From positions 1-64,000 of the forward strand of contig NZ_NKXO01000005.1 in NCBI RefSeq assembly GCF_002843425.1: a stretch of 64,000 nt of DNA. The letters run 5' to 3'. Positions within the stretch are counted from its first letter, which is position 1, and each line of letters begins with the position of its first letter. A program made the translations under genes and the position numbers. The notes under the pieces were generated by a model. It was given only the letters and a program-made list of their open reading frames with translations. It was not told the DNA's origin and did no database searches. Below, piece by piece: positions 1 through 64,000 of this stretch. The stretch is from Raineya orbicola (GTDB taxonomy: Bacteria; Bacteroidota; Bacteroidia; Cytophagales; Thermonemataceae).

Positions 1-456
1 GGACATAGCCCCGTGCTTCGGGAAGGCTGTCGTTATCAACACCTTTCTGCTATCAGTGCCATTAGTCCTGCGGGGGATTTGGTGTATCAAATACAAGAAA
101 GTAGTTTCAAGGGCAAAGATGTGGTAGGTTTTCTCAAAAAATTACTTGACACTTTGAAGCAAAAATTACTCATCATTTGGGATGGGGCACGTATTCATTC
201 CAGCAAAGAGGTGAAGGATTTTTTACGAAAAGACAAGAATGAAACTATTTATCTGGCTAAAATTCCCCCCTATTCCCCTGAATTGAACGCAGATGAACAG
301 GTCTGGAAAACCCTCAAATGTGATATGCTTAAAAATGTTGTCTGTAAAAACTTAGCTCAACTCAAAACTAAACTTCAAAATGCTTTTCAAGTACTTCAAC
401 AAGCTACAAAAAAAATTGCTAACTTCTTTAAACATCCGAAAGTAGGTTTCGTATAA
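1..456 (+). mobile_element. IS630-type transposase, 3' part (cut by window edge)
   Basis: The frame is open from the first base, reading GHSP before the first possible GTG at 13, so the N-terminal half lies outside the window. What remains is the C-terminal half of a DDE transposase of the IS630/Tc1-mariner group. The second catalytic aspartate sits in IIWDGARIHSS and the third acidic residue in PPYSPELNADEQVW, a hallmark order for this family. These enzymes cut and paste their element into TA dinucleotides. The stop codon is followed 24 bases later by a fragment of a TonB-dependent receptor in the same frame, which suggests that the element inserted into that gene. I could not define the terminal inverted repeat because only one end is visible. 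Whether the transposase is intact upstream is unknown. Confidence 0.85.
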
Positions 457-849
457 ATCTTAAATTTATTTAACTATAATATGAAATTGAATTTTCAGAA
501 TACTTGGACTTGGACAAAAAATAAGACTATTAGCATAAATAACACTTTTGAAAATCAAGGTATTAGTAATGTTTTGGCGGTTGTTTTCAAGCAGAATGCA
601 CAAAATTATATTTTGTTCAACGTAGATTATTTTCTGCCTAACTTAATTACCCCTTCTAATAATTACTGGTTTTTGGATTTAGAATACAGATATAAATTCA
701 AAAAACCCGTGGATTTGAGTATTTATTGCAAAAATCTTTTCAACCAACGTTATTTTGAGCAAATAGAAACTTCTGACTTTGCAATTCTTACCTACCGAAC
801 TAACCTACTGCCTCGTTATTTTATGATTTCTGTTTCTTGTAATTTTTAG
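457..849 (+). pseudogene. C-terminal remnant of a TonB-dependent outer-membrane receptor
   Basis: About 130 codons are open, with the first ATG at 481. They read like the last beta-strands of a TonB-dependent receptor: alternating hydrophobic/polar strands, the segment DLEYRYKFKKPVDLSIYCKNLFNQRYF (quoted in two halves: DLEYRYKFKKPV, DLSIYCKNLFNQRYF) typical of the final barrel strands, and a terminal phenylalanine as in BAM-inserted barrels. There is no signal peptide, plug or TonB box, so the fragment cannot work alone. The frame is open back to the transposase stop at 454-456, which fits disruption of a receptor by the IS element, with the rest of the gene expected beyond the left edge. An alternative is an old decayed copy unrelated to the insertion. 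Confidence 0.7.
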
Positions 850-951
850 GTTTTGTAAATCTTTTGCTTTCAATTACCAACCATTGGTTTGCTTATGAAC
901 TACTGAAAACAAAAATTCTTAGCAAAGCGTTTTTGCAAAAACAAAATCGCT

Positions 952-1947
952 ATGCCCAAAATCTTTGATAAAGAGTTTTTAGCTTCGCAAAGACAAGAAA
1001 CTGACGCTTATGCCAATCTTTGGGCTGAGGTTGTTTGGAAAAATTTTTCAATCCAAGAAATAAGTGATTTACTTACTTGGCTCAATGGTACGCAAAACAC
1101 CATTCCCAACCAAATGAAAGCATCTTTACAACTTTATTTTGATGAAGTTATTTTTCCTTCTTGGGCAGATACCGCTAAAATGCAAGCAGGAGCAAGATTT
1201 TTTCATAAGCACCGAAGCATCATTTTACACCTTTTAGGAGTACTTTCGCTTCCTTATTGTTATGCGGCAAAAAACGGCGTAAAAGTCCTTACTTTTTCAG
1301 GGCGTCTGCAAAATGATGCTTTCAAAAGATTACAAGAAACTGCTATTTTTACCATAAAAGCTAATTCTTTTGTAACCTTGCAAAGCGAAGTTTGGAAAAA
1401 TGAAATCTTGAAAATTAGACTATTACACGCATTGGTGCGAAAGTTTATTGGGCAGTCGCAAAAATGGAAAACCGATATTTGGGGAGAGCCTATCAATCAG
1501 GAAGATATGGCAGGCACAAATTTAGCTTTTTCGTACATTGTATTGCGAGGTATGCGAAAATTAGACATTGATTTTTCCGAAAAAGAAGCAGAAAATTTTT
1601 TGCATTTGTGGAATGTAATAGGGTATCTTATGGGGATTAGCGAAGATTTGTTGCCTTTTTCTATGCGTGAAGCCTACTGGCTTGATAAGCAAATTGCCAC
1701 CACTCAATTTCAGGAAAGCGAGGAAGGCAAAAAACTTACCAAAACTCTTATAGAGGTATTTTATGAGCATCTACCTGCTCGTTTTCTTGCGGATTTGGCG
1801 GTAGCAGAAATGCGTTTTTTGCTCGGAAACAAAATTGCCAATATGCTTGAAGTACCACAAGTGATATGGAATAGAAATTTCTTCACTGAAAATTTAACTA
1901 TTCAAATCAATAAATGGCTAATCAGCCAGCAAAGCATAAAAACATAG
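952..1947 (+). CDS. MpaB / latex-clearing-type (DUF2236) oxygenase family protein
   Basis: The 331-residue protein matches the oxygenase MpaB family (DUF2236), whose characterised members include the b-heme rubber oxygenase Lcp and fungal MpaB. Family landmarks are visible: KMQAGARFFHKH near residues 76-87, RLQET at 126-130 (equivalent to the Arg/Lys-Thr helix of Lcp) and RLLHALVR at 156-163, whose His159 is the likely proximal heme ligand. WGEPINQEDM follows at 177-186. No signal peptide is evident, so a cytoplasmic location is inferred, unlike secreted Lcp. The natural substrate cannot be told from sequence. The gene is flanked by the receptor remnant and a convergent lipoprotein gene, and an 11-bp hairpin begins at its stop codon. 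Family assignment is good; function is open. Confidence 0.75.
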   Translation: MPKIFDKEFLASQRQETDAYANLWAEVVWKNFSIQEISDLLTWLNGTQNTIPNQMKASLQLYFDEVIFPSWADTAKMQAGARFFHKHRSIILHLLGVLSLPYCYAAKNGVKVLTFSGRLQNDAFKRLQETAIFTIKANSFVTLQSEVWKNEILKIRLLHALVRKFIGQSQKWKTDIWGEPINQEDMAGTNLAFSYIVLRGMRKLDIDFSEKEAENFLHLWNVIGYLMGISEDLLPFSMREAYWLDKQIATTQFQESEEGKKLTKTLIEVFYEHLPARFLADLAVAEMRFLLGNKIANMLEVPQVIWNRNFFTENLTIQINKWLISQQSIKT

Positions 1948-1975
1948 ATACGCACTTATTTGCAAAGTGCGTATC
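1947..1975. terminator. Hairpin between convergent genes
   Basis: An 11-bp perfect inverted repeat (1947-1957 and 1965-1975, arms GATACGCACTT/AAGTGCGTATC) with a 7-base loop begins at the stop codon of the MpaB-type gene and precedes the end of the convergent lipoprotein gene. There is no long T-tract directly after it, so it may act as a weak or bidirectional terminator. Confidence 0.5.
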
Positions 1976-1993
1976 CGTATGTTCATTTTGTTT

Positions 1994-2839
1994 TTAGTTC
2001 AAAGGGAAGGTAAATGTTCCTCCTCGGGGACCAGTAATGGTAACTGTTACGATTCTGTCGCAAGTTCCATTACCAAAATCTACGGTTTTTTGAGCATTTT
2101 CAGAAGTTACCACATACACGCCTGATACAGGTTTGCGAATACCTTGCAACCAACACTCTGTTTTCACAACGATAGGTACAGTAATTTCAGCAGTGAAATT
2201 TACCCCTCTGCGGTTAGTACCAGAGGCAGTGCCTGTGATTTGTATTACTTCATTGTAAGGATTCAAATCGCCGTAACCTTGTTGCCATACGCGTACACGA
2301 TCGGTTTGCCAAGTGAAAGTAGTACCATCAGGGAAAGTTAGTTTGCCATTACGTACTGAAACGGTGTGTGTAGGCACTTGGTCGGGCTGTGTAACGTTTG
2401 TAACTACTTTTACGCCTTCTACTTTTACATCATTTACGTAGTAATCTTGAGTAGTAGTGGTAATTACGCTACCGGGCGTCATATAGCCTCCTGTATAGTT
2501 AATGATGATTTTTCCACGGCGGGTTCTGCCGTCGTTGCAAGTAGTACCTGTTCCAAAATCAATTACAATAGTTTTAGTGACGGCATTGATAGTAACTATA
2601 CCACAATTTCTAAAACGCAAAGTACGCTCCGAAATACCTTCATCAGTAGTGCGAAGGTTATTGTTGTTTTCAAGCATTACATCAGAAACGATGTTGTCAA
2701 GGTCGTTAAATTGGGCATCTGCTTGGGCGTTATCCACAGAGCTTTGGTCAAAAAGAGGCTCTTGTTTTTTTCTACAACCTACAAAAGCCAAACTAACTAC
2801 AAAAAGCAAGGCGAAAATAGGGAAAATTACTTTTTTCAT
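1994..2839 (-). CDS. Hypothetical lipoprotein
   Basis: The 281-residue protein begins with a classic lipoprotein signal: MKK, a hydrophobic stretch, then the lipobox FVGC with Cys22. The mature part is rich in Thr, Val, Gly and Asn and looks all-beta, with paired segments such as TKTIVIDFGTGTTCNDGRTRRG near the middle and KTVDFGNGTCDRIVTVT near the end, which suggests an internal repeat of a beta unit containing a cysteine. I recognise no named domain; similar secreted proteins of unknown function are common in Cytophagales. It probably sits in the outer or inner membrane facing the periplasm. It is transcribed towards the MpaB-type gene and away from the DUF1573 gene. Plus-strand frames inside it lack domain signals and are treated as shadows. 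Confidence 0.8.
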   Translation of the reverse strand: MKKVIFPIFALLFVVSLAFVGCRKKQEPLFDQSSVDNAQADAQFNDLDNIVSDVMLENNNNLRTTDEGISERTLRFRNCGIVTINAVTKTIVIDFGTGTTCNDGRTRRGKIIINYTGGYMTPGSVITTTTQDYYVNDVKVEGVKVVTNVTQPDQVPTHTVSVRNGKLTFPDGTTFTWQTDRVRVWQQGYGDLNPYNEVIQITGTASGTNRRGVNFTAEITVPIVVKTECWLQGIRKPVSGVYVVTSENAQKTVDFGNGTCDRIVTVTITGPRGGTFTFPLN

Positions 2840-2983
2840 ATCTGTAAAATTTTAGGTTTTGTAGCTTTGATGTAAACTTTGAGCAAAGGTTTAATTTGAT
2901 AAAAAAAATTTTTTTTATTTTTTGGAACACCTTTTGCTACAAAAGTGTATTAAAGAAAAAGTTTAACCTAAATCCATAAAAAA

Positions 2984-3412
2984 ATGAAAAAAAATAAACC
3001 ATTCGGAAATCCCTTTGGCTTCTTGTCAATAATGCTATTATGTATAAGTTTCGGATACGCCCAACCCAGTAGCACGCCCACGGAAAGCCAACCCCAAATT
3101 GCATTTGAGAAAACAGTACACGATTTTGGTGAAATTCCGCAAGGAACGCCTGTTACTACTACTTTTACTTTCACTAACAAAGGCAAAACTCCCATAACCA
3201 TCTCTAACGTGCAGGCTTCCTGCGGTTGTACTACGCCCTCTTACACCAGAGAACCTATTGCACCCAAGAAAAAAGGTGAAGTAACTGCTACCTACAATGC
3301 CGCCGCAGTAGGAGAGTTCAATAAAACTGTTGCGGTATTTACCAACACAGGAACACCTATCACACTTACGCTCAAAGGCAAGGTAGTTGCTAAACCGCAA
3401 ACACAACCTTAA
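2984..3412 (+). CDS. Secreted DUF1573 domain protein
   Basis: The 142-residue protein has an N-terminal signal peptide ending near FGYAQ (residue 27) and then a single DUF1573 domain. The domain is recognisable from FEKTVHDFGEIPQG, the immunoglobulin-like TFTFTNKGKTPITISNV and the conserved ASCGCTTP cysteine pair. DUF1573 proteins are abundant secreted or periplasmic Ig-like proteins in Bacteroidota with no established biochemical role. The length is normal for a single-domain member. The gene stands alone between a divergent lipoprotein gene and a convergent UbiA gene, and ends before an unusually strong GC-rich hairpin. The overlapping minus-strand frame across it has no family signature. 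Confidence 0.85.
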   Translation: MKKNKPFGNPFGFLSIMLLCISFGYAQPSSTPTESQPQIAFEKTVHDFGEIPQGTPVTTTFTFTNKGKTPITISNVQASCGCTTPSYTREPIAPKKKGEVTATYNAAAVGEFNKTVAVFTNTGTPITLTLKGKVVAKPQTQP

Positions 3413-3434
3413 TTTTTTAGAGTGGAATTTGTAA

Positions 3435-3469
3435 GGGTCGGGGGCTTCGCAAAGCGAAGCCCCCGACCC
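3435..3469. terminator. GC-rich 16-bp perfect hairpin between convergent genes
   Basis: Arms 3435-3450 and 3454-3469 are perfectly complementary and enclose the loop AAA. The arm contains GGGGGCTTCGC, far more GC-rich than the surroundings. It lies between the convergent DUF1573 and UbiA genes, so it can act as a bidirectional terminator. It shares the nine bases GCGAAGCCC and their complement with the hairpin at 57595-57631. Confidence 0.7.
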
Positions 3470-3476
3470 GTCCCTA

Positions 3477-4358
3477 TTAAATCTTTGCAAAAAAAATACT
3501 TATCAAACCCAAGAGCATAATAAATTTCACCCAACAGCTCAGATAGCGGAAATGCCTGCGTCTATCGGCGTAATACAAGCGAATAATAACCCAAGCAATC
3601 GGCAAGAAAATGATGCTTGTCAGAAAAACGACAATCCTATCGTGTAAAAAAAAGAAACTCACTGCTAAATTGGAAATAAAAGCCATCACAAGTGCATACA
3701 CAAATATTTTGGTGCGTGGTATGCCCCAAATAATGGGTAAAGTTTTACAACCAAACGCTTCATCTCCTTTCACATCTTCCATATCTTTAATTACCTCTCT
3801 TACCAGCGTGATGAAAAACGCAAAAGAAGCGTAAATGTAAATTTCTTCATAGTGCTGATTGTAATAAAAAGCCACTATCCACACCGTAGCTCCTGTAAGC
3901 AGTGCAATTGCAAAATTTCCTACAAAAGGCAAGCGTTTGAGCAAATTAGAATACCACCAAAGCAAAAAAATGCAAAAAAAGTTAATGACAGCAATTTTCC
4001 AAGAGAGCCAAAAGCTGATAAGCATCGCTAAGGCATTGAGCAGAAAATTGAAAAGCAGAGCCATTCTCCGCTGAATGACACTGCCTACCACTACCCTATC
4101 GGGTTTGTTAAGCAAATCTATTTTTACATCGTAATAATCGTTGATGATATAACCCGCCGCCGCAATGAGCACCGTGCTGGAAGAGAGCATAAAAAAACGA
4201 AAATCTGTAAAATGTTCCCATACACTTTCGGCAGGGCTATCTATGAAAAAAATCTTTACCAAGTATTGCGTAAAGCCTATCATCAATAGGTTACCAAAAC
4301 GCACCAAACGAACAAAAGCCCGAAGTACCGAAAACTTGCTCTGCTTAAAACGACCCAT
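3477..4358 (-). CDS. UbiA-family prenyltransferase (GGGP geranylgeranyltransferase-like)
   Basis: The 293-residue polytopic membrane protein carries both aspartate-rich signatures of the UbiA superfamily: NDYYDVKID at 73-81 followed by NKPDR at 84-88, and REVIKDMEDVKGDE at 187-200. These bind the Mg-pyrophosphate of the isoprenoid donor. About eight to nine hydrophobic segments are visible. The motif forms resemble the Bacteroidota group annotated as geranylgeranylglycerol-phosphate geranylgeranyltransferase, an enzyme of ether-lipid-like synthesis, but quinone or other aromatic acceptors are possible. The length is typical. It is convergent with the DUF1573 gene and divergent from the YfhO gene, with no obvious pathway partner nearby. 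The general assignment is firm; the substrate is an inference from family resemblance. Confidence 0.8.
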   Translation of the reverse strand: MGRFKQSKFSVLRAFVRLVRFGNLLMIGFTQYLVKIFFIDSPAESVWEHFTDFRFFMLSSSTVLIAAAGYIINDYYDVKIDLLNKPDRVVVGSVIQRRMALLFNFLLNALAMLISFWLSWKIAVINFFCIFLLWWYSNLLKRLPFVGNFAIALLTGATVWIVAFYYNQHYEEIYIYASFAFFITLVREVIKDMEDVKGDEAFGCKTLPIIWGIPRTKIFVYALVMAFISNLAVSFFFLHDRIVVFLTSIIFLPIAWVIIRLYYADRRRHFRYLSCWVKFIMLLGLISIFFAKI

Positions 4359-4477
4359 TGCAAGAAAAAATCCTCAACAAAAAAAGTAAAAATCACACAA
4401 AAAACATAATTTTGAAGCCAACTAATTCTAAACAAAACCAAAAGATTTGACTTCCAAAAAAATCCAACCTTTTTCGT

Positions 4478-7060
4478 ATGAACGGGAAAATCATTTTATC
4501 AAAACTTTTACCTCACGTTATTGCGGTAGTATTGTTTGTAATTATATCACTTGCCTATATGTCGCCTGTGATGCAGGGAAAAAACCTTCGCCAACACGAT
4601 GTAGTTCAAAGTTTGGGGGCTTCACATCAATCGCAAGAATATTACAAAAAAACAGGTGATTTTCCCTTTTGGAATCCGTATATGTTTTCGGGTATGCCCA
4701 ACTATATGATTTATATGGATTATCCAAGCAGTATTTCGGTGCATTTGGGGCGTGTGCTTGTAAATCTGCTTCCCGAACCTGCCAATATACTTTTCCTGTA
4801 TATGCTCGGAACTTATGTAGGCTTGTGTCTAATGGGTTTTTCATCTTGGATTGCATTTTTGGGGGCATTGAGTTTTGCTTTTACATCTTACAACATCATC
4901 AATATTGACGCAGGACACATCTCCAAATGTGTTTCTGTGGCTCTTATTCCTCCTATCATCGGAGCAGTGTGGCAGGTATATCGTGGCAATTATGTTTTAG
5001 GAGGCATTTTACTCACTTTTTTTTCAGCCATTCACCAGTATGCCAATTTTGTGCAAATGACCTATTATTTAGGGCTTACGCTTTTCATTTTCGCTTTGGT
5101 AGAATTCATCATTGCTATTCGGCAAAATAGGCTCAAACACTTCGTAATAGCTTCGTTGGTAGCTATTACAGCGGGGGTATTGAGTATGAGCAACCACATC
5201 AATCGGTATATGGTGGTGAATGAGTATGTCAAGAATACTACTCGCGGAAAAAATGAATTGAGCGATAGCCCTGAAAATATTGTTTCGGGTGCAACTGCAA
5301 AGAAAAATCAAAATAATACAGGAGGGTTAGATAAGGAATACGCTTTTCGTTGGAGCTATGGCATAGGTGAAACACTTAATTTCCTCATTCCAAACGCTTA
5401 TGGAGGAAGTTCTTTTGAAGCCCCTACCGAAAACAGCAAACTAATGGAAACCTTACAAGAGGAAGCCTCTCAATACAACCTTCCCGCAGAAAACTTATTC
5501 AATTATTTACTTTCGCAAGGAGCTTTGCCCGCAATGTACTGGGGCGAGCAACCGGGTACAGGGGGGCCTGCGTATATGGGGGCGGTGCTTCTTTTGCTTT
5601 TCATTTGGGGAATGATTATCAGCAAAAATCCGCTTAAATGGTGGATTTTAGGAGCCGTATTGCTTTGTGTGAGCATTGCTTGGGGTAAAAATTTCTTCCT
5701 AAACGACTTTTTCTTTGATTACCTGCCAATGTTCAATAAGTTTAGAGCTGTTACGATGATTCTTTCTTTTATGCCAATTTTTTTTGTAATTGGAGCGGCT
5801 TGGGGCTTACAAGAAACTCAAAAACTCTTGCAAGAAAATCCTGATATTTTCTGGAAAAAACTAAAAGTTTTTGCAGTTGCTTTTGGTGGAATTATCTTGC
5901 TTATGGCACTGGCAAGCGGAATATTTTTTGATTTTCGTTCTGCACAAGATAAGATGCTTATCAAGGAAGGGGGCGAAATGGCTGATTTATTCAAAAAACT
6001 GGTAAAAGCCGCTCAAAGCGATAGAGAAGCACTTTTCAAAGCAGATGCTTGGCGGAGTTTTGTTTTTGTACTGCTTGCTTTGGGTACTTTGTGGGCTTTA
6101 TGGAAAAAGTTTTTGAAGTTTGAAATTGCTGTAGCAATACTTTCTTTGCTTACACTCATAGACTTGTGGGGGATTGCCAAACGCTATTTGAATAGCGAAA
6201 AATTTGTGGAAAAGGAAGAAGCTCGCACCCTTGAACCTTCCTCTGCTGACGAAGTCATTTTGAAAGATACCACTTACTATCGCGTACTCAATGTAGGCAA
6301 CCCTTTCAATGATGCCTCCACTTCGTATTTTCATCATTCGGCGGGTGGGTATCACGGAGCAAAGTTGCGAATTTATCAAGATTTAATCAGCGGGCATTTA
6401 GATAGAGAAATACAAGCTCTTTACAAAAATTTGCAAGATAGTGCAGGCAAGCTATCGCAAGGAAGCACCTACAAGCCCGTGATAGATATGCTGAATATCA
6501 AATACTTTGTTGTGCCTTTGCAAGGTGGTAAAAGCATTGCTATTCAGAACCCTGATGCCTTGGGAGCGGCTTGGATTGTGCCAGAATACAAAATCGTTGA
6601 AAATGCTGATGAAGAACTAAAAGCTCTTAAAAACTTAAATGTTCGTAAGATGGGTATTTTGCGTAAGCAAAAAGGTACAGAAAATTTAAGTAGCGTTCAG
6701 TGGGATAGCTTGGCAAAAATACGCCTGACCAAACATTCTCCTAATGAAATGGTTTATGAATTTGAAGCCAAAGCTCCTCAATTGGTTGTTTTTTCAGAAA
6801 TTTACTACCGAATGGGGGAATCGGGCTGGCAAGCCTACCTTGATAGCAAACCTACCGAATATTTCAGGGCAAACTATGCTTTGCGGGGAATGGTAGTTCC
6901 TGCGGGTAAGCATACTATTACTTTCCGCTTTGAAGCAAAAGTGTATCAAGAGGGTGAAAAATTGGCATTTATTAGCTCTGTTGTAATGATTTTGTTGCTT
7001 TTGGGCGGTGGCTTTTATCTTTGGAAAAAGAATCAAACTAAAAAAGTCGCTGAAAGTTAG
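4478..7060 (+). CDS. YfhO-family polytopic membrane protein
   Basis: The 860-residue protein fits the bacterial membrane protein YfhO family, with GT-C glycosyltransferase-like topology: an N-terminal membrane helix, an extracytoplasmic part with the conserved QHDVVQSLGASHQ and FPFWNPYMFSGMPNY segments, a run of about ten further helices to residue 590, a soluble domain (600-820) and a last membrane helix near 835-852. In Firmicutes YfhO takes part in glycosylation of cell-envelope polymers; the role in Bacteroidota is not established. The start ATG at 4478 gives a short charged N-terminus before the first helix. A TAATTTTG box lies at 4407-4414, without a good upstream partner. The stop overlaps the convergent GT-B gene by four bases. 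Confidence 0.85.
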   Translation: MNGKIILSKLLPHVIAVVLFVIISLAYMSPVMQGKNLRQHDVVQSLGASHQSQEYYKKTGDFPFWNPYMFSGMPNYMIYMDYPSSISVHLGRVLVNLLPEPANILFLYMLGTYVGLCLMGFSSWIAFLGALSFAFTSYNIINIDAGHISKCVSVALIPPIIGAVWQVYRGNYVLGGILLTFFSAIHQYANFVQMTYYLGLTLFIFALVEFIIAIRQNRLKHFVIASLVAITAGVLSMSNHINRYMVVNEYVKNTTRGKNELSDSPENIVSGATAKKNQNNTGGLDKEYAFRWSYGIGETLNFLIPNAYGGSSFEAPTENSKLMETLQEEASQYNLPAENLFNYLLSQGALPAMYWGEQPGTGGPAYMGAVLLLLFIWGMIISKNPLKWWILGAVLLCVSIAWGKNFFLNDFFFDYLPMFNKFRAVTMILSFMPIFFVIGAAWGLQETQKLLQENPDIFWKKLKVFAVAFGGIILLMALASGIFFDFRSAQDKMLIKEGGEMADLFKKLVKAAQSDREALFKADAWRSFVFVLLALGTLWALWKKFLKFEIAVAILSLLTLIDLWGIAKRYLNSEKFVEKEEARTLEPSSADEVILKDTTYYRVLNVGNPFNDASTSYFHHSAGGYHGAKLRIYQDLISGHLDREIQALYKNLQDSAGKLSQGSTYKPVIDMLNIKYFVVPLQGGKSIAIQNPDALGAAWIVPEYKIVENADEELKALKNLNVRKMGILRKQKGTENLSSVQWDSLAKIRLTKHSPNEMVYEFEAKAPQLVVFSEIYYRMGESGWQAYLDSKPTEYFRANYALRGMVVPAGKHTITFRFEAKVYQEGEKLAFISSVVMILLLLGGGFYLWKKNQTKKVAES

Positions 7061-7887
7061 TTTTTAGTAAAAGCTAATTTAGCTCTCAGAAATTGGTTAT
7101 CAAAACGGCGGGGAAAAGGCAAAAAGTGATGTTTCTCTTGGTAAGGTTGCATTTGCTTCATTACATTGAACCCACAAGCCGAAATTACCCGCCCTGCTTG
7201 CTCAAAATAGTGATGAGCTTCCTGCAAATGAAAATGCGTGTAAATAAGCGAAGTATCTAATTTAGAAATTGGACTTATCACACAAAAACGTGGCTTCTGA
7301 TTTTCCATTTCGGCTTGCTCATAAGCGTATGCAAGCAACTCACATACTTCCGTTTCAGGTTCAGAATGAACTATGAGCCAGTCGTTTTCATCAAAGATAC
7401 AAGAAACATTTTTGCGAGAATATTCAAAATGCAGGTTTTCTAAATTTTTGCTGTAATGGCTTTCTAAAAAATTCTGATGAGCTTTTTCCAAAGTTTCAAG
7501 CAAATAAACTTTTTCAAAGGGCAAAGTTTTTTGCCAAATGCCTTTATAGTTTTCCCATTGCAAAATACGTGCAAAATAAGCCCATTGCAAGTTGGCATCG
7601 GCAAATGCCTGCAATTCACCCAAAATGCCACAAGGAAAACTATCTACCCAAACTTGTTCAAAATTGTACTTGCGAAATTGTTGCTGAAGCCAAACCTGAT
7701 AAAATTCAGGATTTTGGGCTAAATGCGAAGGCAAAGGCAAGATAGGTAAATCAGGAAAGCAACTTTGGGCAAAAGGCGAAGCTGTAAGCACTTTCACACT
7801 TTCCAAAGGCACTTGAAAATGCTCAATAAGTGCTTTGGCTCGCGTCAGATGCCCCATTCCACCACCTACGGCATAGTATAAAATCAC
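7057..7887 (-). CDS. GT-B-fold glycosyltransferase-like protein
   Basis: The 276-residue protein starts with MILYYAVGGGMGHLTRA, the glycine-rich loop and His-x-x-Arg typical of the N-terminal Rossmann half of MurG/MGD-type GT-B transferases. Near the C-terminus AGRVISACGFNVMKQM and FPRRFDNQFLRA resemble the nucleotide-sugar site and C-terminal tail of the same fold. It is shorter than most GT-B enzymes (350-400 residues), so the central region is reduced. Its ATG overlaps the stop of the upstream cysC gene (ATGA arrangement), which implies translational coupling and co-transcription with APS kinase. A role in making a sulfated or glycosylated surface molecule is possible but is only inferred from this pairing. 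Confidence 0.65.
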   Translation of the reverse strand: MILYYAVGGGMGHLTRAKALIEHFQVPLESVKVLTASPFAQSCFPDLPILPLPSHLAQNPEFYQVWLQQQFRKYNFEQVWVDSFPCGILGELQAFADANLQWAYFARILQWENYKGIWQKTLPFEKVYLLETLEKAHQNFLESHYSKNLENLHFEYSRKNVSCIFDENDWLIVHSEPETEVCELLAYAYEQAEMENQKPRFCVISPISKLDTSLIYTHFHLQEAHHYFEQAGRVISACGFNVMKQMQPYQEKHHFLPFPRRFDNQFLRAKLAFTKN

Positions 7888-8477
7888 ACTTTGGTAATTT
7901 TAGGTAAAATTAGGTCTAAAATCTGCTCCAAACATTCTTCTTTACTTTGCAAGTGCGTGTGTAGCACCAAGTCGGGGTTAAGCGGTTTTTCAAAAGGGCT
8001 ATCAATGCCTGTAAAATTTTTAATCAGTCCTGCACGAGCTTTGGCATATAGTCCTTTTACATCTCTTTGCTCACAAACTTCCAAAGGGCAATCCAAAAAA
8101 ATTTCAATAAAATCCTCGCCTACAATATCTCTGACAAGTTTTTGAATTTCATTAGTAGGCGAAATAAAAGAAGCTATCACAATTACGCCGCAATTCATTA
8201 AAATTTTAGCTACTTCGGCGGCACGGCGTATATTTTCCTTGCGGTCAGCTTCGCTAAAACCTAAATTGTTATTCAGCCCGCTACGCAGATTATCGCCATC
8301 TAATACTTGCGTCAAGAACCCTCGTTCGTATAATTTTTTTTCCAAAAGCAAAGCAAGTTCGCTCTTGCCCGCTCCTGAAAGTCCTAAAAACCAAATCACT
8401 TTTGATTTTTGTTCTAAAAGGGCTTCTTTGTGGCTTCTTTGCAAAAATTCAGTAGGAAAAATTTCAGTGGTAGTCAT
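7884..8477 (-). CDS. cysC: Adenylylsulfate (APS) kinase
   Basis: The 197-residue protein has the P-loop GLSGAGKS at 32-39, the substrate motif LDGDNLRSGLN at 59-69 and GFSEADRKENIRR at 73-85, all diagnostic of APS kinase. It phosphorylates adenosine 5'-phosphosulfate with ATP to make PAPS in the cytoplasm, either for sulfate reduction or as sulfuryl donor. It is a stand-alone enzyme, not fused to CysN, and no sulfurylase or PAPS reductase genes are in the window. Its stop codon overlaps the start of a GT-B-like gene, hinting at PAPS use in sulfation of a glycan. The 5' side is divergent from the YcxB-like gene. The family assignment is secure. Confidence 0.93.
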   Translation of the reverse strand: MTTTEIFPTEFLQRSHKEALLEQKSKVIWFLGLSGAGKSELALLLEKKLYERGFLTQVLDGDNLRSGLNNNLGFSEADRKENIRRAAEVAKILMNCGVIVIASFISPTNEIQKLVRDIVGEDFIEIFLDCPLEVCEQRDVKGLYAKARAGLIKNFTGIDSPFEKPLNPDLVLHTHLQSKEECLEQILDLILPKITKV

Positions 8478-8566
8478 TGGCTAATAGTTATAGTGGAAAA
8501 GTTTTTCTTTGCAAAGATATGCAGATAAGTCGGATTTTTTCTAATTTTGTGCAAAATTTTGATAAG

Positions 8567-9154
8567 ATGCTCATCAAGACCAAAAAATACGAACTTACAC
8601 CCAAGATGTATCGGCGGGTAGGTATGCAGTACATTCTACGTAAGCAGTGGTGGCTTCCTGTGGCTATTTTTGTAGGAATTATTGCTCTCAATGTTATTAT
8701 CAATGCTTTGGGCTATAAAAATTGGTGGATTTACACGCTTGCCCCACTGGGAGCTTGGCTTTGGTATTTGTTTTGGTGGATACAATACACAGGCATACCC
8801 CAATTACCTCAAAACCAAGTGATGTTTGAAAAATATTCATACGAGATTAGCAGTCAGAATATTTTGATGAAAAAAACGCCCCAAGAGGCAATGATGTTCA
8901 AATGGGATTTAATCAAAGAAGCTCACAAAAGCAAAGATGCTATTACGCTGGTGATTTCCAAGGGTCAGTTTTTACATTTTCCTTTCAAAATGTTTAACTC
9001 TGATAACGAAATCAAGTTTTTAGAAACAATCCTTATACGTAAAAATCTCCTTCCTTCATCAGATAACGAAAAAAATGAAGGTAACAAAGAAAAAACTACT
9101 ACGGTGCAAGTTTCGGGGAATGGTGTATTACAGAAAAGCAAAAAAAGCAAGTAA
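8567..9154 (+). CDS. Two-TM membrane protein, YcxB-like
   Basis: From ATG 8567 the product has 195 residues. It starts MLIKTKKYELTPKMYRR, has two hydrophobic segments (about residues 28-45 and 52-70) and then a cytoplasmic beta-rich part with GIPQLPQNQVMFEKYSYEIS, which resembles the PH-like C-terminal domain of YcxB-type proteins. The tail is rich in Lys, Asn and Ser. An in-frame ATG at 8477 exists but would overlap the cysC start, and the TAATTTTG box at 8542-8549 would lie inside the extended gene, so 8567 is preferred. Function is unknown. The gene precedes the greA leader, whose first hairpin could also serve as its terminator. Confidence 0.65.
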   Translation: MLIKTKKYELTPKMYRRVGMQYILRKQWWLPVAIFVGIIALNVIINALGYKNWWIYTLAPLGAWLWYLFWWIQYTGIPQLPQNQVMFEKYSYEISSQNILMKKTPQEAMMFKWDLIKEAHKSKDAITLVISKGQFLHFPFKMFNSDNEIKFLETILIRKNLLPSSDNEKNEGNKEKTTTVQVSGNGVLQKSKKSK

Positions 9155-9159
9155 AATTC

Positions 9160-9190
9160 TTGTTTTTTTGAAAAAACATTCTTACTTTTG
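9160..9190 (+). promoter_or_regulatory. Candidate greA promoter
   Basis: TTG at 9160-9162, 20 bases, then TACTTTTG at 9183-9190 fit the Bacteroidota primary sigma consensus TTTG-N19/20-TAnnTTTG, with the first T replaced by C. Transcription would start near 9195, about 120 bases before greA. Confidence 0.6.
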
Positions 9191-9207
9191 TAACGTATAA
9201 ACGAGAG

Positions 9208-9285
9208 AACGGTCGGCAAGCAGTCAGCCGTTTTTTTTACTCATAAGGCAATACAGGTTAGCTATTCAGCTTGCTTGTATTTTCG
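9208..9285 (+). promoter_or_regulatory. greA leader with two terminator-like hairpins
   Basis: Hairpin 1 pairs 9208-9217 with 9223-9232 (one mismatch, two wobbles, 5-base loop) and runs into eight or more T. Hairpin 2 pairs 9251-9263 with 9268-9280 (one mismatch, two wobbles, 4-base loop) and is followed by TTTCGTTTTTT. Both fall between the predicted start point and the greA ATG, so they could terminate leader transcription early. Hairpin 1 may instead only end the preceding gene. Confidence 0.5.
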
Positions 9286-9318
9286 TTTTTTGTTGGTTGA
9301 ACTAAACAGGTTATTGTT

Positions 9319-9792
9319 ATGTCAAAAATTTCTTATTACACCCAAGAAGGTTTAGAGAAGTTGAAAAAAGAGTTGCACGAACTTCGTACCAAAGGCAGAG
9401 CCGATATTGCCCGCCAAATCGCAGAAGCACGTGAGAAAGGCGATTTATCTGAAAATGCAGAATATGACGCCGCCAAAGAAGCCCAAGGTTTGCTGGAACT
9501 AAAAATTGCTAAATTAGAAGAACTTATCAGCAATGCCCGCCTGATGGACGAAAGCAATATTGATTTGTCCAAAGTTTCTATTTTTTCAACGGTCAAAATT
9601 AAAAACAAAAAAACCAAAGCAGTAATGACTTACACGCTGGTTTCACAAGAAGAAGCAGACCTCAAAGCAGGGAAAATTTCCGTAGAATCGCCTATTGGTA
9701 AAGGGCTATTGGGCAAAAGCGTTGGTGATGTAGCTAAAATTCAAGTTCCCGCAGGCGAGCTGGAAGTAGAAATTTTAGAAATTTCACGCTAA
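9319..9792 (+). CDS. greA: Transcription elongation factor GreA
   Basis: The 157-residue protein has the GreA layout: an N-terminal antiparallel coiled coil (residues 1-75) carrying the acidic tip GDLSENAEYDAAKEAQ at 41-56, with Asp42 and Glu45 matching the pair that helps coordinate the catalytic Mg in the RNA polymerase secondary channel, and a C-terminal FKBP-like domain containing SPIGKGLLGKSVGD near 124-137. It rescues backtracked RNA polymerase by stimulating transcript cleavage. The length is normal. It is a single-gene unit bounded upstream by an unusual hairpin-rich leader and downstream by a strong terminator, so its own expression may be controlled by attenuation. Confidence 0.96.
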   Translation: MSKISYYTQEGLEKLKKELHELRTKGRADIARQIAEAREKGDLSENAEYDAAKEAQGLLELKIAKLEELISNARLMDESNIDLSKVSIFSTVKIKNKKTKAVMTYTLVSQEEADLKAGKISVESPIGKGLLGKSVGDVAKIQVPAGELEVEILEISR

Positions 9793-9828
9793 AAAATGGT
9801 CGGTGGGGAAAAAAACACCGACCATTTT
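9793..9828 (+). terminator. greA terminator
   Basis: A 13-bp perfect stem (9793-9805 with 9816-9828, arm AAAATGGTCGGTG) and a 10-base loop lie immediately after the greA stop. The right arm ends in TTTT. The hairpin separates greA from the following promoter. Confidence 0.85.
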
Positions 9829-9844
9829 AGTTTTCAAGTTTGCA

Positions 9845-9875
9845 TTTGAAAATGTCCTTTTTCTTGCTAACTTTG
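9845..9875 (+). promoter_or_regulatory. Promoter of the gcdH-trpF-hemC run
   Basis: TTTG at 9845-9848, a 19-base spacer and TAACTTTG at 9868-9875 match the Bacteroidota promoter consensus exactly. The predicted start near 9881 lies about 33 bases before the ATG at 9914 and excludes longer upstream starts. Confidence 0.75.
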
Positions 9876-9913
9876 TACCTATATTTTTGGTTGATAACAA
9901 AAAATTTGGTTTT

Positions 9914-11143
9914 ATGCAAGCAAGCACACTCAACGCAAATGGTGAAATGGTGTTTCAGAAACGTTTGAAACAAGATACTTTTGAACACCCCGATTTTTAT
10001 GGCATTGATGATTTGCTCACCGAAGAGCATAAAATGGTTCGTCAGGCGGTAAGAGATTTCGTAAAAAGAGAAATTTCTCCTTATATTGAAGATTGGTACG
10101 AGAAAAATCATTTTCCTTATGAAATAGTGCGGAAATTTGGCGAATTAGGTGTTTTCGGACCCACTTTACCCCAAGAATATGGCTGTGGCGGAATGGATTA
10201 TATTTCGTATGGTTTGATGATGCAAGAAATTGAACGTGGCGATTCAGGTATGCGTTCTACGGCTTCGGTGCAGGGTTCGCTGGTGATGTTTCCTATTTAT
10301 GCTTTTGGCTCGGAAGAGCAAAAACGTAAATATTTGCCCAAACTTGCCAAAGGCGAAATGTTAGGTTGCTTCGGACTTACCGAGCCCGATTTTGGTTCAA
10401 ACCCTGCGGGAATGGTGAGTAATTTCAAAGATATGGGCGATTATTATTTGCTCAATGGTTCTAAAATGTGGATTTCCAACTCTCCCAAAGCTGATATAGC
10501 CGTAGTTTGGGCAAAAAATGAAGAAGGACGCATCAAAGGTTTGATTGTAGAACGAGGAATGGAGGGCTTTTCAACCCCTGAAATTCACGGCAAATGGTCT
10601 TTGCGTGCCAGTATCACAGGCGAACTTGTATTTGATAACGTAAAAGTCCCCAAAGAAAACCTATTGCCTTTGGCTGATGGACTTTCTGCTCCGCTCAAAT
10701 GCTTGGACTCAGCACGCTATGGTATTGCTTGGGGGGCTTTGGGAGTAGCAATGGACTGCTACGAATCGGCTCGCAAGTACGCAATGGAACGCATACAATT
10801 CGGAAAGCCTATTGCCTCATTTCAGTTAGTACAAAAGAAACTTGCTGAAATGCTTACCGAAATTACCAAAGCACAGCTTATCTGTTGGCGTTTGGGTACG
10901 CTTAAAAATGAAGGCAAAGCCACTACTGCTCAAATTTCGCTTGCTAAACGCAATAATATTGAAATTGCTATGAATATTGCCCGTGAAGCTCGTCAAATTC
11001 ACGGCGGAATGGGCATTACCAATGAGTACCCCATTATGCGTCATATGATGAACCTTGAAAGTGTGGTTACTTACGAAGGCACTCACGATATTCATTTACT
11101 CATTTTGGGTAATGCCATTACAGGTATTCCTGCATTCAAGTAG
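9914..11143 (+). CDS. gcdH: Glutaryl-CoA dehydrogenase-like acyl-CoA dehydrogenase
   Basis: From ATG 9914 the protein has 409 residues, the normal size for this group. It shows the acyl-CoA dehydrogenase flavin and substrate motifs CFGLTEPDFGS (152-162) and MWISNSP (185-191), GDSGMRSTASVQGSLVM (109-125) with the Arg114 characteristic of glutaryl-CoA dehydrogenase, and the catalytic base Glu388 in TYEGTHDIH. The enzyme oxidatively decarboxylates glutaryl-CoA to crotonyl-CoA in lysine and tryptophan breakdown. A longer in-frame start at 9803 overlaps the greA terminator and lies upstream of the promoter, so it is rejected. The gene heads a tight run; trpF starts three bases after its stop, an unusual pairing of catabolic and biosynthetic genes. 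Confidence 0.9.
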   Translation: MQASTLNANGEMVFQKRLKQDTFEHPDFYGIDDLLTEEHKMVRQAVRDFVKREISPYIEDWYEKNHFPYEIVRKFGELGVFGPTLPQEYGCGGMDYISYGLMMQEIERGDSGMRSTASVQGSLVMFPIYAFGSEEQKRKYLPKLAKGEMLGCFGLTEPDFGSNPAGMVSNFKDMGDYYLLNGSKMWISNSPKADIAVVWAKNEEGRIKGLIVERGMEGFSTPEIHGKWSLRASITGELVFDNVKVPKENLLPLADGLSAPLKCLDSARYGIAWGALGVAMDCYESARKYAMERIQFGKPIASFQLVQKKLAEMLTEITKAQLICWRLGTLKNEGKATTAQISLAKRNNIEIAMNIAREARQIHGGMGITNEYPIMRHMMNLESVVTYEGTHDIHLLILGNAITGIPAFK

Positions 11144-11146
11144 GTT

Positions 11147-11806
11147 ATGCTACAATGGAAAATTTGCGGTATGAGAGATGCTACAAATATCAGTGCAGTA
11201 GCATCTCTTTCACCTCATTTTATGGGTTTCATTTTTTACGAAAACTCCAAACGATTTGTAGGGCAAAACTGGCAAATGCCTTACCTATCAAGGCAAATTC
11301 AAAAAGTGGGTGTTTTTGTAAATGAAACTTCTGAAAATATTGCTTCCATTGCTCAAAAATACGCATTAGATTATTTGCAATTGCACGGCGAAGAAAGTCC
11401 TGAATTTTGCGAAAGGTTAAAGCAAAAACTTCACCTGCCTATTGTAAAGGCTTTTGGTGTGGGACAAGGCTTTGAATTTTCAAATTTAGAGCCTTATCTG
11501 CCTTGTGTTGATGCCTTTCTGTTGGATACTCAAGGCAAAGAGCGTGGCGGAAATGGTATTGCTTTTGATTGGCAAATTCTGCAAAGTTATCCTTACTCAA
11601 AGCCTTTGTGGATTAGTGGCGGAATTTCTTTGGAAAATAGCCTTGTTTTGTTTGAGTTTTTGCAACAAAAACCGCAAATTCCCGTACAAGTCATAGATTT
11701 GAATAGCCGATTTGAAATTGAGCCTGCCTTGAAAGATGTAGAAAAATTAAAAACTTGGAAAACAGCGATTTTTGAACCTTTTTGCCAAACTATCAATGAA
11801 ACTTAA
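11147..11806 (+). CDS. trpF: Phosphoribosylanthranilate isomerase
   Basis: The 219-residue TIM-barrel enzyme begins with the signature WKICGMR, placing the catalytic Cys at residue 7, and has the general acid Asp127 in AFLLDTQG. Phosphate-binding glycines follow in WISGGIS. It catalyses the Amadori rearrangement of N-(5'-phosphoribosyl)anthranilate in tryptophan synthesis. No other trp gene is in the window. It starts three bases after gcdH and its last 11 bases overlap the hemC start, so the three are probably co-transcribed. The length is usual for the family. Confidence 0.93.
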   Translation: MLQWKICGMRDATNISAVASLSPHFMGFIFYENSKRFVGQNWQMPYLSRQIQKVGVFVNETSENIASIAQKYALDYLQLHGEESPEFCERLKQKLHLPIVKAFGVGQGFEFSNLEPYLPCVDAFLLDTQGKERGGNGIAFDWQILQSYPYSKPLWISGGISLENSLVLFEFLQQKPQIPVQVIDLNSRFEIEPALKDVEKLKTWKTAIFEPFCQTINET

Positions 11807-12707
11807 AATTATCAGTCGTAGCAGTAAGCTTGCTTTGTGGCAAACTGAATTTGTTGCCCAAAAATTGCAAGAAGCAGGTTTTAGCACCAAAATTGTAACC
11901 ATTGAAACCAAAGGCGATAAAATTCTTGACCGCTCGCTTGCTAAAATTGGCAGTAAAGGCGTTTTTACAGAAGAATTGGAAGCGAAGTTACTTTCAGGGG
12001 AAGTGCATTTGGCAGTGCATAGTGCCAAGGATTTGCCCTCTCGCCTGCCCGAAGGACTGAAAATCATTGCCTTTACAGAAAGAGAGCAGATGAATGATGT
12101 GCTTGTGAGTTTTAAGGAAAATATTTCGCTCAACGATAAAATTATCGTAGGTACTTCCTCTACCCGCCGCATTGCGGTTTTGAAGCATTTTTACCCACAT
12201 ATTCAAACAACTGAAATACGTGGCAACCTACAAACACGCCTACAAAAACTACAAAATGGGCTTTGCAATGCTCTGATTTTGGCTTATGCAGGCGTAAAAA
12301 GAATGAATTACGAACATCTTGTTTGTGAGCATTTGCCTTTGGAAATTTTTACCCCTACCGCAGGACAAGGCAGTATTGCCGTTGAAATCAGCGAGCATTT
12401 GGAAGAAAATTTACAGGAAAAACTAAAAAAAATCTTAAATCACGAGGCTACAGCTATCTGTGTAGAGGCAGAAAGAGCTTTTCTGCACACTTTACAAGGT
12501 GGGTGTAGTGTGCCTGTATTTGTACTTGCGACTTGGCAAGGCGAAAAAATCTACTTGCAAGGTGGTCTGCTTGCTTGGAATGGTGAAAAAATTATCCGAA
12601 AAACAGCTCTCTGCTTGCCTACTGAAGCTAAAAATACTGCCATACATCTTGCCAATGAAGTTTTAGCAAGCGGCGGAAAAGAAATTTTAGCAGTAGCAAG
12701 CAAATGA
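11796..12707 (+). CDS. hemC: Porphobilinogen deaminase (hydroxymethylbilane synthase)
   Basis: From ATG 11796 the protein has 303 residues and starts MKLKIISRSSKLALWQ, the conserved N-terminus of the family. It has HSAKDLP (75-81) with the catalytic Asp79, TSSTRR (120-125) and IRGNLQTRL (141-149) for binding the acetate and propionate side chains, and the dipyrromethane-cofactor cysteine C237 in GGCSVP. It polymerises four porphobilinogens to hydroxymethylbilane in heme synthesis. A TTG start at 11772 would lengthen the N-terminus without conserved residues and is not preferred. The start overlaps trpF by 11 bases. No other heme genes are present. Confidence 0.94.
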   Translation: MKLKIISRSSKLALWQTEFVAQKLQEAGFSTKIVTIETKGDKILDRSLAKIGSKGVFTEELEAKLLSGEVHLAVHSAKDLPSRLPEGLKIIAFTEREQMNDVLVSFKENISLNDKIIVGTSSTRRIAVLKHFYPHIQTTEIRGNLQTRLQKLQNGLCNALILAYAGVKRMNYEHLVCEHLPLEIFTPTAGQGSIAVEISEHLEENLQEKLKKILNHEATAICVEAERAFLHTLQGGCSVPVFVLATWQGEKIYLQGGLLAWNGEKIIRKTALCLPTEAKNTAIHLANEVLASGGKEILAVASK

Positions 12708-12747
12708 AATTCACGTTTCAAAATTCAAACAGCAAAAATTCTGTATC

Positions 12748-13248
12748 TTGGAACATCAGACTATCATAGAAACCTTTGGCAATCGCCTGCGTGTGCGTAT
12801 ATGCGGATTGCTGGTGCAGGAGGGCAAGATTTTGCTTATCAAGCATACCAATTTAGGCGAGGGTGGCTACTTATGGTCTCCGCCGGGTGGCGGTTTGCAT
12901 TTTGGCGAAAGCATAACAAATTGCTTACAAAGGGAGTTTTTAGAAGAAACAGGCTTACAAGTACAAATGAAGCAGTTTTTGTTTGTGTATGAATTTTTAG
13001 AGCCACCTCTTCACGCTATTGAGCTATTTTTTGAAGTAGAACAAATTGGAGGAGCATTAAATTTAGGCAAAGACCCTGAAATGAGCCAAGAAAGTCAAAT
13101 TTTACAGGAAATAGCTTGGGTTGATTACAATTTTTTGAAGCAAGAAAATCCCCAGTGTGTCCATTGGGCTATCCAACAAGCCGAAAACATTGAAAATTTA
13201 CTTCAATTCAGAGGTTGTTTATGCAAAAATTCTTTCAAGGGAAAATAG
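12748..13248 (+). CDS. Nudix hydrolase
   Basis: The 166-residue product contains a complete Nudix box, G48 x5 E54 x7 REFLEETGL (62-70), preceded by YLWSPPGGGLHFGE. These enzymes hydrolyse nucleoside diphosphates linked to another moiety, using Mg bound by the REUxEE glutamates; the substrate here is unknown. No in-frame ATG lies upstream. The TTG at 12748 is the most plausible start, because the domain begins at about residue 14. It follows hemC by 40 bases, and its 3' end overlaps the SDR gene by 28 bases, so it belongs to the same transcription unit. Confidence 0.85.
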   Translation: MEHQTIIETFGNRLRVRICGLLVQEGKILLIKHTNLGEGGYLWSPPGGGLHFGESITNCLQREFLEETGLQVQMKQFLFVYEFLEPPLHAIELFFEVEQIGGALNLGKDPEMSQESQILQEIAWVDYNFLKQENPQCVHWAIQQAENIENLLQFRGCLCKNSFKGK

Positions 13249-14015
13249 TTCTTATCACAGGGGCAAGTTCAGGTATTGGCAAGGCATTGAGAGAAGCACT
13301 TTCCCGGATAGGGGCTATTGTGTATAATGCAGATATTCAAATCCCTGCTAATGATATAGAAAATGTCTCTTACTTTCCTTTGGACGTGAGAGATTTTGAC
13401 CAATTTCAAAATGTTTTTCAAAGTATCTTACAAAAGCACCAACGCATAGATATACTTATCAACAATGCAGGCATAGGTATCGCAGGAGAGGCTCAGGATT
13501 TGAGTATTTCGGAATGGAAAAAAGTGCTTGATATCAACCTAATGGGGGTCGTAAATGGTAGCAAAATTGCCTACGATATAATGGTAAAGCAAGGTTTCGG
13601 GCATATTGTCAATATGGCATCTATGTCTGCCCTCATATCCTTTCCGCTTGCTGTTCCGTATGCTACCGCCAAACACGGTGTTTTAGGACTTTCTAAATCT
13701 TTGCGAGCCGAAGGCAAAGCATTAGGTGTGAAAGTAACAGCTATTTGCCCTGGTTTTGTAGAAAGTTCGCTTTACGAAAATGCTATCAAATCTCACACGA
13801 ATACCGAAAAAATAAAATCCACGATACCTTTTCCTATTCTTTCTACTGAAAAAGCAGTCGGATATATTCTCAAAGGTATCATTCGTAACCAAGCAGTAGT
13901 GATTTTTCCTTTTTATACCAAATTAGCCTTATGGCTTGAAAGAATTTTCCCGAACCTATTAAACAAATTTGTACTTCAAAAAACTATTACAAACTTTCGT
14001 GAAAGCAAAACTTGA
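13221..14015 (+). CDS. Short-chain dehydrogenase/reductase
   Basis: From ATG 13221 the protein has 264 residues and shows the classical SDR pattern: cofactor loop TGASSGIG at 13-20, NNAG at 81-84 and the catalytic Ser134, Tyr147 and Lys151 (YATAK). The acidic residue after strand 2 falls in NADIQ, leaning towards NAD(H), but this is only suggestive. The C-terminus has a hydrophobic stretch (VVIFPFYTKLALWL) seen in membrane-associated SDRs acting on lipids. The substrate is unknown. The start lies inside the Nudix gene (28-base overlap), which suggests translational coupling. A hairpin with one mismatch follows the stop. Confidence 0.88.
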   Translation: MQKFFQGKIVLITGASSGIGKALREALSRIGAIVYNADIQIPANDIENVSYFPLDVRDFDQFQNVFQSILQKHQRIDILINNAGIGIAGEAQDLSISEWKKVLDINLMGVVNGSKIAYDIMVKQGFGHIVNMASMSALISFPLAVPYATAKHGVLGLSKSLRAEGKALGVKVTAICPGFVESSLYENAIKSHTNTEKIKSTIPFPILSTEKAVGYILKGIIRNQAVVIFPFYTKLALWLERIFPNLLNKFVLQKTITNFRESKT

Positions 14016-14040
14016 TAAAAATGCAATGTAGTCTAATATA

Positions 14041-14072
14041 AAAGCCTCTACTTATAAAAAAGTAGAAGCTTT
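14041..14072. terminator. Bidirectional hairpin between SDR and TPR genes
   Basis: Arms 14041-14053 and 14060-14072 pair over 13 positions with a single mismatch (AAAGCCTCTACTT / AAGTAGAAGCTTT). The hairpin sits between convergent genes and is A/T-flanked on both sides. Confidence 0.7.
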
Positions 14073-14097
14073 CAATCATTTTTAAGAATCTTTATGA

Positions 14098-14907
14098 TTA
14101 CTTACAATACTTTGCTAAATACTCTTCACACTCTACATCTCCGTGTTCTTGTGCTTTTTTCCAATCTGCACAAGCTCCTTTTTTATCCCCTGTAAAAAGT
14201 TTGGCTTGCCCACGGAAAGTGTATGTACTACCCACACTATTATCTAACTCAATCGACTTATTAAAACTTGCAAGAGCCGCTTTATATTGTTTTTGGTGCA
14301 TTTCTATTTCTCCTTTTAGGGCATAAGCCTCTGCGTTATTAGGATTTGCGGCAATGGCATCTTTTACGTGTTTAATAGCTTCAGCATTTTTTTCAATATT
14401 GAAATAGTACAAAGCTAAGCTATAATGCCCCTTATCATATTTTGGGTTAATTTTTAAGGATTTCTCATACTCTTCTATGGCTTTGGCGGCATCACCTTTG
14501 CGGCGATACACATTTCCTCTCCTGATATAAGCCTCTAAATAATCAGGTTTCATTTCTGTAATTTTGTTGAGGTCTTTAATAGCTTCATCTTCCTTCCCCA
14601 TAGCAGAATATACATCAGATCTTTCAATGTAAGCCTCCAAGTGGTCTGGTTTGAGTTCTATCACTTTGTTGAAGCTATTGATGGCTAAATTATACTGCAA
14701 CATTGCCTTTTTTGCTAAACCCCTCTGAAAGTGAGCCTCTACGGAGTTGGGTTTGGCGGCAAGCACCAAGTCAAATTTTTCAACAGCGGCGGCATATTCT
14801 TTTGCCTCCATTTTAGCAATACCTTCTTTAAGTACCTCATCAAGGTTTTGGGCAAAAGCTATCAGAGAAAGCCAAAAACAAGAAAATAGTAAAGAAAATC
14901 GTTTCAT
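14098..14907 (-). CDS. Secreted TPR-repeat protein
   Basis: The 269-residue protein has a signal peptide (MKRFSLLFSCFWLSLIAFAQ) followed by about six or seven consecutive tetratricopeptide repeats, visible as the recurrent pattern A-x3-F/Y-x2-A/V-I-x-L-x-P with consensus pieces such as EAYIERSDVYSAMGKEDEAI and EAYIRRGNVYRRKGDAAKAI. It ends with GACADWKKAQEHGDVECEEYLAKYC, a form common to Bacteroidota periplasmic TPR proteins. TPRs mediate protein contacts; the partner is unknown. It is a monocistronic gene with its own promoter-like site at 14943-14974. Confidence 0.88.
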   Translation of the reverse strand: MKRFSLLFSCFWLSLIAFAQNLDEVLKEGIAKMEAKEYAAAVEKFDLVLAAKPNSVEAHFQRGLAKKAMLQYNLAINSFNKVIELKPDHLEAYIERSDVYSAMGKEDEAIKDLNKITEMKPDYLEAYIRRGNVYRRKGDAAKAIEEYEKSLKINPKYDKGHYSLALYYFNIEKNAEAIKHVKDAIAANPNNAEAYALKGEIEMHQKQYKAALASFNKSIELDNSVGSTYTFRGQAKLFTGDKKGACADWKKAQEHGDVECEEYLAKYCK

Positions 14908-14942
14908 AACACTTTTATTTTAAGTTTTACAAAATTTCAATG

Positions 14943-14974
14943 CAAAAATAACAAATATCTTGCCAAAAAGCAAT
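14943..14974 (-). promoter_or_regulatory. Candidate promoter of the TPR gene
   Basis: On the minus strand ATTG, 20 bases and TATTTTTG match the Bacteroidota consensus apart from one base in the upstream box. The predicted start is about 30 bases before the gene. Confidence 0.5.
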
Positions 14975-15006
14975 AAAAATTAAAATTCATTCATTTGTTT
15001 TTGAAA

Positions 15007-15330
15007 TTACAAAAATCCCAGTTCTAATTTTGCTACTTCGCTCATCATATCGGTAGTGTAGGGCGGGTCAAAGGTGAGTTCAAGTTCTACATCATTCACT
15101 CCTTCAATTGCCTTGATTTTATCTTTTACTTCTTGCGGGAGCATTTCAGCCGAAGGGCAATTAGGCGAAGTAAGCGTCATCTGTACATACACATTGTTGA
15201 TAGGAAAAATTTTCAGGTCATAAATCAAACCCAATTCCCAAATATCCACAGGAATTTCAGGGTCGTAAATGGTTTTGATAGCTTCAATTACTTTTTCTCG
15301 TAAATCTGGAATTTCTGTAAGATGGCTCAT
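15007..15330 (-). CDS. DUF59 Fe-S assembly factor (SufT-like)
   Basis: The 107-residue single-domain protein belongs to the MIP18/DUF59 family. It has the conserved DPEIPVDIWELGLIYDL (23-39) and the invariant cysteine C58 in TSPNCPSAEMLP. Family members help assemble or deliver iron-sulfur clusters in the cytoplasm; in Bacteroidota this form usually travels with the SUF system, but no suf genes are in this window. The gene lies 25 bases upstream-to-downstream from the FadL-like porin gene on the same strand, so the two may share a transcript although their functions differ. Confidence 0.85.
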   Translation of the reverse strand: MSHLTEIPDLREKVIEAIKTIYDPEIPVDIWELGLIYDLKIFPINNVYVQMTLTSPNCPSAEMLPQEVKDKIKAIEGVNDVELELTFDPPYTTDMMSEVAKLELGFL

Positions 15331-15355
15331 AGTTGTAAAGGTTTTTATGCAGAAA

Positions 15356-16900
15356 TTAGAAAAACAAAGTAAGTCCTAACAAAATAGCAAGCATACTATT
15401 TTTGCTTTCCGCCGAATAATAAAAATCAGGATTAGGTAAGGTGTAAGGCGTGTAAATGCTTCTATAAGCTGTGTAAGTAACTGCCAAATCTATGGCACTA
15501 TTTTTAGAAAATATGCCGATACCGCCTGTGTAACTCATAATATTTCGGTTCAAGTCATCAAGTTTAATTTTATAGGGGTCTTGGAAATATGCAACTCCCA
15601 ACCTTCCACGAAATATACCCGTACGCCCCTCCAAACCTGCTCGCAAATTAAGAGCTGTCTTGTATAGGTTTTTGATAGTTCGGTTATCAGCATCTAAACT
15701 AAAACCTTGTACATCTACATCTGTACTAAGGTTCATTCCGCCATAGGTTACCCATTCTGCCTCAGCAGTGAAAAAACCAAATTTTTTGAACTGCACCAAA
15801 ATACCCGTATTCAAACGCCAAGGAGAAACAAAATTGTAATCTAACTGGCTCTGCACCATTCGGGCGGTAGCAGGTTGAAAAGATGAACCTGCAAAAGTTG
15901 CAGTCATTTCATTATCATCTATTTCGGTAAGTAAGTAAGCCGTGGGAGATTGTACCGAGCCTCCTATTCTAAACATCTCCACAGGACGATAAATAAATCC
16001 AAAATTGAAATTCACTCCCCCACCTGTTACACTACGTTGGTTAGTTAAGCTAAAAGATTGTAATTCATTGACCGTGGCTTGGCGAGTCAGGTTTTCTTCG
16101 TAAATGCTTGAAAGTTTGTAACGAATACTGCCAATACCAAAACCTGCCCCCCAATAAAATTTATCATTGATACTTGACCCGTAAGAAATATTTATCATCG
16201 TTTCGCCTCCACGCACCCGATAGCTTTCCCGCTGACGAATAGGAGCGACCAAGTTATCATTTATATCTCTAAATTCGGTGTAATACGAAGTGCTATCATT
16301 GACATAAGGATTGATAACAAAAGTAGCATAAGCAAGCGACGCCAAATCATAAATTTCCCCTGTGGCGGCTTCATTCTCAAAAACCCTTGCGTGAATACCA
16401 TCGGCTAAAAAGCTAAATCTATCCGCCATTGTACTACGCGTATTGATACCCTCATATTCAAAGCGTTTTTGGTAGTTGTTGCTCCTCGTAATAGAAACGG
16501 CTATACTGCCACTACTCAAAGAATTTCCACTATTTTCTGTGCTGGTAGTCAGAGGCGAAATCCAACCAAAATGATTGAGTTTAAGAAAGCTATAACTATC
16601 CTCAATAGTCTTGCTGATATAGTCGGTACTTGCACCAAAATTATTCATTCCCAAACCCAAAGTCACCTGACCACGTTTAGCAAGCCCTAAACCCGCAGGG
16701 TTTAGAATGCAAGAGTACAAGTCGGCTCCCATAGTAACCCCTGTACCTCCTAATGCTTGGGTTCGTGCTGTTCCCATTGGCATAGTGTTTTGGGCAAAAA
16801 TAAGAGCATCGTTGTAGTAACCCACTGCTCGGGGTTCTATTTGAGCATAAATAACTGAAAAAATCGGAAAAATAAGACTAAACGCAGTCAGTTTTTTCAT
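15356..16900 (-). CDS. FadL/OmpP1-like outer-membrane barrel protein
   Basis: The 514-residue protein has a signal peptide ending near IYAQ and then the N-terminal segment GTARTQALGGTGVTMGAD followed by NPAGLGL, typical of the OmpP1/FadL/TodX group of hydrophobic-compound porins in Bacteroidota. The rest is a string of amphipathic beta-strands, with aromatic residues at strand ends and a terminal FF. FadL proteins form 14-strand barrels that pass fatty acids or other hydrophobic molecules through the outer membrane; the ligand here is unknown. The length is slightly above that of E. coli FadL. It precedes the SufT-like gene and is divergent from icd. Confidence 0.75.
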   Translation of the reverse strand: MKKLTAFSLIFPIFSVIYAQIEPRAVGYYNDALIFAQNTMPMGTARTQALGGTGVTMGADLYSCILNPAGLGLAKRGQVTLGLGMNNFGASTDYISKTIEDSYSFLKLNHFGWISPLTTSTENSGNSLSSGSIAVSITRSNNYQKRFEYEGINTRSTMADRFSFLADGIHARVFENEAATGEIYDLASLAYATFVINPYVNDSTSYYTEFRDINDNLVAPIRQRESYRVRGGETMINISYGSSINDKFYWGAGFGIGSIRYKLSSIYEENLTRQATVNELQSFSLTNQRSVTGGGVNFNFGFIYRPVEMFRIGGSVQSPTAYLLTEIDDNEMTATFAGSSFQPATARMVQSQLDYNFVSPWRLNTGILVQFKKFGFFTAEAEWVTYGGMNLSTDVDVQGFSLDADNRTIKNLYKTALNLRAGLEGRTGIFRGRLGVAYFQDPYKIKLDDLNRNIMSYTGGIGIFSKNSAIDLAVTYTAYRSIYTPYTLPNPDFYYSAESKNSMLAILLGLTLFF

Positions 16901-17082
16901 TGTATAAAAGTATTTTATGATTTTAACTCAAAAGCAAAGTTTTTTGTTCAAATACAGCACTTTTAATGCCATTATTCTTTTAGTAGAGTAAAAATTTCAA
17001 AAAAATCCTTTCCAAATCCCCTAAAAATCTGAAAATAGTTTTAATTTGCGTGCCAAATGTTGGACTTAAAAAATAAACAAGT

Positions 17083-18525
17083 ATGCAAGAACTCACACCT
17101 ATTACGGTAGCTTACGGCGATGGCATCGGTCCTGAGATTATGGACGCCACTTTACGAATTATTATGGCGGCAGGAGCTAAAATAAAACCCGAAGTCATTG
17201 AAATTGGAGAAAAGGTATATTTACGTGGCAACCCAGCAGGTATTGATGATAGTGCTTGGGAATCACTCCGTAGAACAAAAGTTTTTTTGAAAGCTCCTAT
17301 TACTACCCCCCAAGGTGGCGGTTTCAAAAGTTTGAACGTTACTACTCGTAAAATGCTTGGTTTGTATGCCAATGTACGTCCTTGTGTTTCTTATGCTCCT
17401 TACGTAGATACCAAACACCCTGTAATGGACGTAGTTATCATTCGTGAAAATGAAGAAGACCTTTATGCAGGTATTGAGCATCAACAAACCCCCGAAGTAG
17501 TGCAGTGTATAAAAATTATTACTCGTCCGGGTACAGAAAAAATTATCCGTTATGCTTTTGAGTATGCTCGTCAGTATGGCAGAAAGAAAGTTACTTGCTT
17601 CACCAAAGACAACATTATGAAGCAAACTGATGGGCTTTTTCATAAAGTTTTTGATGAAATCGGTGCCGAATACCCTGAAATTGAAAAAGAACATTGGATT
17701 GTAGATATTGGTGCCGCCAAGCTCGCCGATACTCCCGAAGCCTTTGATGTAGTAGTGTTACCTAATTTGTATGGGGATATTCTTTCTGATGTTGCCGCTC
17801 AAATTGCAGGTTCGGTAGGATTGGCAGGTTCAGCAAATATTGGCGAAGAAGTCGCTATGTTTGAGGCTATTCACGGCTCAGCACCTCGCAGAGCAGGGCA
17901 AAATTTGGCTAACCCTTCGGGATTGCTCTTGGGAGCAGTGCAAATGCTTGTGCATATCGGACAAGGCGATATTGCCGAAAAAGTACATAACGCTTGGCTC
18001 AAAACTCTTGAAGACGGTATTCATACCTACGATATATTCAAAGAAGGCGTAAGCACCCAAAAAGTTGGTACGAAAGAATTTGCTGATGCTGTGATTGAAC
18101 GTTTGGGGCAAAAGCCTTCTAAACTCAAAGCCGTAGATTACTCTAATGCCAAAAAGACTATACAAGTAAAGTTGAAGCCTGCTCAACCTGTAAAAATGGA
18201 AACTATCGGCGTAGATTTATTTTTGCATTGCAACGACAGAAATGCAGAAAAATTAGGCAAAGCCATAGAGCAAATCAAACAAAACGAACTGCATCTCACT
18301 ATGATTACCAACAGAGGTGTAAAAGTATATCCTAATGGCTTGCCCGAAACTTTCTGTACCGACCACTGGCGTTGCCGCTTCAAAGGAAATGGTTCTCCTG
18401 TTTCTTATCAGGATATTATTGAGTTGCAACGCAAAGTAACCGAAGCAGGTTTTCAGATTATCAAAACTGAAAATCTCTGTACGATTGACGGCGTTGATGC
18501 CTTCTCCACGGGACAAGGTGCGTAA
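17083..18525 (+). CDS. icd: Isocitrate dehydrogenase, long Thermus-type
   Basis: The 480-residue protein has the decarboxylating dehydrogenase core (residues 1-335): AYGDGIGPEI at the N-terminus, the substrate segment NVTTRKMLGLYANVRP, IIRENEEDLYAG, and the metal-binding NLYGDILSDVAAQIAG with the conserved aspartates. The extra C-terminal domain (about 370-480) is found in the Thermus-like long IDH group. The enzyme converts isocitrate to 2-oxoglutarate in the citric acid cycle, usually with NADP in this group. It is a single gene with a strong terminator. 3-isopropylmalate dehydrogenase is a relative, but the C-terminal extension favours IDH. Confidence 0.9.
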   Translation: MQELTPITVAYGDGIGPEIMDATLRIIMAAGAKIKPEVIEIGEKVYLRGNPAGIDDSAWESLRRTKVFLKAPITTPQGGGFKSLNVTTRKMLGLYANVRPCVSYAPYVDTKHPVMDVVIIRENEEDLYAGIEHQQTPEVVQCIKIITRPGTEKIIRYAFEYARQYGRKKVTCFTKDNIMKQTDGLFHKVFDEIGAEYPEIEKEHWIVDIGAAKLADTPEAFDVVVLPNLYGDILSDVAAQIAGSVGLAGSANIGEEVAMFEAIHGSAPRRAGQNLANPSGLLLGAVQMLVHIGQGDIAEKVHNAWLKTLEDGIHTYDIFKEGVSTQKVGTKEFADAVIERLGQKPSKLKAVDYSNAKKTIQVKLKPAQPVKMETIGVDLFLHCNDRNAEKLGKAIEQIKQNELHLTMITNRGVKVYPNGLPETFCTDHWRCRFKGNGSPVSYQDIIELQRKVTEAGFQIIKTENLCTIDGVDAFSTGQGA

Positions 18526-18528
18526 CAA

Positions 18529-18562
18529 AAACTTCCCAAAAGCCCAAACTTTTGGGAAGTTT
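18529..18562 (+). terminator. icd terminator
   Basis: A perfect 14-bp stem (18529-18542 with 18549-18562, arm AAACTTCCCAAAAG), a 6-base loop and a following T-rich run lie just after the icd stop. Confidence 0.88.
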
Positions 18563-18595
18563 GTTTTTGTTATTTTACAAAAACAAGTTCTATCA

Positions 18596-19681
18596 ATGAA
18601 AAATGGCAAAGTGCATAAAAACGATAGGTCAATTTCTCAGCTAAATCTATTTGAGGATTTTAGTTCTAATACTCAAACTAACTCCTCTCAGTGGCTTATT
18701 GACGAAATTTTACAGGATTCTCATTACTCCCGCAAAACTTTACTTTTGAACAGCTTAAAAACTTCCAAAGGTTACAAAAGATATTTAGGCAGTCCTTTAA
18801 GATACGGCGGGGGAAAATCTTTGGCAGTGGGCAGTATATTAGAATATATCCCTGATAACGTAGAAAGAGTAGTAAGTCCTTTCATTGGTGGTGGAAGCGT
18901 TGAAATTGCTCTTGCAAAAGAATTAGAAATTGAAGTCGTTGCTTATGATATTTTTGAGCTGTTAGTAAACTATTGGCAAGTACAAATCAAATATCCCCAA
19001 GAATTGTATAAAAAGCTATCTCAAATCCCAAATACAAAAGAAGAATACGAACGTATTAAAAATTTGTTAAAAGAAATTTGGAATAAAAAAGACGGTTTAT
19101 TGCCAAACAATTACTCCGAATTGGAATTAGCCACTTTTTACTATTTCAACCATAATTTGAGCTATGGACCAGGATTTTTAGGCTGGATGTCCTCTATTTA
19201 CACAGATAAAAACAGATACGAAGCTATGCTTGAAAAAGTTAAGAATTTCAATGTTCCTAAGTTACAGGTGTATAGAGAAAGTTTTGAAACAAGTATTCCT
19301 AAACATAAAAAAGACTTTTTATATTTAGACCCTCCTTATTTTTTGGAAGGTGATAGCAAAATGTTTAGAGGAATATATCCTATGCGAAATTTTCCTGTAC
19401 ATCATAACGGATTTAAGCACGAATTATTAGCTGAACTGCTCAAAAAGCATCAAGGTGGCTTTGTTTTATCTTACAATGATTGTTCTTGGATTAGAGAAAC
19501 TTACAAAGATTTTGAAATTATTGAAATTGCTTGGCAATACACAATGGGACAAGGCGAAACCAGAATAGGTAAAAATAGAAAAACACGAAACTATGATAAT
19601 CGAAACATTAAAACTTCTCACGAAATATTGATAATCGGCAAAAGAATGTTTTCATCTAATACAAACATTTCTTACTATTGA
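18596..19681 (+). CDS. Orphan Dam-like (D12 class) N6-adenine DNA methyltransferase
   Basis: From ATG 18596 the protein has 361 residues with the alpha-class methylase order: PLRYGGGKS (67-75, motif X), PFIGGGSVEIAL (95-106, the FxGxG SAM-binding motif I) and DPPY (245-248, catalytic motif IV). It transfers methyl from SAM to adenine N6. An N-terminal extension of about 60 residues precedes the core. No endonuclease or specificity gene is adjacent, so it is an orphan or the remnant of a restriction-modification system. The coding sequence is visibly AT-richer than its neighbours (a 60-base block near 18961 is 30% GC), which suggests horizontal acquisition. The upstream in-frame start at 18485 overlaps icd and its terminator, and is rejected. 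Confidence 0.85.
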   Translation: MKNGKVHKNDRSISQLNLFEDFSSNTQTNSSQWLIDEILQDSHYSRKTLLLNSLKTSKGYKRYLGSPLRYGGGKSLAVGSILEYIPDNVERVVSPFIGGGSVEIALAKELEIEVVAYDIFELLVNYWQVQIKYPQELYKKLSQIPNTKEEYERIKNLLKEIWNKKDGLLPNNYSELELATFYYFNHNLSYGPGFLGWMSSIYTDKNRYEAMLEKVKNFNVPKLQVYRESFETSIPKHKKDFLYLDPPYFLEGDSKMFRGIYPMRNFPVHHNGFKHELLAELLKKHQGGFVLSYNDCSWIRETYKDFEIIEIAWQYTMGQGETRIGKNRKTRNYDNRNIKTSHEILIIGKRMFSSNTNISYY

Positions 19682-19702
19682 ATATTTCAATTTTTTTTTC
19701 TA

Positions 19703-22642
19703 CTACCTCCTCAAAGCCTGCCACATTACTTCTGCCAAGTGGTAGGCTTTTTTACCTGTACCATCTTTAATTTGATGACGGCAACTCGTACCACTTGCTA
19801 CAATAATAGTTTTTTCATCAGTTTTTCGGATTTCGGGAAAAAGCACCAACTCACCAATTTTCATTGAAACTTCATAATGTTCTTTTTCGTAACCAAAACT
19901 ACCCGCCATACCACAACAACCACTCTGAATAAGTTGCATCTGATAGTTTCGGGGTAAAGAGAGAACCTTTTTCGTATAAACCAAATTAGAAAGAGCTTTT
20001 TGGTGGCAATGTCCGTGCAGTTTTAAGATTTTAGGCTCATCGCTGAACTGCTCGGCTCGGATATTGCCTTTATCTATTTCAGTGGCTAAAAACTCATCAA
20101 GCAAAAAAGTATTTTGAGCAATTTTTTGAGCATCAGGCAGAAGGTCTTTATCTACCAAATCCAAATATTCATCACGGAACGTAAGAATTGCCGAAGGCTC
20201 TATTCCCACCAAAACCGTCTTTTCAGAAACCAAATCCTTGAAAATTTTTACATTTCTTTCTGCAATTTGCTTGGCTTTTCGCAAAAGCCCTTTGGAAAGA
20301 TAGGTTCTGCCACTTTCCTCGCACAAAGGCATCTTTACTTCATAACCCAAAGCCTCTAAAAGTTCTATCGTTTTAATGCCCACTTCTACATCATTGTAGT
20401 TTGTAAATTCATCACAAAATAAAATAACAGCCCCAATAGTCTTGTAGCCTGTGTCTTGCTTCTTGTGTCGGTGTTTAGCAAACCACTCTCGTAGGGTAAA
20501 TTTGTGCAAAGTAGGCAAAGAACGTTCAGGAGCAAAGCCTGCAATTTTTTTGAAAATTTTAGAGGTGAAAGAATTTGTTACCAAAAAATTGTAAAAATTT
20601 GGAAATTTAGAAGCGAAATGCGTGCTTTTGGTAAAATTAGCAATCAGTTTAGTACGAAAAGGCACGCCATTGGCATCGTAATAATGTTGCAGAAATTCAG
20701 CTTTCATTTTGCCTACATCTACATTAGAAGGACATTCCGCTTTGCAACCCTTACAACTCAAACATAAATCCATTACCTGCTTAATTTGCTCGCTATCAAA
20801 AGGGTTGCTTTTGGTAGAATGCGTCAGAATTTCACGCAAAATATTCGCTCGGGCTCGGGTGGTGTCTTTTTCGTTACGAGTTGCCATATAACTCGGACAC
20901 ATCGTACCGCCTGTAATTTCTGTTTTTCGGCAATCACCCGAGCCATTGCACTTTTCAGCCATTCGCAAGATACCTTGCTCTTTTTCAAAGTTGAAAATCG
21001 TAGGAATTTCGCGTGTTTTTTGCCCCGCCTCGTAACGTAAGTCCGTATCCATTGGCAAGGTATCTACAATTTTATTAGGATTGAGAATATTCTCGGGGTC
21101 AAAAATACGTTTTACTTGACGGAAAAGTTCGTAACACTCCTCCCCTACCATCATTTTAATAAACTCTCCTCGTACTCTGCCATCGCCGTGTTCGCCTGAA
21201 AGCGAACCTTTGTATTTTTTTACAAGTTCAGCAGTTTCTTGGGCAATAGCCCGAAAAATTTTTCTATCTTCCACATCTTTCAAATTCAGAATGGGTCGTA
21301 AGTGCAACTCACCCGTGCCTGCGTGTGCATAATGCACCGAATATTTACCATATTTTTTCAATATTTCGTTAAACTCTCTGATGTATTCGGGCAAATCCTG
21401 CACATCAACGGCAGTATCTTCTACAAAACAAACAGGTTTGGCATCGCCTGCAAGGTTGGAAAGAAGCCCCAATCCTGCATTACGCAAAGCCCAAACTTTG
21501 GCAATATCTTCCCCTTTTACCACAGGAAAATGATAGCCTAAATTTTCTCTTTGTAGATGAGCTATCATTGCCGAAATTTTACTTTGCAACTCGTTTTCAT
21601 CTTTGCCAAATAGTTCTACGGCAAGAATGGCTTGCGGGTCGCCTTGCACAAAAAAGCGGTTTTGTTGCTGTTGAATATTGGTTTTCGTACATTCTAAAAT
21701 GTAGTGGTCAATGAGTTCGGAAGCCGAAGGATTATACTGCACTGCTACAAGATTAGCCCGTAAAGCCTCATCAATGCTTTGCGTATGAATGCACACAAGA
21801 GCCTTATGCGTAGGGGGCAATTCTACCAAATTGAGCTTGATTTCTGTAATAATCATCAGCGTTCCTTCCGAACCGCAAATCAATTTAGCTATATTGAAAG
21901 GTTCTTTGCTTTGGGGGTCAAGAAGCGAAGAATTCAGCAAAATATCCAAAGCGTAACCTGTATTTCTGCGAGGAATAGAAGGTTTGGGAAAATTATCACG
22001 AATAATAACTTGATTTTTAGGTATTTGCAAAAGTTGAATAAGTTGTAAGACCTCACTTTCTATAACGCTCTCCTTTGAAAAGGGGACGTCTGAAAAGGCA
22101 TTGAAAGTAACTTCTTTGCCGCTAGCAAGTAAGCCCTTAACTTCTAAAACGTGTTCGCGAGTACTTCCATAAATAATGGAATTAGAACCACAGGAGTTAT
22201 TTCCTACCATTCCGCCAATCATAGCACGCGTTTGCGTGGCGGTTTCGGGGGCAAAAAATAAACCATAAGGCTTTAAGTAAGCATTCAAATCGTTGCGAAT
22301 AACGCCCGGCTCCACTCTGCACCATTTTTCCTGCTCATTGACTTCTAAAATTTTTGTAAAATATCGGCTCATATCCAACACTATGCCCGTTCCGACTACC
22401 TGCCCCGCCAATGAAGTGCCCGCTGTACGAGGAATAAGCGAAGTTTTATGCTTTCGGGCAAAGGCTAAAAGTTTTTTCAAATCTTCTGTATTCTTGGGAT
22501 AAGCAACTGCCAAAGGAATTTGACGATACACCGAGGCATCAGTAGCATAAAGCCTCCGCATTGTATCATCAAAGAAAAAATCTCCCGAAAGTTCGTTTTG
22601 AAGTTTTTGAAGCTCAATTTCAGGAATATTCAGGCGAAGCAT
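19703..22642 (-). CDS. FAD-linked oxidase fused to Fe-S / CCG domain protein (GlcD-GlpC type)
   Basis: The 979-residue protein combines three modules. Residues about 45-185 form a PCMH-type FAD domain with PRTAGTSLAGQVVG and GGMVGNNSCGSNSI. Residues about 280-530 are the FAD-oxidase C-terminal domain, including HYAHAGTGELHLRP and SGEHGDGRVRGEF. Residues about 570-650 carry a ferredoxin-like region with CNGSGDCRK...CP and CLSCKGCKAECP, and the C-terminal part carries CCG-type heterodisulfide motifs with GHCHQKAL and QSGCCGMAGSFGYE. Such fusions oxidise 2-hydroxyacids such as D-lactate or glycolate at the membrane and pass electrons to quinone; the substrate is not determinable. It lies downstream of degP on the same strand, separated by a terminator. 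Confidence 0.88.
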   Translation of the reverse strand: MLRLNIPEIELQKLQNELSGDFFFDDTMRRLYATDASVYRQIPLAVAYPKNTEDLKKLLAFARKHKTSLIPRTAGTSLAGQVVGTGIVLDMSRYFTKILEVNEQEKWCRVEPGVIRNDLNAYLKPYGLFFAPETATQTRAMIGGMVGNNSCGSNSIIYGSTREHVLEVKGLLASGKEVTFNAFSDVPFSKESVIESEVLQLIQLLQIPKNQVIIRDNFPKPSIPRRNTGYALDILLNSSLLDPQSKEPFNIAKLICGSEGTLMIITEIKLNLVELPPTHKALVCIHTQSIDEALRANLVAVQYNPSASELIDHYILECTKTNIQQQQNRFFVQGDPQAILAVELFGKDENELQSKISAMIAHLQRENLGYHFPVVKGEDIAKVWALRNAGLGLLSNLAGDAKPVCFVEDTAVDVQDLPEYIREFNEILKKYGKYSVHYAHAGTGELHLRPILNLKDVEDRKIFRAIAQETAELVKKYKGSLSGEHGDGRVRGEFIKMMVGEECYELFRQVKRIFDPENILNPNKIVDTLPMDTDLRYEAGQKTREIPTIFNFEKEQGILRMAEKCNGSGDCRKTEITGGTMCPSYMATRNEKDTTRARANILREILTHSTKSNPFDSEQIKQVMDLCLSCKGCKAECPSNVDVGKMKAEFLQHYYDANGVPFRTKLIANFTKSTHFASKFPNFYNFLVTNSFTSKIFKKIAGFAPERSLPTLHKFTLREWFAKHRHKKQDTGYKTIGAVILFCDEFTNYNDVEVGIKTIELLEALGYEVKMPLCEESGRTYLSKGLLRKAKQIAERNVKIFKDLVSEKTVLVGIEPSAILTFRDEYLDLVDKDLLPDAQKIAQNTFLLDEFLATEIDKGNIRAEQFSDEPKILKLHGHCHQKALSNLVYTKKVLSLPRNYQMQLIQSGCCGMAGSFGYEKEHYEVSMKIGELVLFPEIRKTDEKTIIVASGTSCRHQIKDGTGKKAYHLAEVMWQALRR

Positions 22643-22669
22643 AGCTTGGGGTTCAAAAAGTTCATAAAA

Positions 22670-22703
22670 AAACTTCCCGAAAGTTACGAATTTCGGGAAG
22701 TTT
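22670..22703 (-). terminator. htrA terminator
   Basis: A perfect 13-bp stem (22691-22703 with 22670-22682) and an 8-base loop lie after the end of the HtrA gene, followed on the minus strand by a T-run. The arm AAACTTCCCGAAA nearly equals that of the icd terminator. Confidence 0.88.
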
Positions 22704-22728
22704 AGCGAAAAATTTCAAAAGAGATTTT

Positions 22729-24204
22729 TTATAAGCCAAAAGCGTAAAAGAATGTGCCGTCAATATCTTCATAGATGCCTTCAAGCATTACGCCGCCTTC
22801 GGCTTTTTCAAGAGCTTTTTCAAGGTCTTTAAGTGTTTTCACAGGTTTTTTATCTACTTTGGTGATAATAAAACCTTCACGCATATTGGTATTTCGGCGA
22901 AGTTTGCCGTTGCCAAGTTCTGTTACTTTTATGCCTCCCTGTATTCCTAATTTTTTAGCAGTTTTTTCATCAATCGCTTCTAACTTCGCTCCTAAAAGAC
23001 TCTGTAAATCTTTGCTATCAGATTTGGCTACTTTTTCTGCTTTACCTTCTTGGTTACGAAGCACCACTTTGAACTCTCTTTCTTTACCTTCTCTATTCAC
23101 TTTTACTTTTACTTCATCACCGGGACGCTTTCTACCAATAATTTCTTGTACTTCGGAAACATTATTGGTTTTTTTACCATCAACTTCCAAAATTACATCA
23201 TTTTCTTTAATGCCTGCTTTTTCGGCAGCGGAGTTATCCATTACTTTGGCAACCAAAGCTCCATTAGTTACTGCTAAATCTTTTTCTTTGGCAATTTTAC
23301 CATCAACATTTTGCAACTGCACGCCCAAAAAGCCTCTTTGCACTACACCATACTGCAAAATATCTTCTACTACTTTGGCAACCAAATTAGAAGGCACTGC
23401 AAAACCATATCCCGAATAAGCACCTGTAGGGCTTGCAATGGCTGTATTGATACCAATCAAATCACCATTCAAATTTACCAAAGCACCTCCACTGTTACCT
23501 GGGTTAATAGCGGCATCAGTTTGGATAAATGCCTCAATGGCAAAATTTTCACGAACGATGTTAATATTGCGAGCTTTGGCACTCACAATACCTGCCGTAA
23601 CGGTAGAATTTAAATTGAAAGGATTTCCTACGGCAAGAACCCATTCGCCAACTTTCACATTATCAGAATTATAGAATTTTAAGTATGGTAAATTTTCAGC
23701 TTTAATTTTGATAACCGCAAGGTCGGTAGTGGGGTCTGTACCAACAACGGTTGCTTTGAAAGTTCTACCATCTGTCAAGCTCACTTCTACTTCATCAGCA
23801 TCTTTGATAACGTGATTATTCGTAACAATATGCCCTTTTTCATCAATAATCACCCCCGAGCCGGTACCTACGCGTGGCATAGGTTTGCGTTGAAAAGGTC
23901 TTTGGTTATCAAAAAAAGGGTCATTAAAGAAAAACTCAAACATCTCCATTTCGCGGTTGCTGGTGCTACTTACACTGGTAGATTTGATATGCACCACTGC
24001 ACCCGTTACTTTTTCAGCAGTAGCCGTAAAATCAATAGGGATAAGATTTCCTTCCGCATCTTTTGTATAAATAGCAGAACGAGCATAGTTACCATCTACG
24101 GTTTCAATTTTGGTAACTGCAGGTTTTTCAAAAACTTTTACAATTCCTGCTGAAACACCGCCGCCCAAAAGAGCCGCAAGCAACAATTTCTTAAAATCTT
24201 TCAT
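22729..24204 (-). CDS. degP: HtrA/DegP-type periplasmic serine protease
   Basis: From ATG 24204 the protein has 491 residues: an N-terminal membrane or signal segment (6-24), a trypsin-like domain with catalytic His131 (TNNHV), Asp161 (DLAVIK) and Ser238 (GNSGG), then two PDZ domains (about 285-375 and 400-490). It degrades or refolds damaged envelope proteins in the periplasm. A start at 24231 only adds residues ahead of the hydrophobic signal, so 24204 is chosen. The start is preceded by TGGCACTAATTTTGA on the minus strand, discussed separately. The second PDZ domain is degenerate, as in many Bacteroidota HtrAs. Confidence 0.93.
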   Translation of the reverse strand: MKDFKKLLLAALLGGGVSAGIVKVFEKPAVTKIETVDGNYARSAIYTKDAEGNLIPIDFTATAEKVTGAVVHIKSTSVSSTSNREMEMFEFFFNDPFFDNQRPFQRKPMPRVGTGSGVIIDEKGHIVTNNHVIKDADEVEVSLTDGRTFKATVVGTDPTTDLAVIKIKAENLPYLKFYNSDNVKVGEWVLAVGNPFNLNSTVTAGIVSAKARNINIVRENFAIEAFIQTDAAINPGNSGGALVNLNGDLIGINTAIASPTGAYSGYGFAVPSNLVAKVVEDILQYGVVQRGFLGVQLQNVDGKIAKEKDLAVTNGALVAKVMDNSAAEKAGIKENDVILEVDGKKTNNVSEVQEIIGRKRPGDEVKVKVNREGKEREFKVVLRNQEGKAEKVAKSDSKDLQSLLGAKLEAIDEKTAKKLGIQGGIKVTELGNGKLRRNTNMREGFIITKVDKKPVKTLKDLEKALEKAEGGVMLEGIYEDIDGTFFYAFGL

Positions 24205-24273
24205 AGCGATAATATTTTGGTTTTTACACAAAAACGCAGAAAAAAGGGTTTTATTGTTAGCAAAAAAGCCTTC

Positions 24274-24288
24274 TCAAAATTAGTGCCA
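24274..24288 (-). promoter_or_regulatory. Ambiguous promoter site upstream of degP
   Basis: The minus strand reads TGGCACTAATTTTGA. TAATTTTG fits the -7 box of the primary sigma factor, but no TTTG lies at the right distance. The same bases read TGGCACT-N4-TTGA, close to a sigma-54 -24/-12 site with the last C missing. The start point would be about 60-70 bases upstream of the ATG. Confidence 0.35.
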
Positions 24289-24354
24289 ATTTTGAAGGTA
24301 GATGTTAGATGATTAGAGTTTAGACGCTGAATATCAACAAAATTAGACTTTTTG

Positions 24355-25434
24355 TCAGTTTGCAAGTGGGTCAATTTGGAATTTCTCTGCCAAATTGTTC
24401 AAGTCAGCGACTACGCTTGGCATAAGTGGAATACCGCTTTGCAGTCTTTCTTTTTCAGTTTCTCTTTCAATATCGCCCGGAATAAGCACTTTTTTATCTT
24501 TCACGGCTTTGGCGTTACGAAAAGCCCTTATCCAATTATCCATATGGCTTAAAAATTCCTCTTTGGGGCGGAAAGCGTCTATGCGAATAGCCCCCAAGAA
24601 ATGCCCTATACCCTTTCCCACAGGATTTGTAGGCAAGGATAAATAACTGACAAAAGGCGGCACCCAAGAAGCATAATTTGCCCCTGAAAAAACCCCTGAA
24701 AAAATATCTACCAAAGCTCCCAAGCAATAACCCTTATGACTTCCGTGTTCATAATCGCTACCCAATGGCAGTAATGCTCCTCCTTTCTTGCGTGCTTGTG
24801 TATCGGTGGTGATATTGCCTTCGGCATCTTGTAACCAACCCCAAGGGGCATTTTCGCCTTTACGTTCTAAAATTTCAAGTTTTCCATTGGCGGCGGTGGT
24901 GGTGGCAAAGTCTGCTACGAAAGGCGGTTCGGTTTGGGCAGGAATAGCTACCGCTATGGGATTAGTGCCTAAAAGTCTATCTACGGAAAAAGTAGGTGCT
25001 ACCAAAGGACTGGCATTGGTAAGAGCAATGCCTATCATATTTTTCTGCAAAGCCAGCATTGCGTGATAGCCTGCAATACCAAAATGATTGGAATTTTGCA
25101 CTGCAACCCAACCTGTTCCATAGGTTTCTGCTTTTTGCATCGCTATTTCCATAGCTTTTTGAGCAACCACTAAGCCCACACCGCTATCGCCATCAAGGGT
25201 GGCAGTAGTAGGTGTTTCATAAATAATTTTCATTTGCGGTTGCGGGTTCAATCTTTTAGCTTCCCATAGTCTTACATAGCCCGAAAGACGAGCTATGCCG
25301 TGAGAATCTATTCCTCGCAAGTCGGCTTTGAGCAAGGCTTCGGTAGCTAATAGAGCCTCTTTTTCCGAAAATCCTATTTTTATGAAAACCGCTTGGATAA
25401 AATTAAATAAAATTTCATATGAGAAAATATGCAT
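24355..25434 (-). CDS. Ldh2-type malate/L-lactate dehydrogenase family oxidoreductase
   Basis: From ATG 25434 the protein has 359 residues, the normal length of the LDH2/malate-ureidoglycolate dehydrogenase family, which is unrelated to classical Rossmann dehydrogenases. Diagnostic parts include LRGIDSHGIARLSGYV with the catalytic His, NSNHFGIAGYHAMLA, LLGTNPIAVAIP and GSHKGYCLGALVDIFSGVFSG. The family reduces 2-oxoacids with NAD(P)H; the actual substrate is not clear. An upstream ATG at 25488 would add a poorly conserved extension and is not preferred. The gene is divergent from the heptose kinase gene and has no clear partner. Confidence 0.85.
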   Translation of the reverse strand: MHIFSYEILFNFIQAVFIKIGFSEKEALLATEALLKADLRGIDSHGIARLSGYVRLWEAKRLNPQPQMKIIYETPTTATLDGDSGVGLVVAQKAMEIAMQKAETYGTGWVAVQNSNHFGIAGYHAMLALQKNMIGIALTNASPLVAPTFSVDRLLGTNPIAVAIPAQTEPPFVADFATTTAANGKLEILERKGENAPWGWLQDAEGNITTDTQARKKGGALLPLGSDYEHGSHKGYCLGALVDIFSGVFSGANYASWVPPFVSYLSLPTNPVGKGIGHFLGAIRIDAFRPKEEFLSHMDNWIRAFRNAKAVKDKKVLIPGDIERETEKERLQSGIPLMPSVVADLNNLAEKFQIDPLAN

Positions 25435-25525
25435 AAAATTACATCTTTTTTCAAGCAAATTACTGCACAAAAATCCTAATTTTTGCAATTTTCGTATGAA
25501 AATTTAAGAAATTTTGAAATAGCGA

Positions 25526-25556
25526 TTTGTTTTCGCTAACAATTCATCTAATTTTG
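25526..25556 (+). promoter_or_regulatory. Promoter of the heptose kinase gene
   Basis: TTTG at 25526-25529, a 19-base spacer and TAATTTTG at 25549-25556 match the Bacteroidota consensus exactly. The predicted start is some 18 bases before the ATG, giving a very short leader. Confidence 0.75.
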
Positions 25557-25580
25557 GGCAAATTTTAATAATATACCCTA

Positions 25581-26564
25581 ATGAAATCGGTACAAGAAAT
25601 TTTCAAAAGTTTTGAAGACTTGCGTGTGCTTGTAATTGGTGATGTGATGATAGACTCATACTTGTGGGGTAGTGTAACACGCATTTCACCCGAAGCCCCC
25701 GTTCCCATTCTGAACGTACAACGCCGTGAGCAACGCTTGGGTGGTGCGGCTAATGTAGCCTTGAACTTACAATCTTTGGGAGCTAAACCAATTCTGTGCT
25801 CAGTAATTGGCAATGATAATGAAGCCGACAAGTTTTTGCGTTTGTTAGAAATTTGTGGGCTTTCTGCCGAAGGTATTACCCAAAGTATGCATCGCATTAC
25901 GACCGTGAAGCATCGTATTTTAGCCGCCTCGCAACATCTGCTCCGCATAGATTCAGAAATGGATAAACCCATTGACGAGGAGGAAGAAAAACTTTTATGG
26001 CAAAAAATTCAAATGCTTTTACCCCAAACGCAAGCTGTTATTTTTGAAGATTACGACAAAGGAGTTATTACCAAAAATTTGATTGAAAAAACCATACAGC
26101 TTGCCCAAAAACTTAATATTCCCACTATCATTGACCCCAAAAAACGCAATTTTGACTACTACGTTCATTCTACGCTTTTCAAGCCCAATCTGAAAGAACT
26201 GAAAGATGGACTGAAAATGGATTTTGAGAACAATAACCTTGATGCCATCAAAGAAGCCGTAAAACTTTTACAACAAAAACTTTCTGCTAAATACATAATG
26301 ACTACCCTTTCGGAAAGAGGAGTGTTGATTTACGCAGAAAACGAAATGCACCACATTCCCGCACATATACGCAATATTGCTGATGTTTCGGGAGCAGGCG
26401 ATACGGTAGTAAGCGTAGCGGCTCTTTGTGTAGCCTTGCAACTGCCTGCTAAATTCATTGCCGAACTTTCTAATTTAGCAGGAGGCATTGTTTGCGAATA
26501 TCAAGGGGTTGTGCCTATTCCCAAAGAAAGGCTACTTTCTGAAGCCTTAAAAACAATGACTTGA
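25581..26564 (+). CDS. rfaE1: D-glycero-beta-D-manno-heptose-7-phosphate kinase (RfaE1/HldA)
   Basis: The 327-residue PfkB/ribokinase-fold protein starts with VLVIGDVMIDSYLWG and RISPEAPVPILNV, diagnostic of heptose-7-phosphate kinases, then has GGAANVALNL and the C-terminal anion hole and catalytic base DVSGAGDTVVS. It phosphorylates heptose 7-phosphate at C1 in the pathway to ADP- or GDP-heptose for lipopolysaccharide core or other surface glycans. It is the stand-alone kinase domain; the nucleotidyltransferase half found in E. coli HldE is absent and must be encoded elsewhere. It is followed by frr in the same direction. Confidence 0.9.
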   Translation: MKSVQEIFKSFEDLRVLVIGDVMIDSYLWGSVTRISPEAPVPILNVQRREQRLGGAANVALNLQSLGAKPILCSVIGNDNEADKFLRLLEICGLSAEGITQSMHRITTVKHRILAASQHLLRIDSEMDKPIDEEEEKLLWQKIQMLLPQTQAVIFEDYDKGVITKNLIEKTIQLAQKLNIPTIIDPKKRNFDYYVHSTLFKPNLKELKDGLKMDFENNNLDAIKEAVKLLQQKLSAKYIMTTLSERGVLIYAENEMHHIPAHIRNIADVSGAGDTVVSVAALCVALQLPAKFIAELSNLAGGIVCEYQGVVPIPKERLLSEALKTMT

Positions 26565-26642
26565 ATAGCTAAAAATTATCCTTTTGCATAGCATTTTGAT
26601 TTGCTTTTTGTATATTTGCCCAAAACTAAAATATATTGCAAT

Positions 26643-27206
26643 ATGGAAGACGAAATTAAAATGTATCTGGACGAAGCCCAAGAAATGATGAAGAAAGCCG
26701 TATCCCATACGCAAAGCGAACTTGCCAAAATTAGAGCGGGAAAAGCTATGCCCAGTATGCTTGACGGCATTTTGGTTGAATACTACGGTGTAAATATGCC
26801 TATCAACCAAATAGCTACTATCAACACTCCCGATGCCCGAACCCTTACGATTCGTCCTTTTGAAAAAGGCTCTATTAGTGCGATTGAAAAAGCTATTAAA
26901 GATAGTGATTTAGGCATCAACCCACAGAATAACGGCGAAATGATTATCTTAAATATTCCCCCCCTCACCGAAGAACGTCGCAAACAGCTTGTCAAGCAGG
27001 TAAAGCAAGAAATAGAAAATGGCAAAATCAGTGTGCGAAATGCCCGCAAAGAAATCAACGAGGCTTTACGAAAACTGCAAAAAGAAGGAGCCGCTGAAGA
27101 TGCTATCAAAAAAGCTGAAGATAGCGTGCAAAAATATACTGATAGCTATATTCACAAGTTAGATGAAATAATGACTACCAAAGAAGCCGAAATAATGAAA
27201 GTATAA
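26643..27206 (+). CDS. frr: Ribosome recycling factor
   Basis: From ATG 26643 the protein has 187 residues, the usual RRF size, starting MEDEIKMYLDEAQEMM. It shows the family core LAKIRAGKAMPSMLDGI, domain II with YYGVNMPINQIA, and the helical RKQLVKQVKQE...ISVRNARKEINEAL. It splits post-termination ribosomes together with EF-G. An upstream in-frame start at 26601 overlaps the probable promoter box TATATTTG (26611-26618) and is rejected. pyrH, often adjacent in other bacteria, is not present. Confidence 0.96.
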   Translation: MEDEIKMYLDEAQEMMKKAVSHTQSELAKIRAGKAMPSMLDGILVEYYGVNMPINQIATINTPDARTLTIRPFEKGSISAIEKAIKDSDLGINPQNNGEMIILNIPPLTEERRKQLVKQVKQEIENGKISVRNARKEINEALRKLQKEGAAEDAIKKAEDSVQKYTDSYIHKLDEIMTTKEAEIMKV

Positions 27207-27233
27207 AAAAAGCCGAGTTTAGCTCGGCTTTTT
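27207..27233. terminator. Bidirectional terminator, frr / THX
   Basis: An 11-bp stem (27207-27217 with 27223-27233, AAAAAGCCGAG/CTCGGCTTTTT) with a 5-base loop lies between the convergent frr and THX genes. A-run and T-run flanks make it usable in both directions. Confidence 0.9.
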
Positions 27234-27236
27234 GCT

Positions 27237-27362
27237 TTAGTTTTGCTTTTGTTTGTCAGAGGTTGAGGTTTCTTGTGTTTTTTTCTTTTTGCTGGGACGA
27301 GTTTTACCATAAGTCCCACGCCAAATTTTACCTCTGCGGGTTCTGATGTCGCCTTTTCCCAT
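27237..27362 (-). CDS. 30S ribosomal protein THX
   Basis: Reading the minus strand from ATG 27362 gives a 41-residue basic protein that starts [20 protein letters not shown] and continues [10 protein letters not shown], the signature of THX, the small ribosomal protein first seen at the top of the Thermus 30S head. Bacteroidota homologues have the same MGKGDxxTxxGKxxxGTYGxxRPxK start. The C-terminal ten residues are polar and variable. The gene is convergent with frr and shares its terminator. A TAAATTTG box lies upstream at 27385-27392 on the minus strand, without a clear partner. Confidence 0.88.
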
Positions 27363-27421
27363 AACATTTTGAGTTTTAGAGCTTCAAATTTAGGAATTTT
27401 TAGAGAAAACAGGCGAAAATT

Positions 27422-27832
27422 TTAATTTTTTTGTTTGAGCAAATCTCTAATCTCTGTAAGTAAGACCTCTTGGGCAGGTGGCGGAGTGGGTTCTTCAGCT
27501 TTTTTCTTTTTGAGAGCATTGACCGCTTTTACAACTAAAAACATTACAAAAGCAACTAATATAAAATCAATCGTTACGGTAATAAATTCACCATATTTGA
27601 TAGAAACCTCTGCGGAAACCTCTTTTCCGTTCTCAACAACAGCATTTTTGAGTACAATTTTCCAGTCTTTCAGGTCTTTACCCTGAATCATACCTACCAC
27701 TGGCATTACCATTCCTTGAATAAAAGTGGTAGTAACTTTGGTGAATGCGGCACCCATTACAAAACCTACGGCAAGGTCAATCAAATTGCCCTTGATGGCA
27801 AATTCCTTGAACTCTTTGAGTATGCTTTTCAT
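27422..27832 (-). CDS. mscL: Large-conductance mechanosensitive channel
   Basis: The 136-residue inner-membrane protein starts with an amphipathic helix (MKSILKEFKEFAIKGN) and the conserved LIDLAVGFVMGAAFTKV pore helix TM1, then a periplasmic loop, TM2 (FITVTIDFILVAFVMFLVVKAV, split here as FITVTIDFILVAF and VMFLVVKAV) and a cytoplasmic helix ending LLTEIRDLLKQK. It opens under membrane tension to release solutes during osmotic downshock. The length is typical. It sits between THX and the ChaN-like gene on the same strand. Confidence 0.95.
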   Translation of the reverse strand: MKSILKEFKEFAIKGNLIDLAVGFVMGAAFTKVTTTFIQGMVMPVVGMIQGKDLKDWKIVLKNAVVENGKEVSAEVSIKYGEFITVTIDFILVAFVMFLVVKAVNALKKKKAEEPTPPPAQEVLLTEIRDLLKQKN

Positions 27833-27874
27833 AAATTTTGAAGTTTTAGAAAATTAAAATGCCAAATATTCTAC

Positions 27875-28738
27875 TCAATACGTTTTCGTCATATCCGCAG
27901 GCGAAACTAAAATAAAATTGGCTTTATTTTGATGTTCTTTTTGCAGTTCTTGTAAGTTTTCCTGTTCTACGGTGCTAATTGTAAGAATTTTTAAGTCAGG
28001 TTTTTGGCGTTTCAGATACCAAACAATTCCTTCAAAGTTATCGGAATGGTACGAGCCATTGAAGTGCAAGAAAATTTTATTTTTTTGCCAATTTTGTAAA
28101 ATAAAATGAGCCATCGTTGCATCTTTAATAGCTTGTGCTTGGGCAAAATATTCAGGCTTACTGCTACCCCCTCCCATTGCTCCGTGTGAAGCCATTTTCA
28201 TCATTTCAGCATAAGCAGGCAAAGAAGCATCAAAAGCAATAGGTAAAGGGGCTATCCATTTTTTGGCATCAGCAGAAAGTTTATTCAAGCTCTCTAAACC
28301 CTCACGCGAAACGATATTGGCATACCTGCGAGGAACATTCGTGGCTACAAATGGAATTTTCTGCTTGATGGCAAAATCCAACAAAGGTTTGTAATCAGTA
28401 CGGTAATTATCCCACATTTTGGCTTCTTTTGTAAAATGATTTTCCTTTATCCAACCATTTGCGTATTCATCAAGCACAATTTGGTCATCTGCTTCAAACA
28501 TCTCTGCTCCTAATACCAACTTTCCTGCTTGCTTGGCGTGTAAATCTTTCAGCAATTGTAGTTGCAACCAATGACAAATAGAATTGTTGTGCAATTCACC
28601 AAAAAAAACAATATCGGCTTTTTCGGCTTCGGCAAGCAAGGAAGCGTATTCTACTTTTTTACCTTTGGCATCAAATAGTTGATAAGCAGGCTTGGTTAGC
28701 ATAAACAAACTAAAAAACAAAATTCCAATCTTAAACAT
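27875..28738 (-). CDS. ChaN-family (haem-binding uptake, Tiki-like) protein
   Basis: From ATG 28738 the 287-residue protein has a hydrophobic export signal and then the ChaN/Tiki-like fold: ADIVFFGELHNNSICHWLQLQ, LGAEMFEADDQIVLDEY, a long helical centre and FLHFNGSYHSDNFEGIVWYL. ChaN from Campylobacter binds heme as a dimer, and related proteins are metal-dependent hydrolases; the true function here is unknown. No lipobox cysteine follows the signal, so a soluble periplasmic form is inferred. An upstream start at 28783 adds residues ahead of the signal and is not preferred. The gene is divergent from smc. Confidence 0.75.
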   Translation of the reverse strand: MFKIGILFFSLFMLTKPAYQLFDAKGKKVEYASLLAEAEKADIVFFGELHNNSICHWLQLQLLKDLHAKQAGKLVLGAEMFEADDQIVLDEYANGWIKENHFTKEAKMWDNYRTDYKPLLDFAIKQKIPFVATNVPRRYANIVSREGLESLNKLSADAKKWIAPLPIAFDASLPAYAEMMKMASHGAMGGGSSKPEYFAQAQAIKDATMAHFILQNWQKNKIFLHFNGSYHSDNFEGIVWYLKRQKPDLKILTISTVEQENLQELQKEHQNKANFILVSPADMTKTY

Positions 28739-28818
28739 ACATTTTGCATTTTGAAAGAGGCTTAAAATTAAGACTTTTCGCAAAATTTTCTAACTTTGCC
28801 TTCCAAAAGTTTTAGAAT

Positions 28819-31800
28819 ATGTTACTAACTAAACTGGAAATCAAGGGTTTTAAGAGCTTTGGCGATAAAGTTACCATTTTATTTGATGAAGGAGTTACAG
28901 GCATTGTAGGGCAAAATGGTTGTGGCAAATCTAATGTGGTTGATGCTATCCGTTGGGTGCTTGGCGAGCAGAAAACTCGTGCTTTGCGTTCTGATAAAAT
29001 GGAAAACATCATTTTCAATGGTACAAAAAAACGAAAGCCCTTGAACCTTGCCGAAGTTTCGCTTACTTTCAAAAATACTAAAAATATTCTTGCCACCGAG
29101 TATTCGGAGGTTACCATTACACGCCGCTTATATCGTACAGGTGAAAGCGAATACTTGCTCAATAACGTACCTTGCAGGCTTAAAGACATCAACAACCTTT
29201 TTTTAGATACAGGTATCGGACCCGATAGTTATGCCATTATTGAGCTGAAAATGGTTGATGATATTCTCAACGACAAAGAAAATTCTCGCCGCAATCTTTT
29301 TGAAGAAGCCGCAGGTATTTCCAAATTCAAAATACGTAAAAAAGAAACCCTCAAAAAACTTGAAGATGCCGACCAAGATTTAGCTCGCGTAGAAGATTTG
29401 CTTTTTGAGCTACAAAAACAACTCAAAACCCTTGAACGCGAAGCCAAGCGAACTGAAAAGTATTTCAAAACCAAAGAAGAATACAAAAAAGCCAGCCTTG
29501 AACTTGCCAAAAAAAGTGTCAGCGATAAACGCGAGCTGATGCTCCATTTGGCTAATCAATTGCAAAAAGAAAATGACGAAAAACTTCATATTCAAACGCA
29601 AATTACTGAAAAAGAAGCTCTTATAGAAAAACAAAAAAATGATTTTGCCTTTCAAGGCGAAGCCGTAAGAACTAAACAAAAGGAAGTGAATGAATTTTTT
29701 AATGAAATCAGGCAGTATGAAAACGAAAAGAAAATCAGACAAGAACGCATCAAAATGCTTTATGAAAAACAAAAAAACCTCCAAGAACAAATAGAACACG
29801 ACAAAGAACGTGAGCAAGAAATTCAGAGACAAATTAGCAATTGGCTCGTAGAAAGAGGCTCTGCCGAAAAGTTGATGAAAGAACTATGGCTGGAATTGCA
29901 AAGCATTAAAGCCGAATACGAAGCCGAACAACAAAAAGTAAATGCCCTTCAAGGTGAATTTGCTGAACTTTCCACTTTGCTCAATAGCAAACAAGAACAA
30001 GTCTTTTCCCTTACCAAACAATACGAAATCAAGCAAACCCAAGTCAAATCTTTGGGGCAAGAAATCGCCAAAGCCAAATCCGAAGGTACGCAGAGAAACG
30101 AAGATTTAGCACTTTTTCAGGAGCAACTGGAACTATCTCAAAATGAATTGCAAGACCTGAAAAGTGAATTAGAACGCCTACAAACTAATGAAAATGACTT
30201 GCAAAACCGTTTGCAAGACCTTTTAGACGAAAATGCTGAAATCAAGGAGATTTTAATCCAAAAAAATCGCCTCCTTGATGCCAAACGCAACGAATACAAA
30301 CTGACAAAGTCTTTGGTAGAAAATTTAGAAGGTTTCCCCGAAGCTATCAAATTCCTAAAAAAGCAAGATTTCTTTTCGCAAACTCCTTTGCTTTCCGATA
30401 TTTTTACTTGCAAAGATGACTACAAGCCCGCCATAGAGGCTTTTTTAGAGAATTTATTAAGTTTTTATGTAGTAAAAACCCCGCAAGAAGCCTACGAAGC
30501 GATTTCTTTGCTTACAAAATCTGAAAAAGGAAAAGCTAATTTTTTCATTTTAGAAAGCATAACCCAAGAAAACAAACCTACTCCAAAACCTCAAAATTGT
30601 ATTTCTGCTCTTGAAATTTTGGAATTTGAACCTATTTATCAAAACTTATTTACTCACTTGTTTGAGAATGTTTTTTTGGCAGAAAAGGAAGCTATTCCTG
30701 ACTTGCAAAAAAAACACCCCAATTGCATATTCATAAGCAAAGATGCCCAAATAGTCAGTCGGAAAGCACGTATTTCAGGAGGCTCGGTAGGCAGTTTTGA
30801 AGGAAAAAACATCGGCAGAAAAAAACAATTAGAAACTCTACAAAAAGAAATAGAAGTATTAGAAAGCGAAATTGCAGATTTACAAGAGCAAAGCCAAGCC
30901 AAGCAAGCCGAAATCAATGATTTGAAAAATGCCTCTTTCAAAGAGCAAATCCGAGAAACGCAAATTGCTTTTCATAAAAAAAATGAGCAATTCATAACGC
31001 TTCGCACCAAAACCGAACAGCTTCAAAGTCTTATTGAAAGTGGCTCGGAAAATTTAGAAAGTTTGCAAGAGCGTTTGGAAGAGTACCAAAGCGAACTCAA
31101 AGCCCTTGAACCGCAAATCAAGCAAGCAGAAGCCGAATTGTATGCTATACGCGAAGAGCATACTACCAAAAATCAGCTTTTGCAAAAAGCCAATGATTTG
31201 CTATCACAGAAATTAGGCGTTTTTAATCAGCAAAACCTGAAATATCATCAGCAAGAAAGCCGAGTGCAAAGTATTGAGCAGGAAATCAAATTCAACGAAA
31301 GTGCATTAGATGCTTTGCGAAATCGTTTGCAAAAGAACAATGAAGAATTAAGCCGTGTAAGCCTTGAAATTGAAGGCTTTGAAGAAACCAAAGAATCCGA
31401 AGATGATAAAATTCTTTTGATGTATGAGCAAAAAGCTGTTTTAGAAAAAGAACTCAATGAAATTGAAAAAGAATATTATGCCTTACAAGGTGAAATTGGA
31501 AGGTTAGAAAAAGAAGTACGCGAATTGCAGAGAAAACGTGAGCAAACAGATTTGATTATAGGTGAAATCAATGCGAAAATTAACGAAACAAAGTTATCTT
31601 TTGCAAGCATCAAAGAACGGCTTTCTGTGGAGTTTAATGTAGATTTAGAGGCTTTGATGAGCGATGAAAATGCAGAAATTTCCGAAAAAAACGAAGCAGA
31701 ACTCAAAGAAGAAGTACAAAGACTCAAAAATGTGTTAGATACCATTGGGGCAATTAACCCTATGGCTATGGAAGCATTCAAAGAAATTAAAGAACGCAAT

Positions 31801-32358
31801 GATTTCATTTTAGCTCAAAAAGAAGATTTACTTAAAGCTAAAAATTCTCTTTTAGAAACAATTCAAGAAATTGACACCGTAGCTCGTGAAAACTTTTTGA
31901 CAACTTTTGAGGCTATCCGACAAAATTTTCAGAAAGTTTTTCGTTCGCTTTTCACCGAAGAAGATACCTGCGATTTGGTGCTGGTCAATCCTGAAAACCC
32001 TTTGGAAAGTCCTATTGATATTATTGCCAAACCCAAAGGTAAGCGTCCGCTTACTATCAATCAGCTTTCAGGCGGAGAGAAAACGCTTACAGCTACCTCA
32101 TTGCTTTTTGCGATTTACCTCATTAAACCTGCTCCCTTTTGTATTTTTGATGAAGTTGATGCTCCTCTTGATGATGCCAACGTGGATAAATTCACAAATA
32201 TTATTCGCAAGTTTTCCGAAGAGTCGCAGTTTATTATTGTTACCCACAACAAACGTACAATGGCGGCAACAGATATAATGTATGGCATTACGATGTTTCC
32301 CGAAGACCCCGGCGTTTCAAAACTCGTACCTGTGGATATGCGTGTATTGCAGAATTAG
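28819..32358 (+). CDS. smc: Chromosome segregation protein SMC
   Basis: The 1179-residue protein has the full SMC architecture: an N-terminal Walker A GQNGCGKS (31-38) within an ABC-type head, two long coiled coils rich in Glu, Lys and Gln (about 170-500 and 680-1000) separated by a hinge (about 510-660), and a C-terminal head with the signature LSGGEKT (near 1083) and Walker B FCIFDEVDAPLDD (near 1107). It forms dimers that organise and help segregate the chromosome together with ScpA/ScpB, which are not in this window. A TAACTTTG box at 28791-28798 lies about 20 bases before the ATG. The length is normal. Confidence 0.96.
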   Translation: MLLTKLEIKGFKSFGDKVTILFDEGVTGIVGQNGCGKSNVVDAIRWVLGEQKTRALRSDKMENIIFNGTKKRKPLNLAEVSLTFKNTKNILATEYSEVTITRRLYRTGESEYLLNNVPCRLKDINNLFLDTGIGPDSYAIIELKMVDDILNDKENSRRNLFEEAAGISKFKIRKKETLKKLEDADQDLARVEDLLFELQKQLKTLEREAKRTEKYFKTKEEYKKASLELAKKSVSDKRELMLHLANQLQKENDEKLHIQTQITEKEALIEKQKNDFAFQGEAVRTKQKEVNEFFNEIRQYENEKKIRQERIKMLYEKQKNLQEQIEHDKEREQEIQRQISNWLVERGSAEKLMKELWLELQSIKAEYEAEQQKVNALQGEFAELSTLLNSKQEQVFSLTKQYEIKQTQVKSLGQEIAKAKSEGTQRNEDLALFQEQLELSQNELQDLKSELERLQTNENDLQNRLQDLLDENAEIKEILIQKNRLLDAKRNEYKLTKSLVENLEGFPEAIKFLKKQDFFSQTPLLSDIFTCKDDYKPAIEAFLENLLSFYVVKTPQEAYEAISLLTKSEKGKANFFILESITQENKPTPKPQNCISALEILEFEPIYQNLFTHLFENVFLAEKEAIPDLQKKHPNCIFISKDAQIVSRKARISGGSVGSFEGKNIGRKKQLETLQKEIEVLESEIADLQEQSQAKQAEINDLKNASFKEQIRETQIAFHKKNEQFITLRTKTEQLQSLIESGSENLESLQERLEEYQSELKALEPQIKQAEAELYAIREEHTTKNQLLQKANDLLSQKLGVFNQQNLKYHQQESRVQSIEQEIKFNESALDALRNRLQKNNEELSRVSLEIEGFEETKESEDDKILLMYEQKAVLEKELNEIEKEYYALQGEIGRLEKEVRELQRKREQTDLIIGEINAKINETKLSFASIKERLSVEFNVDLEALMSDENAEISEKNEAELKEEVQRLKNVLDTIGAINPMAMEAFKEIKERNDFILAQKEDLLKAKNSLLETIQEIDTVARENFLTTFEAIRQNFQKVFRSLFTEEDTCDLVLVNPENPLESPIDIIAKPKGKRPLTINQLSGGEKTLTATSLLFAIYLIKPAPFCIFDEVDAPLDDANVDKFTNIIRKFSEESQFIIVTHNKRTMAATDIMYGITMFPEDPGVSKLVPVDMRVLQN

Positions 32359-32399
32359 CAACAAGTTAATAGCCCTCAATATTTTATATTCTAAAAAAC

Positions 32400-33473
32400 T
32401 TAATCAAAAAATTGCTCAAAGTTTTTCTGATTAGCAACAACCGAGTAACGTTCAAGAATGGTTATTCGGGCATTTTTGCCTACATTTTTCCTCAATTCAG
32501 TATTTTCAAGCAATAATAGCAATGTTTGCTCCCATTCTTGCTCGCATTGACAAAGAAAACCATTGTAGCCATTTTGTACAATTTCGGTATTCACCCCCAC
32601 AGGCGAGATGACAGGTACAATTTCCAAAGCCATATATTGCAAAGCCTTGAATCCGCATTTTCCTCTTGCCCATTCATCATCTACAAGTGGCATTATGCCT
32701 ATATCTAAAAGCATAAGGTCTTGAATTTCAGTTTCTTTTTGCCAAGAAATATATTCTAAATTGGAAATTTGAAAGTTAGGGGGCTTATCGGAAATAACAA
32801 GAAATAGAAAAGCTTTTTGCTTGGCAATTTTTGCTAAAACCGGTAAAAGCGGTTCAAGATACTGAATAGTAGAATGCGTGCCTGTCCAGCCAATAACGGG
32901 TAAATGTTTTTTTTTTACCTGAAATCTATATGGATTATGCCAATTTTCAGTATCAATGGTAGTGGGATTGATAAAAACATTTGGGTTGAATTTTTGGGCG
33001 TATTCTGCTAAAAAGCGGTTTCCTGCTGAAATTTTGTAAGCCCAAGCACAAATAAGAGCGGTTTTTTGATGAAATTTGAGCCAAGCTATCATTTTATTAA
33101 CTTCCGAAGTATTCGGTAGCCAAATGGCATCATCAAAATCAAATATCATTTTTTTGCGAAAAACTTTGCTAATAATCCATTCTACCAAGGGAAATCCTAA
33201 GGGAGTAGCCTCCCGATGCACAAATACATAATCATAGCGAGGTATCTGCCACAAAAGCCACAAACGTCTGATGAAACCTCGTAAAATTCCCCAAACTTTC
33301 TGCAAAGTATGCCCTCGTTTGTAGAGAATTTGCCAAGTTTTTTCATCTAAAAAGGGTTTAAGGGTAATTTGAAAACCTTTTTCTCGCAAGAAGTCTAAAT
33401 ACTGCTCAAAACGAAAGCGTTGCGAACCTGCTGTTCCCGAAGGATAAGGAAATAAAAATAAGATTTTTTTCAT
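32400..33473 (-). CDS. Glycosyltransferase family 1/4-like protein
   Basis: The 357-residue protein has a GT-B layout. The N-terminal half begins KKILFLFPYPSGTAGSQRFRF, contains FDFDDAIWLPNTS, and ends with the hinge WTGTHSTIQYLEPLL. The C-terminal half has the sugar-nucleotide region DIGIMPLVDDEWARGKCGFKALQYMA followed by VISPVGVNTEIVQNGYNGFL, typical of GT4-like transferases. Donor and acceptor are unknown. It begins two bases after the stop of the upstream membrane protein gene on the same strand, so the two are certainly co-transcribed, and a joint role in surface polysaccharide assembly is likely. Confidence 0.85.
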   Translation of the reverse strand: MKKILFLFPYPSGTAGSQRFRFEQYLDFLREKGFQITLKPFLDEKTWQILYKRGHTLQKVWGILRGFIRRLWLLWQIPRYDYVFVHREATPLGFPLVEWIISKVFRKKMIFDFDDAIWLPNTSEVNKMIAWLKFHQKTALICAWAYKISAGNRFLAEYAQKFNPNVFINPTTIDTENWHNPYRFQVKKKHLPVIGWTGTHSTIQYLEPLLPVLAKIAKQKAFLFLVISDKPPNFQISNLEYISWQKETEIQDLMLLDIGIMPLVDDEWARGKCGFKALQYMALEIVPVISPVGVNTEIVQNGYNGFLCQCEQEWEQTLLLLLENTELRKNVGKNARITILERYSVVANQKNFEQFFD

Positions 33474-33475
33474 AT

Positions 33476-34891
33476 CTAATTATTCGTGGCTATACTTTTC
33501 AATTTCCACCAGCCTTTCTCGCCTTGATATTCGTATTTTTGAGCCAAAGCAGGCAAACGTTTGAATATTTTTTCAATGGTATTTTTTTCGCCTGCAATAA
33601 TTGTAGGCAAATCTTGCGATAATCTATCGTATATTTCAGCTTGTATATCGTAGTAATCCAAGAATTGTAAATGTTTTTGAGCAAGTTCGTAGTGAAAATA
33701 TGGGGTTGAGGCTTTATTTTTTAGGTAAAACTCCCACCTTTTTCCCAAAAACCAAATTTTTTCATTTTGAATATCAGGCACTTGCAAATTTTCAAAAAGG
33801 CTAATATATTTTTGCCACTTTGCAGGAATTTTTTGAAGTAAAAAAACATAGTTCAAGCCTATACAAACCAGTAAAAAAAATGCAAAAAGCACTTCACGCA
33901 ACCACCTACTTCTAAATAACAAAAATAAATGAGCTACAAAAAACGCTACTATTGCCCAAAAGGGAGCAAAACTATGTATGGAAATTTCGGGGGTAAAGAA
34001 AACACCCAAAACTCCAAAAATCAGCATAAACAAGAGTGCTTGTTGTGAGCGTATCTGGTAATTGATAAAACCACCACTTTGCAAAAGAAAAAGAACACCA
34101 AAAAATAAAAAAATAGTGGGTAGAGCTAAAAAAATGGCAAAATGCAGAAAAGACATCGCATATTCTTTGCTTAGCCAAAAACCACTGAAAGCAAAAAATT
34201 CCACAAATTGCCCAAAAGCATCTTTGAAATAGAAAATAAGTCCTACCAAGGCAAAAGGCAAGAAAGCCCCCAAACAAAGTAAAACATACTCTCTAATCTG
34301 CGTACCCGAAAGTGTGGCAAACACAAACATTACCCCCAAAAGCCAAAAAATGCTTGGAAAGTAGCATAATATTGCAACACCTAAATAAATACCAATGTCA
34401 AAGCCTTTCTGATAATGATACTGTTCGTTAAGATGTAAAAGCAAATTGCCCAAAGCAATAATCAAAAAGGTATTGGCAAGTATTTCGGGGGTAAGCGTGA
34501 AGCAGTCCCACCAAAGCGAAGCCAAAAGCAAATAAATCAGTGCAGGAATTTGGTTTCTTTCGTGATACATTTTGGTCTTGATAAGCCAATAGTTCCACTG
34601 AATAGCTTGCACAAAAACCAGCAAGCTCGCCAAAATATGCAGAGGCACTACACTTTTTCCAAAGAAAAAATAAGAAATGCCATACACGAAAGCAGGTAAA
34701 ATGGGAGTATTGTCCCAAATATCAATGTAAATCCAATTTCCTTCGGCAATTTTTTCACCCAAAGCCAGAAATTTAGCTTCAATAGGCAGGAGGGGCACCC
34801 CTATCCATTCGGCAGGCAGACGAATTACTGCGAAAAGTAAAGCCAGCAGTATTGTACCAAAAATAGAACTACTACGAAAAATGTTTAACAC
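33476..34891 (-). CDS. Polytopic membrane protein, GT-C glycosyltransferase-like
   Basis: The 471-residue protein has about ten to twelve hydrophobic helices over residues 10-350 and a soluble C-terminal region of about 110 residues. The first periplasmic loop contains EAKFLALGEKIAEGNWIYIDIWDNTP, where acidic residues are placed as in GT-C mannosyl/arabinosyl-type transferases (an acidic residue in loop 1 near the first helix). I do not recognise a specific family. Tight coupling with the downstream GT-B gene suggests use of a lipid-linked sugar donor in envelope glycan synthesis, but this is an inference. The gene starts ahead of the tRNA-Asp on the same strand. Confidence 0.65.
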   Translation of the reverse strand: MLNIFRSSSIFGTILLALLFAVIRLPAEWIGVPLLPIEAKFLALGEKIAEGNWIYIDIWDNTPILPAFVYGISYFFFGKSVVPLHILASLLVFVQAIQWNYWLIKTKMYHERNQIPALIYLLLASLWWDCFTLTPEILANTFLIIALGNLLLHLNEQYHYQKGFDIGIYLGVAILCYFPSIFWLLGVMFVFATLSGTQIREYVLLCLGAFLPFALVGLIFYFKDAFGQFVEFFAFSGFWLSKEYAMSFLHFAIFLALPTIFLFFGVLFLLQSGGFINYQIRSQQALLFMLIFGVLGVFFTPEISIHSFAPFWAIVAFFVAHLFLLFRSRWLREVLFAFFLLVCIGLNYVFLLQKIPAKWQKYISLFENLQVPDIQNEKIWFLGKRWEFYLKNKASTPYFHYELAQKHLQFLDYYDIQAEIYDRLSQDLPTIIAGEKNTIEKIFKRLPALAQKYEYQGEKGWWKLKSIATNN

Positions 34892-34983
34892 ACCCTGATA
34901 ATTTTGTGGTGAAATTAGCGAAAAATATGAAAATAGCTATGAATAAAAAGAAAAAAGCCTTAAACGTGATGTTTAAGGCTTTG

Positions 34984-35057
34984 CGGAACGGACGGGGCTC
35001 GAACCCGCGACCTCCTGCGTGACAGGCAGGCATTCTAACCAGCTGAACTACCGCTCC
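34984..35057 (-). tRNA. tRNA-Asp (GTC)
   Basis: The minus strand folds as a 74-base cloverleaf: acceptor GGAGCGG with CCGTTCC and discriminator G, D-arm AGTTCAGCTGGTTAGAAT, anticodon stem CCTGC/GCAGG with loop CTGTCAC giving anticodon GTC, and T-arm GCGGGTTCGAGCCCCGT. CCA is not encoded. The sequence is close to E. coli tRNA-Asp. Confidence 0.97.
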
Positions 35058-35070
35058 GTTTTTCGTGTTG

Positions 35071-35102
35071 CAAAAGTAGAAATCTTTTTCTTTCTTGCCA
35101 AA
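35071..35102 (-). promoter_or_regulatory. Promoter of tRNA-Asp
   Basis: On the minus strand TTTG (35102-35099), a 20-base spacer and TACTTTTG (35078-35071) match the Bacteroidota consensus exactly. The 5' end of the tRNA follows 14 bases after the box. Confidence 0.75.
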
Positions 35103-35126
35103 TATTTTCTTAAAAATTTTTTTACA

Positions 35127-35864
35127 ATGAAAAAACTTGGACTGATTGGTTTTCCCTTAACTCATTCATTTTCAAAAAAATATTTTCAAGAAAAGTTCTT
35201 GCGTGAAAATTTACAAGATTATTCCTATGAGCTTTACCCATTGGAAAATATCCAACAATTTTCCCAACTCCTCACCCAACACCCCGAACTCATTGGCTTA
35301 AACGTTACTATCCCTTACAAAGAACAAATTTTGCCTTTTTTAGACGAAATAAGCGAAAATGCTCAAAAAATCGGTGCTATCAATACCATAGCTATCCAAA
35401 ATGGCAAAAAGATAGGCTATAATACAGACTACGAAGGTTTTTTAGTTTCACTGCAAAATTTTTTGCAAGACGAAAAACCTAAAAAGGCTCTCATTTTGGG
35501 TACAGGCGGGGCAAGTAAAGCTGTACAAGCAGTTTTAGAATTCTTGCAAATCCCTTTTCAACTTGTTTCAAGGAAAAAGGGGACTTCTTTGCTCTCATAT
35601 GAAGAATTAACCCCACAAATCATAGAAAACGCTTCGCTTATTATCAATACAACCCCTTTGGGAATGTATCCTGAAACCAATACCTACCCACCTTTGCCTT
35701 ATGAAAGCATAAACCAGAAACATTTCCTTTACGATTTGGTGTATAACCCCGAATTTACACTTTTTTTACAAAAGGGCAAAGCAAGAGGAGCAAAAATTAA
35801 AAACGGATTAGAGATGCTCTACCTGCAAGCCGAAGCGGCTTGGGATATTTGGAAAGAGATTTAG
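35127..35864 (+). CDS. aroE: Shikimate dehydrogenase
   Basis: From ATG 35127 the protein has 245 residues, slightly short for AroE, with the conserved substrate part GFPLTHSFSKKYF at 8-20, NVTIPYKEQILPFLDE containing the catalytic lysine, NTDYEGF with the catalytic aspartate, and the NADP-binding GTGGASKAV. The C-terminal NGLEMLYLQAEAAWDIW is also typical. It reduces 3-dehydroshikimate to shikimate for aromatic amino acid synthesis. A start at 35019 would run through the tRNA gene on the other strand and is rejected. It is divergent from tRNA-Asp. Confidence 0.94.
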   Translation: MKKLGLIGFPLTHSFSKKYFQEKFLRENLQDYSYELYPLENIQQFSQLLTQHPELIGLNVTIPYKEQILPFLDEISENAQKIGAINTIAIQNGKKIGYNTDYEGFLVSLQNFLQDEKPKKALILGTGGASKAVQAVLEFLQIPFQLVSRKKGTSLLSYEELTPQIIENASLIINTTPLGMYPETNTYPPLPYESINQKHFLYDLVYNPEFTLFLQKGKARGAKIKNGLEMLYLQAEAAWDIWKEI

Positions 35865-35873
35865 ACCTATCAA

Positions 35874-35905
35874 AAAAGCCTCTGCATTTCATTACAGAGG
35901 CTTTT
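35874..35905. terminator. Bidirectional terminator, aroE / T9SS cargo gene
   Basis: An 11-bp perfect stem (35874-35884 with 35895-35905, AAAAGCCTCTG/CAGAGGCTTTT) with a 10-base loop lies between convergent genes. Confidence 0.88.
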
Positions 35906-35908
35906 GAG

Positions 35909-38900
35909 TTATTTCATTACTTGCAACCAACCACTACAGTTCACTCCCGAAGGAGACTCTAAATGATAATAGTACGTTCCTGACATTACTTCTTTACCAT
36001 CGCCCCATTCCTTTTTGTAATTATCAGATTGGAAAATCAACTTACCCCAACGATTCCAAATCTTGATTTTAGAACCTGCTTCCGCTACTTCAAAAACATC
36101 ATTTACGCCATCGCCATTAGGAGTAATAACGTTAGGTGGGAAAATCGGCGGTTTGGGTACATACACTTTCTTTTCAACTTTGGTTTCGCAATCATTCAAA
36201 TTTACGCCTACAAGTGTAATAGTGTATTCTCTATCAGGAATGAGGTAAGCGTGCTCAGGAGGGTTTGTGCCCGTGTAAGTAGTACCCTCTCCCATAGACC
36301 AACGAAACTGCTTAAATTTAAGCGTATCTACATTTACCAAATTGAGTTTTACACGATAAGGAGTATTACAATCTTTTACAAGTTGGAAGTCAAAATTTAC
36401 TGGTTCGGCTTGAATAACTGTAACTTTTACTTGTTTTCGTACCGTGCAATTATCATCTTTCATTTCCAATGTATAAGTAGTAGTTTGCAAAGGCGAAGCA
36501 ATTGGATTAGCAATATTAGGGTTGCTCAGACCTGTTGCAGGTGTCCATTTATAGGTTTTTGCACCACTCGCCACCAACTGCACACTATTAAACTTGCAAA
36601 TAGTAGCGTCATTAGGAGCTTGAAAATTGGGAATAGAAATGACCAGGTCTTGAACTTTTTGAGCAGTTTTGTTACAACTTGTTACAAACAAGCGAACCTT
36701 GTAGTTACCTGAACTTGCAAAAGTATAAGAGAAATTTTGTTGGGTAGTATTAGTGTATAAAATATTTCCTCCAATATCGTAGATAGTCCATTCAAAACTA
36801 TCAAATTCAGTAACATTAGGCGGGAACACAAAATTTACAAGAGCCGAGCAAGAGGTCCCTCCACCGATAATAGTAGTATTACTGCTGGGGTCTTGCATAG
36901 TAAAATCAGCATTGATGTTCGTTTGAAATTTGAAAACTGCACAATCCCAACCTGCTCCCGAAGCAATGGTGGGTTGCCAAACACCTGTTGTAGTAAGAAA
37001 GCCACTATTTGAACAAACGGCGTGATACACCGTGCCATCTTTGGCAAAACGGCTTGTACCGCCATCAACGTGTTCGCCTGATGAAGATCCCCCGACAAAA
37101 GTAGCATACAACAAACCCACCATATTAGGACGATATACTGCAAGATAAAAATCTCTCCCATCAGTAGTGCTTTTGAAAGCATCAGGCGTAACAGGTGAGC
37201 CTGTAACATTAGGAATACTGCTCCAACCACCATACCCCGCGATGTAGATGTTTCCACAAATATCTACAAGAAATGCTGTGGGTGAAAGATTGTAAGTACC
37301 ATTACCATTACCTACACGAGTACTCCATCCGCTTACGGTCAAATCGCCATTAAGTTTATGGATAAATTGCCCGCTATTGCCATTATTATAGACGCTTGCA
37401 GGAGCAATAGGATAGGTAGCATTGAGACTTTGCCCATATGCATAGGCATTGCCATCAGTATCCAAATCAATAAAAAAGACCATATCAGCTTGAGCAGTAC
37501 CCAAGTAAGTAGAACGAATAAGATTTCCGTTACTATCAAATTTGGCAAGGAAACCATCATCATTGCCAAAAGCCGCAGTATGCAAACCTGTGGCATTCGG
37601 TAAATCGGTGCTTCTTGTACCTCCACCAATAAAGATTTCGCCTGATGTATTTGTTTTTACAGAAAGAGCTAAATCTAAATTATTTCCTCCAAAATACCTA
37701 CCAAAGACCAAATTCAAATTATCATCAAATTTTAAGAGCAGAGCATCTTGTCCGCCTTGTAGAGTTCCTGTAACCCCTGCAATAGTATTTGAGGTAGTAT
37801 TGGTAGCTACAAAAATATCGTTATTGCTATCTACATAAATATCTCCCCTACTACCATCGCCGTAGTTATTGATTGTCCAAGCCAAAGAATTTGCTTTGAT
37901 AGCCTCATTACCACTTCCACCAAGCATTCTTGCACGGTTCAAAGAGCCGTCAGCGTTAAGTTTGACGATATACATATCGGTACCATTACTATAAGTGGAA
38001 GCCGTCACTGAGGCTGATGTTCCTCCTTGGAAAGTAGGTCCGAAGGTGATAGGAAAATCTGTAGAGCCTGTTGCCCCAAAAGCATAAAGTCTGTTATCAT
38101 TATCCACAACCAAACTATGAGGAATTTCGTTTTGGTTACCTCCCACAAAAGTTACATACAAAAGTGTAGTACCCGTAGGATTGTATTTGTAAAGGCGAAT
38201 ATTGATAGAGCCACCCAAACTACCTACATTCGTTGGTGTAGGCGAGCCTGAACGCATACCAGGACCGAAAGAAGTAGAGCCTGAATAAAGATGTCCCGCT
38301 TCATCAAAACAAGCGGTATTACCATAATTGCTTGCAGTAGCTCCTGAATAAGTGGCAAAGACGATACCTGGGTCTATCACAAGCGGATATTTTTTATTAT
38401 ATCCTTGTGGAAACTCAAAACTTACTATATTTCCATTCAGCACAAATTTAGTAGGCACTTCTACTTCTTTGCCCTTGATAATCTGATAGCTGTAAGGCTT
38501 TTTCTCGTAAATACTTCCCAAAGTGGTTTTAATTTCCAAAGAGCCATCGGGCAAAATCTCTAATCCCAAAGCATACTCATATTGCATTTGGATAAGACGA
38601 GGATTGGCATTTGGTTCTAAATGAAACTCATATTTTAGTGAATTGCCTTTGCTGAATAAATGATAAGAGATATTTGGATAGATACCTTCAAAAAGTACTT
38701 TTTTGTAGGCATTACACTGGTCTGCCCAGAATTTTTTGTCGTTGCCTAAATAATAATTGTATTTGGTTGGTTGAATTTCTGTGGGTTTGGCTTGCACAGG
38801 GCTTGCCCCCAAAAATTTTACTACAAAACTATGAAAGCGTATCTCTGCATCGGGGTTGATATCTTCGGGGTGTTCTTGATGATAACGTTTATGAACCGAT

Positions 38901-39127
38901 TGCTCGTCATAGAAAAAATACTGCAAACTACCATTTTGTACATCTAAAAAACCCGAAGGTATTTCAGCACGCAACTGAATATCCTTGTACCATTGTCCTT
39001 TGTTTTCTACAAAAGAGATTTGAGCAGGAGCTACCTCTAAGTTTTTGATAGGTGTTTGTTTTTTTTGAGCAAAAATATTGCCCACTATGCCCCCCCACAA
39101 GAAAATGAGTAAATATTTATGTTTCAT
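35909..39127 (-). CDS. Large secreted SBBP/PKD-type protein with T9SS type-B sorting domain
   Basis: The 1072-residue protein has a signal peptide ending at IFAQ, an N-terminal DUF7948-like region beginning FVENKGQWYKDIQLRAEIP, and a long run of beta-propeller-like SBBP repeats (about 260-720; recurring units such as YVTFVGG, YIVKLNADGSL and YATFVGGSSSG). PKD-like Ig domains follow (about 740-1000). The last 80 residues, NVITPNGDGVNDVFEV to GTYYYHLE...GWLQVMK, are the gliding-motility-associated type-B C-terminal domain recognised by the type IX secretion system. The protein is therefore exported through the outer membrane and probably released or attached to the cell surface. It lies beside two GldJ-like genes. 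Confidence 0.9.
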   Translation of the reverse strand: MKHKYLLIFLWGGIVGNIFAQKKQTPIKNLEVAPAQISFVENKGQWYKDIQLRAEIPSGFLDVQNGSLQYFFYDEQSVHKRYHQEHPEDINPDAEIRFHSFVVKFLGASPVQAKPTEIQPTKYNYYLGNDKKFWADQCNAYKKVLFEGIYPNISYHLFSKGNSLKYEFHLEPNANPRLIQMQYEYALGLEILPDGSLEIKTTLGSIYEKKPYSYQIIKGKEVEVPTKFVLNGNIVSFEFPQGYNKKYPLVIDPGIVFATYSGATASNYGNTACFDEAGHLYSGSTSFGPGMRSGSPTPTNVGSLGGSINIRLYKYNPTGTTLLYVTFVGGNQNEIPHSLVVDNDNRLYAFGATGSTDFPITFGPTFQGGTSASVTASTYSNGTDMYIVKLNADGSLNRARMLGGSGNEAIKANSLAWTINNYGDGSRGDIYVDSNNDIFVATNTTSNTIAGVTGTLQGGQDALLLKFDDNLNLVFGRYFGGNNLDLALSVKTNTSGEIFIGGGTRSTDLPNATGLHTAAFGNDDGFLAKFDSNGNLIRSTYLGTAQADMVFFIDLDTDGNAYAYGQSLNATYPIAPASVYNNGNSGQFIHKLNGDLTVSGWSTRVGNGNGTYNLSPTAFLVDICGNIYIAGYGGWSSIPNVTGSPVTPDAFKSTTDGRDFYLAVYRPNMVGLLYATFVGGSSSGEHVDGGTSRFAKDGTVYHAVCSNSGFLTTTGVWQPTIASGAGWDCAVFKFQTNINADFTMQDPSSNTTIIGGGTSCSALVNFVFPPNVTEFDSFEWTIYDIGGNILYTNTTQQNFSYTFASSGNYKVRLFVTSCNKTAQKVQDLVISIPNFQAPNDATICKFNSVQLVASGAKTYKWTPATGLSNPNIANPIASPLQTTTYTLEMKDDNCTVRKQVKVTVIQAEPVNFDFQLVKDCNTPYRVKLNLVNVDTLKFKQFRWSMGEGTTYTGTNPPEHAYLIPDREYTITLVGVNLNDCETKVEKKVYVPKPPIFPPNVITPNGDGVNDVFEVAEAGSKIKIWNRWGKLIFQSDNYKKEWGDGKEVMSGTYYYHLESPSGVNCSGWLQVMK

Positions 39128-39162
39128 TGTAAAAAAATTTTGCCCGATAAAAATTGTTCAGG

Positions 39163-39193
39163 CAAAATTACTCAAAAAAATGGAATATTCAAA
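39163..39193 (-). promoter_or_regulatory. Promoter of the T9SS cargo gene
   Basis: The minus strand has TTTG (39193-39190), a 19-base spacer and TAATTTTG (39170-39163), an exact consensus match about 36 bases upstream of the ATG. Confidence 0.75.
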
Positions 39194-39216
39194 ATAAAAT
39201 TTTGCAAAAACATCTC

Positions 39217-40866
39217 CTATTCTTGCTCATTCTGTTCGTTTTGATTTTTCCTTTTATTTTTTCTTTCTTCTTTTTCTTGTGCCTTTTGTTGTTTTTCCTT
39301 TAACCTCTGTAATTTTTTGCGTTCTTTGGCTTGTTGAGCTTCAAATTTAGCTTTTCGTTTCTTTTGAGCCTCTGTGAGGTCAGCATCGCTGGTAATGGTG
39401 TTGTCTTTGGGGTTTTCCTTTTTGGGTGCATAATTCATAGCACAGCGGAAACCCAAAGTAGCCAGACTCTTGTCCATTTCCAAATATCTACGCGTGCCGG
39501 GAATAAGCCAATAGGCTACATCTTTCCAAGAACCACCTTTATAGACCTTGAAACGAGATAACTTTTCTTTTGCTATAATATTGCCGGGTAAGCCAAGCAA
39601 GTTATGGCTCATTGCATTTGGGAAAGGCATTAAATTTTCTTTAGCAATATCTATGGTGTCTTTTTGTTGCTGTTTAATTCTTTGCCCTTTCGTTTTCATC
39701 GTTGTATCCGACCTACCATAAAGCATCACATTGATTGTGAGTTTGTTTTGATAAGTAGAATCTGTATAAGTGGCTATTCTCTTTACCTGACGTAAATCAG
39801 GGTATTCTTCCCAACCTTCTACAAAGTAAGCGTCTTCTACCCATTCATTTACATTTCCTGCCATATTGTACAAGCCAAAATCATTAGGAGGATAGGAGTA
39901 AATAGATGCCGTAACCATCGCCCCATCGTTAAGCCTGCCTGCAATACCTGCATAATCGCCCCTGCCACGCTTGAAATTAGCTAAAAATAACCCTTTGTTC
40001 GGATTGTAAGGATTACGGGTTTGGCGTGTATCCCAAGGATACAAGCGTTCTTTACCTGCGGCACGAGCATTGTCGTATTGCGTGGCGGTCATCGCTTTGG
40101 CGGCATATTCCCACTCGGCTTCCGTGGGCAAACGATAATCAGGGAACTTAATAATATTTGCAGTATCTATTTTTTCGGGTTTGGTAAATTGCCCAACGGT
40201 AAGTTTGCCATCAAGTTTTACACCTGAATAATAACTTTTCATTTCTTGATAATGATTTACCATTTTGGTTCGCCACTTGCAAAATTCTTGTGCCTGAATC
40301 CAAGTAACTCCCACAACAGGATACATTCTAAATCCTGGGTGGCGTAAATAGTTTTTTACATAAGAATCGTTAGCGGCGGCTTCCGAAGCCCAAACGGTGG
40401 TATCAGGTAATAAAATCTCTTCTGCAAATTCTTCAAAGGTCATTCCTGCGGGGATAGAATCACGATTATAATAAAAAAAATTCATAAATTCAAGCCAATG
40501 GATATTGGCTATTTCGGTTCTATCCATATAAAAAGAAGGTACAATCACACGCGTAAGACGATTGCGAGAAAGATTAATGACATCTTCTTCGGTAATGCCC
40601 ATCACGAAAGTTCCTCCTTCAATGAAAACCATATTAGGAGCGTTAGGCATATCGTAGTATTTAGCTACAATCATACTATTATCAATGGTGCTATCGTTAT
40701 AGGGAATACCCGTAACCTGACTAACACCATCTACATTACCTGCTTGCATATCCTCAAAAGATTGCCGCTCGGTTTTATCTTTTTTCTTGAATAAAGAACA
40801 AGCCGAAAAAGTATAAAAAATTATGAACAGAAAAGCCAAGTATGTATATTGGACTTGAATTTTCAT
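39217..40866 (-). CDS. GldJ-like gliding-motility lipoprotein (copy 2)
   Basis: From ATG 40866 the 549-residue protein has a lipoprotein signal with lipobox FSAC (Cys23) and a formylglycine-generating-enzyme/sulfatase-modifying (SUMF1) domain. The features match GldJ rather than GldK: MVFIEGGTFVMG, SFYMDRTEIANIHWLEF, NYLRHPGFRMYPVVGVTWIQAQEFCKWRT, RGRGDYAGIAG, YPPNDFGLYNMAGNVNEWVED and GGSWKDVAYWLIPGTRRYL. GldJ is an outer-membrane-anchored lipoprotein needed for gliding and T9SS in Flavobacterium. It differs from its upstream paralogue by a C-terminal tail of about 50 residues made almost wholly of Lys, Arg, Glu, Gln and Asn. An upstream start at 40899 is not preferred. Confidence 0.82.
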   Translation of the reverse strand: MKIQVQYTYLAFLFIIFYTFSACSLFKKKDKTERQSFEDMQAGNVDGVSQVTGIPYNDSTIDNSMIVAKYYDMPNAPNMVFIEGGTFVMGITEEDVINLSRNRLTRVIVPSFYMDRTEIANIHWLEFMNFFYYNRDSIPAGMTFEEFAEEILLPDTTVWASEAAANDSYVKNYLRHPGFRMYPVVGVTWIQAQEFCKWRTKMVNHYQEMKSYYSGVKLDGKLTVGQFTKPEKIDTANIIKFPDYRLPTEAEWEYAAKAMTATQYDNARAAGKERLYPWDTRQTRNPYNPNKGLFLANFKRGRGDYAGIAGRLNDGAMVTASIYSYPPNDFGLYNMAGNVNEWVEDAYFVEGWEEYPDLRQVKRIATYTDSTYQNKLTINVMLYGRSDTTMKTKGQRIKQQQKDTIDIAKENLMPFPNAMSHNLLGLPGNIIAKEKLSRFKVYKGGSWKDVAYWLIPGTRRYLEMDKSLATLGFRCAMNYAPKKENPKDNTITSDADLTEAQKKRKAKFEAQQAKERKKLQRLKEKQQKAQEKEERKNKRKNQNEQNEQE

Positions 40867-40926
40867 AATGAAGTTTTTGAAATAATATTTCAATTTCAAG
40901 ATTTAGCTGATAGGATTTTTTGCAAA

Positions 40927-40964
40927 CACAAAAAGGCTTTGATAACACACAAAGCCTTTTTGTG
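40927..40964 (-). terminator. Terminator between the two GldJ-like genes
   Basis: A perfect 15-bp stem (40927-40941 with 40950-40964, arm CACAAAAAGGCTTTG) with an 8-base loop lies after the upstream gldJ-like gene, so the two paralogues are probably separately transcribed. Confidence 0.85.
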
Positions 40965-40979
40965 GATATCTATAAAAGA

Positions 40980-42494
40980 TTATCTGTACTGACCGCCCAC
41001 ACGCTTATTACCACGACGTTTTTCACCCACTTTCTCTCCCGCCATAATCATAGCACAGCGGAAGCCAATATAATCACGAGCTTCAAACTTGTTTAAGTAT
41101 CTTCTTGTACCAGGTGATAGCCAGTAAGCTACGTCTCTCCAAGAACCGCCTTTGTATACCCTTGCACTGTCATCAACCAACGAGTTTTTCTTACCAGCAA
41201 GCAAGTAATTAGAGGTAGGGTCTCCCACGACAGATTTTGAAGGGTCTGATTTGAGTTTGGTACTATCTAATTGAATTCTTCTTACAGGGTTCAAATCATT
41301 TACATCTTCAAAAGCCAAAGGACGATACACATCTTCAACCCACTCAGCTACATTACCACCGATATTGTAGAGACCAAAATCGTTAGGAGGATAAGCATAC
41401 ACCCATTCTGTAATAAGAGCGGCGTCATTTTGTTTTCCTGCAATACCCGCATAATCACCTCTACCACGCTTGAAGTTAGCTAAAAAGAAGCCCATTTGCT
41501 TTCCGTAAGGATTACGAGTAGCGTGCCCGTCCCAAGGATATACACGATTATTTGATTGGTTCTCATCTTCATATTGCGTTCCAATCATACCTTTGGCGGC
41601 GTATTCCCATTCTGCCTCTGTGGGCAAACGATAATCAGGCATAATTACGCCACTCTCCAAAGGAGCATCTTTGGCAGTTTTGTATTCATTCAAAGCACCA
41701 TCTTTGTCTTTCTTCTTTGCTTCGTTGAATAAATACTCGTTGGCAGCACGCGTACGCCACTTGCAAAATTCTTGTGCTTGCACCCAATTAATGCCTACCA
41801 CAGGGAAAAAGCGGAAGCCGGGATAACGCAAATAATTGGCAACATAAGAATCATTAAAAGCTGTTTCTCTTGCCCATACGGTAGTATCGGGGCGTAAGAT
41901 TTGAACCAAAAAGTAAGAATAATCAAAACGCTTTACATCGTTTGGTTGGATAACATCTAACTTTTGGAAATTGTATTTATTGGTTTTAGTGTTATTTAAG
42001 TAATCCACATAAGCATTGTATCGCTCGGTTTTTTTGGAGTCGTAAGTATAACCATCGTGGATATTAGGAATTTCTGACTTGTTTTTATCTTGCTTGTAAA
42101 ACTCCATAAATTCAAGCCAGTGAATATTTGCCACTTCGGTCATATCCATATAAAAAGATTGGATACTGATAGCTCTCTCACGATTATCGCGGGTGTAAAG
42201 AATATCCTCCTCCCCTGAACCCATCACAAAGCGTCCTCCTTCAATAAATACCAAATTGGGACCATCGGGTTGTCCTAAATAAGGTCTTACTTTTAGCGAG
42301 GTGTAAGCACCTGTATCTTGCATATTGTAAGGTATGCCCGTAACTTGGCTAAACATACCTTTCTTATGGACATTGTCGCTTCGTTGCACCTGCATTGGGA
42401 AACCTTCGCTTTGCTTTTTCCCAAACATACTACACGCCCCAAGCGTAACCGCACACGTACCCGCTACGAGCAAGGTTTTCATACTTTGATTCAT
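40980..42494 (-). CDS. gldJ: GldJ-like gliding-motility lipoprotein (copy 1)
   Basis: From ATG 42494 (an ATG at 42482 is also possible) the 504-residue protein has the lipobox LGAC with Cys21 and the same SUMF1-type domain as the downstream paralogue: LVFIEGGRFVMGSGEEDI, SFYMDMTEVANIHWLEF, NYLRYPGFRFFPVVGINWVQAQEFCKWRT, RGRGDYAGIAG, YPPNDFGLYNIGGNVAEWVED and SWRDVAYWLSPGTRRYL. It has a longer insertion near residues 115-170 and a short basic C-terminus. GldJ proteins stabilise other gliding components at the outer membrane. The cysteine pair used by true formylglycine-generating enzymes is not evident, which fits a structural role. GldK/L/M/N genes are not in the window. Confidence 0.82.
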   Translation of the reverse strand: MNQSMKTLLVAGTCAVTLGACSMFGKKQSEGFPMQVQRSDNVHKKGMFSQVTGIPYNMQDTGAYTSLKVRPYLGQPDGPNLVFIEGGRFVMGSGEEDILYTRDNRERAISIQSFYMDMTEVANIHWLEFMEFYKQDKNKSEIPNIHDGYTYDSKKTERYNAYVDYLNNTKTNKYNFQKLDVIQPNDVKRFDYSYFLVQILRPDTTVWARETAFNDSYVANYLRYPGFRFFPVVGINWVQAQEFCKWRTRAANEYLFNEAKKKDKDGALNEYKTAKDAPLESGVIMPDYRLPTEAEWEYAAKGMIGTQYEDENQSNNRVYPWDGHATRNPYGKQMGFFLANFKRGRGDYAGIAGKQNDAALITEWVYAYPPNDFGLYNIGGNVAEWVEDVYRPLAFEDVNDLNPVRRIQLDSTKLKSDPSKSVVGDPTSNYLLAGKKNSLVDDSARVYKGGSWRDVAYWLSPGTRRYLNKFEARDYIGFRCAMIMAGEKVGEKRRGNKRVGGQYR

Positions 42495-42581
42495 AATTCT
42501 TGGATTTTTTAACACTATTTCAAGTTTTTTGAGGTTACATCAGTAATTGTACCAAAATTGAGAGTTTTTTTTGAGTTCGCC

Positions 42582-42616
42582 AAAATTTTTTGAAAAAATT
42601 TTTCAAAAAAATTTTT
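42582..42616. repeat. Near-perfect A/T-tract palindrome
   Basis: Runs AAAATTTTTTG, AAAAAATTTTT and CAAAAAAATTTTT form a near-perfect palindrome centred at 42598. It lies in the 210-base gap between the divergent gldJ-like and sigma-54-activator genes and is likely to be intrinsically bent. Confidence 0.5.
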
Positions 42617-42704
42617 GAAGCAGACATTTTGTCAGCACTTTTGCAACTCTTTGGCACTTTTTTATGTTTATGATTTTGCCTCAAAAATAAATATTTTTTT
42701 AATA

Positions 42705-43988
42705 ATGATAACAAATTTAGACCTTCAAAGTATCAAGCAACGTTTCGGAATAGTGGGAAATGCTCCTTTGCTCAATCACGCTCTGGAAAGGGCTATAATG
42801 GTTGCTCCCACCGAAATCAATGTGCTTATTACAGGTGAAAGCGGTGTAGGGAAAGAGTCTTTCTCAAAAATCATACATCAATTAAGTCCTCGTAAGCATA
42901 ATGCTTTTACAGCAGTCAATTGTGGAGCTATTCCCGAAGGAACCATAGATTCAGAACTTTTCGGACACGAAAAAGGAGCTTTTACAGGAGCTGTGGAAAG
43001 TCGTAAAGGTTTTTTTGAAGTAACCAACGGAGGAACTATTTTTTTAGATGAAATTGGCGAAATGCCCTTAGCTACGCAAGCCCGCTTATTGCGTGTATTA
43101 GAATATGGAGAATTTATAAAAGTAGGCTCTTCCAAAGTACAAAAAACTGATGTACGAGTAGTAGCGGCAACAAATGTCAATTTAGAAGAGGCTATTCGTA
43201 AAGGTAAGTTTCGTGAAGATTTGTATTATCGTTTGAGCACCGTTCCCATTTACGTACCCGCCTTGCGTGAAAGAGGCAATGATGTACTATTGCTTTTCAG
43301 AAAGTTTGCCACCGATTTTGCTGAAAAATATCGCAGAGACCCCATAGAACTAAACGAAGAAGCAAAAAATATCATTCTGAACTATCGTTTTCCCGGAAAT
43401 ATTCGCCAACTGAAAAACCTTGTGTATGATCTTTCTATCACCGCCGAAAGCCAAATCATTACAGCTGACATTCTACAAAAATACTTACCCAAAGCTATCC
43501 ATAACAACTTACCCGCTCTTGTAGAAAACGAAAACCAACAGCAAACCTTTTCCGATAGAGAATTGCTCTATAAAGTGCTTTTTGATATGCGTAAAGATGT
43601 TACAGAACTAAAAAAGTTGGTCTTGCAGATGCTTACAAGCGGTAGTTCGCTTGCAGGAGCAGAAATTCTCAAAAACCACCAAGACTTGTTCAAAGAAGTA
43701 CAGGGCTTTCCTGCGGTAGTATCTAGCGAAAGCAATATAGGTAATAAAGTAGTCCTGCCTGTCATTCAGTCCGAAAGTAGTGTCATTCCTTTTTCGGAAT
43801 CTACCGAACAAATTGAAGATATTCCACACGAAACAGAGGAAGAAACCCTTTCTTTGGAAAAGAAGGAGAAAGAGCTAATTATCAAAGCGTTAAAACAACA
43901 CAACGGTAAACGCAAGTACGCCGCCGAAGATTTAGGCATTTCGGAAAGAACCCTTTACAGGAAAATCAAAAAATATGGACTTGAATAG
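42705..43988 (+). CDS. Sigma-54-dependent transcriptional activator (no receiver domain)
   Basis: From ATG 42705 the protein has 427 residues. It starts almost directly with the AAA+ domain: Walker A GESGVGKE at 44-51, the sigma-54-contact loop GAFTGA at 91-96, Walker B TIFLDEIGE at 111-119 and the arginine-finger region FREDLYYRL. After residue 265 comes a variable acidic linker of about 130 residues, and a Fis-type helix-turn-helix occupies about 400-427 (GKRKYAAEDLGISERTLYRKIKKYGL, split as GKRKYAAEDLGIS and ERTLYRKIKKYGL). There is no N-terminal receiver, GAF or PAS domain, so control must come from its level, the linker or a partner. The in-frame start at 42615 would add an unconserved AT-rich N-terminus. 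The next gene carries a matching promoter. Confidence 0.92.
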   Translation: MITNLDLQSIKQRFGIVGNAPLLNHALERAIMVAPTEINVLITGESGVGKESFSKIIHQLSPRKHNAFTAVNCGAIPEGTIDSELFGHEKGAFTGAVESRKGFFEVTNGGTIFLDEIGEMPLATQARLLRVLEYGEFIKVGSSKVQKTDVRVVAATNVNLEEAIRKGKFREDLYYRLSTVPIYVPALRERGNDVLLLFRKFATDFAEKYRRDPIELNEEAKNIILNYRFPGNIRQLKNLVYDLSITAESQIITADILQKYLPKAIHNNLPALVENENQQQTFSDRELLYKVLFDMRKDVTELKKLVLQMLTSGSSLAGAEILKNHQDLFKEVQGFPAVVSSESNIGNKVVLPVIQSESSVIPFSESTEQIEDIPHETEEETLSLEKKEKELIIKALKQHNGKRKYAAEDLGISERTLYRKIKKYGLE

Positions 43989-43990
43989 TT

Positions 43991-44005
43991 TGGCACGCTA
44001 TTTGT
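43991..44005 (+). promoter_or_regulatory. Sigma-54 (-24/-12) promoter upstream of the outer-membrane protein gene
   Basis: TGGCACG at 43991-43997, four bases, then TTGT at 44002-44005 match the sigma-54 consensus TGGCACG-N4-TTGC except for the last base. The GG and the -12 G are exactly 12 bases apart. It begins within three bases of the activator gene stop and about 50 bases before the barrel gene. Confidence 0.75.
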
Positions 44006-44045
44006 GATAATTGCTTTCAGTTATTTAACCTAAACCCAAAAAACT

Positions 44046-44747
44046 ATGTTGAAAAAATTTTCTATTCTCGCTTCCTTCGTAGCCACTTTTGGTGTAGCTA
44101 CCTCTTTTGCTCAAACTGCTCAAGGTACTTTGTACTTAGGTGGTGGATTGGGCTTTACCACATCTTCAAACAAAGTAACTACTTCTCGCGGTGGAACAAC
44201 TGTTTCTGCTGATGGTCCTAAAAGTACAAGTTTCTCTATTGTACCCGGTGTAGGTTATTTTATCGCTGATAAACTTGCTGTCGGTATTGATATTTCGTTC
44301 CTAAACGAATCAGAAAAAGAACCCTATGAAGGACCTGGTGCTCAAACCGGCGACTACGATAAAGTAAGTGGTAACCTCATTAGCTTCACTCCTTATGCAA
44401 GAAAATTCTTTATGCTCAGCGATAATTTCGGTTTCACAGGAACTTTTGGTGTAGGTGTAGGGTTTGGCAGTTCAAAAACTGAATCTAAAAGAGGAAGTAC
44501 TACTATAACCAATGACGGACCTAAAGTAACTGCTCTTGAAGTTGGCATCACCCCCGGTCTTGTATTTTTCCCTACTAACAAAGTTGGTTTAGAAGCTAAC
44601 TTCGGTTTTGTAGGTTTCTCTTCAAGAACTCAGAAAACTACCACTGGTGGCGGAGAACTAAAATCTACAGATACTTCTATTGGTTTCGGAGCTAATTCTA
44701 TCCAACCTACTTTTTCACTTGGCTTCCGTTACTACTTAGCTAAGTAA
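44046..44747 (+). CDS. Outer-membrane beta-barrel (porin-like) protein
   Basis: The 233-residue protein has a signal peptide (MLKKFSILASFVATFGVATSFAQ, cut after SFAQ at residue 23, written here in parts: MLKKFSILASF, VATFGVATSFAQ) and then eight or so amphipathic beta-strands ending with FSLGFRYYLAK. This is the OmpA/OmpX-type small barrel common in Bacteroidota. Gly-rich turns and Ser/Thr-rich loops (SSNKVTTSRGGTTVSADGP) alternate with strands, and a similar Thr-rich loop occurs twice (SRGGTTVSADGPK and RGSTTITNDGPK), suggesting an internal repeat. It probably stabilises or permeates the outer membrane. A sigma-54 promoter directly upstream, beside a sigma-54 activator gene, suggests tight induction under a specific condition. 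Confidence 0.85.
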   Translation: MLKKFSILASFVATFGVATSFAQTAQGTLYLGGGLGFTTSSNKVTTSRGGTTVSADGPKSTSFSIVPGVGYFIADKLAVGIDISFLNESEKEPYEGPGAQTGDYDKVSGNLISFTPYARKFFMLSDNFGFTGTFGVGVGFGSSKTESKRGSTTITNDGPKVTALEVGITPGLVFFPTNKVGLEANFGFVGFSSRTQKTTTGGGELKSTDTSIGFGANSIQPTFSLGFRYYLAK

Positions 44748-44773
44748 AATTTCCTAAATTCTAACATATTACG

Positions 44774-44805
44774 AAATAGCAAGGAACATTGTAGCCTTGC
44801 TATTT
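44774..44805 (+). terminator. Terminator after the outer-membrane protein gene
   Basis: An 11-bp perfect stem (44774-44784 with 44795-44805, AAATAGCAAGG/CCTTGCTATTT), a 10-base loop and a run of T end the transcript. Confidence 0.9.
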
Positions 44806-44908
44806 TTTTATTACGGCGTGCTTGCAAATTTTTAGAGTTTAAGACTTGCTTTTCCCTTTGAATTTTGCTTATTTGCAAAGATAACTACCTATCAAATCGC
44901 TTCCTCAT

Positions 44909-47900
44909 ATGACTTTTTTGGAGAAAACCTGTGAATTTCTGCTTGAAAATCATCAAAATTTACAAAATATCTGTGTGCTTGTACCTTCTCGAAGAGCTAT
45001 GCGTTCTTTGCGTTTAGAATTTCGCAAGCAGAAAATAGAAAAAGACCAAATGCCTACGGTATATCCCATAGAGGATTTCGTAAGCCGAACTTATAAAAAA
45101 ACTGACTTATATGAAAAAACTGACTTAATTGAGCAACTCTTGCTTTTGCAGAAAACCGCTTATGAGGTTCTAGGTAAATCAATGCAATCGCAACAACCCA
45201 GCGATAATTTGCTTTCTTGGCTTCCTGTGCTTCTCAAAGACTTCAACCTTATAGACCAAAACCTTGTTGATGCCGAAAAACTCTTTGCCAATTTAGCAGA
45301 TATTGAAAGAATGAAGTCTTGGGAACTGGACGAAACACGAAAAAAATATGTGCAAGACAAACTCAAATATTATTTTGAATTTTGGGATAAGCTATTTGAA
45401 ATTTATAGGCAGTTTAAGCAAAATTTAGAGGCTCAGAATTTGGCTTATTTGGGAATGATTTATCGTAAATTGGCTGAAAATATACAAAAGTGGCTCGAAA
45501 ATGGTTATCAGCATTATTATTTTGTTGGTTTTAATGCCTTCAGCAAAGCCGAAGAGAAAATTATTGATAAATTACTTGCCCTGAACAAAGCTACCTTGCT
45601 TTGGGATAGCGACACTTTTTATATGGAACACCAAGGTGAAAATCAAGCGGGTAAATGGCTGAAACATTACAAACTAAAATGGCAAAATTGGCTTTGGCAA
45701 GAAAATTTCTTGTTATCGGAAGCTAAAAGAGTGGAAATTATTGGCACAGGCAGTTATAGCCTGCAAGCACAAGTAGCTCAGAATGTTCTCAATAAATGGG
45801 ATAAAGAAAGTCGCTCACGCAAACGCACCGTGATTGTAATGCCCGATGAAAATATGCTTTTACCACTAATGCATAGCATTTCAGAAGAAAATTACAACAT
45901 TACTTTGGGTTTGAGTTTGCAAAAATCAACTCTGTTCAACCTCATTTCTCTGCTTTTTGAACTACAACAAACCCGCAAAGAACATAAATGGAAAGCCAAA
46001 GATAAAGACGGAAAAAGTGTAGATAAGCATACTTTTGTGTATCATTATAGCAATGTTGCGAAAATTCTCACACACCCTTTTATCCGAAAATTTGAGCAAA
46101 TTGTACTCAAAAAACATCATTTACCCGCTCATCAAAGTTTTCTTCGTTTGGCTCGTAGGTATTTAGTTCAATACAATAAGGTTATTAACAAATCTTGGGA
46201 GCTTAAAAAATTGCCTGAAACCTTACTTAAAGACGAACCTGACGAAGCCATCAAAAGCTCTCTCCAACCCTTCTATGCCGAAATGCAGACGCTCTGCAAG
46301 CTAATGTTCAGCTCTTGGAACTTGCAAAAAGTAACTTCTATTTTGCTTCATTTAGAGCGTATTATGCTGTTTTTTGAAAAAAATTTTGAAAGCGAACAAG
46401 ATGATTTAGAGCAATTCTATATCAAGAAATTCAAGCAGATTTTTGCTAGAATGCGTAAGATACTCAAAAAACGTAATTTCAATATTGATTTCCGTACTTT
46501 CAGAAATTTTTTGTTTCAACTTGCACGCGAAGAGCGTATTCCCTTTGAGAGTAGCGTAGATAACCGCCTGCAAATTATGGGCGTACTTGAAACGCGTACG
46601 CTGGATTTTGAGCAAATCATTGTAGTATCTGCCAACGAAGGTACTTTCCCTACGGTTCAGAAAAACAAATCGCTTATTCCTTATGATATAGCCAAAGCGT
46701 TTGGCTTACCTACTTACGAGGATTACGAGGCTATGCACAGCTATTACTTTTATCGCCTTTTGCAAAGAGCCAAAAAAATTGCACTAATCTATTGTACTTC
46801 CAAAGGCGTTTCATTAGTTGGCAACAGCGAAGTAAGCCGCTATGCTTGGCAGTTGGAATATGATTTGGCTCAGAAAAATCCTAAAATAACCATTCAAAAA
46901 ACGAGTGTTGTTTTTCCTGCTGTTCCTAAAAATCAGCAAGAAGATTTACGCATTGAAAAAAATGAGGAGATTTTGGCAATTATCAAACAAAAGCTACAAA
47001 ATCAACTTTCCCCTACTGCTATTGACTCATTTATTCGTTGTTCGTTGCAATATTATTTCAATTATGTGGCGGGTATTAAAGAAGCTAAAGAAGTTCGCGA
47101 TGAGATTGAATCTGACACACTCGGAAGCATTGTACATCACGTTTTGGAGGATATTTTCTTTGAAATTGGCGAAAACAATCAAGTTTCAGCACAAGACTTG
47201 CGAGCCGTTTTGCCACAAGTTCCTGAAAAGGTAAAACAAAAATTCAAGGATACGGCTCATCTTTACACGCAAGAAGCTATCATCGGCAATAATCTAATTG
47301 CACAAGAGGTAGCTATTTTGTACGTAAAAAACTTTTTAGAAAAACAAATCGCCGAGTTGGAAGATGAAAACAACAAATTAGAAGAAAACCCTGTTTTTGA
47401 AATATTGAGTTTGGAGAATAAACACGAGCTTTTACGCATTGAGCCTGCTATTTTCCGCTACCAATACAACGGAGAAAGCCTTGATGTACGCTTGCGAGGC
47501 ATTGTAGATAGGGTAGATAAAATAAGCGGTATCCTGCGTATCATTGACTACAAGACAGGAAAGGTTGAGAAAAAAGATGTAAGAATTGACCATACCGAAT
47601 TGCTTTCTATTGCTGATAATCCTGATATGGGTAAAATTAGGCAATTGTGGCTTTACAAATATCTTTTACAAAAAAATTTGGATAGTAATCCTCAATGGGA
47701 AATGTATCAGAATGCTCTTGTTGAGGCTGGTATTTACAGCCTTCGCAACCCAACCAAAGAATTACTTGCTCTGCACACCCCTCCTGCTAAATTCAAAGAA
47801 AAGGATAAAGATAAAGGCAATCCCGAAAATATACGCCTCAATGATAAAGAATGGTTTTATCAGAAAACTGAAAATTGGCTTTCAGAGGTTATTCGCAAAA

Positions 47901-47989
47901 TGTTGGATAAAGATTTACCTTTTGAGAAGACAGATAACCTAAGCATCTGTGAATTTTGTATCTATAAAAATATTTGTGGAAGGGGGTAA
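44909..47989 (+). CDS. AddB-like PD-(D/E)XK nuclease with predicted Fe-S cluster
   Basis: The 1026-residue protein resembles the nuclease-helicase subunit AddB: an N-terminal degenerate UvrD-type helicase half beginning with VLVPSRRAMRSLRLEF, a central region with DFEQIIVVSANEGTFP (motif-IV-like), and a C-terminal RecB-family nuclease (GSIVHHVLED, LRGIVDRVD, IIDYKTGK near 866-884). Cys711, Cys1014, Cys1017 and Cys1023 are placed like the four ligands of the AddB 4Fe-4S cluster. Such proteins process DNA double-strand breaks with an AddA-type helicase partner, not seen here. No Walker A is apparent in the N-terminal half, so ATP hydrolysis is probably lost. Neighbours are unrelated in function. 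Confidence 0.83.
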   Translation: MTFLEKTCEFLLENHQNLQNICVLVPSRRAMRSLRLEFRKQKIEKDQMPTVYPIEDFVSRTYKKTDLYEKTDLIEQLLLLQKTAYEVLGKSMQSQQPSDNLLSWLPVLLKDFNLIDQNLVDAEKLFANLADIERMKSWELDETRKKYVQDKLKYYFEFWDKLFEIYRQFKQNLEAQNLAYLGMIYRKLAENIQKWLENGYQHYYFVGFNAFSKAEEKIIDKLLALNKATLLWDSDTFYMEHQGENQAGKWLKHYKLKWQNWLWQENFLLSEAKRVEIIGTGSYSLQAQVAQNVLNKWDKESRSRKRTVIVMPDENMLLPLMHSISEENYNITLGLSLQKSTLFNLISLLFELQQTRKEHKWKAKDKDGKSVDKHTFVYHYSNVAKILTHPFIRKFEQIVLKKHHLPAHQSFLRLARRYLVQYNKVINKSWELKKLPETLLKDEPDEAIKSSLQPFYAEMQTLCKLMFSSWNLQKVTSILLHLERIMLFFEKNFESEQDDLEQFYIKKFKQIFARMRKILKKRNFNIDFRTFRNFLFQLAREERIPFESSVDNRLQIMGVLETRTLDFEQIIVVSANEGTFPTVQKNKSLIPYDIAKAFGLPTYEDYEAMHSYYFYRLLQRAKKIALIYCTSKGVSLVGNSEVSRYAWQLEYDLAQKNPKITIQKTSVVFPAVPKNQQEDLRIEKNEEILAIIKQKLQNQLSPTAIDSFIRCSLQYYFNYVAGIKEAKEVRDEIESDTLGSIVHHVLEDIFFEIGENNQVSAQDLRAVLPQVPEKVKQKFKDTAHLYTQEAIIGNNLIAQEVAILYVKNFLEKQIAELEDENNKLEENPVFEILSLENKHELLRIEPAIFRYQYNGESLDVRLRGIVDRVDKISGILRIIDYKTGKVEKKDVRIDHTELLSIADNPDMGKIRQLWLYKYLLQKNLDSNPQWEMYQNALVEAGIYSLRNPTKELLALHTPPAKFKEKDKDKGNPENIRLNDKEWFYQKTENWLSEVIRKMLDKDLPFEKTDNLSICEFCIYKNICGRG

Positions 47990-48032
47990 GATGCTAAATG
48001 AAAAATAATTCAATTGTAAGAAATGTAATAAT

Positions 48033-48064
48033 TTTGGATTTTTTCAAAAAAAAGTATAAGTTTG
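48033..48064 (+). promoter_or_regulatory. Promoter of the ECF sigma gene
   Basis: TTTG at 48033-48036, a 20-base spacer and TAAGTTTG at 48057-48064 match the Bacteroidota consensus. The site supports the ATG at 48085 over the earlier in-frame start at 47998. Confidence 0.7.
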
Positions 48065-48084
48065 CAAAACATACTTGTCTAATA

Positions 48085-48651
48085 ATGTCTGATGTTCAAA
48101 CCCATATTATTGAGGCTTGCCGCAAGCAATGCCCCAAAGCTCAACGCAAACTTTACGAGCAATATGCCTCTAAAATGTTTGCGGTGGCTTTGCGTTATAC
48201 TTCGGGAAGGCTTGAAGCAGAAGACGTTTTACAAGAAAGTTTTATCAAGGTTTTCAATCATATCCAAACTTTTCGGGGTGAATGTAGTTTAGAACATTGG
48301 ATAAAGAAAATTGTTATTAACACGGCTCTCAAACAAAATCGTAGTAAATTATACTTGTTTCCTGCCTTTGATGTGCAGGATTTACCCGAAGAGTATCAAG
48401 AAACTTGCGAAATTTTGGAAAATTTAGAATATGAAGACTTGCTCAATATGGTGCAAAGTTTAGCACCTCGTTACAGGGTAGTTTTCAACTTATACGCTAT
48501 TGAAGGCTATCAGCACAATGAAATAGCTGAAATGCTCGGTATTAGCGAAGGTACTTCCAAATCACAATATGCAAGAGCAAAGCAAATTCTCAAAGAAATG
48601 ATTTTGCGAGAAAGCCGTCAAACCCAAAAGCCAAATTATGAAAGGTCTTAA
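48085..48651 (+). CDS. ECF-type RNA polymerase sigma factor
   Basis: From ATG 48085 the 188-residue protein has sigma region 2 (ALRYTSGRLEAEDVLQESFIKVFNHI, in parts ALRYTSGRLEAED and VLQESFIKVFNHI; then FRGECSLEHWIKKIVINTA) and region 4 (LAPRYRVVFNLYAIEGYQHNEIAEMLGISEGTSKSQYARAK, with the HTH at YQHNEIAEMLGIS). Region 1.1 and most of region 3 are absent, as in the extracytoplasmic-function group. It should direct RNA polymerase to a stress regulon. Its last 14 bases overlap the start of the next gene, a membrane protein with the features of a cognate anti-sigma factor. An earlier in-frame start at 47998 lies upstream of the promoter. Confidence 0.93.
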   Translation: MSDVQTHIIEACRKQCPKAQRKLYEQYASKMFAVALRYTSGRLEAEDVLQESFIKVFNHIQTFRGECSLEHWIKKIVINTALKQNRSKLYLFPAFDVQDLPEEYQETCEILENLEYEDLLNMVQSLAPRYRVVFNLYAIEGYQHNEIAEMLGISEGTSKSQYARAKQILKEMILRESRQTQKPNYERS

Positions 48652-49912
48652 AAATTTTGAACATATTTGGCAAGAGAAGTTTTTACACGCTTCTGTAAAT
48701 CCTTCGGAAAGGGTATGGGAACTAATTGCTTTGCAAATTGATGAAAAACGCCAACAAAGACGCCGAAAAATCATAGCTTGGTGGGCGGCGGCAATGCTAG
48801 CTCTCTTTTTAGGCGATGGTGAGCTTTTGTATCAGAGAAAAGGACTTATTGGTGAGTGGTTTGGAGAAACGAATATTTCAAATTTTACAATTATCCACGA
48901 TACCCCTACAAACACAAATAAACTCATTTCTCCTACTCCTAAAACAACCCCAAAAAAACCTGAAAAAGCCATTACACAATATGCAAATGACACTAAAATT
49001 CTGCAAGAAAAACTATTAACTTTTCAGATAAAAGCTGAATTTGAAGTAGAAAAAGAAGCTGTTTTAGCTCAAAAACACCAACAAGAATTTAGCAATGAAA
49101 AAGTTGGCACTCCCAAAGCTAAACGTTGGTGGGTTCAGCAAGGCTTGAATGTCGGAAAATTTCAGCAAAATTGGCACTATACGCCTTCACCAATTTTAGC
49201 AGGACGTATGCTTAATACCCCGCAAGAACAAGTTATGCTTAAAAGAGAAGAGAATTTGCTCAAAGAACTTTCTACTTATCAAACTCTTTGCACTTGGGGT
49301 GCTGGAATGGATTTGGGTTTTCAAATCAATAAAAATTGGTTTGTAAGTGGTGGTTTTCAGTGGCGTAAAAGTTATGCGGTTTTTCAAAGTAATGCCCCTG
49401 TGCCTATTCTTGCAAAATTTTATGGCAATGTGCCAAATTTAGATGTTGAAGCACCGCCTGTAAGTACAATTAACTCAACTCCTAGCATAGAAATAGCAGA
49501 AGGAGGACAAAATCAAGTGGCGGCGGCTTTACCTAATCATTTAGAGGTAAGCGAAGTTACCTATCGTCATACTACTGAATTTATCAGTATCCCTTTGAAA
49601 ATAGGTTATCAGTTGCAAAAAAACAAATGGCGTGGTGCAGTTGCGGTGGGTACTGAAGCTAATTTTCTGATAAACAACACTTTCTCCTCTGAAACTGCAA
49701 CTTATTCCAGTGTTTTTGAAAAAATAAATCGTGTGCAGTATGCAGGTATTTCCGAATTACAAATAGGCTATCAGATAGCTCCAAAATTATACTTGCAGGT
49801 AACTCCTTCGTTCAGGCAGATGCTTACTCCGTTATTCAAAAATCATTCCTCTTTGCAATTGCAAAATCAAAAGTTGTGGTTTGTGGGTGTAGGTATGCAA
49901 TGGAGATTGTAA
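48638..49912 (+). CDS. Putative dual-membrane-spanning anti-sigma factor with outer-membrane barrel
   Basis: The 424-residue protein is built from four parts. Residues 1-43 form a charged cytoplasmic segment with NPSERVWELIALQI, like the PPxxVWxxI element at the N-termini of Bacteroidota proteins encoded after ECF sigma genes. Residues about 44-60 are a single membrane helix with a positive preceding stretch (KRQQRRRK). Residues about 60-160 are a polar Thr/Pro/Lys linker. Residues about 165-424 are alternating beta-strands ending in WFVGVGMQWRL, an outer-membrane barrel. The gene overlaps the ECF sigma gene by 14 bases. I infer that it holds the sigma factor at the inner membrane while its barrel senses the outer membrane. 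No signal peptidase site is visible, in keeping with this. Confidence 0.7.
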   Translation: MKGLKNFEHIWQEKFLHASVNPSERVWELIALQIDEKRQQRRRKIIAWWAAAMLALFLGDGELLYQRKGLIGEWFGETNISNFTIIHDTPTNTNKLISPTPKTTPKKPEKAITQYANDTKILQEKLLTFQIKAEFEVEKEAVLAQKHQQEFSNEKVGTPKAKRWWVQQGLNVGKFQQNWHYTPSPILAGRMLNTPQEQVMLKREENLLKELSTYQTLCTWGAGMDLGFQINKNWFVSGGFQWRKSYAVFQSNAPVPILAKFYGNVPNLDVEAPPVSTINSTPSIEIAEGGQNQVAAALPNHLEVSEVTYRHTTEFISIPLKIGYQLQKNKWRGAVAVGTEANFLINNTFSSETATYSSVFEKINRVQYAGISELQIGYQIAPKLYLQVTPSFRQMLTPLFKNHSSLQLQNQKLWFVGVGMQWRL

Positions 49913-49924
49913 AATCTTACGTTT

Positions 49925-50335
49925 ATGGTGCAAAACGTCTTAAAAATAACTTTTATTTCTTTAATGCTTGCTTTGAGCAACTTCACGGCTTGGGCACAAA
50001 AAGAAAAGACTATGAAAGTACTAACACAAAAATCAGAATTGCAAGAAAATATCGGTAAAGATGTAATTCTGGAGGGCATTATGCAAATGCAAAAATTCCA
50101 GAACAAAGCAGGGAGAATTTTTGAATTTTATGAGTTTTGGCTACAAATGGCAGATGGCACACGTGTTTTGCTTCGCAATAATATGGGGCATCCTCTTTCC
50201 AAAGAACCCTTTACACGCAAAGTTCATCTAAAAGGCAAGCTCTTTTATGGCAACATAGACAGCGAAGATGGCAAAGCACAATCTCGTCTGGGCTACCGAT
50301 TAGATTTTACCGAATGGAAAATTGTGGAACGATAG
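49925..50335 (+). CDS. Small secreted protein of unknown function
   Basis: The 136-residue protein has a clear signal peptide (hydrophobic core ITFISLMLALSNF, cleavage after TAWA) and a mature part of about 110 residues with predicted beta-strands, DVILEGIMQMQKF, FEFYEFWLQMADGTRVLLRNN and VHLKGKLFYGNI, in an order that would suit a small OB-like barrel. I do not recognise a family. It starts 12 bases after the putative anti-sigma gene and is followed by a thioesterase, so it probably belongs to the same transcript and may be an envelope protein connected with the sigma system. Confidence 0.75.
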   Translation: MVQNVLKITFISLMLALSNFTAWAQKEKTMKVLTQKSELQENIGKDVILEGIMQMQKFQNKAGRIFEFYEFWLQMADGTRVLLRNNMGHPLSKEPFTRKVHLKGKLFYGNIDSEDGKAQSRLGYRLDFTEWKIVER

Positions 50336-50370
50336 TTTAGACTACTCTTCATTTTATACCTCTATCATCA

Positions 50371-50781
50371 ATGTACCAGTCGCATACGCAAATACGGGTT
50401 CGTTACGCCGAAACCGACCAAATGAAATATGTATATTACGGCAATTACGCTATTTATTTTGAAGTGGCTCGCGTAGAGTGTCTGCGTAATTTAGGACTTG
50501 ACTACAAGTCCTTAGAGAGCGAACATAAAATTATGATGCCTGTCTTGGAGCATTATTCACGCTACCTGAAACCCGCTTTTTATGACGATTTGCTTACTAT
50601 TCGTGTAAGTATTCCCGAACTTCCTCAAAGTCGCATACGTTTTGAATACGAAATTTTACGAGAAAATACACTTCTGCACAATGGTTACACAACGCTTGCG
50701 TTTATACACACAGAAAATTTGCGTCCTGTGCGTTGCCCTGATGTGCTTTTGAATTTACTTAAACCTTATTTTGCAGTATGA
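50371..50781 (+). CDS. Acyl-CoA thioesterase (YbgC/FadM hot-dog fold)
   Basis: The 136-residue protein starts with the 4-hydroxybenzoyl-CoA thioesterase-type motif VRYAETDQMKYVYYGNYAIYFE, in which the Asp of ETD is the catalytic residue. It continues with LEHYSRYLKPAFYDDLLTI and RIRFEYEIL, typical of YbgC-like single hot-dog domains that form tetramers and hydrolyse acyl-CoA or acyl-ACP. Substrate length is unknown. Its last four bases overlap the start of the BatA/VWA gene (ATGA), so translation is likely to be coupled. Confidence 0.88.
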   Translation: MYQSHTQIRVRYAETDQMKYVYYGNYAIYFEVARVECLRNLGLDYKSLESEHKIMMPVLEHYSRYLKPAFYDDLLTIRVSIPELPQSRIRFEYEILRENTLLHNGYTTLAFIHTENLRPVRCPDVLLNLLKPYFAV

Positions 50782-52868
50782 GTTTTTTATATCCGTCTTT
50801 TCTATGGGCATTAACGGCTTTATCCATTCCTATCATTATTCACATTTTCAATTTTCGTAGGCTAAAAAAAGTGTATTTTACAAATGTTCGTTTCCTGAAA
50901 GAACTTAAAACTGAAACCAATTCTTTCAAAACCTTGCGAGAACTGCTTATCTTGCTGATGCGTTTGGGTTTGGTGGCTTCTTTGGTTTTGGCTTTCGCAC
51001 AACCTTTTTTGCCTAATGAAAATCAAAAAACACTTTACAATGCAGGTAGCATAGCCAGCATTTATTTGGATAATTCGTATAGTATGCAAAATGAACTTGC
51101 TCGTCGCAAGTATCTTTCTTGGGCAAAAGAAAGCATTTCAGATTTAGTGAAAATCTTTCCCAAATCGGCTCAATTTCAGCTTGTTACCAATGATTTTCGC
51201 AATCGCGAGCAATTTGCTATCAATGCTACCCGCGTAGAGGATATTTTGAGCGAAACTAATTTCTCGCCCCATACTCGTGATTTGCAAAGCGTATATGCTC
51301 GTCAGCAGGCTCTTTTGAAGCGTTTAGCGTCTGATGAAAGAAATCAAATTTTTTGGTTTTCCGATTTTCAGAAAAGTACGCTTGGCAATTTGGAAAAATT
51401 GAGTTTAGATAGCACAACGCAGTTTATTCTTGTTCCGCTCAAATCCGAACAAAAGGCAAATTTGTATATTGATTCAGCCTGGCTTGCCAATCCTTTTGTA
51501 AAAGCCAATGAAACGAATAATTTACTTTTTTCTGTAAAAAACGATTCGGAAACTCCCGTTCAGGATTTAGTAGCTCGCCTTTTTATTGAAGACTTACAAG
51601 TTTCTACCACTACTTTGGATATAGGAGCAAATGGTAAAGTAACAGGCAGTTTTAATTTTGTAACTCAAGAAAGAGGCACTCGCAAAGGAAAAATTATCAT
51701 TGAAGACCAGCCCATCACTTTTGATAATGAATATTTTTTTACGCTCAATGTAGCCCCTACAATACGCATTTCGTATGTGTATGCAGGCGGGGGAAATCCT
51801 TTTGTACGTAGCGTGTATGCGAGTGAAAAAAGTTTCAATCTTGTCAGCTACGACCTCAATACCTTCCATTACGATATTCTACCCAACACCGATTTGCTTA
51901 TTTTAGACGGCTTGCCCAATTTGCCCGCCAAGATGCGTGAAGAGTTGCAAAAATTTACACAAAATGGAGGTAGTGTGCTGATTTTCCCCAACAATAGCCC
52001 TGATATAGCAAGTTATGCAGAAGTTTTAGGCAGTTTGGGAGTAAGAGGCTTGCAAGCCGAAAAAGTAGATTCTTTGGGTAAAAATTCAGTAAAAACTTTG
52101 CTTCCGCCTAATATCAATAATCCTTTTTACGAGGGCGTTTTTGAACAAAACCCTAAAAATGCCGATATGCCTTATGCTAATGCTGTAATGAGTTGGTTAG
52201 GTGTAAGTACGCAACTTTTGGGTTTCAAGAATGGAAAAAGTTTTCTTTCAGAGTTTAGAAATGGCAGAGGAAAATTGTACTTGTGTGCCTCCCCTTTGGA
52301 AAAACGCTATACCGATTTTCCCGTAAATGCTCTTTTTGTGCCAATTATGTATAAAATTGCCGCTCGCAGTTTAGAAGAAAACGAAAAAATTGCTTACAAT
52401 TTTCAGGAAAAAGTAATTACGCTCAAAGTAGGCAAAAGCAACAAAACCCAAGTTTTTAAGCTCAAAAATCACAAAACGGAGTTTGTTCCTGCTCAAAGAA
52501 TGAGCGGCGAACAACTCATCATAGAACTGCCCGAGGAAACCATAGAAGCAGGACATTATGAGGTAATCAATGGTGATAACCAAGTTGTAGGGGCTTTGGC
52601 TTTTAATTATGACAAGCGAGAATCGTCAATGCAATTTTACAGCCTTGATGAACTGAAAAAAGTTTTTGCAGGCAAAAAAAATGTTCAGATTTACGAAAAT
52701 ATTGCAGATAAAAAGTTTATCCAAGATTTTCAGGAACGCAATATTGGTACGTCTCTTTGGAAATACTTTGTGTGGCTTGCTCTGTTTTTTTTGCTTGCTG
52801 AAATATTGATCATTCGTCTTTTCAAAAAATGGCGTAAAGATAAAAAAAGTGAAGCCCTTGTTTCGTAG
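50778..52868 (+). CDS. BatA / von Willebrand factor A domain membrane protein
   Basis: The 696-residue protein opens with the BatA N-terminal membrane module (FLYPSFLWALTALSIPIIIHIFNFRRLKKVYFTNVRFL, in parts FLYPSFLWALTAL, SIPIIIHIFNFRRLKKV and YFTNVRFL) comprising two helices. It then has a VWA-like domain with a DxSxS metal site (LDNSYSM near residue 99), Ig-like segments, a GATase-1-like region around TDLLILDGLP, and a last membrane helix near 660-682 followed by a basic tail. Related proteins are annotated as aerotolerance (Bat) components; their function is uncertain. No other bat genes flank it. It is translationally coupled to the thioesterase. Confidence 0.83.
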   Translation: MSFLYPSFLWALTALSIPIIIHIFNFRRLKKVYFTNVRFLKELKTETNSFKTLRELLILLMRLGLVASLVLAFAQPFLPNENQKTLYNAGSIASIYLDNSYSMQNELARRKYLSWAKESISDLVKIFPKSAQFQLVTNDFRNREQFAINATRVEDILSETNFSPHTRDLQSVYARQQALLKRLASDERNQIFWFSDFQKSTLGNLEKLSLDSTTQFILVPLKSEQKANLYIDSAWLANPFVKANETNNLLFSVKNDSETPVQDLVARLFIEDLQVSTTTLDIGANGKVTGSFNFVTQERGTRKGKIIIEDQPITFDNEYFFTLNVAPTIRISYVYAGGGNPFVRSVYASEKSFNLVSYDLNTFHYDILPNTDLLILDGLPNLPAKMREELQKFTQNGGSVLIFPNNSPDIASYAEVLGSLGVRGLQAEKVDSLGKNSVKTLLPPNINNPFYEGVFEQNPKNADMPYANAVMSWLGVSTQLLGFKNGKSFLSEFRNGRGKLYLCASPLEKRYTDFPVNALFVPIMYKIAARSLEENEKIAYNFQEKVITLKVGKSNKTQVFKLKNHKTEFVPAQRMSGEQLIIELPEETIEAGHYEVINGDNQVVGALAFNYDKRESSMQFYSLDELKKVFAGKKNVQIYENIADKKFIQDFQERNIGTSLWKYFVWLALFFLLAEILIIRLFKKWRKDKKSEALVS

Positions 52869-52916
52869 CAAGAGCTTCAAAAGAGTTTTTTCAAAATAGA
52901 GGTTGATTTTTCTCAA

Positions 52917-54077
52917 TTAAATTTGAGCAAGAGCCTGTTCTAAATCAGCAATAAGGGCATCACTTTCTTCCAAACCAATATAAAACCGAATTAAACTCCA
53001 ATGAAAAGGGGCAGATGCATAATTTTCAGACGTGTAAAGCGTACAAGCAGGGAAAATCAGCGATTCATAACTGCCCCAAGAAGCGGCAAGCAGAAATCTA
53101 CGTAAATTATTACAAAAGCGTTCAACAGCTTGCATATTATCGGCTTTCAGCTCAATGGAAAATTGCCCTGTGGGGGCTTTCATTTGTTTTTTAGCAAGCT
53201 CAAATTGAGGGTGCGAGGGGTGAAAAGGATAGTATATTTTACTTACTTTGGGGTGTGAAGCTAAAAAATTCACAATTTTAGGAGTAGTTTCTGCCACTCT
53301 TTGCATACGAATAGGCAGAGTTCGCAAACCTCGCAAGATAAGCCAAGCATTGAAAGGAGAAATTATTCCGCCAATAGTCATAAATTCGCTTTCAAAAATT
53401 TTCTTTAAGTGAACTTTTTTGCCACACAATACACCGCCTACTGCATCGCTATGCCCCGCTAAATATTTAGTAGCCGAATGAACCACCATATCAACTCCAA
53501 TAGTAGCAGGTTTCTGATTAAGCGGCGTAGCATAACTATTGTCTAGGATAGTCGTGAGATTGTATTTTCGGGCAATTTTTACAACTGCTTCAATATCTTG
53601 CAACTCAAAGGTGAAAGAATTTGGCGTTTCTAAAAAAAGCAGTTTTGTATTTGGCTGAATGGCTTTTTCGTAATTTTCGGGTTTTGTGCCGTCAATCATT
53701 GTCGCACTTACACCAAAGCGTTTGAGCCAAAGGTTGAGCAGTTTATTAGTCCAGCTATAAGGCTTTTGCATACAAACTATGTGGTCGCCTGTTTCTACTA
53801 CTGAAAGCACCGCCGCTGCAATTGCCGCACTGCCACTGGCAAAAATGAGAGCGTCTTCGGTTTCTTCCAAAGCCGCCATTTTTTTGCGTAAAATATCAGT
53901 AGTAGCATTATTGCCTCGCGTGTAGAAAGGCGTTTCGGATTCTTTGGCTAAACTTTGTCGCATAGCTTCCACACTCGGAAAGCAAGACATTGCCGTCTGA
54001 AATATTGGAGGAGCTACGGAATATAAGTAGTTTTCGCGTTCTTCGCCTAATTCGTTGATGATGTAAGATATGTCCAT
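52917..54077 (-). CDS. Cys/Met-metabolism PLP-dependent enzyme (cystathionine synthase/lyase type)
   Basis: The 386-residue fold-type I PLP enzyme has FYTRGNNATTDILRKKMAALE, the cofactor-stacking FASGSAAIAAAV, LFLETPNSFTFELQDI, and VVHSATKYLAGHSDAVGG with the PLP-binding lysine. These place it in the cystathionine gamma-synthase/gamma-lyase family, which handles the sulfur amino acids; lyase and synthase cannot be separated by eye. The length is typical. It lies convergent with the BatA gene and upstream of nothing related. Its stop is 48 bases from the convergent stop. Confidence 0.9.
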   Translation of the reverse strand: MDISYIINELGEERENYLYSVAPPIFQTAMSCFPSVEAMRQSLAKESETPFYTRGNNATTDILRKKMAALEETEDALIFASGSAAIAAAVLSVVETGDHIVCMQKPYSWTNKLLNLWLKRFGVSATMIDGTKPENYEKAIQPNTKLLFLETPNSFTFELQDIEAVVKIARKYNLTTILDNSYATPLNQKPATIGVDMVVHSATKYLAGHSDAVGGVLCGKKVHLKKIFESEFMTIGGIISPFNAWLILRGLRTLPIRMQRVAETTPKIVNFLASHPKVSKIYYPFHPSHPQFELAKKQMKAPTGQFSIELKADNMQAVERFCNNLRRFLLAASWGSYESLIFPACTLYTSENYASAPFHWSLIRFYIGLEESDALIADLEQALAQI

Positions 54078-54150
54078 TAATAGTTTTGATTGTTAAAACA
54101 CAAGCTCTGATATTTGAACGTTATTCAACCATATTTGTTGTATTTTTTGC

Positions 54151-54537
54151 CTAAAATGGCAAATCATCGTCTTGTTCTTCGGAGGCTAATATATCAAAAT
54201 TGATGATTTCATTTTCAGGTTGGGGACTTATGATACCGCCTTTTTCTTGTTCTTTGCGAGTGATATTATCAATTTGATAGGCGGTAATGTCGTTATACCA
54301 CTTGCCATTATACTCTCGGGACGCCACATTGAACATTACACGCACTTCATCGCCAATTTCTACGGCTTCTGTTTCCAACTGCTTAATTTTATCATTCCAA
54401 AGTGAAAAACAAATTTTTTTGGGATAGGCTTCAGCAGTTTCTATTACAAAATCTTTACGCTTCCACTCGCCGTTTTTACTGGCTCCTGTTTGTTCATCTA
54501 AAATTTTGAGTACTTTCCCTTTGATTTCAAAACTCAT
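54151..54537 (-). CDS. DUF3127 protein with SSB-like acidic C-terminus
   Basis: The 128-residue protein has an N-terminal DUF3127 domain (residues about 1-90) with FEIKGKVLKILDEQTG, WKRKDFVIETAE, SLWNDKIKQLE and VEIGDEVRVMFNVASREYNGKWYNDITAYQI, a pattern that fits an OB-fold. The rest is polar, and the protein ends DDDLPF, almost identical to the DDDIPF tip by which single-stranded DNA-binding protein recruits its partners. I infer a single-stranded nucleic-acid-binding role related to replication or repair. It lies between the PLP enzyme and nuoL with no informative neighbour. Confidence 0.82.
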   Translation of the reverse strand: MSFEIKGKVLKILDEQTGASKNGEWKRKDFVIETAEAYPKKICFSLWNDKIKQLETEAVEIGDEVRVMFNVASREYNGKWYNDITAYQIDNITRKEQEKGGIISPQPENEIINFDILASEEQDDDLPF

Positions 54538-54601
54538 AGCAATGCCTTTTGGGTTTTGGTAAAAATTTCTGCAATTTTACGCAATATTTTCAAAAACCAC
54601 T

Positions 54602-56584
54602 ATGATTGCACTGCTTTTCTTGCAATTACTGATAGTTTCTGCTTTGCTTACTTTTCTGAAAAATAAGCCTAAAATTATTCATTTAGTCAGTTTTTTTTCG
54701 CTATTGTTGAATTTGGTTTTGTGTACAGTTGCTTTTAAGCAGTATTTACCCACAAATTTCGTTTGGCAAAAGCAATGGATACATTTTGCTTCTTTGCATT
54801 TAGGCATATTTTTAGGCAAAACAGAACTTTTAATGATTGTATTGGTTGCTTTTATAGCTCTGCTCGTGGGTATTTTTTCTTTTGCATATATGCACGCCGA
54901 AAAGCGATTGCATTTGTATTTTGCTTACTTGCTTTTCTTTGTGTTTGCTATGCAAATGCTGATTGTGGCAGATAATTTTTTACAAACTTATGTTTTTTGG
55001 GAATTGGTGGGGGTATGTTCGTATTTGTTGATAGGTTTTTGGCAAGAAAAAAGCGAGGCAGTCAAGGCGTCTCGCAAGGCATTTTTAGTGAATAGAATTG
55101 GAGATGTAGGCTTTTTGATAGGTATTTTGCTTGTTTTTCAGTATTTCCAAACCTTTTCTTTTTCAGAAATATCGGTTTTGCTTGCAGAAAAAACTTTTCC
55201 CAATGAGTTACTCACGCTAATAGGCATTTTTTTGTTTTTAGGAGCTATGGGGAAATCGGCTCAATTTCCTTTGCACGTATGGCTTCCTGATGCAATGCAG
55301 GGACCTACGCCTATTTCGGCTCTTTTGCACGCGGCAACTATGGTAGCGGCAGGGGTGTTTTTGATGGCTAAAATTTTCTTTCTACTTACACCTACGGCTC
55401 TGCAATTTGTGCAAATCATAGGGCTGGTGAGTATGCTTTTGGGGGCTTATCAAGCAATTTTTCAAAGCAATATCAAAAAAGTGCTTGCTTACTCTACCAT
55501 TTCGCAACTGGGTTTGATGTTTGTAGCCATTGGGGCGGGTAATCGGGAGGCGGGTTTGTTTCATCTATTTACCCACGCCTTTTTCAAGGCGGGGCTTTTT
55601 TTGTGTGTAGGCGTGGTTATTCACCATACGCACCATTGGGCTAAAAGTTTCCCCTACGATAGTGAAAATATGTATCTTTTGGGAGGCTTGCGAAAGAAAC
55701 AGCCTTATGTATTTGTTTTTTACACCATATTTTTGTTTTCACTTTTGGGACTTCCCTTCACAGCGGGTTTTCTTTCCAAAGAAATGATACTTGAAACCCT
55801 TTGGCATAATGCAAGTACCCCTTTCCAAATTTCTGTATTTGTTTTTACTTTGATAGGCTTTGGACTTACCGCATTTTACATCGCCCAACAATACAGAGCT
55901 TTGTTTTTTGGGAAGTTTCATCTGCAAACTTTTTTCCCAAATCTTAAATTCCATTTTGAAAAACCCACTTTTAGCTTTGCTTTTCCTCTTTCCTTGCTTG
56001 CTTTGGGCAGTCTTTGGATAAGTTTTTCTTTCAATCCTTTTTCTGTAAAAAATGCGTGGATAAGTGAAATTCTAATGTTTTCAGAAAAACAAAGCATCGT
56101 ATATTTGCCTTTTTTGGCTTTGGTAGTTACTTTGATTGGCTTTTGGATTGGATTTCAGAAACAGACAGCTTTTGAGGCTAAAAAACGTTTATTTTCGCAA
56201 AAATTATTTGCTCTGCAATTGCAAATTTTTCGCCTTCTGAAAGGCTTTTGGCAAAGGGTCTTACTTGTAGGAGTGGCTATTTTTCAGGGATTTCAAAACT
56301 CTACTCAATTAGCTTATGCAATAGTGATTTTTGCCCAAAAACTGCACAAACTTGAAAAAACTTGGGACAAGATTTTAGATAACCTGGCAAAGTTGCAAGT
56401 AGTCTTTGCTCATATTATTTACTGGGTTGATAGAGCCTTTGTAGATGGATTTTTACATTTTTTGCTTTGGATTGGTAGAACCTTTGGTAATTTTGTCAGA
56501 AATTTGCAAGGAAAAGAAATACAGGGGTATTGGTTTTTTACCTTGGCTGTTCTGCTTGCAATTATATGGTGGATAGTAAAATAA
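54602..56584 (+). CDS. nuoL: NADH-quinone oxidoreductase subunit L homologue
   Basis: The 660-residue protein is a NuoL/MrpA-type antiporter-like subunit with about 15 or 16 helices. Conserved parts include [67 protein letters not shown] (the proton-translocating TM7/TM8 region, cited in parts: [33 protein letters not shown]) with the key Lys and His, and [14 protein letters not shown]. It pumps protons in complex I or acts in a related ion complex. Helix-rich segments continue to the end (residues 520-655), longer than a minimal NuoL. No other nuo genes are adjacent, so the subunit is encoded away from the rest of the complex in this window. Confidence 0.88.
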
Positions 56585-56607
56585 ATTCAGTATCACAAAA
56601 AATCATT

Positions 56608-57537
56608 ATGGAAAAAAATAGCAAAATATACGTTGCAGGTCATAGAGGAATGGCAGGCTCGGCAATTCTACGCAAACTGAAAGCCGAAGGCTATGAAAAT
56701 ATTGTAGTGCGAACTTCAAAAGAATTAGATTTACGCAATCAGCAAGCTGTAGCCAATTTTTTTGCTCAAGAAAAACCCGAATATGTTTTCTTGGCAGCGG
56801 CGAAAGTAGGAGGCATTTTAGCAAATAATACCTACCGAGCCGAGTTTATTTATGATAATTTAGCCATTCAAACAAATATCATTCACGAAAGCTACAAAAA
56901 CGGAGTTAAAAAATTGCTTTTTTTAGGTTCATCTTGTATTTATCCGAAATTCGCTCCGCAACCGCTCAAAGAAGAATATTTGCTTACAGGAGCCTTAGAG
57001 CCTACCAATGAACCCTATGCAATAGCTAAAATTGCGGGTATCAAGATGTGTCAGGCGTATCGCAGTCAGTATGGGTGCAATTTTATTTCCGTGATGCCTA
57101 CCAATCTGTACGGCGAGGGTGATAACTACGACCTACAAAACTCCCACGTAATGGCAGCACTCATACGTAAGTTTTGTGAAGCCCAAATGCAAAATAAACC
57201 TTTTGTAGAAATTTGGGGAACAGGCACACCTAAACGAGAATTTCTAAACGTTGATGATTTGGCAGATGCTTGTGTATTCTTGATGCAAAACTATGATAGT
57301 GAGGAAATTATCAATATTGGCACAGGTGAAGATATTAGCATCAGAGATTTGGCTTTGCTTATCAAAGAAATTGTGGGTTATCAGGGTGAATTACGATTTG
57401 ATACCTCTAAACCCGATGGCACCCCCCGCAAACTTTTAGATGTAAGTAAAATGCACGCCTTGGGTTGGAAACATAAAATAGGTTTGCGTGAAGGGATTGC
57501 TCAAACTATCAGACAAAAGTTTGGTATTCAGGTTTGA
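56608..57537 (+). CDS. fcl: GDP-L-fucose synthase
   Basis: From ATG 56608 the 309-residue SDR has [16 protein letters not shown] at the N-terminus, [25 protein letters not shown] with the catalytic serine, YAIAKIAG with Tyr-x-x-x-Lys, and [10 protein letters not shown] with the substrate-binding part. It converts GDP-4-keto-6-deoxymannose to GDP-L-fucose for surface glycans, as the epimerase and reductase step after Gmd. An in-frame start at 56530 lies inside nuoL and is rejected. Gmd is not in the window. A strong GC-rich palindrome follows the gene. Confidence 0.94.
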
Positions 57538-57594
57538 ATATAAAGTGGGAATTGACAAAGTTTTCAAACTATTGCAATGAGTTAGGCGTTTTTT

Positions 57595-57631
57595 AGGGCG
57601 AAGCCCGCACCATTGGTGCGGGCTTCGCCCT
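57595..57631. terminator. GC-rich 18-bp perfect palindrome between convergent genes
   Basis: Arms 57595-57612 and 57614-57631 are perfectly complementary around one central base (arm AGGGCGAAGCCCGCACCA). It separates the convergent fcl and mrp genes. It contains GCGAAGCCC and its complement, as does the hairpin at 3435-3469. Confidence 0.75.
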
Positions 57632-57646
57632 GTAAAATGTTCTCTT

Positions 57647-58732
57647 TCACGAAACAGCTACATTTTGAGCCGCTATTTGAGCATTACGGATAGCGATTTG
57701 TCGGGCTAAATTTTCGGCAAGAGCTTTGAAGGCTTGGTAAGTAGGTGTTTCTTCTTCACCTTGTGCTATGATAGGTCTGCCGATGTCGCCTGCTTCTCTG
57801 ATTCCTTGCACCAAAGGAATTTCGCCTAAAAAAGGCACATTATAGCGTTCGGCAAGTACTTTGCCTCCATCTCTGCCAAAGATGTAGTATTTGTTTTGAG
57901 GGAGTTCGGCGGGGGTAAAATAAGCCATATTTTCCACAATACCCAAAATAGGAATATTGATAGTGCCTTGTCGGAACATCATTAGTCCTTTTTGAGCATC
58001 GGCAAGAGCAACTTTTTGCGGAGTTGTAACTATCACAACCCCTGTAAGAGGCATAGCTTGTGCCATTGTGAGATGAATATCGCTGGTACCAGGGGGTAAA
58101 TCAAGGAGTAAGTAGTCTAATTCGCCCCAATGTACATCGTTGAGAAATTGAAGCAGAGCTTTACTTGCCATAGGTCCTCGCCACACTACGGCACTTTCAG
58201 CAGGCGAAAGGAAACCCATAGAAATCAATTTTACTCCGTATTGTTCCACAGGCAAAATATATTGCTTACCTTCAATTTCTTGTAGCATTGGTTTTTCGTA
58301 TTCTACCCCAAACATCACAGGCATTGAAGGACCAAAAATATCAGCATCAATAACACCCACTTTCGCCCCTGTTTGAGCAAGTGCTACCGCCAAATTGGCT
58401 GTAACCGTAGATTTACCCACGCCCCCCTTACCCGAAGCAATGGCTACAATATTTTTAATATTGGGCAAAAAGTTAGCTTTGAGTACCGAAGTTACTTCGG
58501 CTTGCATATCAATAATGATTTGGGCTTGCGGAAAGACGTTCAGGATAGCTTCCTCGCAATCTTGACGTATTTTTTCTTTCAATGGACAAGCAGGAGTAGT
58601 GAGTATCACTTTGAAACTCACCTTATTGCCATTTACTTCTAAATCTCGTATCATATTCAAGGAAACCAAATCCTTTTTAAGGTCTGGTTCCTGCACTTGC
58701 GAAAGGGCTTGTAGAATACTATCTCTATTCAT
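57647..58732 (-). CDS. mrp: Mrp/ApbC-type P-loop ATPase (Fe-S carrier family)
   Basis: The 361-residue protein has an N-terminal DUF59 domain with TTPACPLKEKI (Cys49), then an Mrp/NBP35 ATPase with Walker A GKGGVGKS at 101-108, the Walker A' region VGVIDADIFGPSMP, and LLLDLPPGTSDIHLT. Such proteins bind and transfer Fe-S clusters as dimers, normally through a C-terminal CxxC. Here the matching segment after GIVENMAYF (263-272) reads TPAELPQNKYYIFG and has no cysteine. The protein is therefore a variant whose cluster binding must differ or be lost, although the ATPase motifs are intact. The same variant seems common in Bacteroidota. It is followed by the palindrome at 57595-57631. Confidence 0.88.
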   Translation of the reverse strand: MNRDSILQALSQVQEPDLKKDLVSLNMIRDLEVNGNKVSFKVILTTPACPLKEKIRQDCEEAILNVFPQAQIIIDMQAEVTSVLKANFLPNIKNIVAIASGKGGVGKSTVTANLAVALAQTGAKVGVIDADIFGPSMPVMFGVEYEKPMLQEIEGKQYILPVEQYGVKLISMGFLSPAESAVVWRGPMASKALLQFLNDVHWGELDYLLLDLPPGTSDIHLTMAQAMPLTGVVIVTTPQKVALADAQKGLMMFRQGTINIPILGIVENMAYFTPAELPQNKYYIFGRDGGKVLAERYNVPFLGEIPLVQGIREAGDIGRPIIAQGEEETPTYQAFKALAENLARQIAIRNAQIAAQNVAVS

Positions 58733-58791
58733 AGCGATTTTTTTTCAGTAACACGCAAAAAAGCGTTTAGGTTTTGGAGAGAATTTATTTT

Positions 58792-59181
58792 TTACTCGGA
58801 TTTTTTAGGCTCAGTCTCTTTACTAAGTAGCGTACAAAAACTTTTTTCAATTTCTTGATAAGAAAGCGGTTCTTTGGCAATATAGATAATAGCAAGGTAT
58901 TGCATCTGAAAAAGTTTTTCTGCAAAGCTCGCTTTGTTTTTCCGATACACTTCTTTGAGCCTACGACGAAGCAAGTTGCGAAGCACCGCCTTTTTGAACT
59001 TTTTTTTAGGTACAACAAACAAAACTTGTGGAAAAGTATTACTTTCAGAATTTCCTGCCTTGCCAGAAATCCAGCGAATTTGCAAAGGGTACAAATACAA
59101 AAAAGAACTACTCGCTTGGAATAGTTCTTGAATAATTTTTTTGCTTCGCAAAATTTCCGACTTAGGTAGTTTCTGACTCAT
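58792..59181 (-). CDS. rnpA: Ribonuclease P protein component
   Basis: The 129-residue basic protein has the RnpA signature VPKKKFKKAVLRNLLRRRLKEVYR (in parts VPKKKFKKAV and LRNLLRRRLKEVYR) near residues 57-80. The third residue of the usual RNR is Leu, as in other Bacteroidota. It binds the RNA subunit and assists 5' processing of tRNA precursors. The gene follows rpmH on the same strand, 36 bases downstream, the conserved rpmH-rnpA order. The C-terminus is Lys/Glu-rich. No dnaA, yidD or yidC gene lies next to it. Confidence 0.92.
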   Translation of the reverse strand: MSQKLPKSEILRSKKIIQELFQASSSFLYLYPLQIRWISGKAGNSESNTFPQVLFVVPKKKFKKAVLRNLLRRRLKEVYRKNKASFAEKLFQMQYLAIIYIAKEPLSYQEIEKSFCTLLSKETEPKKSE

Positions 59182-59217
59182 CAGAATAACATTAGCTACT
59201 CCCCTACCGATGCGTTA

Positions 59218-59376
59218 TTATCCTTTGTGCTTTCTCTCGTCAGAAACGGTAAGTTTCTTTCTGCCTCTGGCACGGCGAGCCGCAAGAACTCTTCTACCGC
59301 CGGGCGTACTCATTCTCTCACGAAACCCGTGTTTGTTGCGGCGTTTTCTGTTGGAAGGTTGATAGGTTCTTTTCAT
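59218..59376 (-). CDS. rpmH: 50S ribosomal protein L34
   Basis: From ATG 59376 the 52-residue protein reads [20 protein letters not shown] and then [20 protein letters not shown], the invariant L34 sequence, and ends in a short Lys/His-rich tail [12 protein letters not shown]. It is a small basic protein of the large ribosomal subunit. An upstream start at 59400 adds eight residues that are not conserved. A promoter-like site lies about 41 bases upstream, and rnpA follows, as in most bacteria. Confidence 0.97.
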
Positions 59377-59416
59377 AAAATTTATGATTTGGTGATTCAA
59401 TCTCTTTTTGAGCCTG

Positions 59417-59448
59417 CAAATATAGAGGAATACTTTTGAGTTTGCAAG
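59417..59448 (-). promoter_or_regulatory. Candidate promoter of rpmH-rnpA
   Basis: On the minus strand CTTG (59448-59445), a 20-base spacer and TATATTTG (59424-59417) fit the consensus except for the first T of the upstream box, the same variant as at the greA promoter. Confidence 0.55.
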
Positions 59449-59575
59449 TAAATATCTTGAAAAATTTCATAAAGCACCATAGATTTTTTGAAAACGTAAC
59501 AAATTTTTAACATTAGTTATGAATAAGTTATCAAACAATGCCTTAATTTTGCACCGAAAAATTAAACTAAAACGT

Positions 59576-62500
59576 ATGAAACAATTTAGTTACCTCAAAT
59601 TCCTTTGTATCATAGGACTTTTGTTTTTTTCGTACAAAGGTTTCTCACAAGGAGTTACCACAGCCAGTATGAGTGGAAGAATCCTTGATGCTAAAAAGAC
59701 AGGTGTGCCGGGTGCAACCGTGATAGTTATTCACACTCCTTCGGGAACAAGGTATGGCACTGCCACCCAAGATGATGGTAGCTTCAATTTGCCTAACTTG
59801 CGTATTGGTGGTCCTTACACCGTAGAAATCACAGCAGTTGGGTATGCTACTATCAAAGACGAAATACCCGCTTTGAGTCTCGGGCAAAATGCTGTCCTCA
59901 ACTATACGATGAAAGAGGAAAGCGATGAAATCGCCGCTATTCAGGTAGTTGGGCAAAAAGACGCTATTTTCAATGCTGACCGCACAGGTGCCGCTACCAA
60001 TATCAATAGCACTGCTCTCCAAACAATGCCGAGTATCAACCGTAGTTTCACAGATATGACTCGCATTGTGCCTCAAAGCTCAGGTACAAATTTCGGAGGT
60101 AGAAACAATCTTTTCAATAATCTTTCCATCGACGGCTCTATTTTCAACAACTCTTTTGGTTTGGCTTCTTTGCCCGGTGGGCAAACTAATTCCCAACCTA
60201 TTAGTTTAGACGCTTTGGAAGAAATTCAAGTGAATATCGCTCCTTTTGATGTTCGTCAGGGTGGTTTTACAGGTGCGGGAATCAATGCCGTAACACGTAG
60301 CGGTACCAACAATGTGAAAGGTTCTGCTTATTACTTTTTCCGCAATAATAATATGGTAGGAACAAAAGTCGGTGAAACCGATTTAAGCAACCAACTGCTT
60401 AACTTCAATTACTATCAAGCAGGCTTGCGTGTAGGAGGTCCTATCATTAAAAACAAATTGTTCTTCTTTTTGAGTGGTGAGCTTGAAAAACGTACCGACC
60501 CCGTAGGACAATTCGTTGCCGACCGCGGACAAGGTGGAAACGTTTCTCGTATCACAGGACAGCAGGCTGATGAACTTCGCCAATTCCTTATCAGTACCTA
60601 CAACTACGACCCAGGTCCTATTGATAGCTACGATATGCTCACCGAAAGCCAAAAAATCTTGGCTCGTTTGGATTGGAACGTAACCAACAACACCCGTGCC
60701 ACACTCCGCTATACTTATCTCAAATCTTACAGAGACGTACAAATGAGTAACTCCGGTGCTCAAGGCGGCAGACAAAACGGACCCAATTCACTTCCTTTCC
60801 AAAATGGTAACTATAACATCAACAACAACTACAATTCTATAATCGCAGAAGTAAATAGCACCATTGGTAATAAATATGCTAATAACTTTATTGCAGGTTG
60901 GACAGGTTTCCGTGATTTCCGTGGCTCGCCCGGTCGTATTTTCCCTTTTGTGGATATTGAAAATGGTAGTAACCAAAACCTAACTTCTTTCGGCTATGAG
61001 CCTTTTTCTGCCAACAACCTGTTGGACTCAGACGTTTTCCAACTTTCTGATAATTTCAGCATTTACAAAGGAAAACACACTATCACCATTGGAACCGCGA
61101 ATGAATACTACAAGTTCCGTAATGGTTTTATGGCAGATTTTTATAGCCGTTATCGTTTTGCTACACTTGCAGACTTCTACAATAGTGCTCCCGCAGGTAC
61201 GCCTACGCCCATCGGACCCAGTACAGGTTTAGGCAGACCTACACTCTTTTCTTATCGTTATTCTGCTACTACTGATGAAGTTCCTTTTGCTTTCTTTGAA
61301 GCCGCCCAAGTTGGCTTCTACGTACAAGATGAATGGAAACCTAATGATAAAGTGAAAGTTACTTTGGGTGTAAGAGCTGATGTACCTTTCTTCCCTAAAA
61401 GCCCCATTGATAACCCTGCTGTAAGAGAATTGCGTTTTGCCAACCAAGAAGTGCTTGATGTAGGCAAATTCCCCGATGCTCATATCTTGTGGTCGCCAAG
61501 AATTGGCTTCAATTGGGACGTATATGGCGATAGAAGTTTGCAAGTACGTGGTGGTACAGGCGTATTTACAGGACGTATTCCTTTTGTATGGATGAGTAAC
61601 CAAGCCAGCAATACGGGGGCATTATTTGGTTCTATTTTTGAAACAGGTTCTGCCGCCGCAGGTCGTCCTTTCAATCCTGACCCATTTGCTTACAGACCTG
61701 CTAACGCCGTAGGACAAATTCCTGCTTCTTATGAAATCAATGTTACTTCACCTAACTTCCGTTTCCCTCAGGTTTGGAGAAGCAATTTGGGTGGCGATAT
61801 ATTACTTGGCGAAGGACTTTCTGCTTCTTTGGATTTATCTTTCACCAAAGATATCAACGCTGTTTATGTTCGTAATGCCAATCTTTCTGCTCCTGTGGGT
61901 ATCATTCCCGGTGATGGCAGATTGCGTTATGTAGGTGGTAATGCTACTCGTATCAACTCTAACATTACCAACGCTTTCGTATTGGATAACTCTAATCAGG
62001 GTTGGTCAGGAGCAGTTACCTTGCAATTACAAAAACAATTTGCAGGAGGTTTCTTTGCCTCACTTGCCTATAACTACGGACCTTCTTGGGATATCAATTC
62101 GGGTCTTGCCGCTACTGCAAGTAGTTTCTTCAACGGAAATCCTGTAGTGGGCGACCCCAATGCTCCTCAACTTTCTTTCTCTGCCAACCAACAACTACAC
62201 CGCTTCATTGCTTCGGCTTCTTGGAAAAAAGAATACGCCAAATATTTTGCAACAGGTATTTCTTTATTTGCTGAAGCTCGTTCAGGCGGTAACTTCTCTT
62301 ACACCGTAGGCGGTGATTTGAACGGCGATAACGTACAAGGTAACGATTTGATGTATATTCCTCGCTCCAAAGATGAGATTATCTTGGCTCCTGCTTTGAG
62401 TGTGGGTGATACCCGCAGCCCCGACCAAATTTGGGAAGAGTTAGACGCTTACATTCGTCAGGATAAATATTTGAGCAAAAATAGAGGACGCTATGCAGAA

Positions 62501-62830
62501 CGCAACGGTGCCGAGGCTCCTTGGGTGTTTAAATCAGATGTACGCATTTGGCAAGATTTCAAATTTGGTAAAAATACCTTACAATTCACCGTGGATATTA
62601 TCAACTTTACCAATATGATTTCACCAAATTGGGGCGTTGTGAAATCTCCTATTCGCTCTCAATTGTTGAACTTTGTAGGCTACGAATCTCCTAGTGGCAG
62701 ACCAGTATTTGAATACAGAGAACTTGTAAATACCCAAACAGGTGAGCGAAACGTAAGTTTCCAAAACAACTTGAATAACTTTGCTTCACAATGGCAAATT
62801 CAACTTGGAGCTCGTTACATTTTTGAATAA
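59576..62830 (+). CDS. Oar-like TonB-dependent outer-membrane receptor
   Basis: From ATG 59576 the 1084-residue protein has a signal peptide ending at GFSQ, a carboxypeptidase-regulatory-like domain (about 28-105: SMSGRILDAKKTGVPGATVIV, in parts SMSGRILDAKKTG and VPGATVIV, and TQDDGSFNLPNLRIGGPYTVEI in parts TQDDGSFNLPNLRI and GGPYTVEI), a plug with MPSINRSFTDMTRIVPQSSG and NNLSIDGSIFNNSFG, and a 22-strand-type barrel ending in LGARYIFE. This matches the Oar/TonB-dependent receptor group of Bacteroidota; the ligand is unknown. A TAATTTTG box at 59544-59551 lies inside a longer possible frame starting at 59519, which supports 59576. It heads a pair with a DUF4397 lipoprotein. Confidence 0.9.
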   Translation: MKQFSYLKFLCIIGLLFFSYKGFSQGVTTASMSGRILDAKKTGVPGATVIVIHTPSGTRYGTATQDDGSFNLPNLRIGGPYTVEITAVGYATIKDEIPALSLGQNAVLNYTMKEESDEIAAIQVVGQKDAIFNADRTGAATNINSTALQTMPSINRSFTDMTRIVPQSSGTNFGGRNNLFNNLSIDGSIFNNSFGLASLPGGQTNSQPISLDALEEIQVNIAPFDVRQGGFTGAGINAVTRSGTNNVKGSAYYFFRNNNMVGTKVGETDLSNQLLNFNYYQAGLRVGGPIIKNKLFFFLSGELEKRTDPVGQFVADRGQGGNVSRITGQQADELRQFLISTYNYDPGPIDSYDMLTESQKILARLDWNVTNNTRATLRYTYLKSYRDVQMSNSGAQGGRQNGPNSLPFQNGNYNINNNYNSIIAEVNSTIGNKYANNFIAGWTGFRDFRGSPGRIFPFVDIENGSNQNLTSFGYEPFSANNLLDSDVFQLSDNFSIYKGKHTITIGTANEYYKFRNGFMADFYSRYRFATLADFYNSAPAGTPTPIGPSTGLGRPTLFSYRYSATTDEVPFAFFEAAQVGFYVQDEWKPNDKVKVTLGVRADVPFFPKSPIDNPAVRELRFANQEVLDVGKFPDAHILWSPRIGFNWDVYGDRSLQVRGGTGVFTGRIPFVWMSNQASNTGALFGSIFETGSAAAGRPFNPDPFAYRPANAVGQIPASYEINVTSPNFRFPQVWRSNLGGDILLGEGLSASLDLSFTKDINAVYVRNANLSAPVGIIPGDGRLRYVGGNATRINSNITNAFVLDNSNQGWSGAVTLQLQKQFAGGFFASLAYNYGPSWDINSGLAATASSFFNGNPVVGDPNAPQLSFSANQQLHRFIASASWKKEYAKYFATGISLFAEARSGGNFSYTVGGDLNGDNVQGNDLMYIPRSKDEIILAPALSVGDTRSPDQIWEELDAYIRQDKYLSKNRGRYAERNGAEAPWVFKSDVRIWQDFKFGKNTLQFTVDIINFTNMISPNWGVVKSPIRSQLLNFVGYESPSGRPVFEYRELVNTQTGERNVSFQNNLNNFASQWQIQLGARYIFE

Positions 62831-62842
62831 AAAGGTATCAAT

Positions 62843-62863
62843 GAGGGAGAACGAATCTCCCTC
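62843..62863 (+). terminator. Short hairpin between receptor and lipoprotein genes
   Basis: Arms GAGGGAGA (62843-62850) and TCTCCCTC (62856-62863) with a 5-base loop lie in the 60-base gap, followed by only a short T-run. It may attenuate rather than end transcription into the next gene. Confidence 0.5.
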
Positions 62864-62890
62864 TTTACAAACCCATAAAATTGAAAAGAT

Positions 62891-64000
62891 ATGAAAAACT
62901 TCAAACTACTCGGATTGATGACTATGGCAGGTATAGGAATCTTTGCTTGCCGTCCGAATTATCCTGTACCACAGGTAAATCAGGCTACTGTTGCCCCTTT
63001 GGCTCGTACCAATGCTAATAATGCTCGTATTATGGTATTCAATGCTTTGGTAGATTTGAGCCCTGACCCTGATAATAGCCCTAATGCTTTTTTCACTATC
63101 AATGTAGACGGACAAGAAATCCCCAATCTTAACGGAACAAGAGGCTTGATTTACAGCCAGAATTTCCGTTTAGAAGGTTCTACCGTAGTACCTCTCAATC
63201 GTAAATACCCTGCTTCGGCAACTTTTGCAGGCATTCCAGGTGCTCCCGAACAATCCAGTTCTTATGCAGGCATTGCCTTCACGGGTACGCCTCCTACGGG
63301 GTTCTCTACTGCTACTCCTTTTACTAACTTTGCTCAAGCAGTACCTGCTAGTATACTCAACGGCGTAGAAGTTACTCCTGCTCAACAAGAAGTAGGTATT
63401 TTTATACCCGGCGGCAGAAGAGATATTACTTTCAATAATGCTTTCGCCGCTCCTGCCTCGCCCTCGTTGCGTGTAAATACCAATTTGAATGCAGGTTCTC
63501 TCACAACTATCATTTTGAGGGGAGTTTTGGGCACAACATCAGGGGCTACTGCCGAAGGAGCTACCGTAATTACAGAAACCTTACCCACGAACCCTGCAAC
63601 AGGTAGTACAGCTATTCGTTTCCTAAACTTTGCCTCTGATTTGGGTGATGTACATTTGCTTACTGCTAGTAACTCAGGACCCGCTCCTATGAACGTAGAT
63701 AGAAGACCTATGCTTGTGTTCCCTAACCCACCATCAGGTACTCGTTTTATCGCTGACCAAGGAGCTTCACCTGCTAAATTAGATACTTTAAGAGCAAGAA
63801 GAGATTCTTTGGCTTCACGTTCTCGCTATATTCCTGCTCCTACTACTACCAATCCCTATGGATTTTTTACTCGAAGCTACACTGCTAACAATACAAGTTT
63901 GAGCTTTATTGATATAGAAAGAAACACAGATGGTGAGGATATTCCTAACTACACTTTCTCTGCTCCTGTAACTAGTTATTCTACTCGCCCTGCGGGTACA
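62891..64000 (+). CDS. DUF4397-like lipoprotein (cut by right edge)
   Basis: The gene is open from ATG 62891 to the window end. The product starts with a lipoprotein signal (MKNFKLLGLMTMAGIGIFAC, lipobox IFAC, Cys20). The mature part contains DUF4397-like segments: ARIMVFNALVDLSPDPDN, FFTINVDGQEIPNL, and STAIRFLNFASDLGDVHLL. DUF4397 proteins are secreted beta-rich proteins of unknown role, often encoded beside TonB-dependent receptors or in secreted-protein loci in Bacteroidota. It directly follows the Oar-like receptor in the same direction and probably works with it as a surface lipoprotein. The C-terminus is missing. Confidence 0.75.
   Translation, partial: MKNFKLLGLMTMAGIGIFACRPNYPVPQVNQATVAPLARTNANNARIMVFNALVDLSPDPDNSPNAFFTINVDGQEIPNLNGTRGLIYSQNFRLEGSTVVPLNRKYPASATFAGIPGAPEQSSSYAGIAFTGTPPTGFSTATPFTNFAQAVPASILNGVEVTPAQQEVGIFIPGGRRDITFNNAFAAPASPSLRVNTNLNAGSLTTIILRGVLGTTSGATAEGATVITETLPTNPATGSTAIRFLNFASDLGDVHLLTASNSGPAPMNVDRRPMLVFPNPPSGTRFIADQGASPAKLDTLRARRDSLASRSRYIPAPTTTNPYGFFTRSYTANNTSLSFIDIERNTDGEDIPNYTFSAPVTSYSTRPAGT

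Follow-up and report, generated by a model that had tools for sequence, protein, structure and literature searches.

Known anti-sigma factors that reach the outer membrane

In Bacteroides thetaiotaomicron, the anti-sigma factors of the Das1/Dma1 and Das2/Dma2 pairs are described as consisting of a sigma-binding N-terminus, a transmembrane helix, a long disordered tether and a C-terminal barrel, with the gene for a Bacteroidota-specific ECF21 sigma factor adjacent (PMC13088901). The EcfO-Reo pairs of Phocaeicola vulgatus and Bacteroides fragilis follow a comparable plan, a sigma gene and then an anti-sigma factor predicted to span from the cytoplasm to the outer membrane; the P. vulgatus Reo is described as reaching from the cytoplasm to the surface, and the EcfO regulon includes nigD genes (PMC9308784, PMC13114119). 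EcfO and Das1 pairs have been reported beside nigD genes (PMC13114119, PMC13088901). The Phocaeicola pair has been tied to outer-membrane stress and to protection from an envelope-damaging toxin (PMC9308784, PMC13114119).

In anti-sigma factors of class I (ASDI) and of class II (CnrY-type), a short helical cytoplasmic domain comes ahead of a transmembrane helix, and an ECF gene is adjacent. A class I anti-sigma neighbour is present for only 6% of Bacteroidetes ECF sigma factors (PMC7406223), which leaves most of them without one.

An overlapping pair of a sigma gene and a probable anti-sigma gene in Raineya orbicola

We analysed a stretch of 64,000 nucleotides from Raineya orbicola, a member of the Cytophagales (hereafter the window), in which an ECF sigma factor gene is followed by the gene of a candidate trans-envelope anti-sigma factor. 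The features of this pair are as follows, with the basis of each in brackets.

48085..48651, + strand: gene of an ECF sigma factor of the ECF21/EcfO/Das type, 188 aa (Pfam Sigma70_r2/r4; homolog-supported start; clade)
48638..49912, + strand: gene of a Dma/Reo-like trans-envelope anti-sigma factor, 424 aa (open reading frame; 14-bp overlap with the sigma gene)
48647..48682, + strand: helix 1 (residues 4-15), predicted to lie in the cytoplasm and belonging to the FExxW element (AlphaFold2; conserved columns)
48701..48727, + strand: PSERVWELI motif, residues 22-30, start of helix 2 (homolog alignment; motif survey)
48770..48814, + strand: predicted inner-membrane helix core, residues 45-59 (sequence; AlphaFold2; hydrophobicity comparison)
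48836..49117, + strand: disordered periplasmic tether, residues 67-160 (AlphaFold2 pLDDT mostly below 55)
49127..49909, + strand: C-terminal 8-stranded outer-membrane barrel, residues 164-424 (AlphaFold2; PDB fold matches)

An earlier note, made from the letters of this DNA, had described an ECF sigma gene overlapping its downstream neighbour and had pointed to the Dma family, of which it thought the neighbour might be a distant member. Both open reading frames lie where it placed them, sharing 14 bp (48638-48651) on the forward strand, and the sigma factor matches Pfam sigma-70 region 2 (E 3e-12) and region 4 (E 1e-15). The sigma frame is open from 47998, with the ATG at 48085 as the start favoured by homologs. 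In each of the four homologous loci from the family, the sigma gene stands upstream of the anti-sigma gene. In the window genome, which has six ECF-type matches in all, the pair is single-copy, and a search of that genome returned no second copy of the anti-sigma gene. Two long PF13568 proteins of the same genome were considered as paralogs and rejected, being ordinary barrels on reading. Neither a nigD-like gene nor a third gene of the Dma2 type was recognised beside the pair, and a five-sequence alignment of the region upstream of the sigma gene gave nothing convincing as a conserved promoter. Directly after the anti-sigma gene, at 49925-50335, lies a gene for a secreted-looking protein of 136 aa; it has no Pfam or NCBIfam match, was not found in any of the seven further family genomes searched, and is missing at the matching position of a sister locus (L002).

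For comparison, the pairs of Phocaeicola massiliensis and Parabacteroides distasonis were used as stand-ins for the named Dma and Reo sequences. In both, a barrel is present and NigD-domain genes adjoin the pair (NigD_C in P. massiliensis). The window sigma factor, which is 36% identical to that of P. massiliensis and 43% identical to that of P. distasonis, groups with these two in a tree, apart from other ECF sigma factors (support 0.983); its ECF21 assignment is this clustering with the sigma genes of Dma/Reo-type pairs, in a tree built without a labelled ECF21 reference. One ECF sigma factor (L123), which narrowly missed the E-value threshold, also lies inside the window-sigma clade, and its neighbour has a transmembrane helix.

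The P. massiliensis anti-sigma factor has both the conserved tryptophan motif (W motif) and the barrel in common with the window protein. A direct BLASTP comparison of the two is non-significant (E 0.033), whereas their barrels are matched as homologous at the profile level (hhalign 99.35%, E 6e-21). The two comparison records are filed as plasmids (OY726030.1 for P. massiliensis and NZ_OY725762.1 for P. distasonis); at least the former looks like a piece of chromosome, as it also holds an open frame that resembles, when read by eye, ribulose-phosphate 3-epimerase.

The window pair differs from the Das/Dma pairs in its Cytophagales lineage and in having no recognised nigD or third gene beside it, and it is likened to them here by their published description; relative to the EcfO-Reo type, the identity of its anti-sigma factor lies below BLASTP significance, and again no nigD neighbour is recognised. 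The suggestion of a distant Dma member nevertheless holds up, through the architecture, the adjacent sigma gene, the sigma clade and the profile homology of the barrel to those of nigD-flanked pairs. On the strength of the profile matches, the shared motif, the order of the genes and the clade of the sigma factor, the window pair is taken to be a remote but ordinary member of the Dma/Reo kind.

Proposed mode of action

We consider it highly probable that the pair forms a module of the EcfO-Reo/Das-Dma kind, in which the sigma factor is kept at the inner membrane until some change in the outer membrane is relayed inwards and sets it free. The first ~45 residues of the anti-sigma factor, with the FExxW and PSERVWELI helices, would bind the sigma factor and so keep it there; a single helix, left uncleaved, would cross the inner membrane with its N-terminus inside, a disordered tether of ~95 residues would cross the periplasm, and the 8-stranded barrel would be inserted in the outer membrane. 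The change perceived there could be failed assembly of the barrel, a ligand that it meets or the state of the lipids around it, or an altered distance between the membranes. The signal would then travel down the tether, most likely through proteolysis or a loss of hold, and the freed sigma factor would transcribe an envelope regulon. Release by proteolysis is suggested by analogy with other anti-sigma factors.

Predicted tether and outer-membrane barrel

The AlphaFold2 model of the 424-aa protein, built from 62 aligned sequences, contains the polar linker that the earlier note had read between the membrane helix and the barrel, as a disordered stretch (residues 67-160). Measured on the alignment, this tether is 99 residues long in the window protein and 86-325 residues long across the 62 homologs. 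An extended chain covers ~0.35 nm per residue, so that even the shortest tether could reach some 30 nm and the periplasm can be crossed; the minimum of 86 residues is consistent with a need to span this compartment. The barrel itself is predicted with high confidence, as eight long strands between residues 164 and 423 with a strand pLDDT mostly of 90-98. It matches Pfam PF13568 (OMP_b-brl_2) above the cut-off (E 7e-7) and resembles the membrane domains of OmpA, OmpW and OprF in the PDB (Foldseek E 8e-9, Z 17-19).

What the barrel does within such a module can be read in more than one way. A refinement that is compatible with the module explanation takes the barrel to serve only as an anchor, or to monitor how it is itself assembled (BAM status), rather than to receive an outside ligand, and gives it no role in vesiculation; to this we give an even chance. 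Within the family, the anti-sigma factor diverges strongly (22-69% identity) while the sigma factor keeps 62-91%, which speaks for this refinement, and the Phocaeicola pair responds to an envelope-damaging toxin, with outer-membrane stress sensing proposed (PMC9308784, PMC13114119); Dma2, however, is proposed to sense a surface glycan (PMC13088901). Published data favour outer-membrane stress as the cue in the case of Reo, and a glycan is suggested in that of Dma2. Vesiculation, which has been shown only for Dma1 and Dma2 of B. thetaiotaomicron, should not be assumed for the window pair. Being single-copy in a small genome, the window pair offers a simple case for asking whether the barrel senses the state of the outer membrane.

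Anti-sigma N-terminus and membrane helix

The module explanation places the N-terminal part of the protein in the cytoplasm. Counted from the motif tryptophan (Trp27), which is nearly invariant among the 62 homologs, conserved columns in the region of helix 1 fall at -20, -19 and -16, and in the AlphaFold2 model a continuous helix runs from residue 24 to 66. Within it, the hydrophobic core at residues 45-59, IIAWWAAAMLALFLG, is preceded by KRQQRRRK, from which a cytoplasmic N-terminus is predicted by the positive-inside rule. With 15 residues the core is short, and its hydrophobicity (KD 1.49) is one of the lowest in the family, which counts against the module explanation. The PSERVWELI-type motif and single membrane helix that had been proposed from the letters are both present, the motif at residues 22-30 in a part that is probably cytoplasmic, and the helix as a prediction with a positive N-terminal side. 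No anti-sigma Pfam domain was matched by the 424-aa protein up to E 1. Instead of the four-helix ASDI domain of ~100 residues, the protein has ~45 residues with two helices before the membrane core, which is smaller than ASDI (101 +/- 33 aa) and nearer to class II in size (PMC7406223). The window protein has in common with both classes a short helical cytoplasmic domain ahead of a membrane helix and an ECF gene next door; its outer-membrane barrel sets it apart from them.

Under a different explanation, the N-terminal hydrophobic segment is cleaved in the manner of a signal peptide and the protein is an ordinary barrel that is merely co-transcribed with the sigma gene. The hydrophobic core, at ~15 residues, is indeed about as long as that of a signal peptide, and annotation pipelines name proteins encoded in this position 'outer membrane beta-barrel protein' or 'porin family protein'. 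However, 44 polar residues carrying a conserved W motif would be an abnormal n-region for a signal peptide, and with the near-invariant tryptophan ahead of the helix they make cleavage unlikely. The W motif is also tied to the clade of the window sigma factor, the N-terminus is retained in relatives whose C-terminus is of another kind, and the sigma factor covaries with the anti-sigma N-terminus (see below). We regard an ordinary barrel with a cleaved signal as very improbable here. It is just as hard to credit that the downstream protein is a co-activator whose removal would lower sigma activity, for although the sign of control is unreadable from anatomy, when the Bacteroides or Phocaeicola counterpart is lost, the regulon or the phenotype increases, and does so by way of the sigma factor (PMC13088901, PMC9308784).

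Probable contact between the sigma factor and the anti-sigma N-terminus

A module of the Das/Dma kind calls for contact between the two proteins. Since the window genes lie in different frames, a relative from Siphonobacter (L079), in which the two genes share one frame, was used as a docking proxy, with the sigma factor and the anti-sigma N-terminus folded as an artificial stop-readthrough chain. The alignment for this fold held related loci and the window; unpaired anti-sigma rows, which MAFFT had misplaced onto the sigma factor, were dropped. In the resulting chain (whole-chain pTM 0.81) the two motif helices fall in blocks of pLDDT 88-97, compared with 60-81 for their counterparts when the window protein is folded alone.

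Covariation was measured over 131 sigma/anti-sigma pairs (effective number 108), with partners swapped among near relatives as the control. The mean of the ten strongest inter-protein couplings was 1.28 for true pairs and 1.08 +/- 0.07 for swapped pairs, and none of the 98 swaps reached the true value; residual phylogeny may contribute to this signal. The strongest couplings join the conserved helix 1 Glu to Y162 and K166 of the sigma factor, and helix 2 to sigma residues P17 and R21. A more specific arrangement, in which helix 1 would sit on sigma4 and helix 2 would sit on sigma2, was dropped, as its enrichment was no better than that of swapped pairs (63 of 98). Together, the proxy fold and the pairing-specific covariation indirectly support binding of the sigma factor by the anti-sigma N-terminus. 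None of the three outcomes that the earlier note named as contrary to its reading (predicted cleavage of the helix, a model lacking the barrel, no contact with the sigma factor) appeared.

Distribution among Bacteroidota

When GTDB genomes were scanned with the window sigma factor, 80 named loci were obtained, to which loci from whole-genome searches were added. Going by their titles, the named relatives are nearly all from Bacteroidota, with the search of other phyla non-exhaustive; the one exception is a Rickettsiales metagenome-assembled genome (L054), whose label is probably mistaken. Among 144 distinct sigma genes of the window type with a readable downstream open reading frame, 134 have as their next gene one whose product carries the W motif ahead of a transmembrane helix, and in 94 of the 144 the downstream start precedes the sigma stop. 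The ten exceptions are mostly Phe-for-Trp variants, mis-called starts and broken frames. In a contrast set, a loose motif pattern scored 4 of 15 other ECF genes. Recurring as it does behind 134 of 144 related sigma genes, the layout of motif and transmembrane helix is not due to chance.

At least one sigma factor of the window type (E <= 1e-40) occurs in 120 of 148 sampled genomes from the order of the window, and in 133 of 149 genomes from the order of a Bacteroidales-type genome (G008). The survey suggests that a single short motif, PxxxVWxxI, identifies a large group of such regulators well outside the gut, many of which would reach the outer membrane.

Variants beyond the window

Several relatives carry the FExxW...PxxxVWxxIxxxL motif in tandem before the transmembrane helix, with five copies in L030:4521-6200, three in L034:4639-6270 and two in L074:1213-2751; two copies are also present in L169, L093, L110, L184, L185, L194, L195, L199 and L201. 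These tandem-motif relatives occur in Cytophagales, Flavobacteriales and Bacteroidales-type genomes. In four other loci (L085:4515-5399, L097:4516-5382, L098:1915-3012 and L104:4546-5460), a type IX secretion domain of the CHU_C kind (E between 4e-12 and 1e-17) stands in place of the barrel, while the sigma type, the N-terminus and the transmembrane helix are the same; L098 also has a PKD domain. A link between an ECF sigma factor and the type IX secretion system is possible for these variants. Short variants were seen in L086 and L087, and in L099:4530-5099 and L102:4529-5098, where a 190-aa protein has the motif, the transmembrane helix and a weak SdrD_B-like periplasmic domain, and a second pair of barrel length (462 aa) lies ~3.6 kb upstream.

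A limited search of the literature found no report of tandem sigma-binding motifs or of CHU_C swaps. We tentatively picture a modular Bacteroidota platform, in which the same sigma-holding N-terminus and transmembrane helix would be joined to a barrel, a CHU_C domain or a short periplasmic domain, and in which members with two to five motifs could store several sigma factors or set a threshold for release, although we would put this somewhat short of an even chance. The novel material lies more in the tandem-motif and CHU_C relatives than in the window pair, whose family is known from gut Bacteroides.

One further locus (L115:1018-2466) encodes a clade-related sigma factor fused, in a single frame of 482 aa, to a transmembrane helix and a periplasmic segment in which no barrel was recognised, a layout that resembles the fused-sigma layout reported for Dma3.
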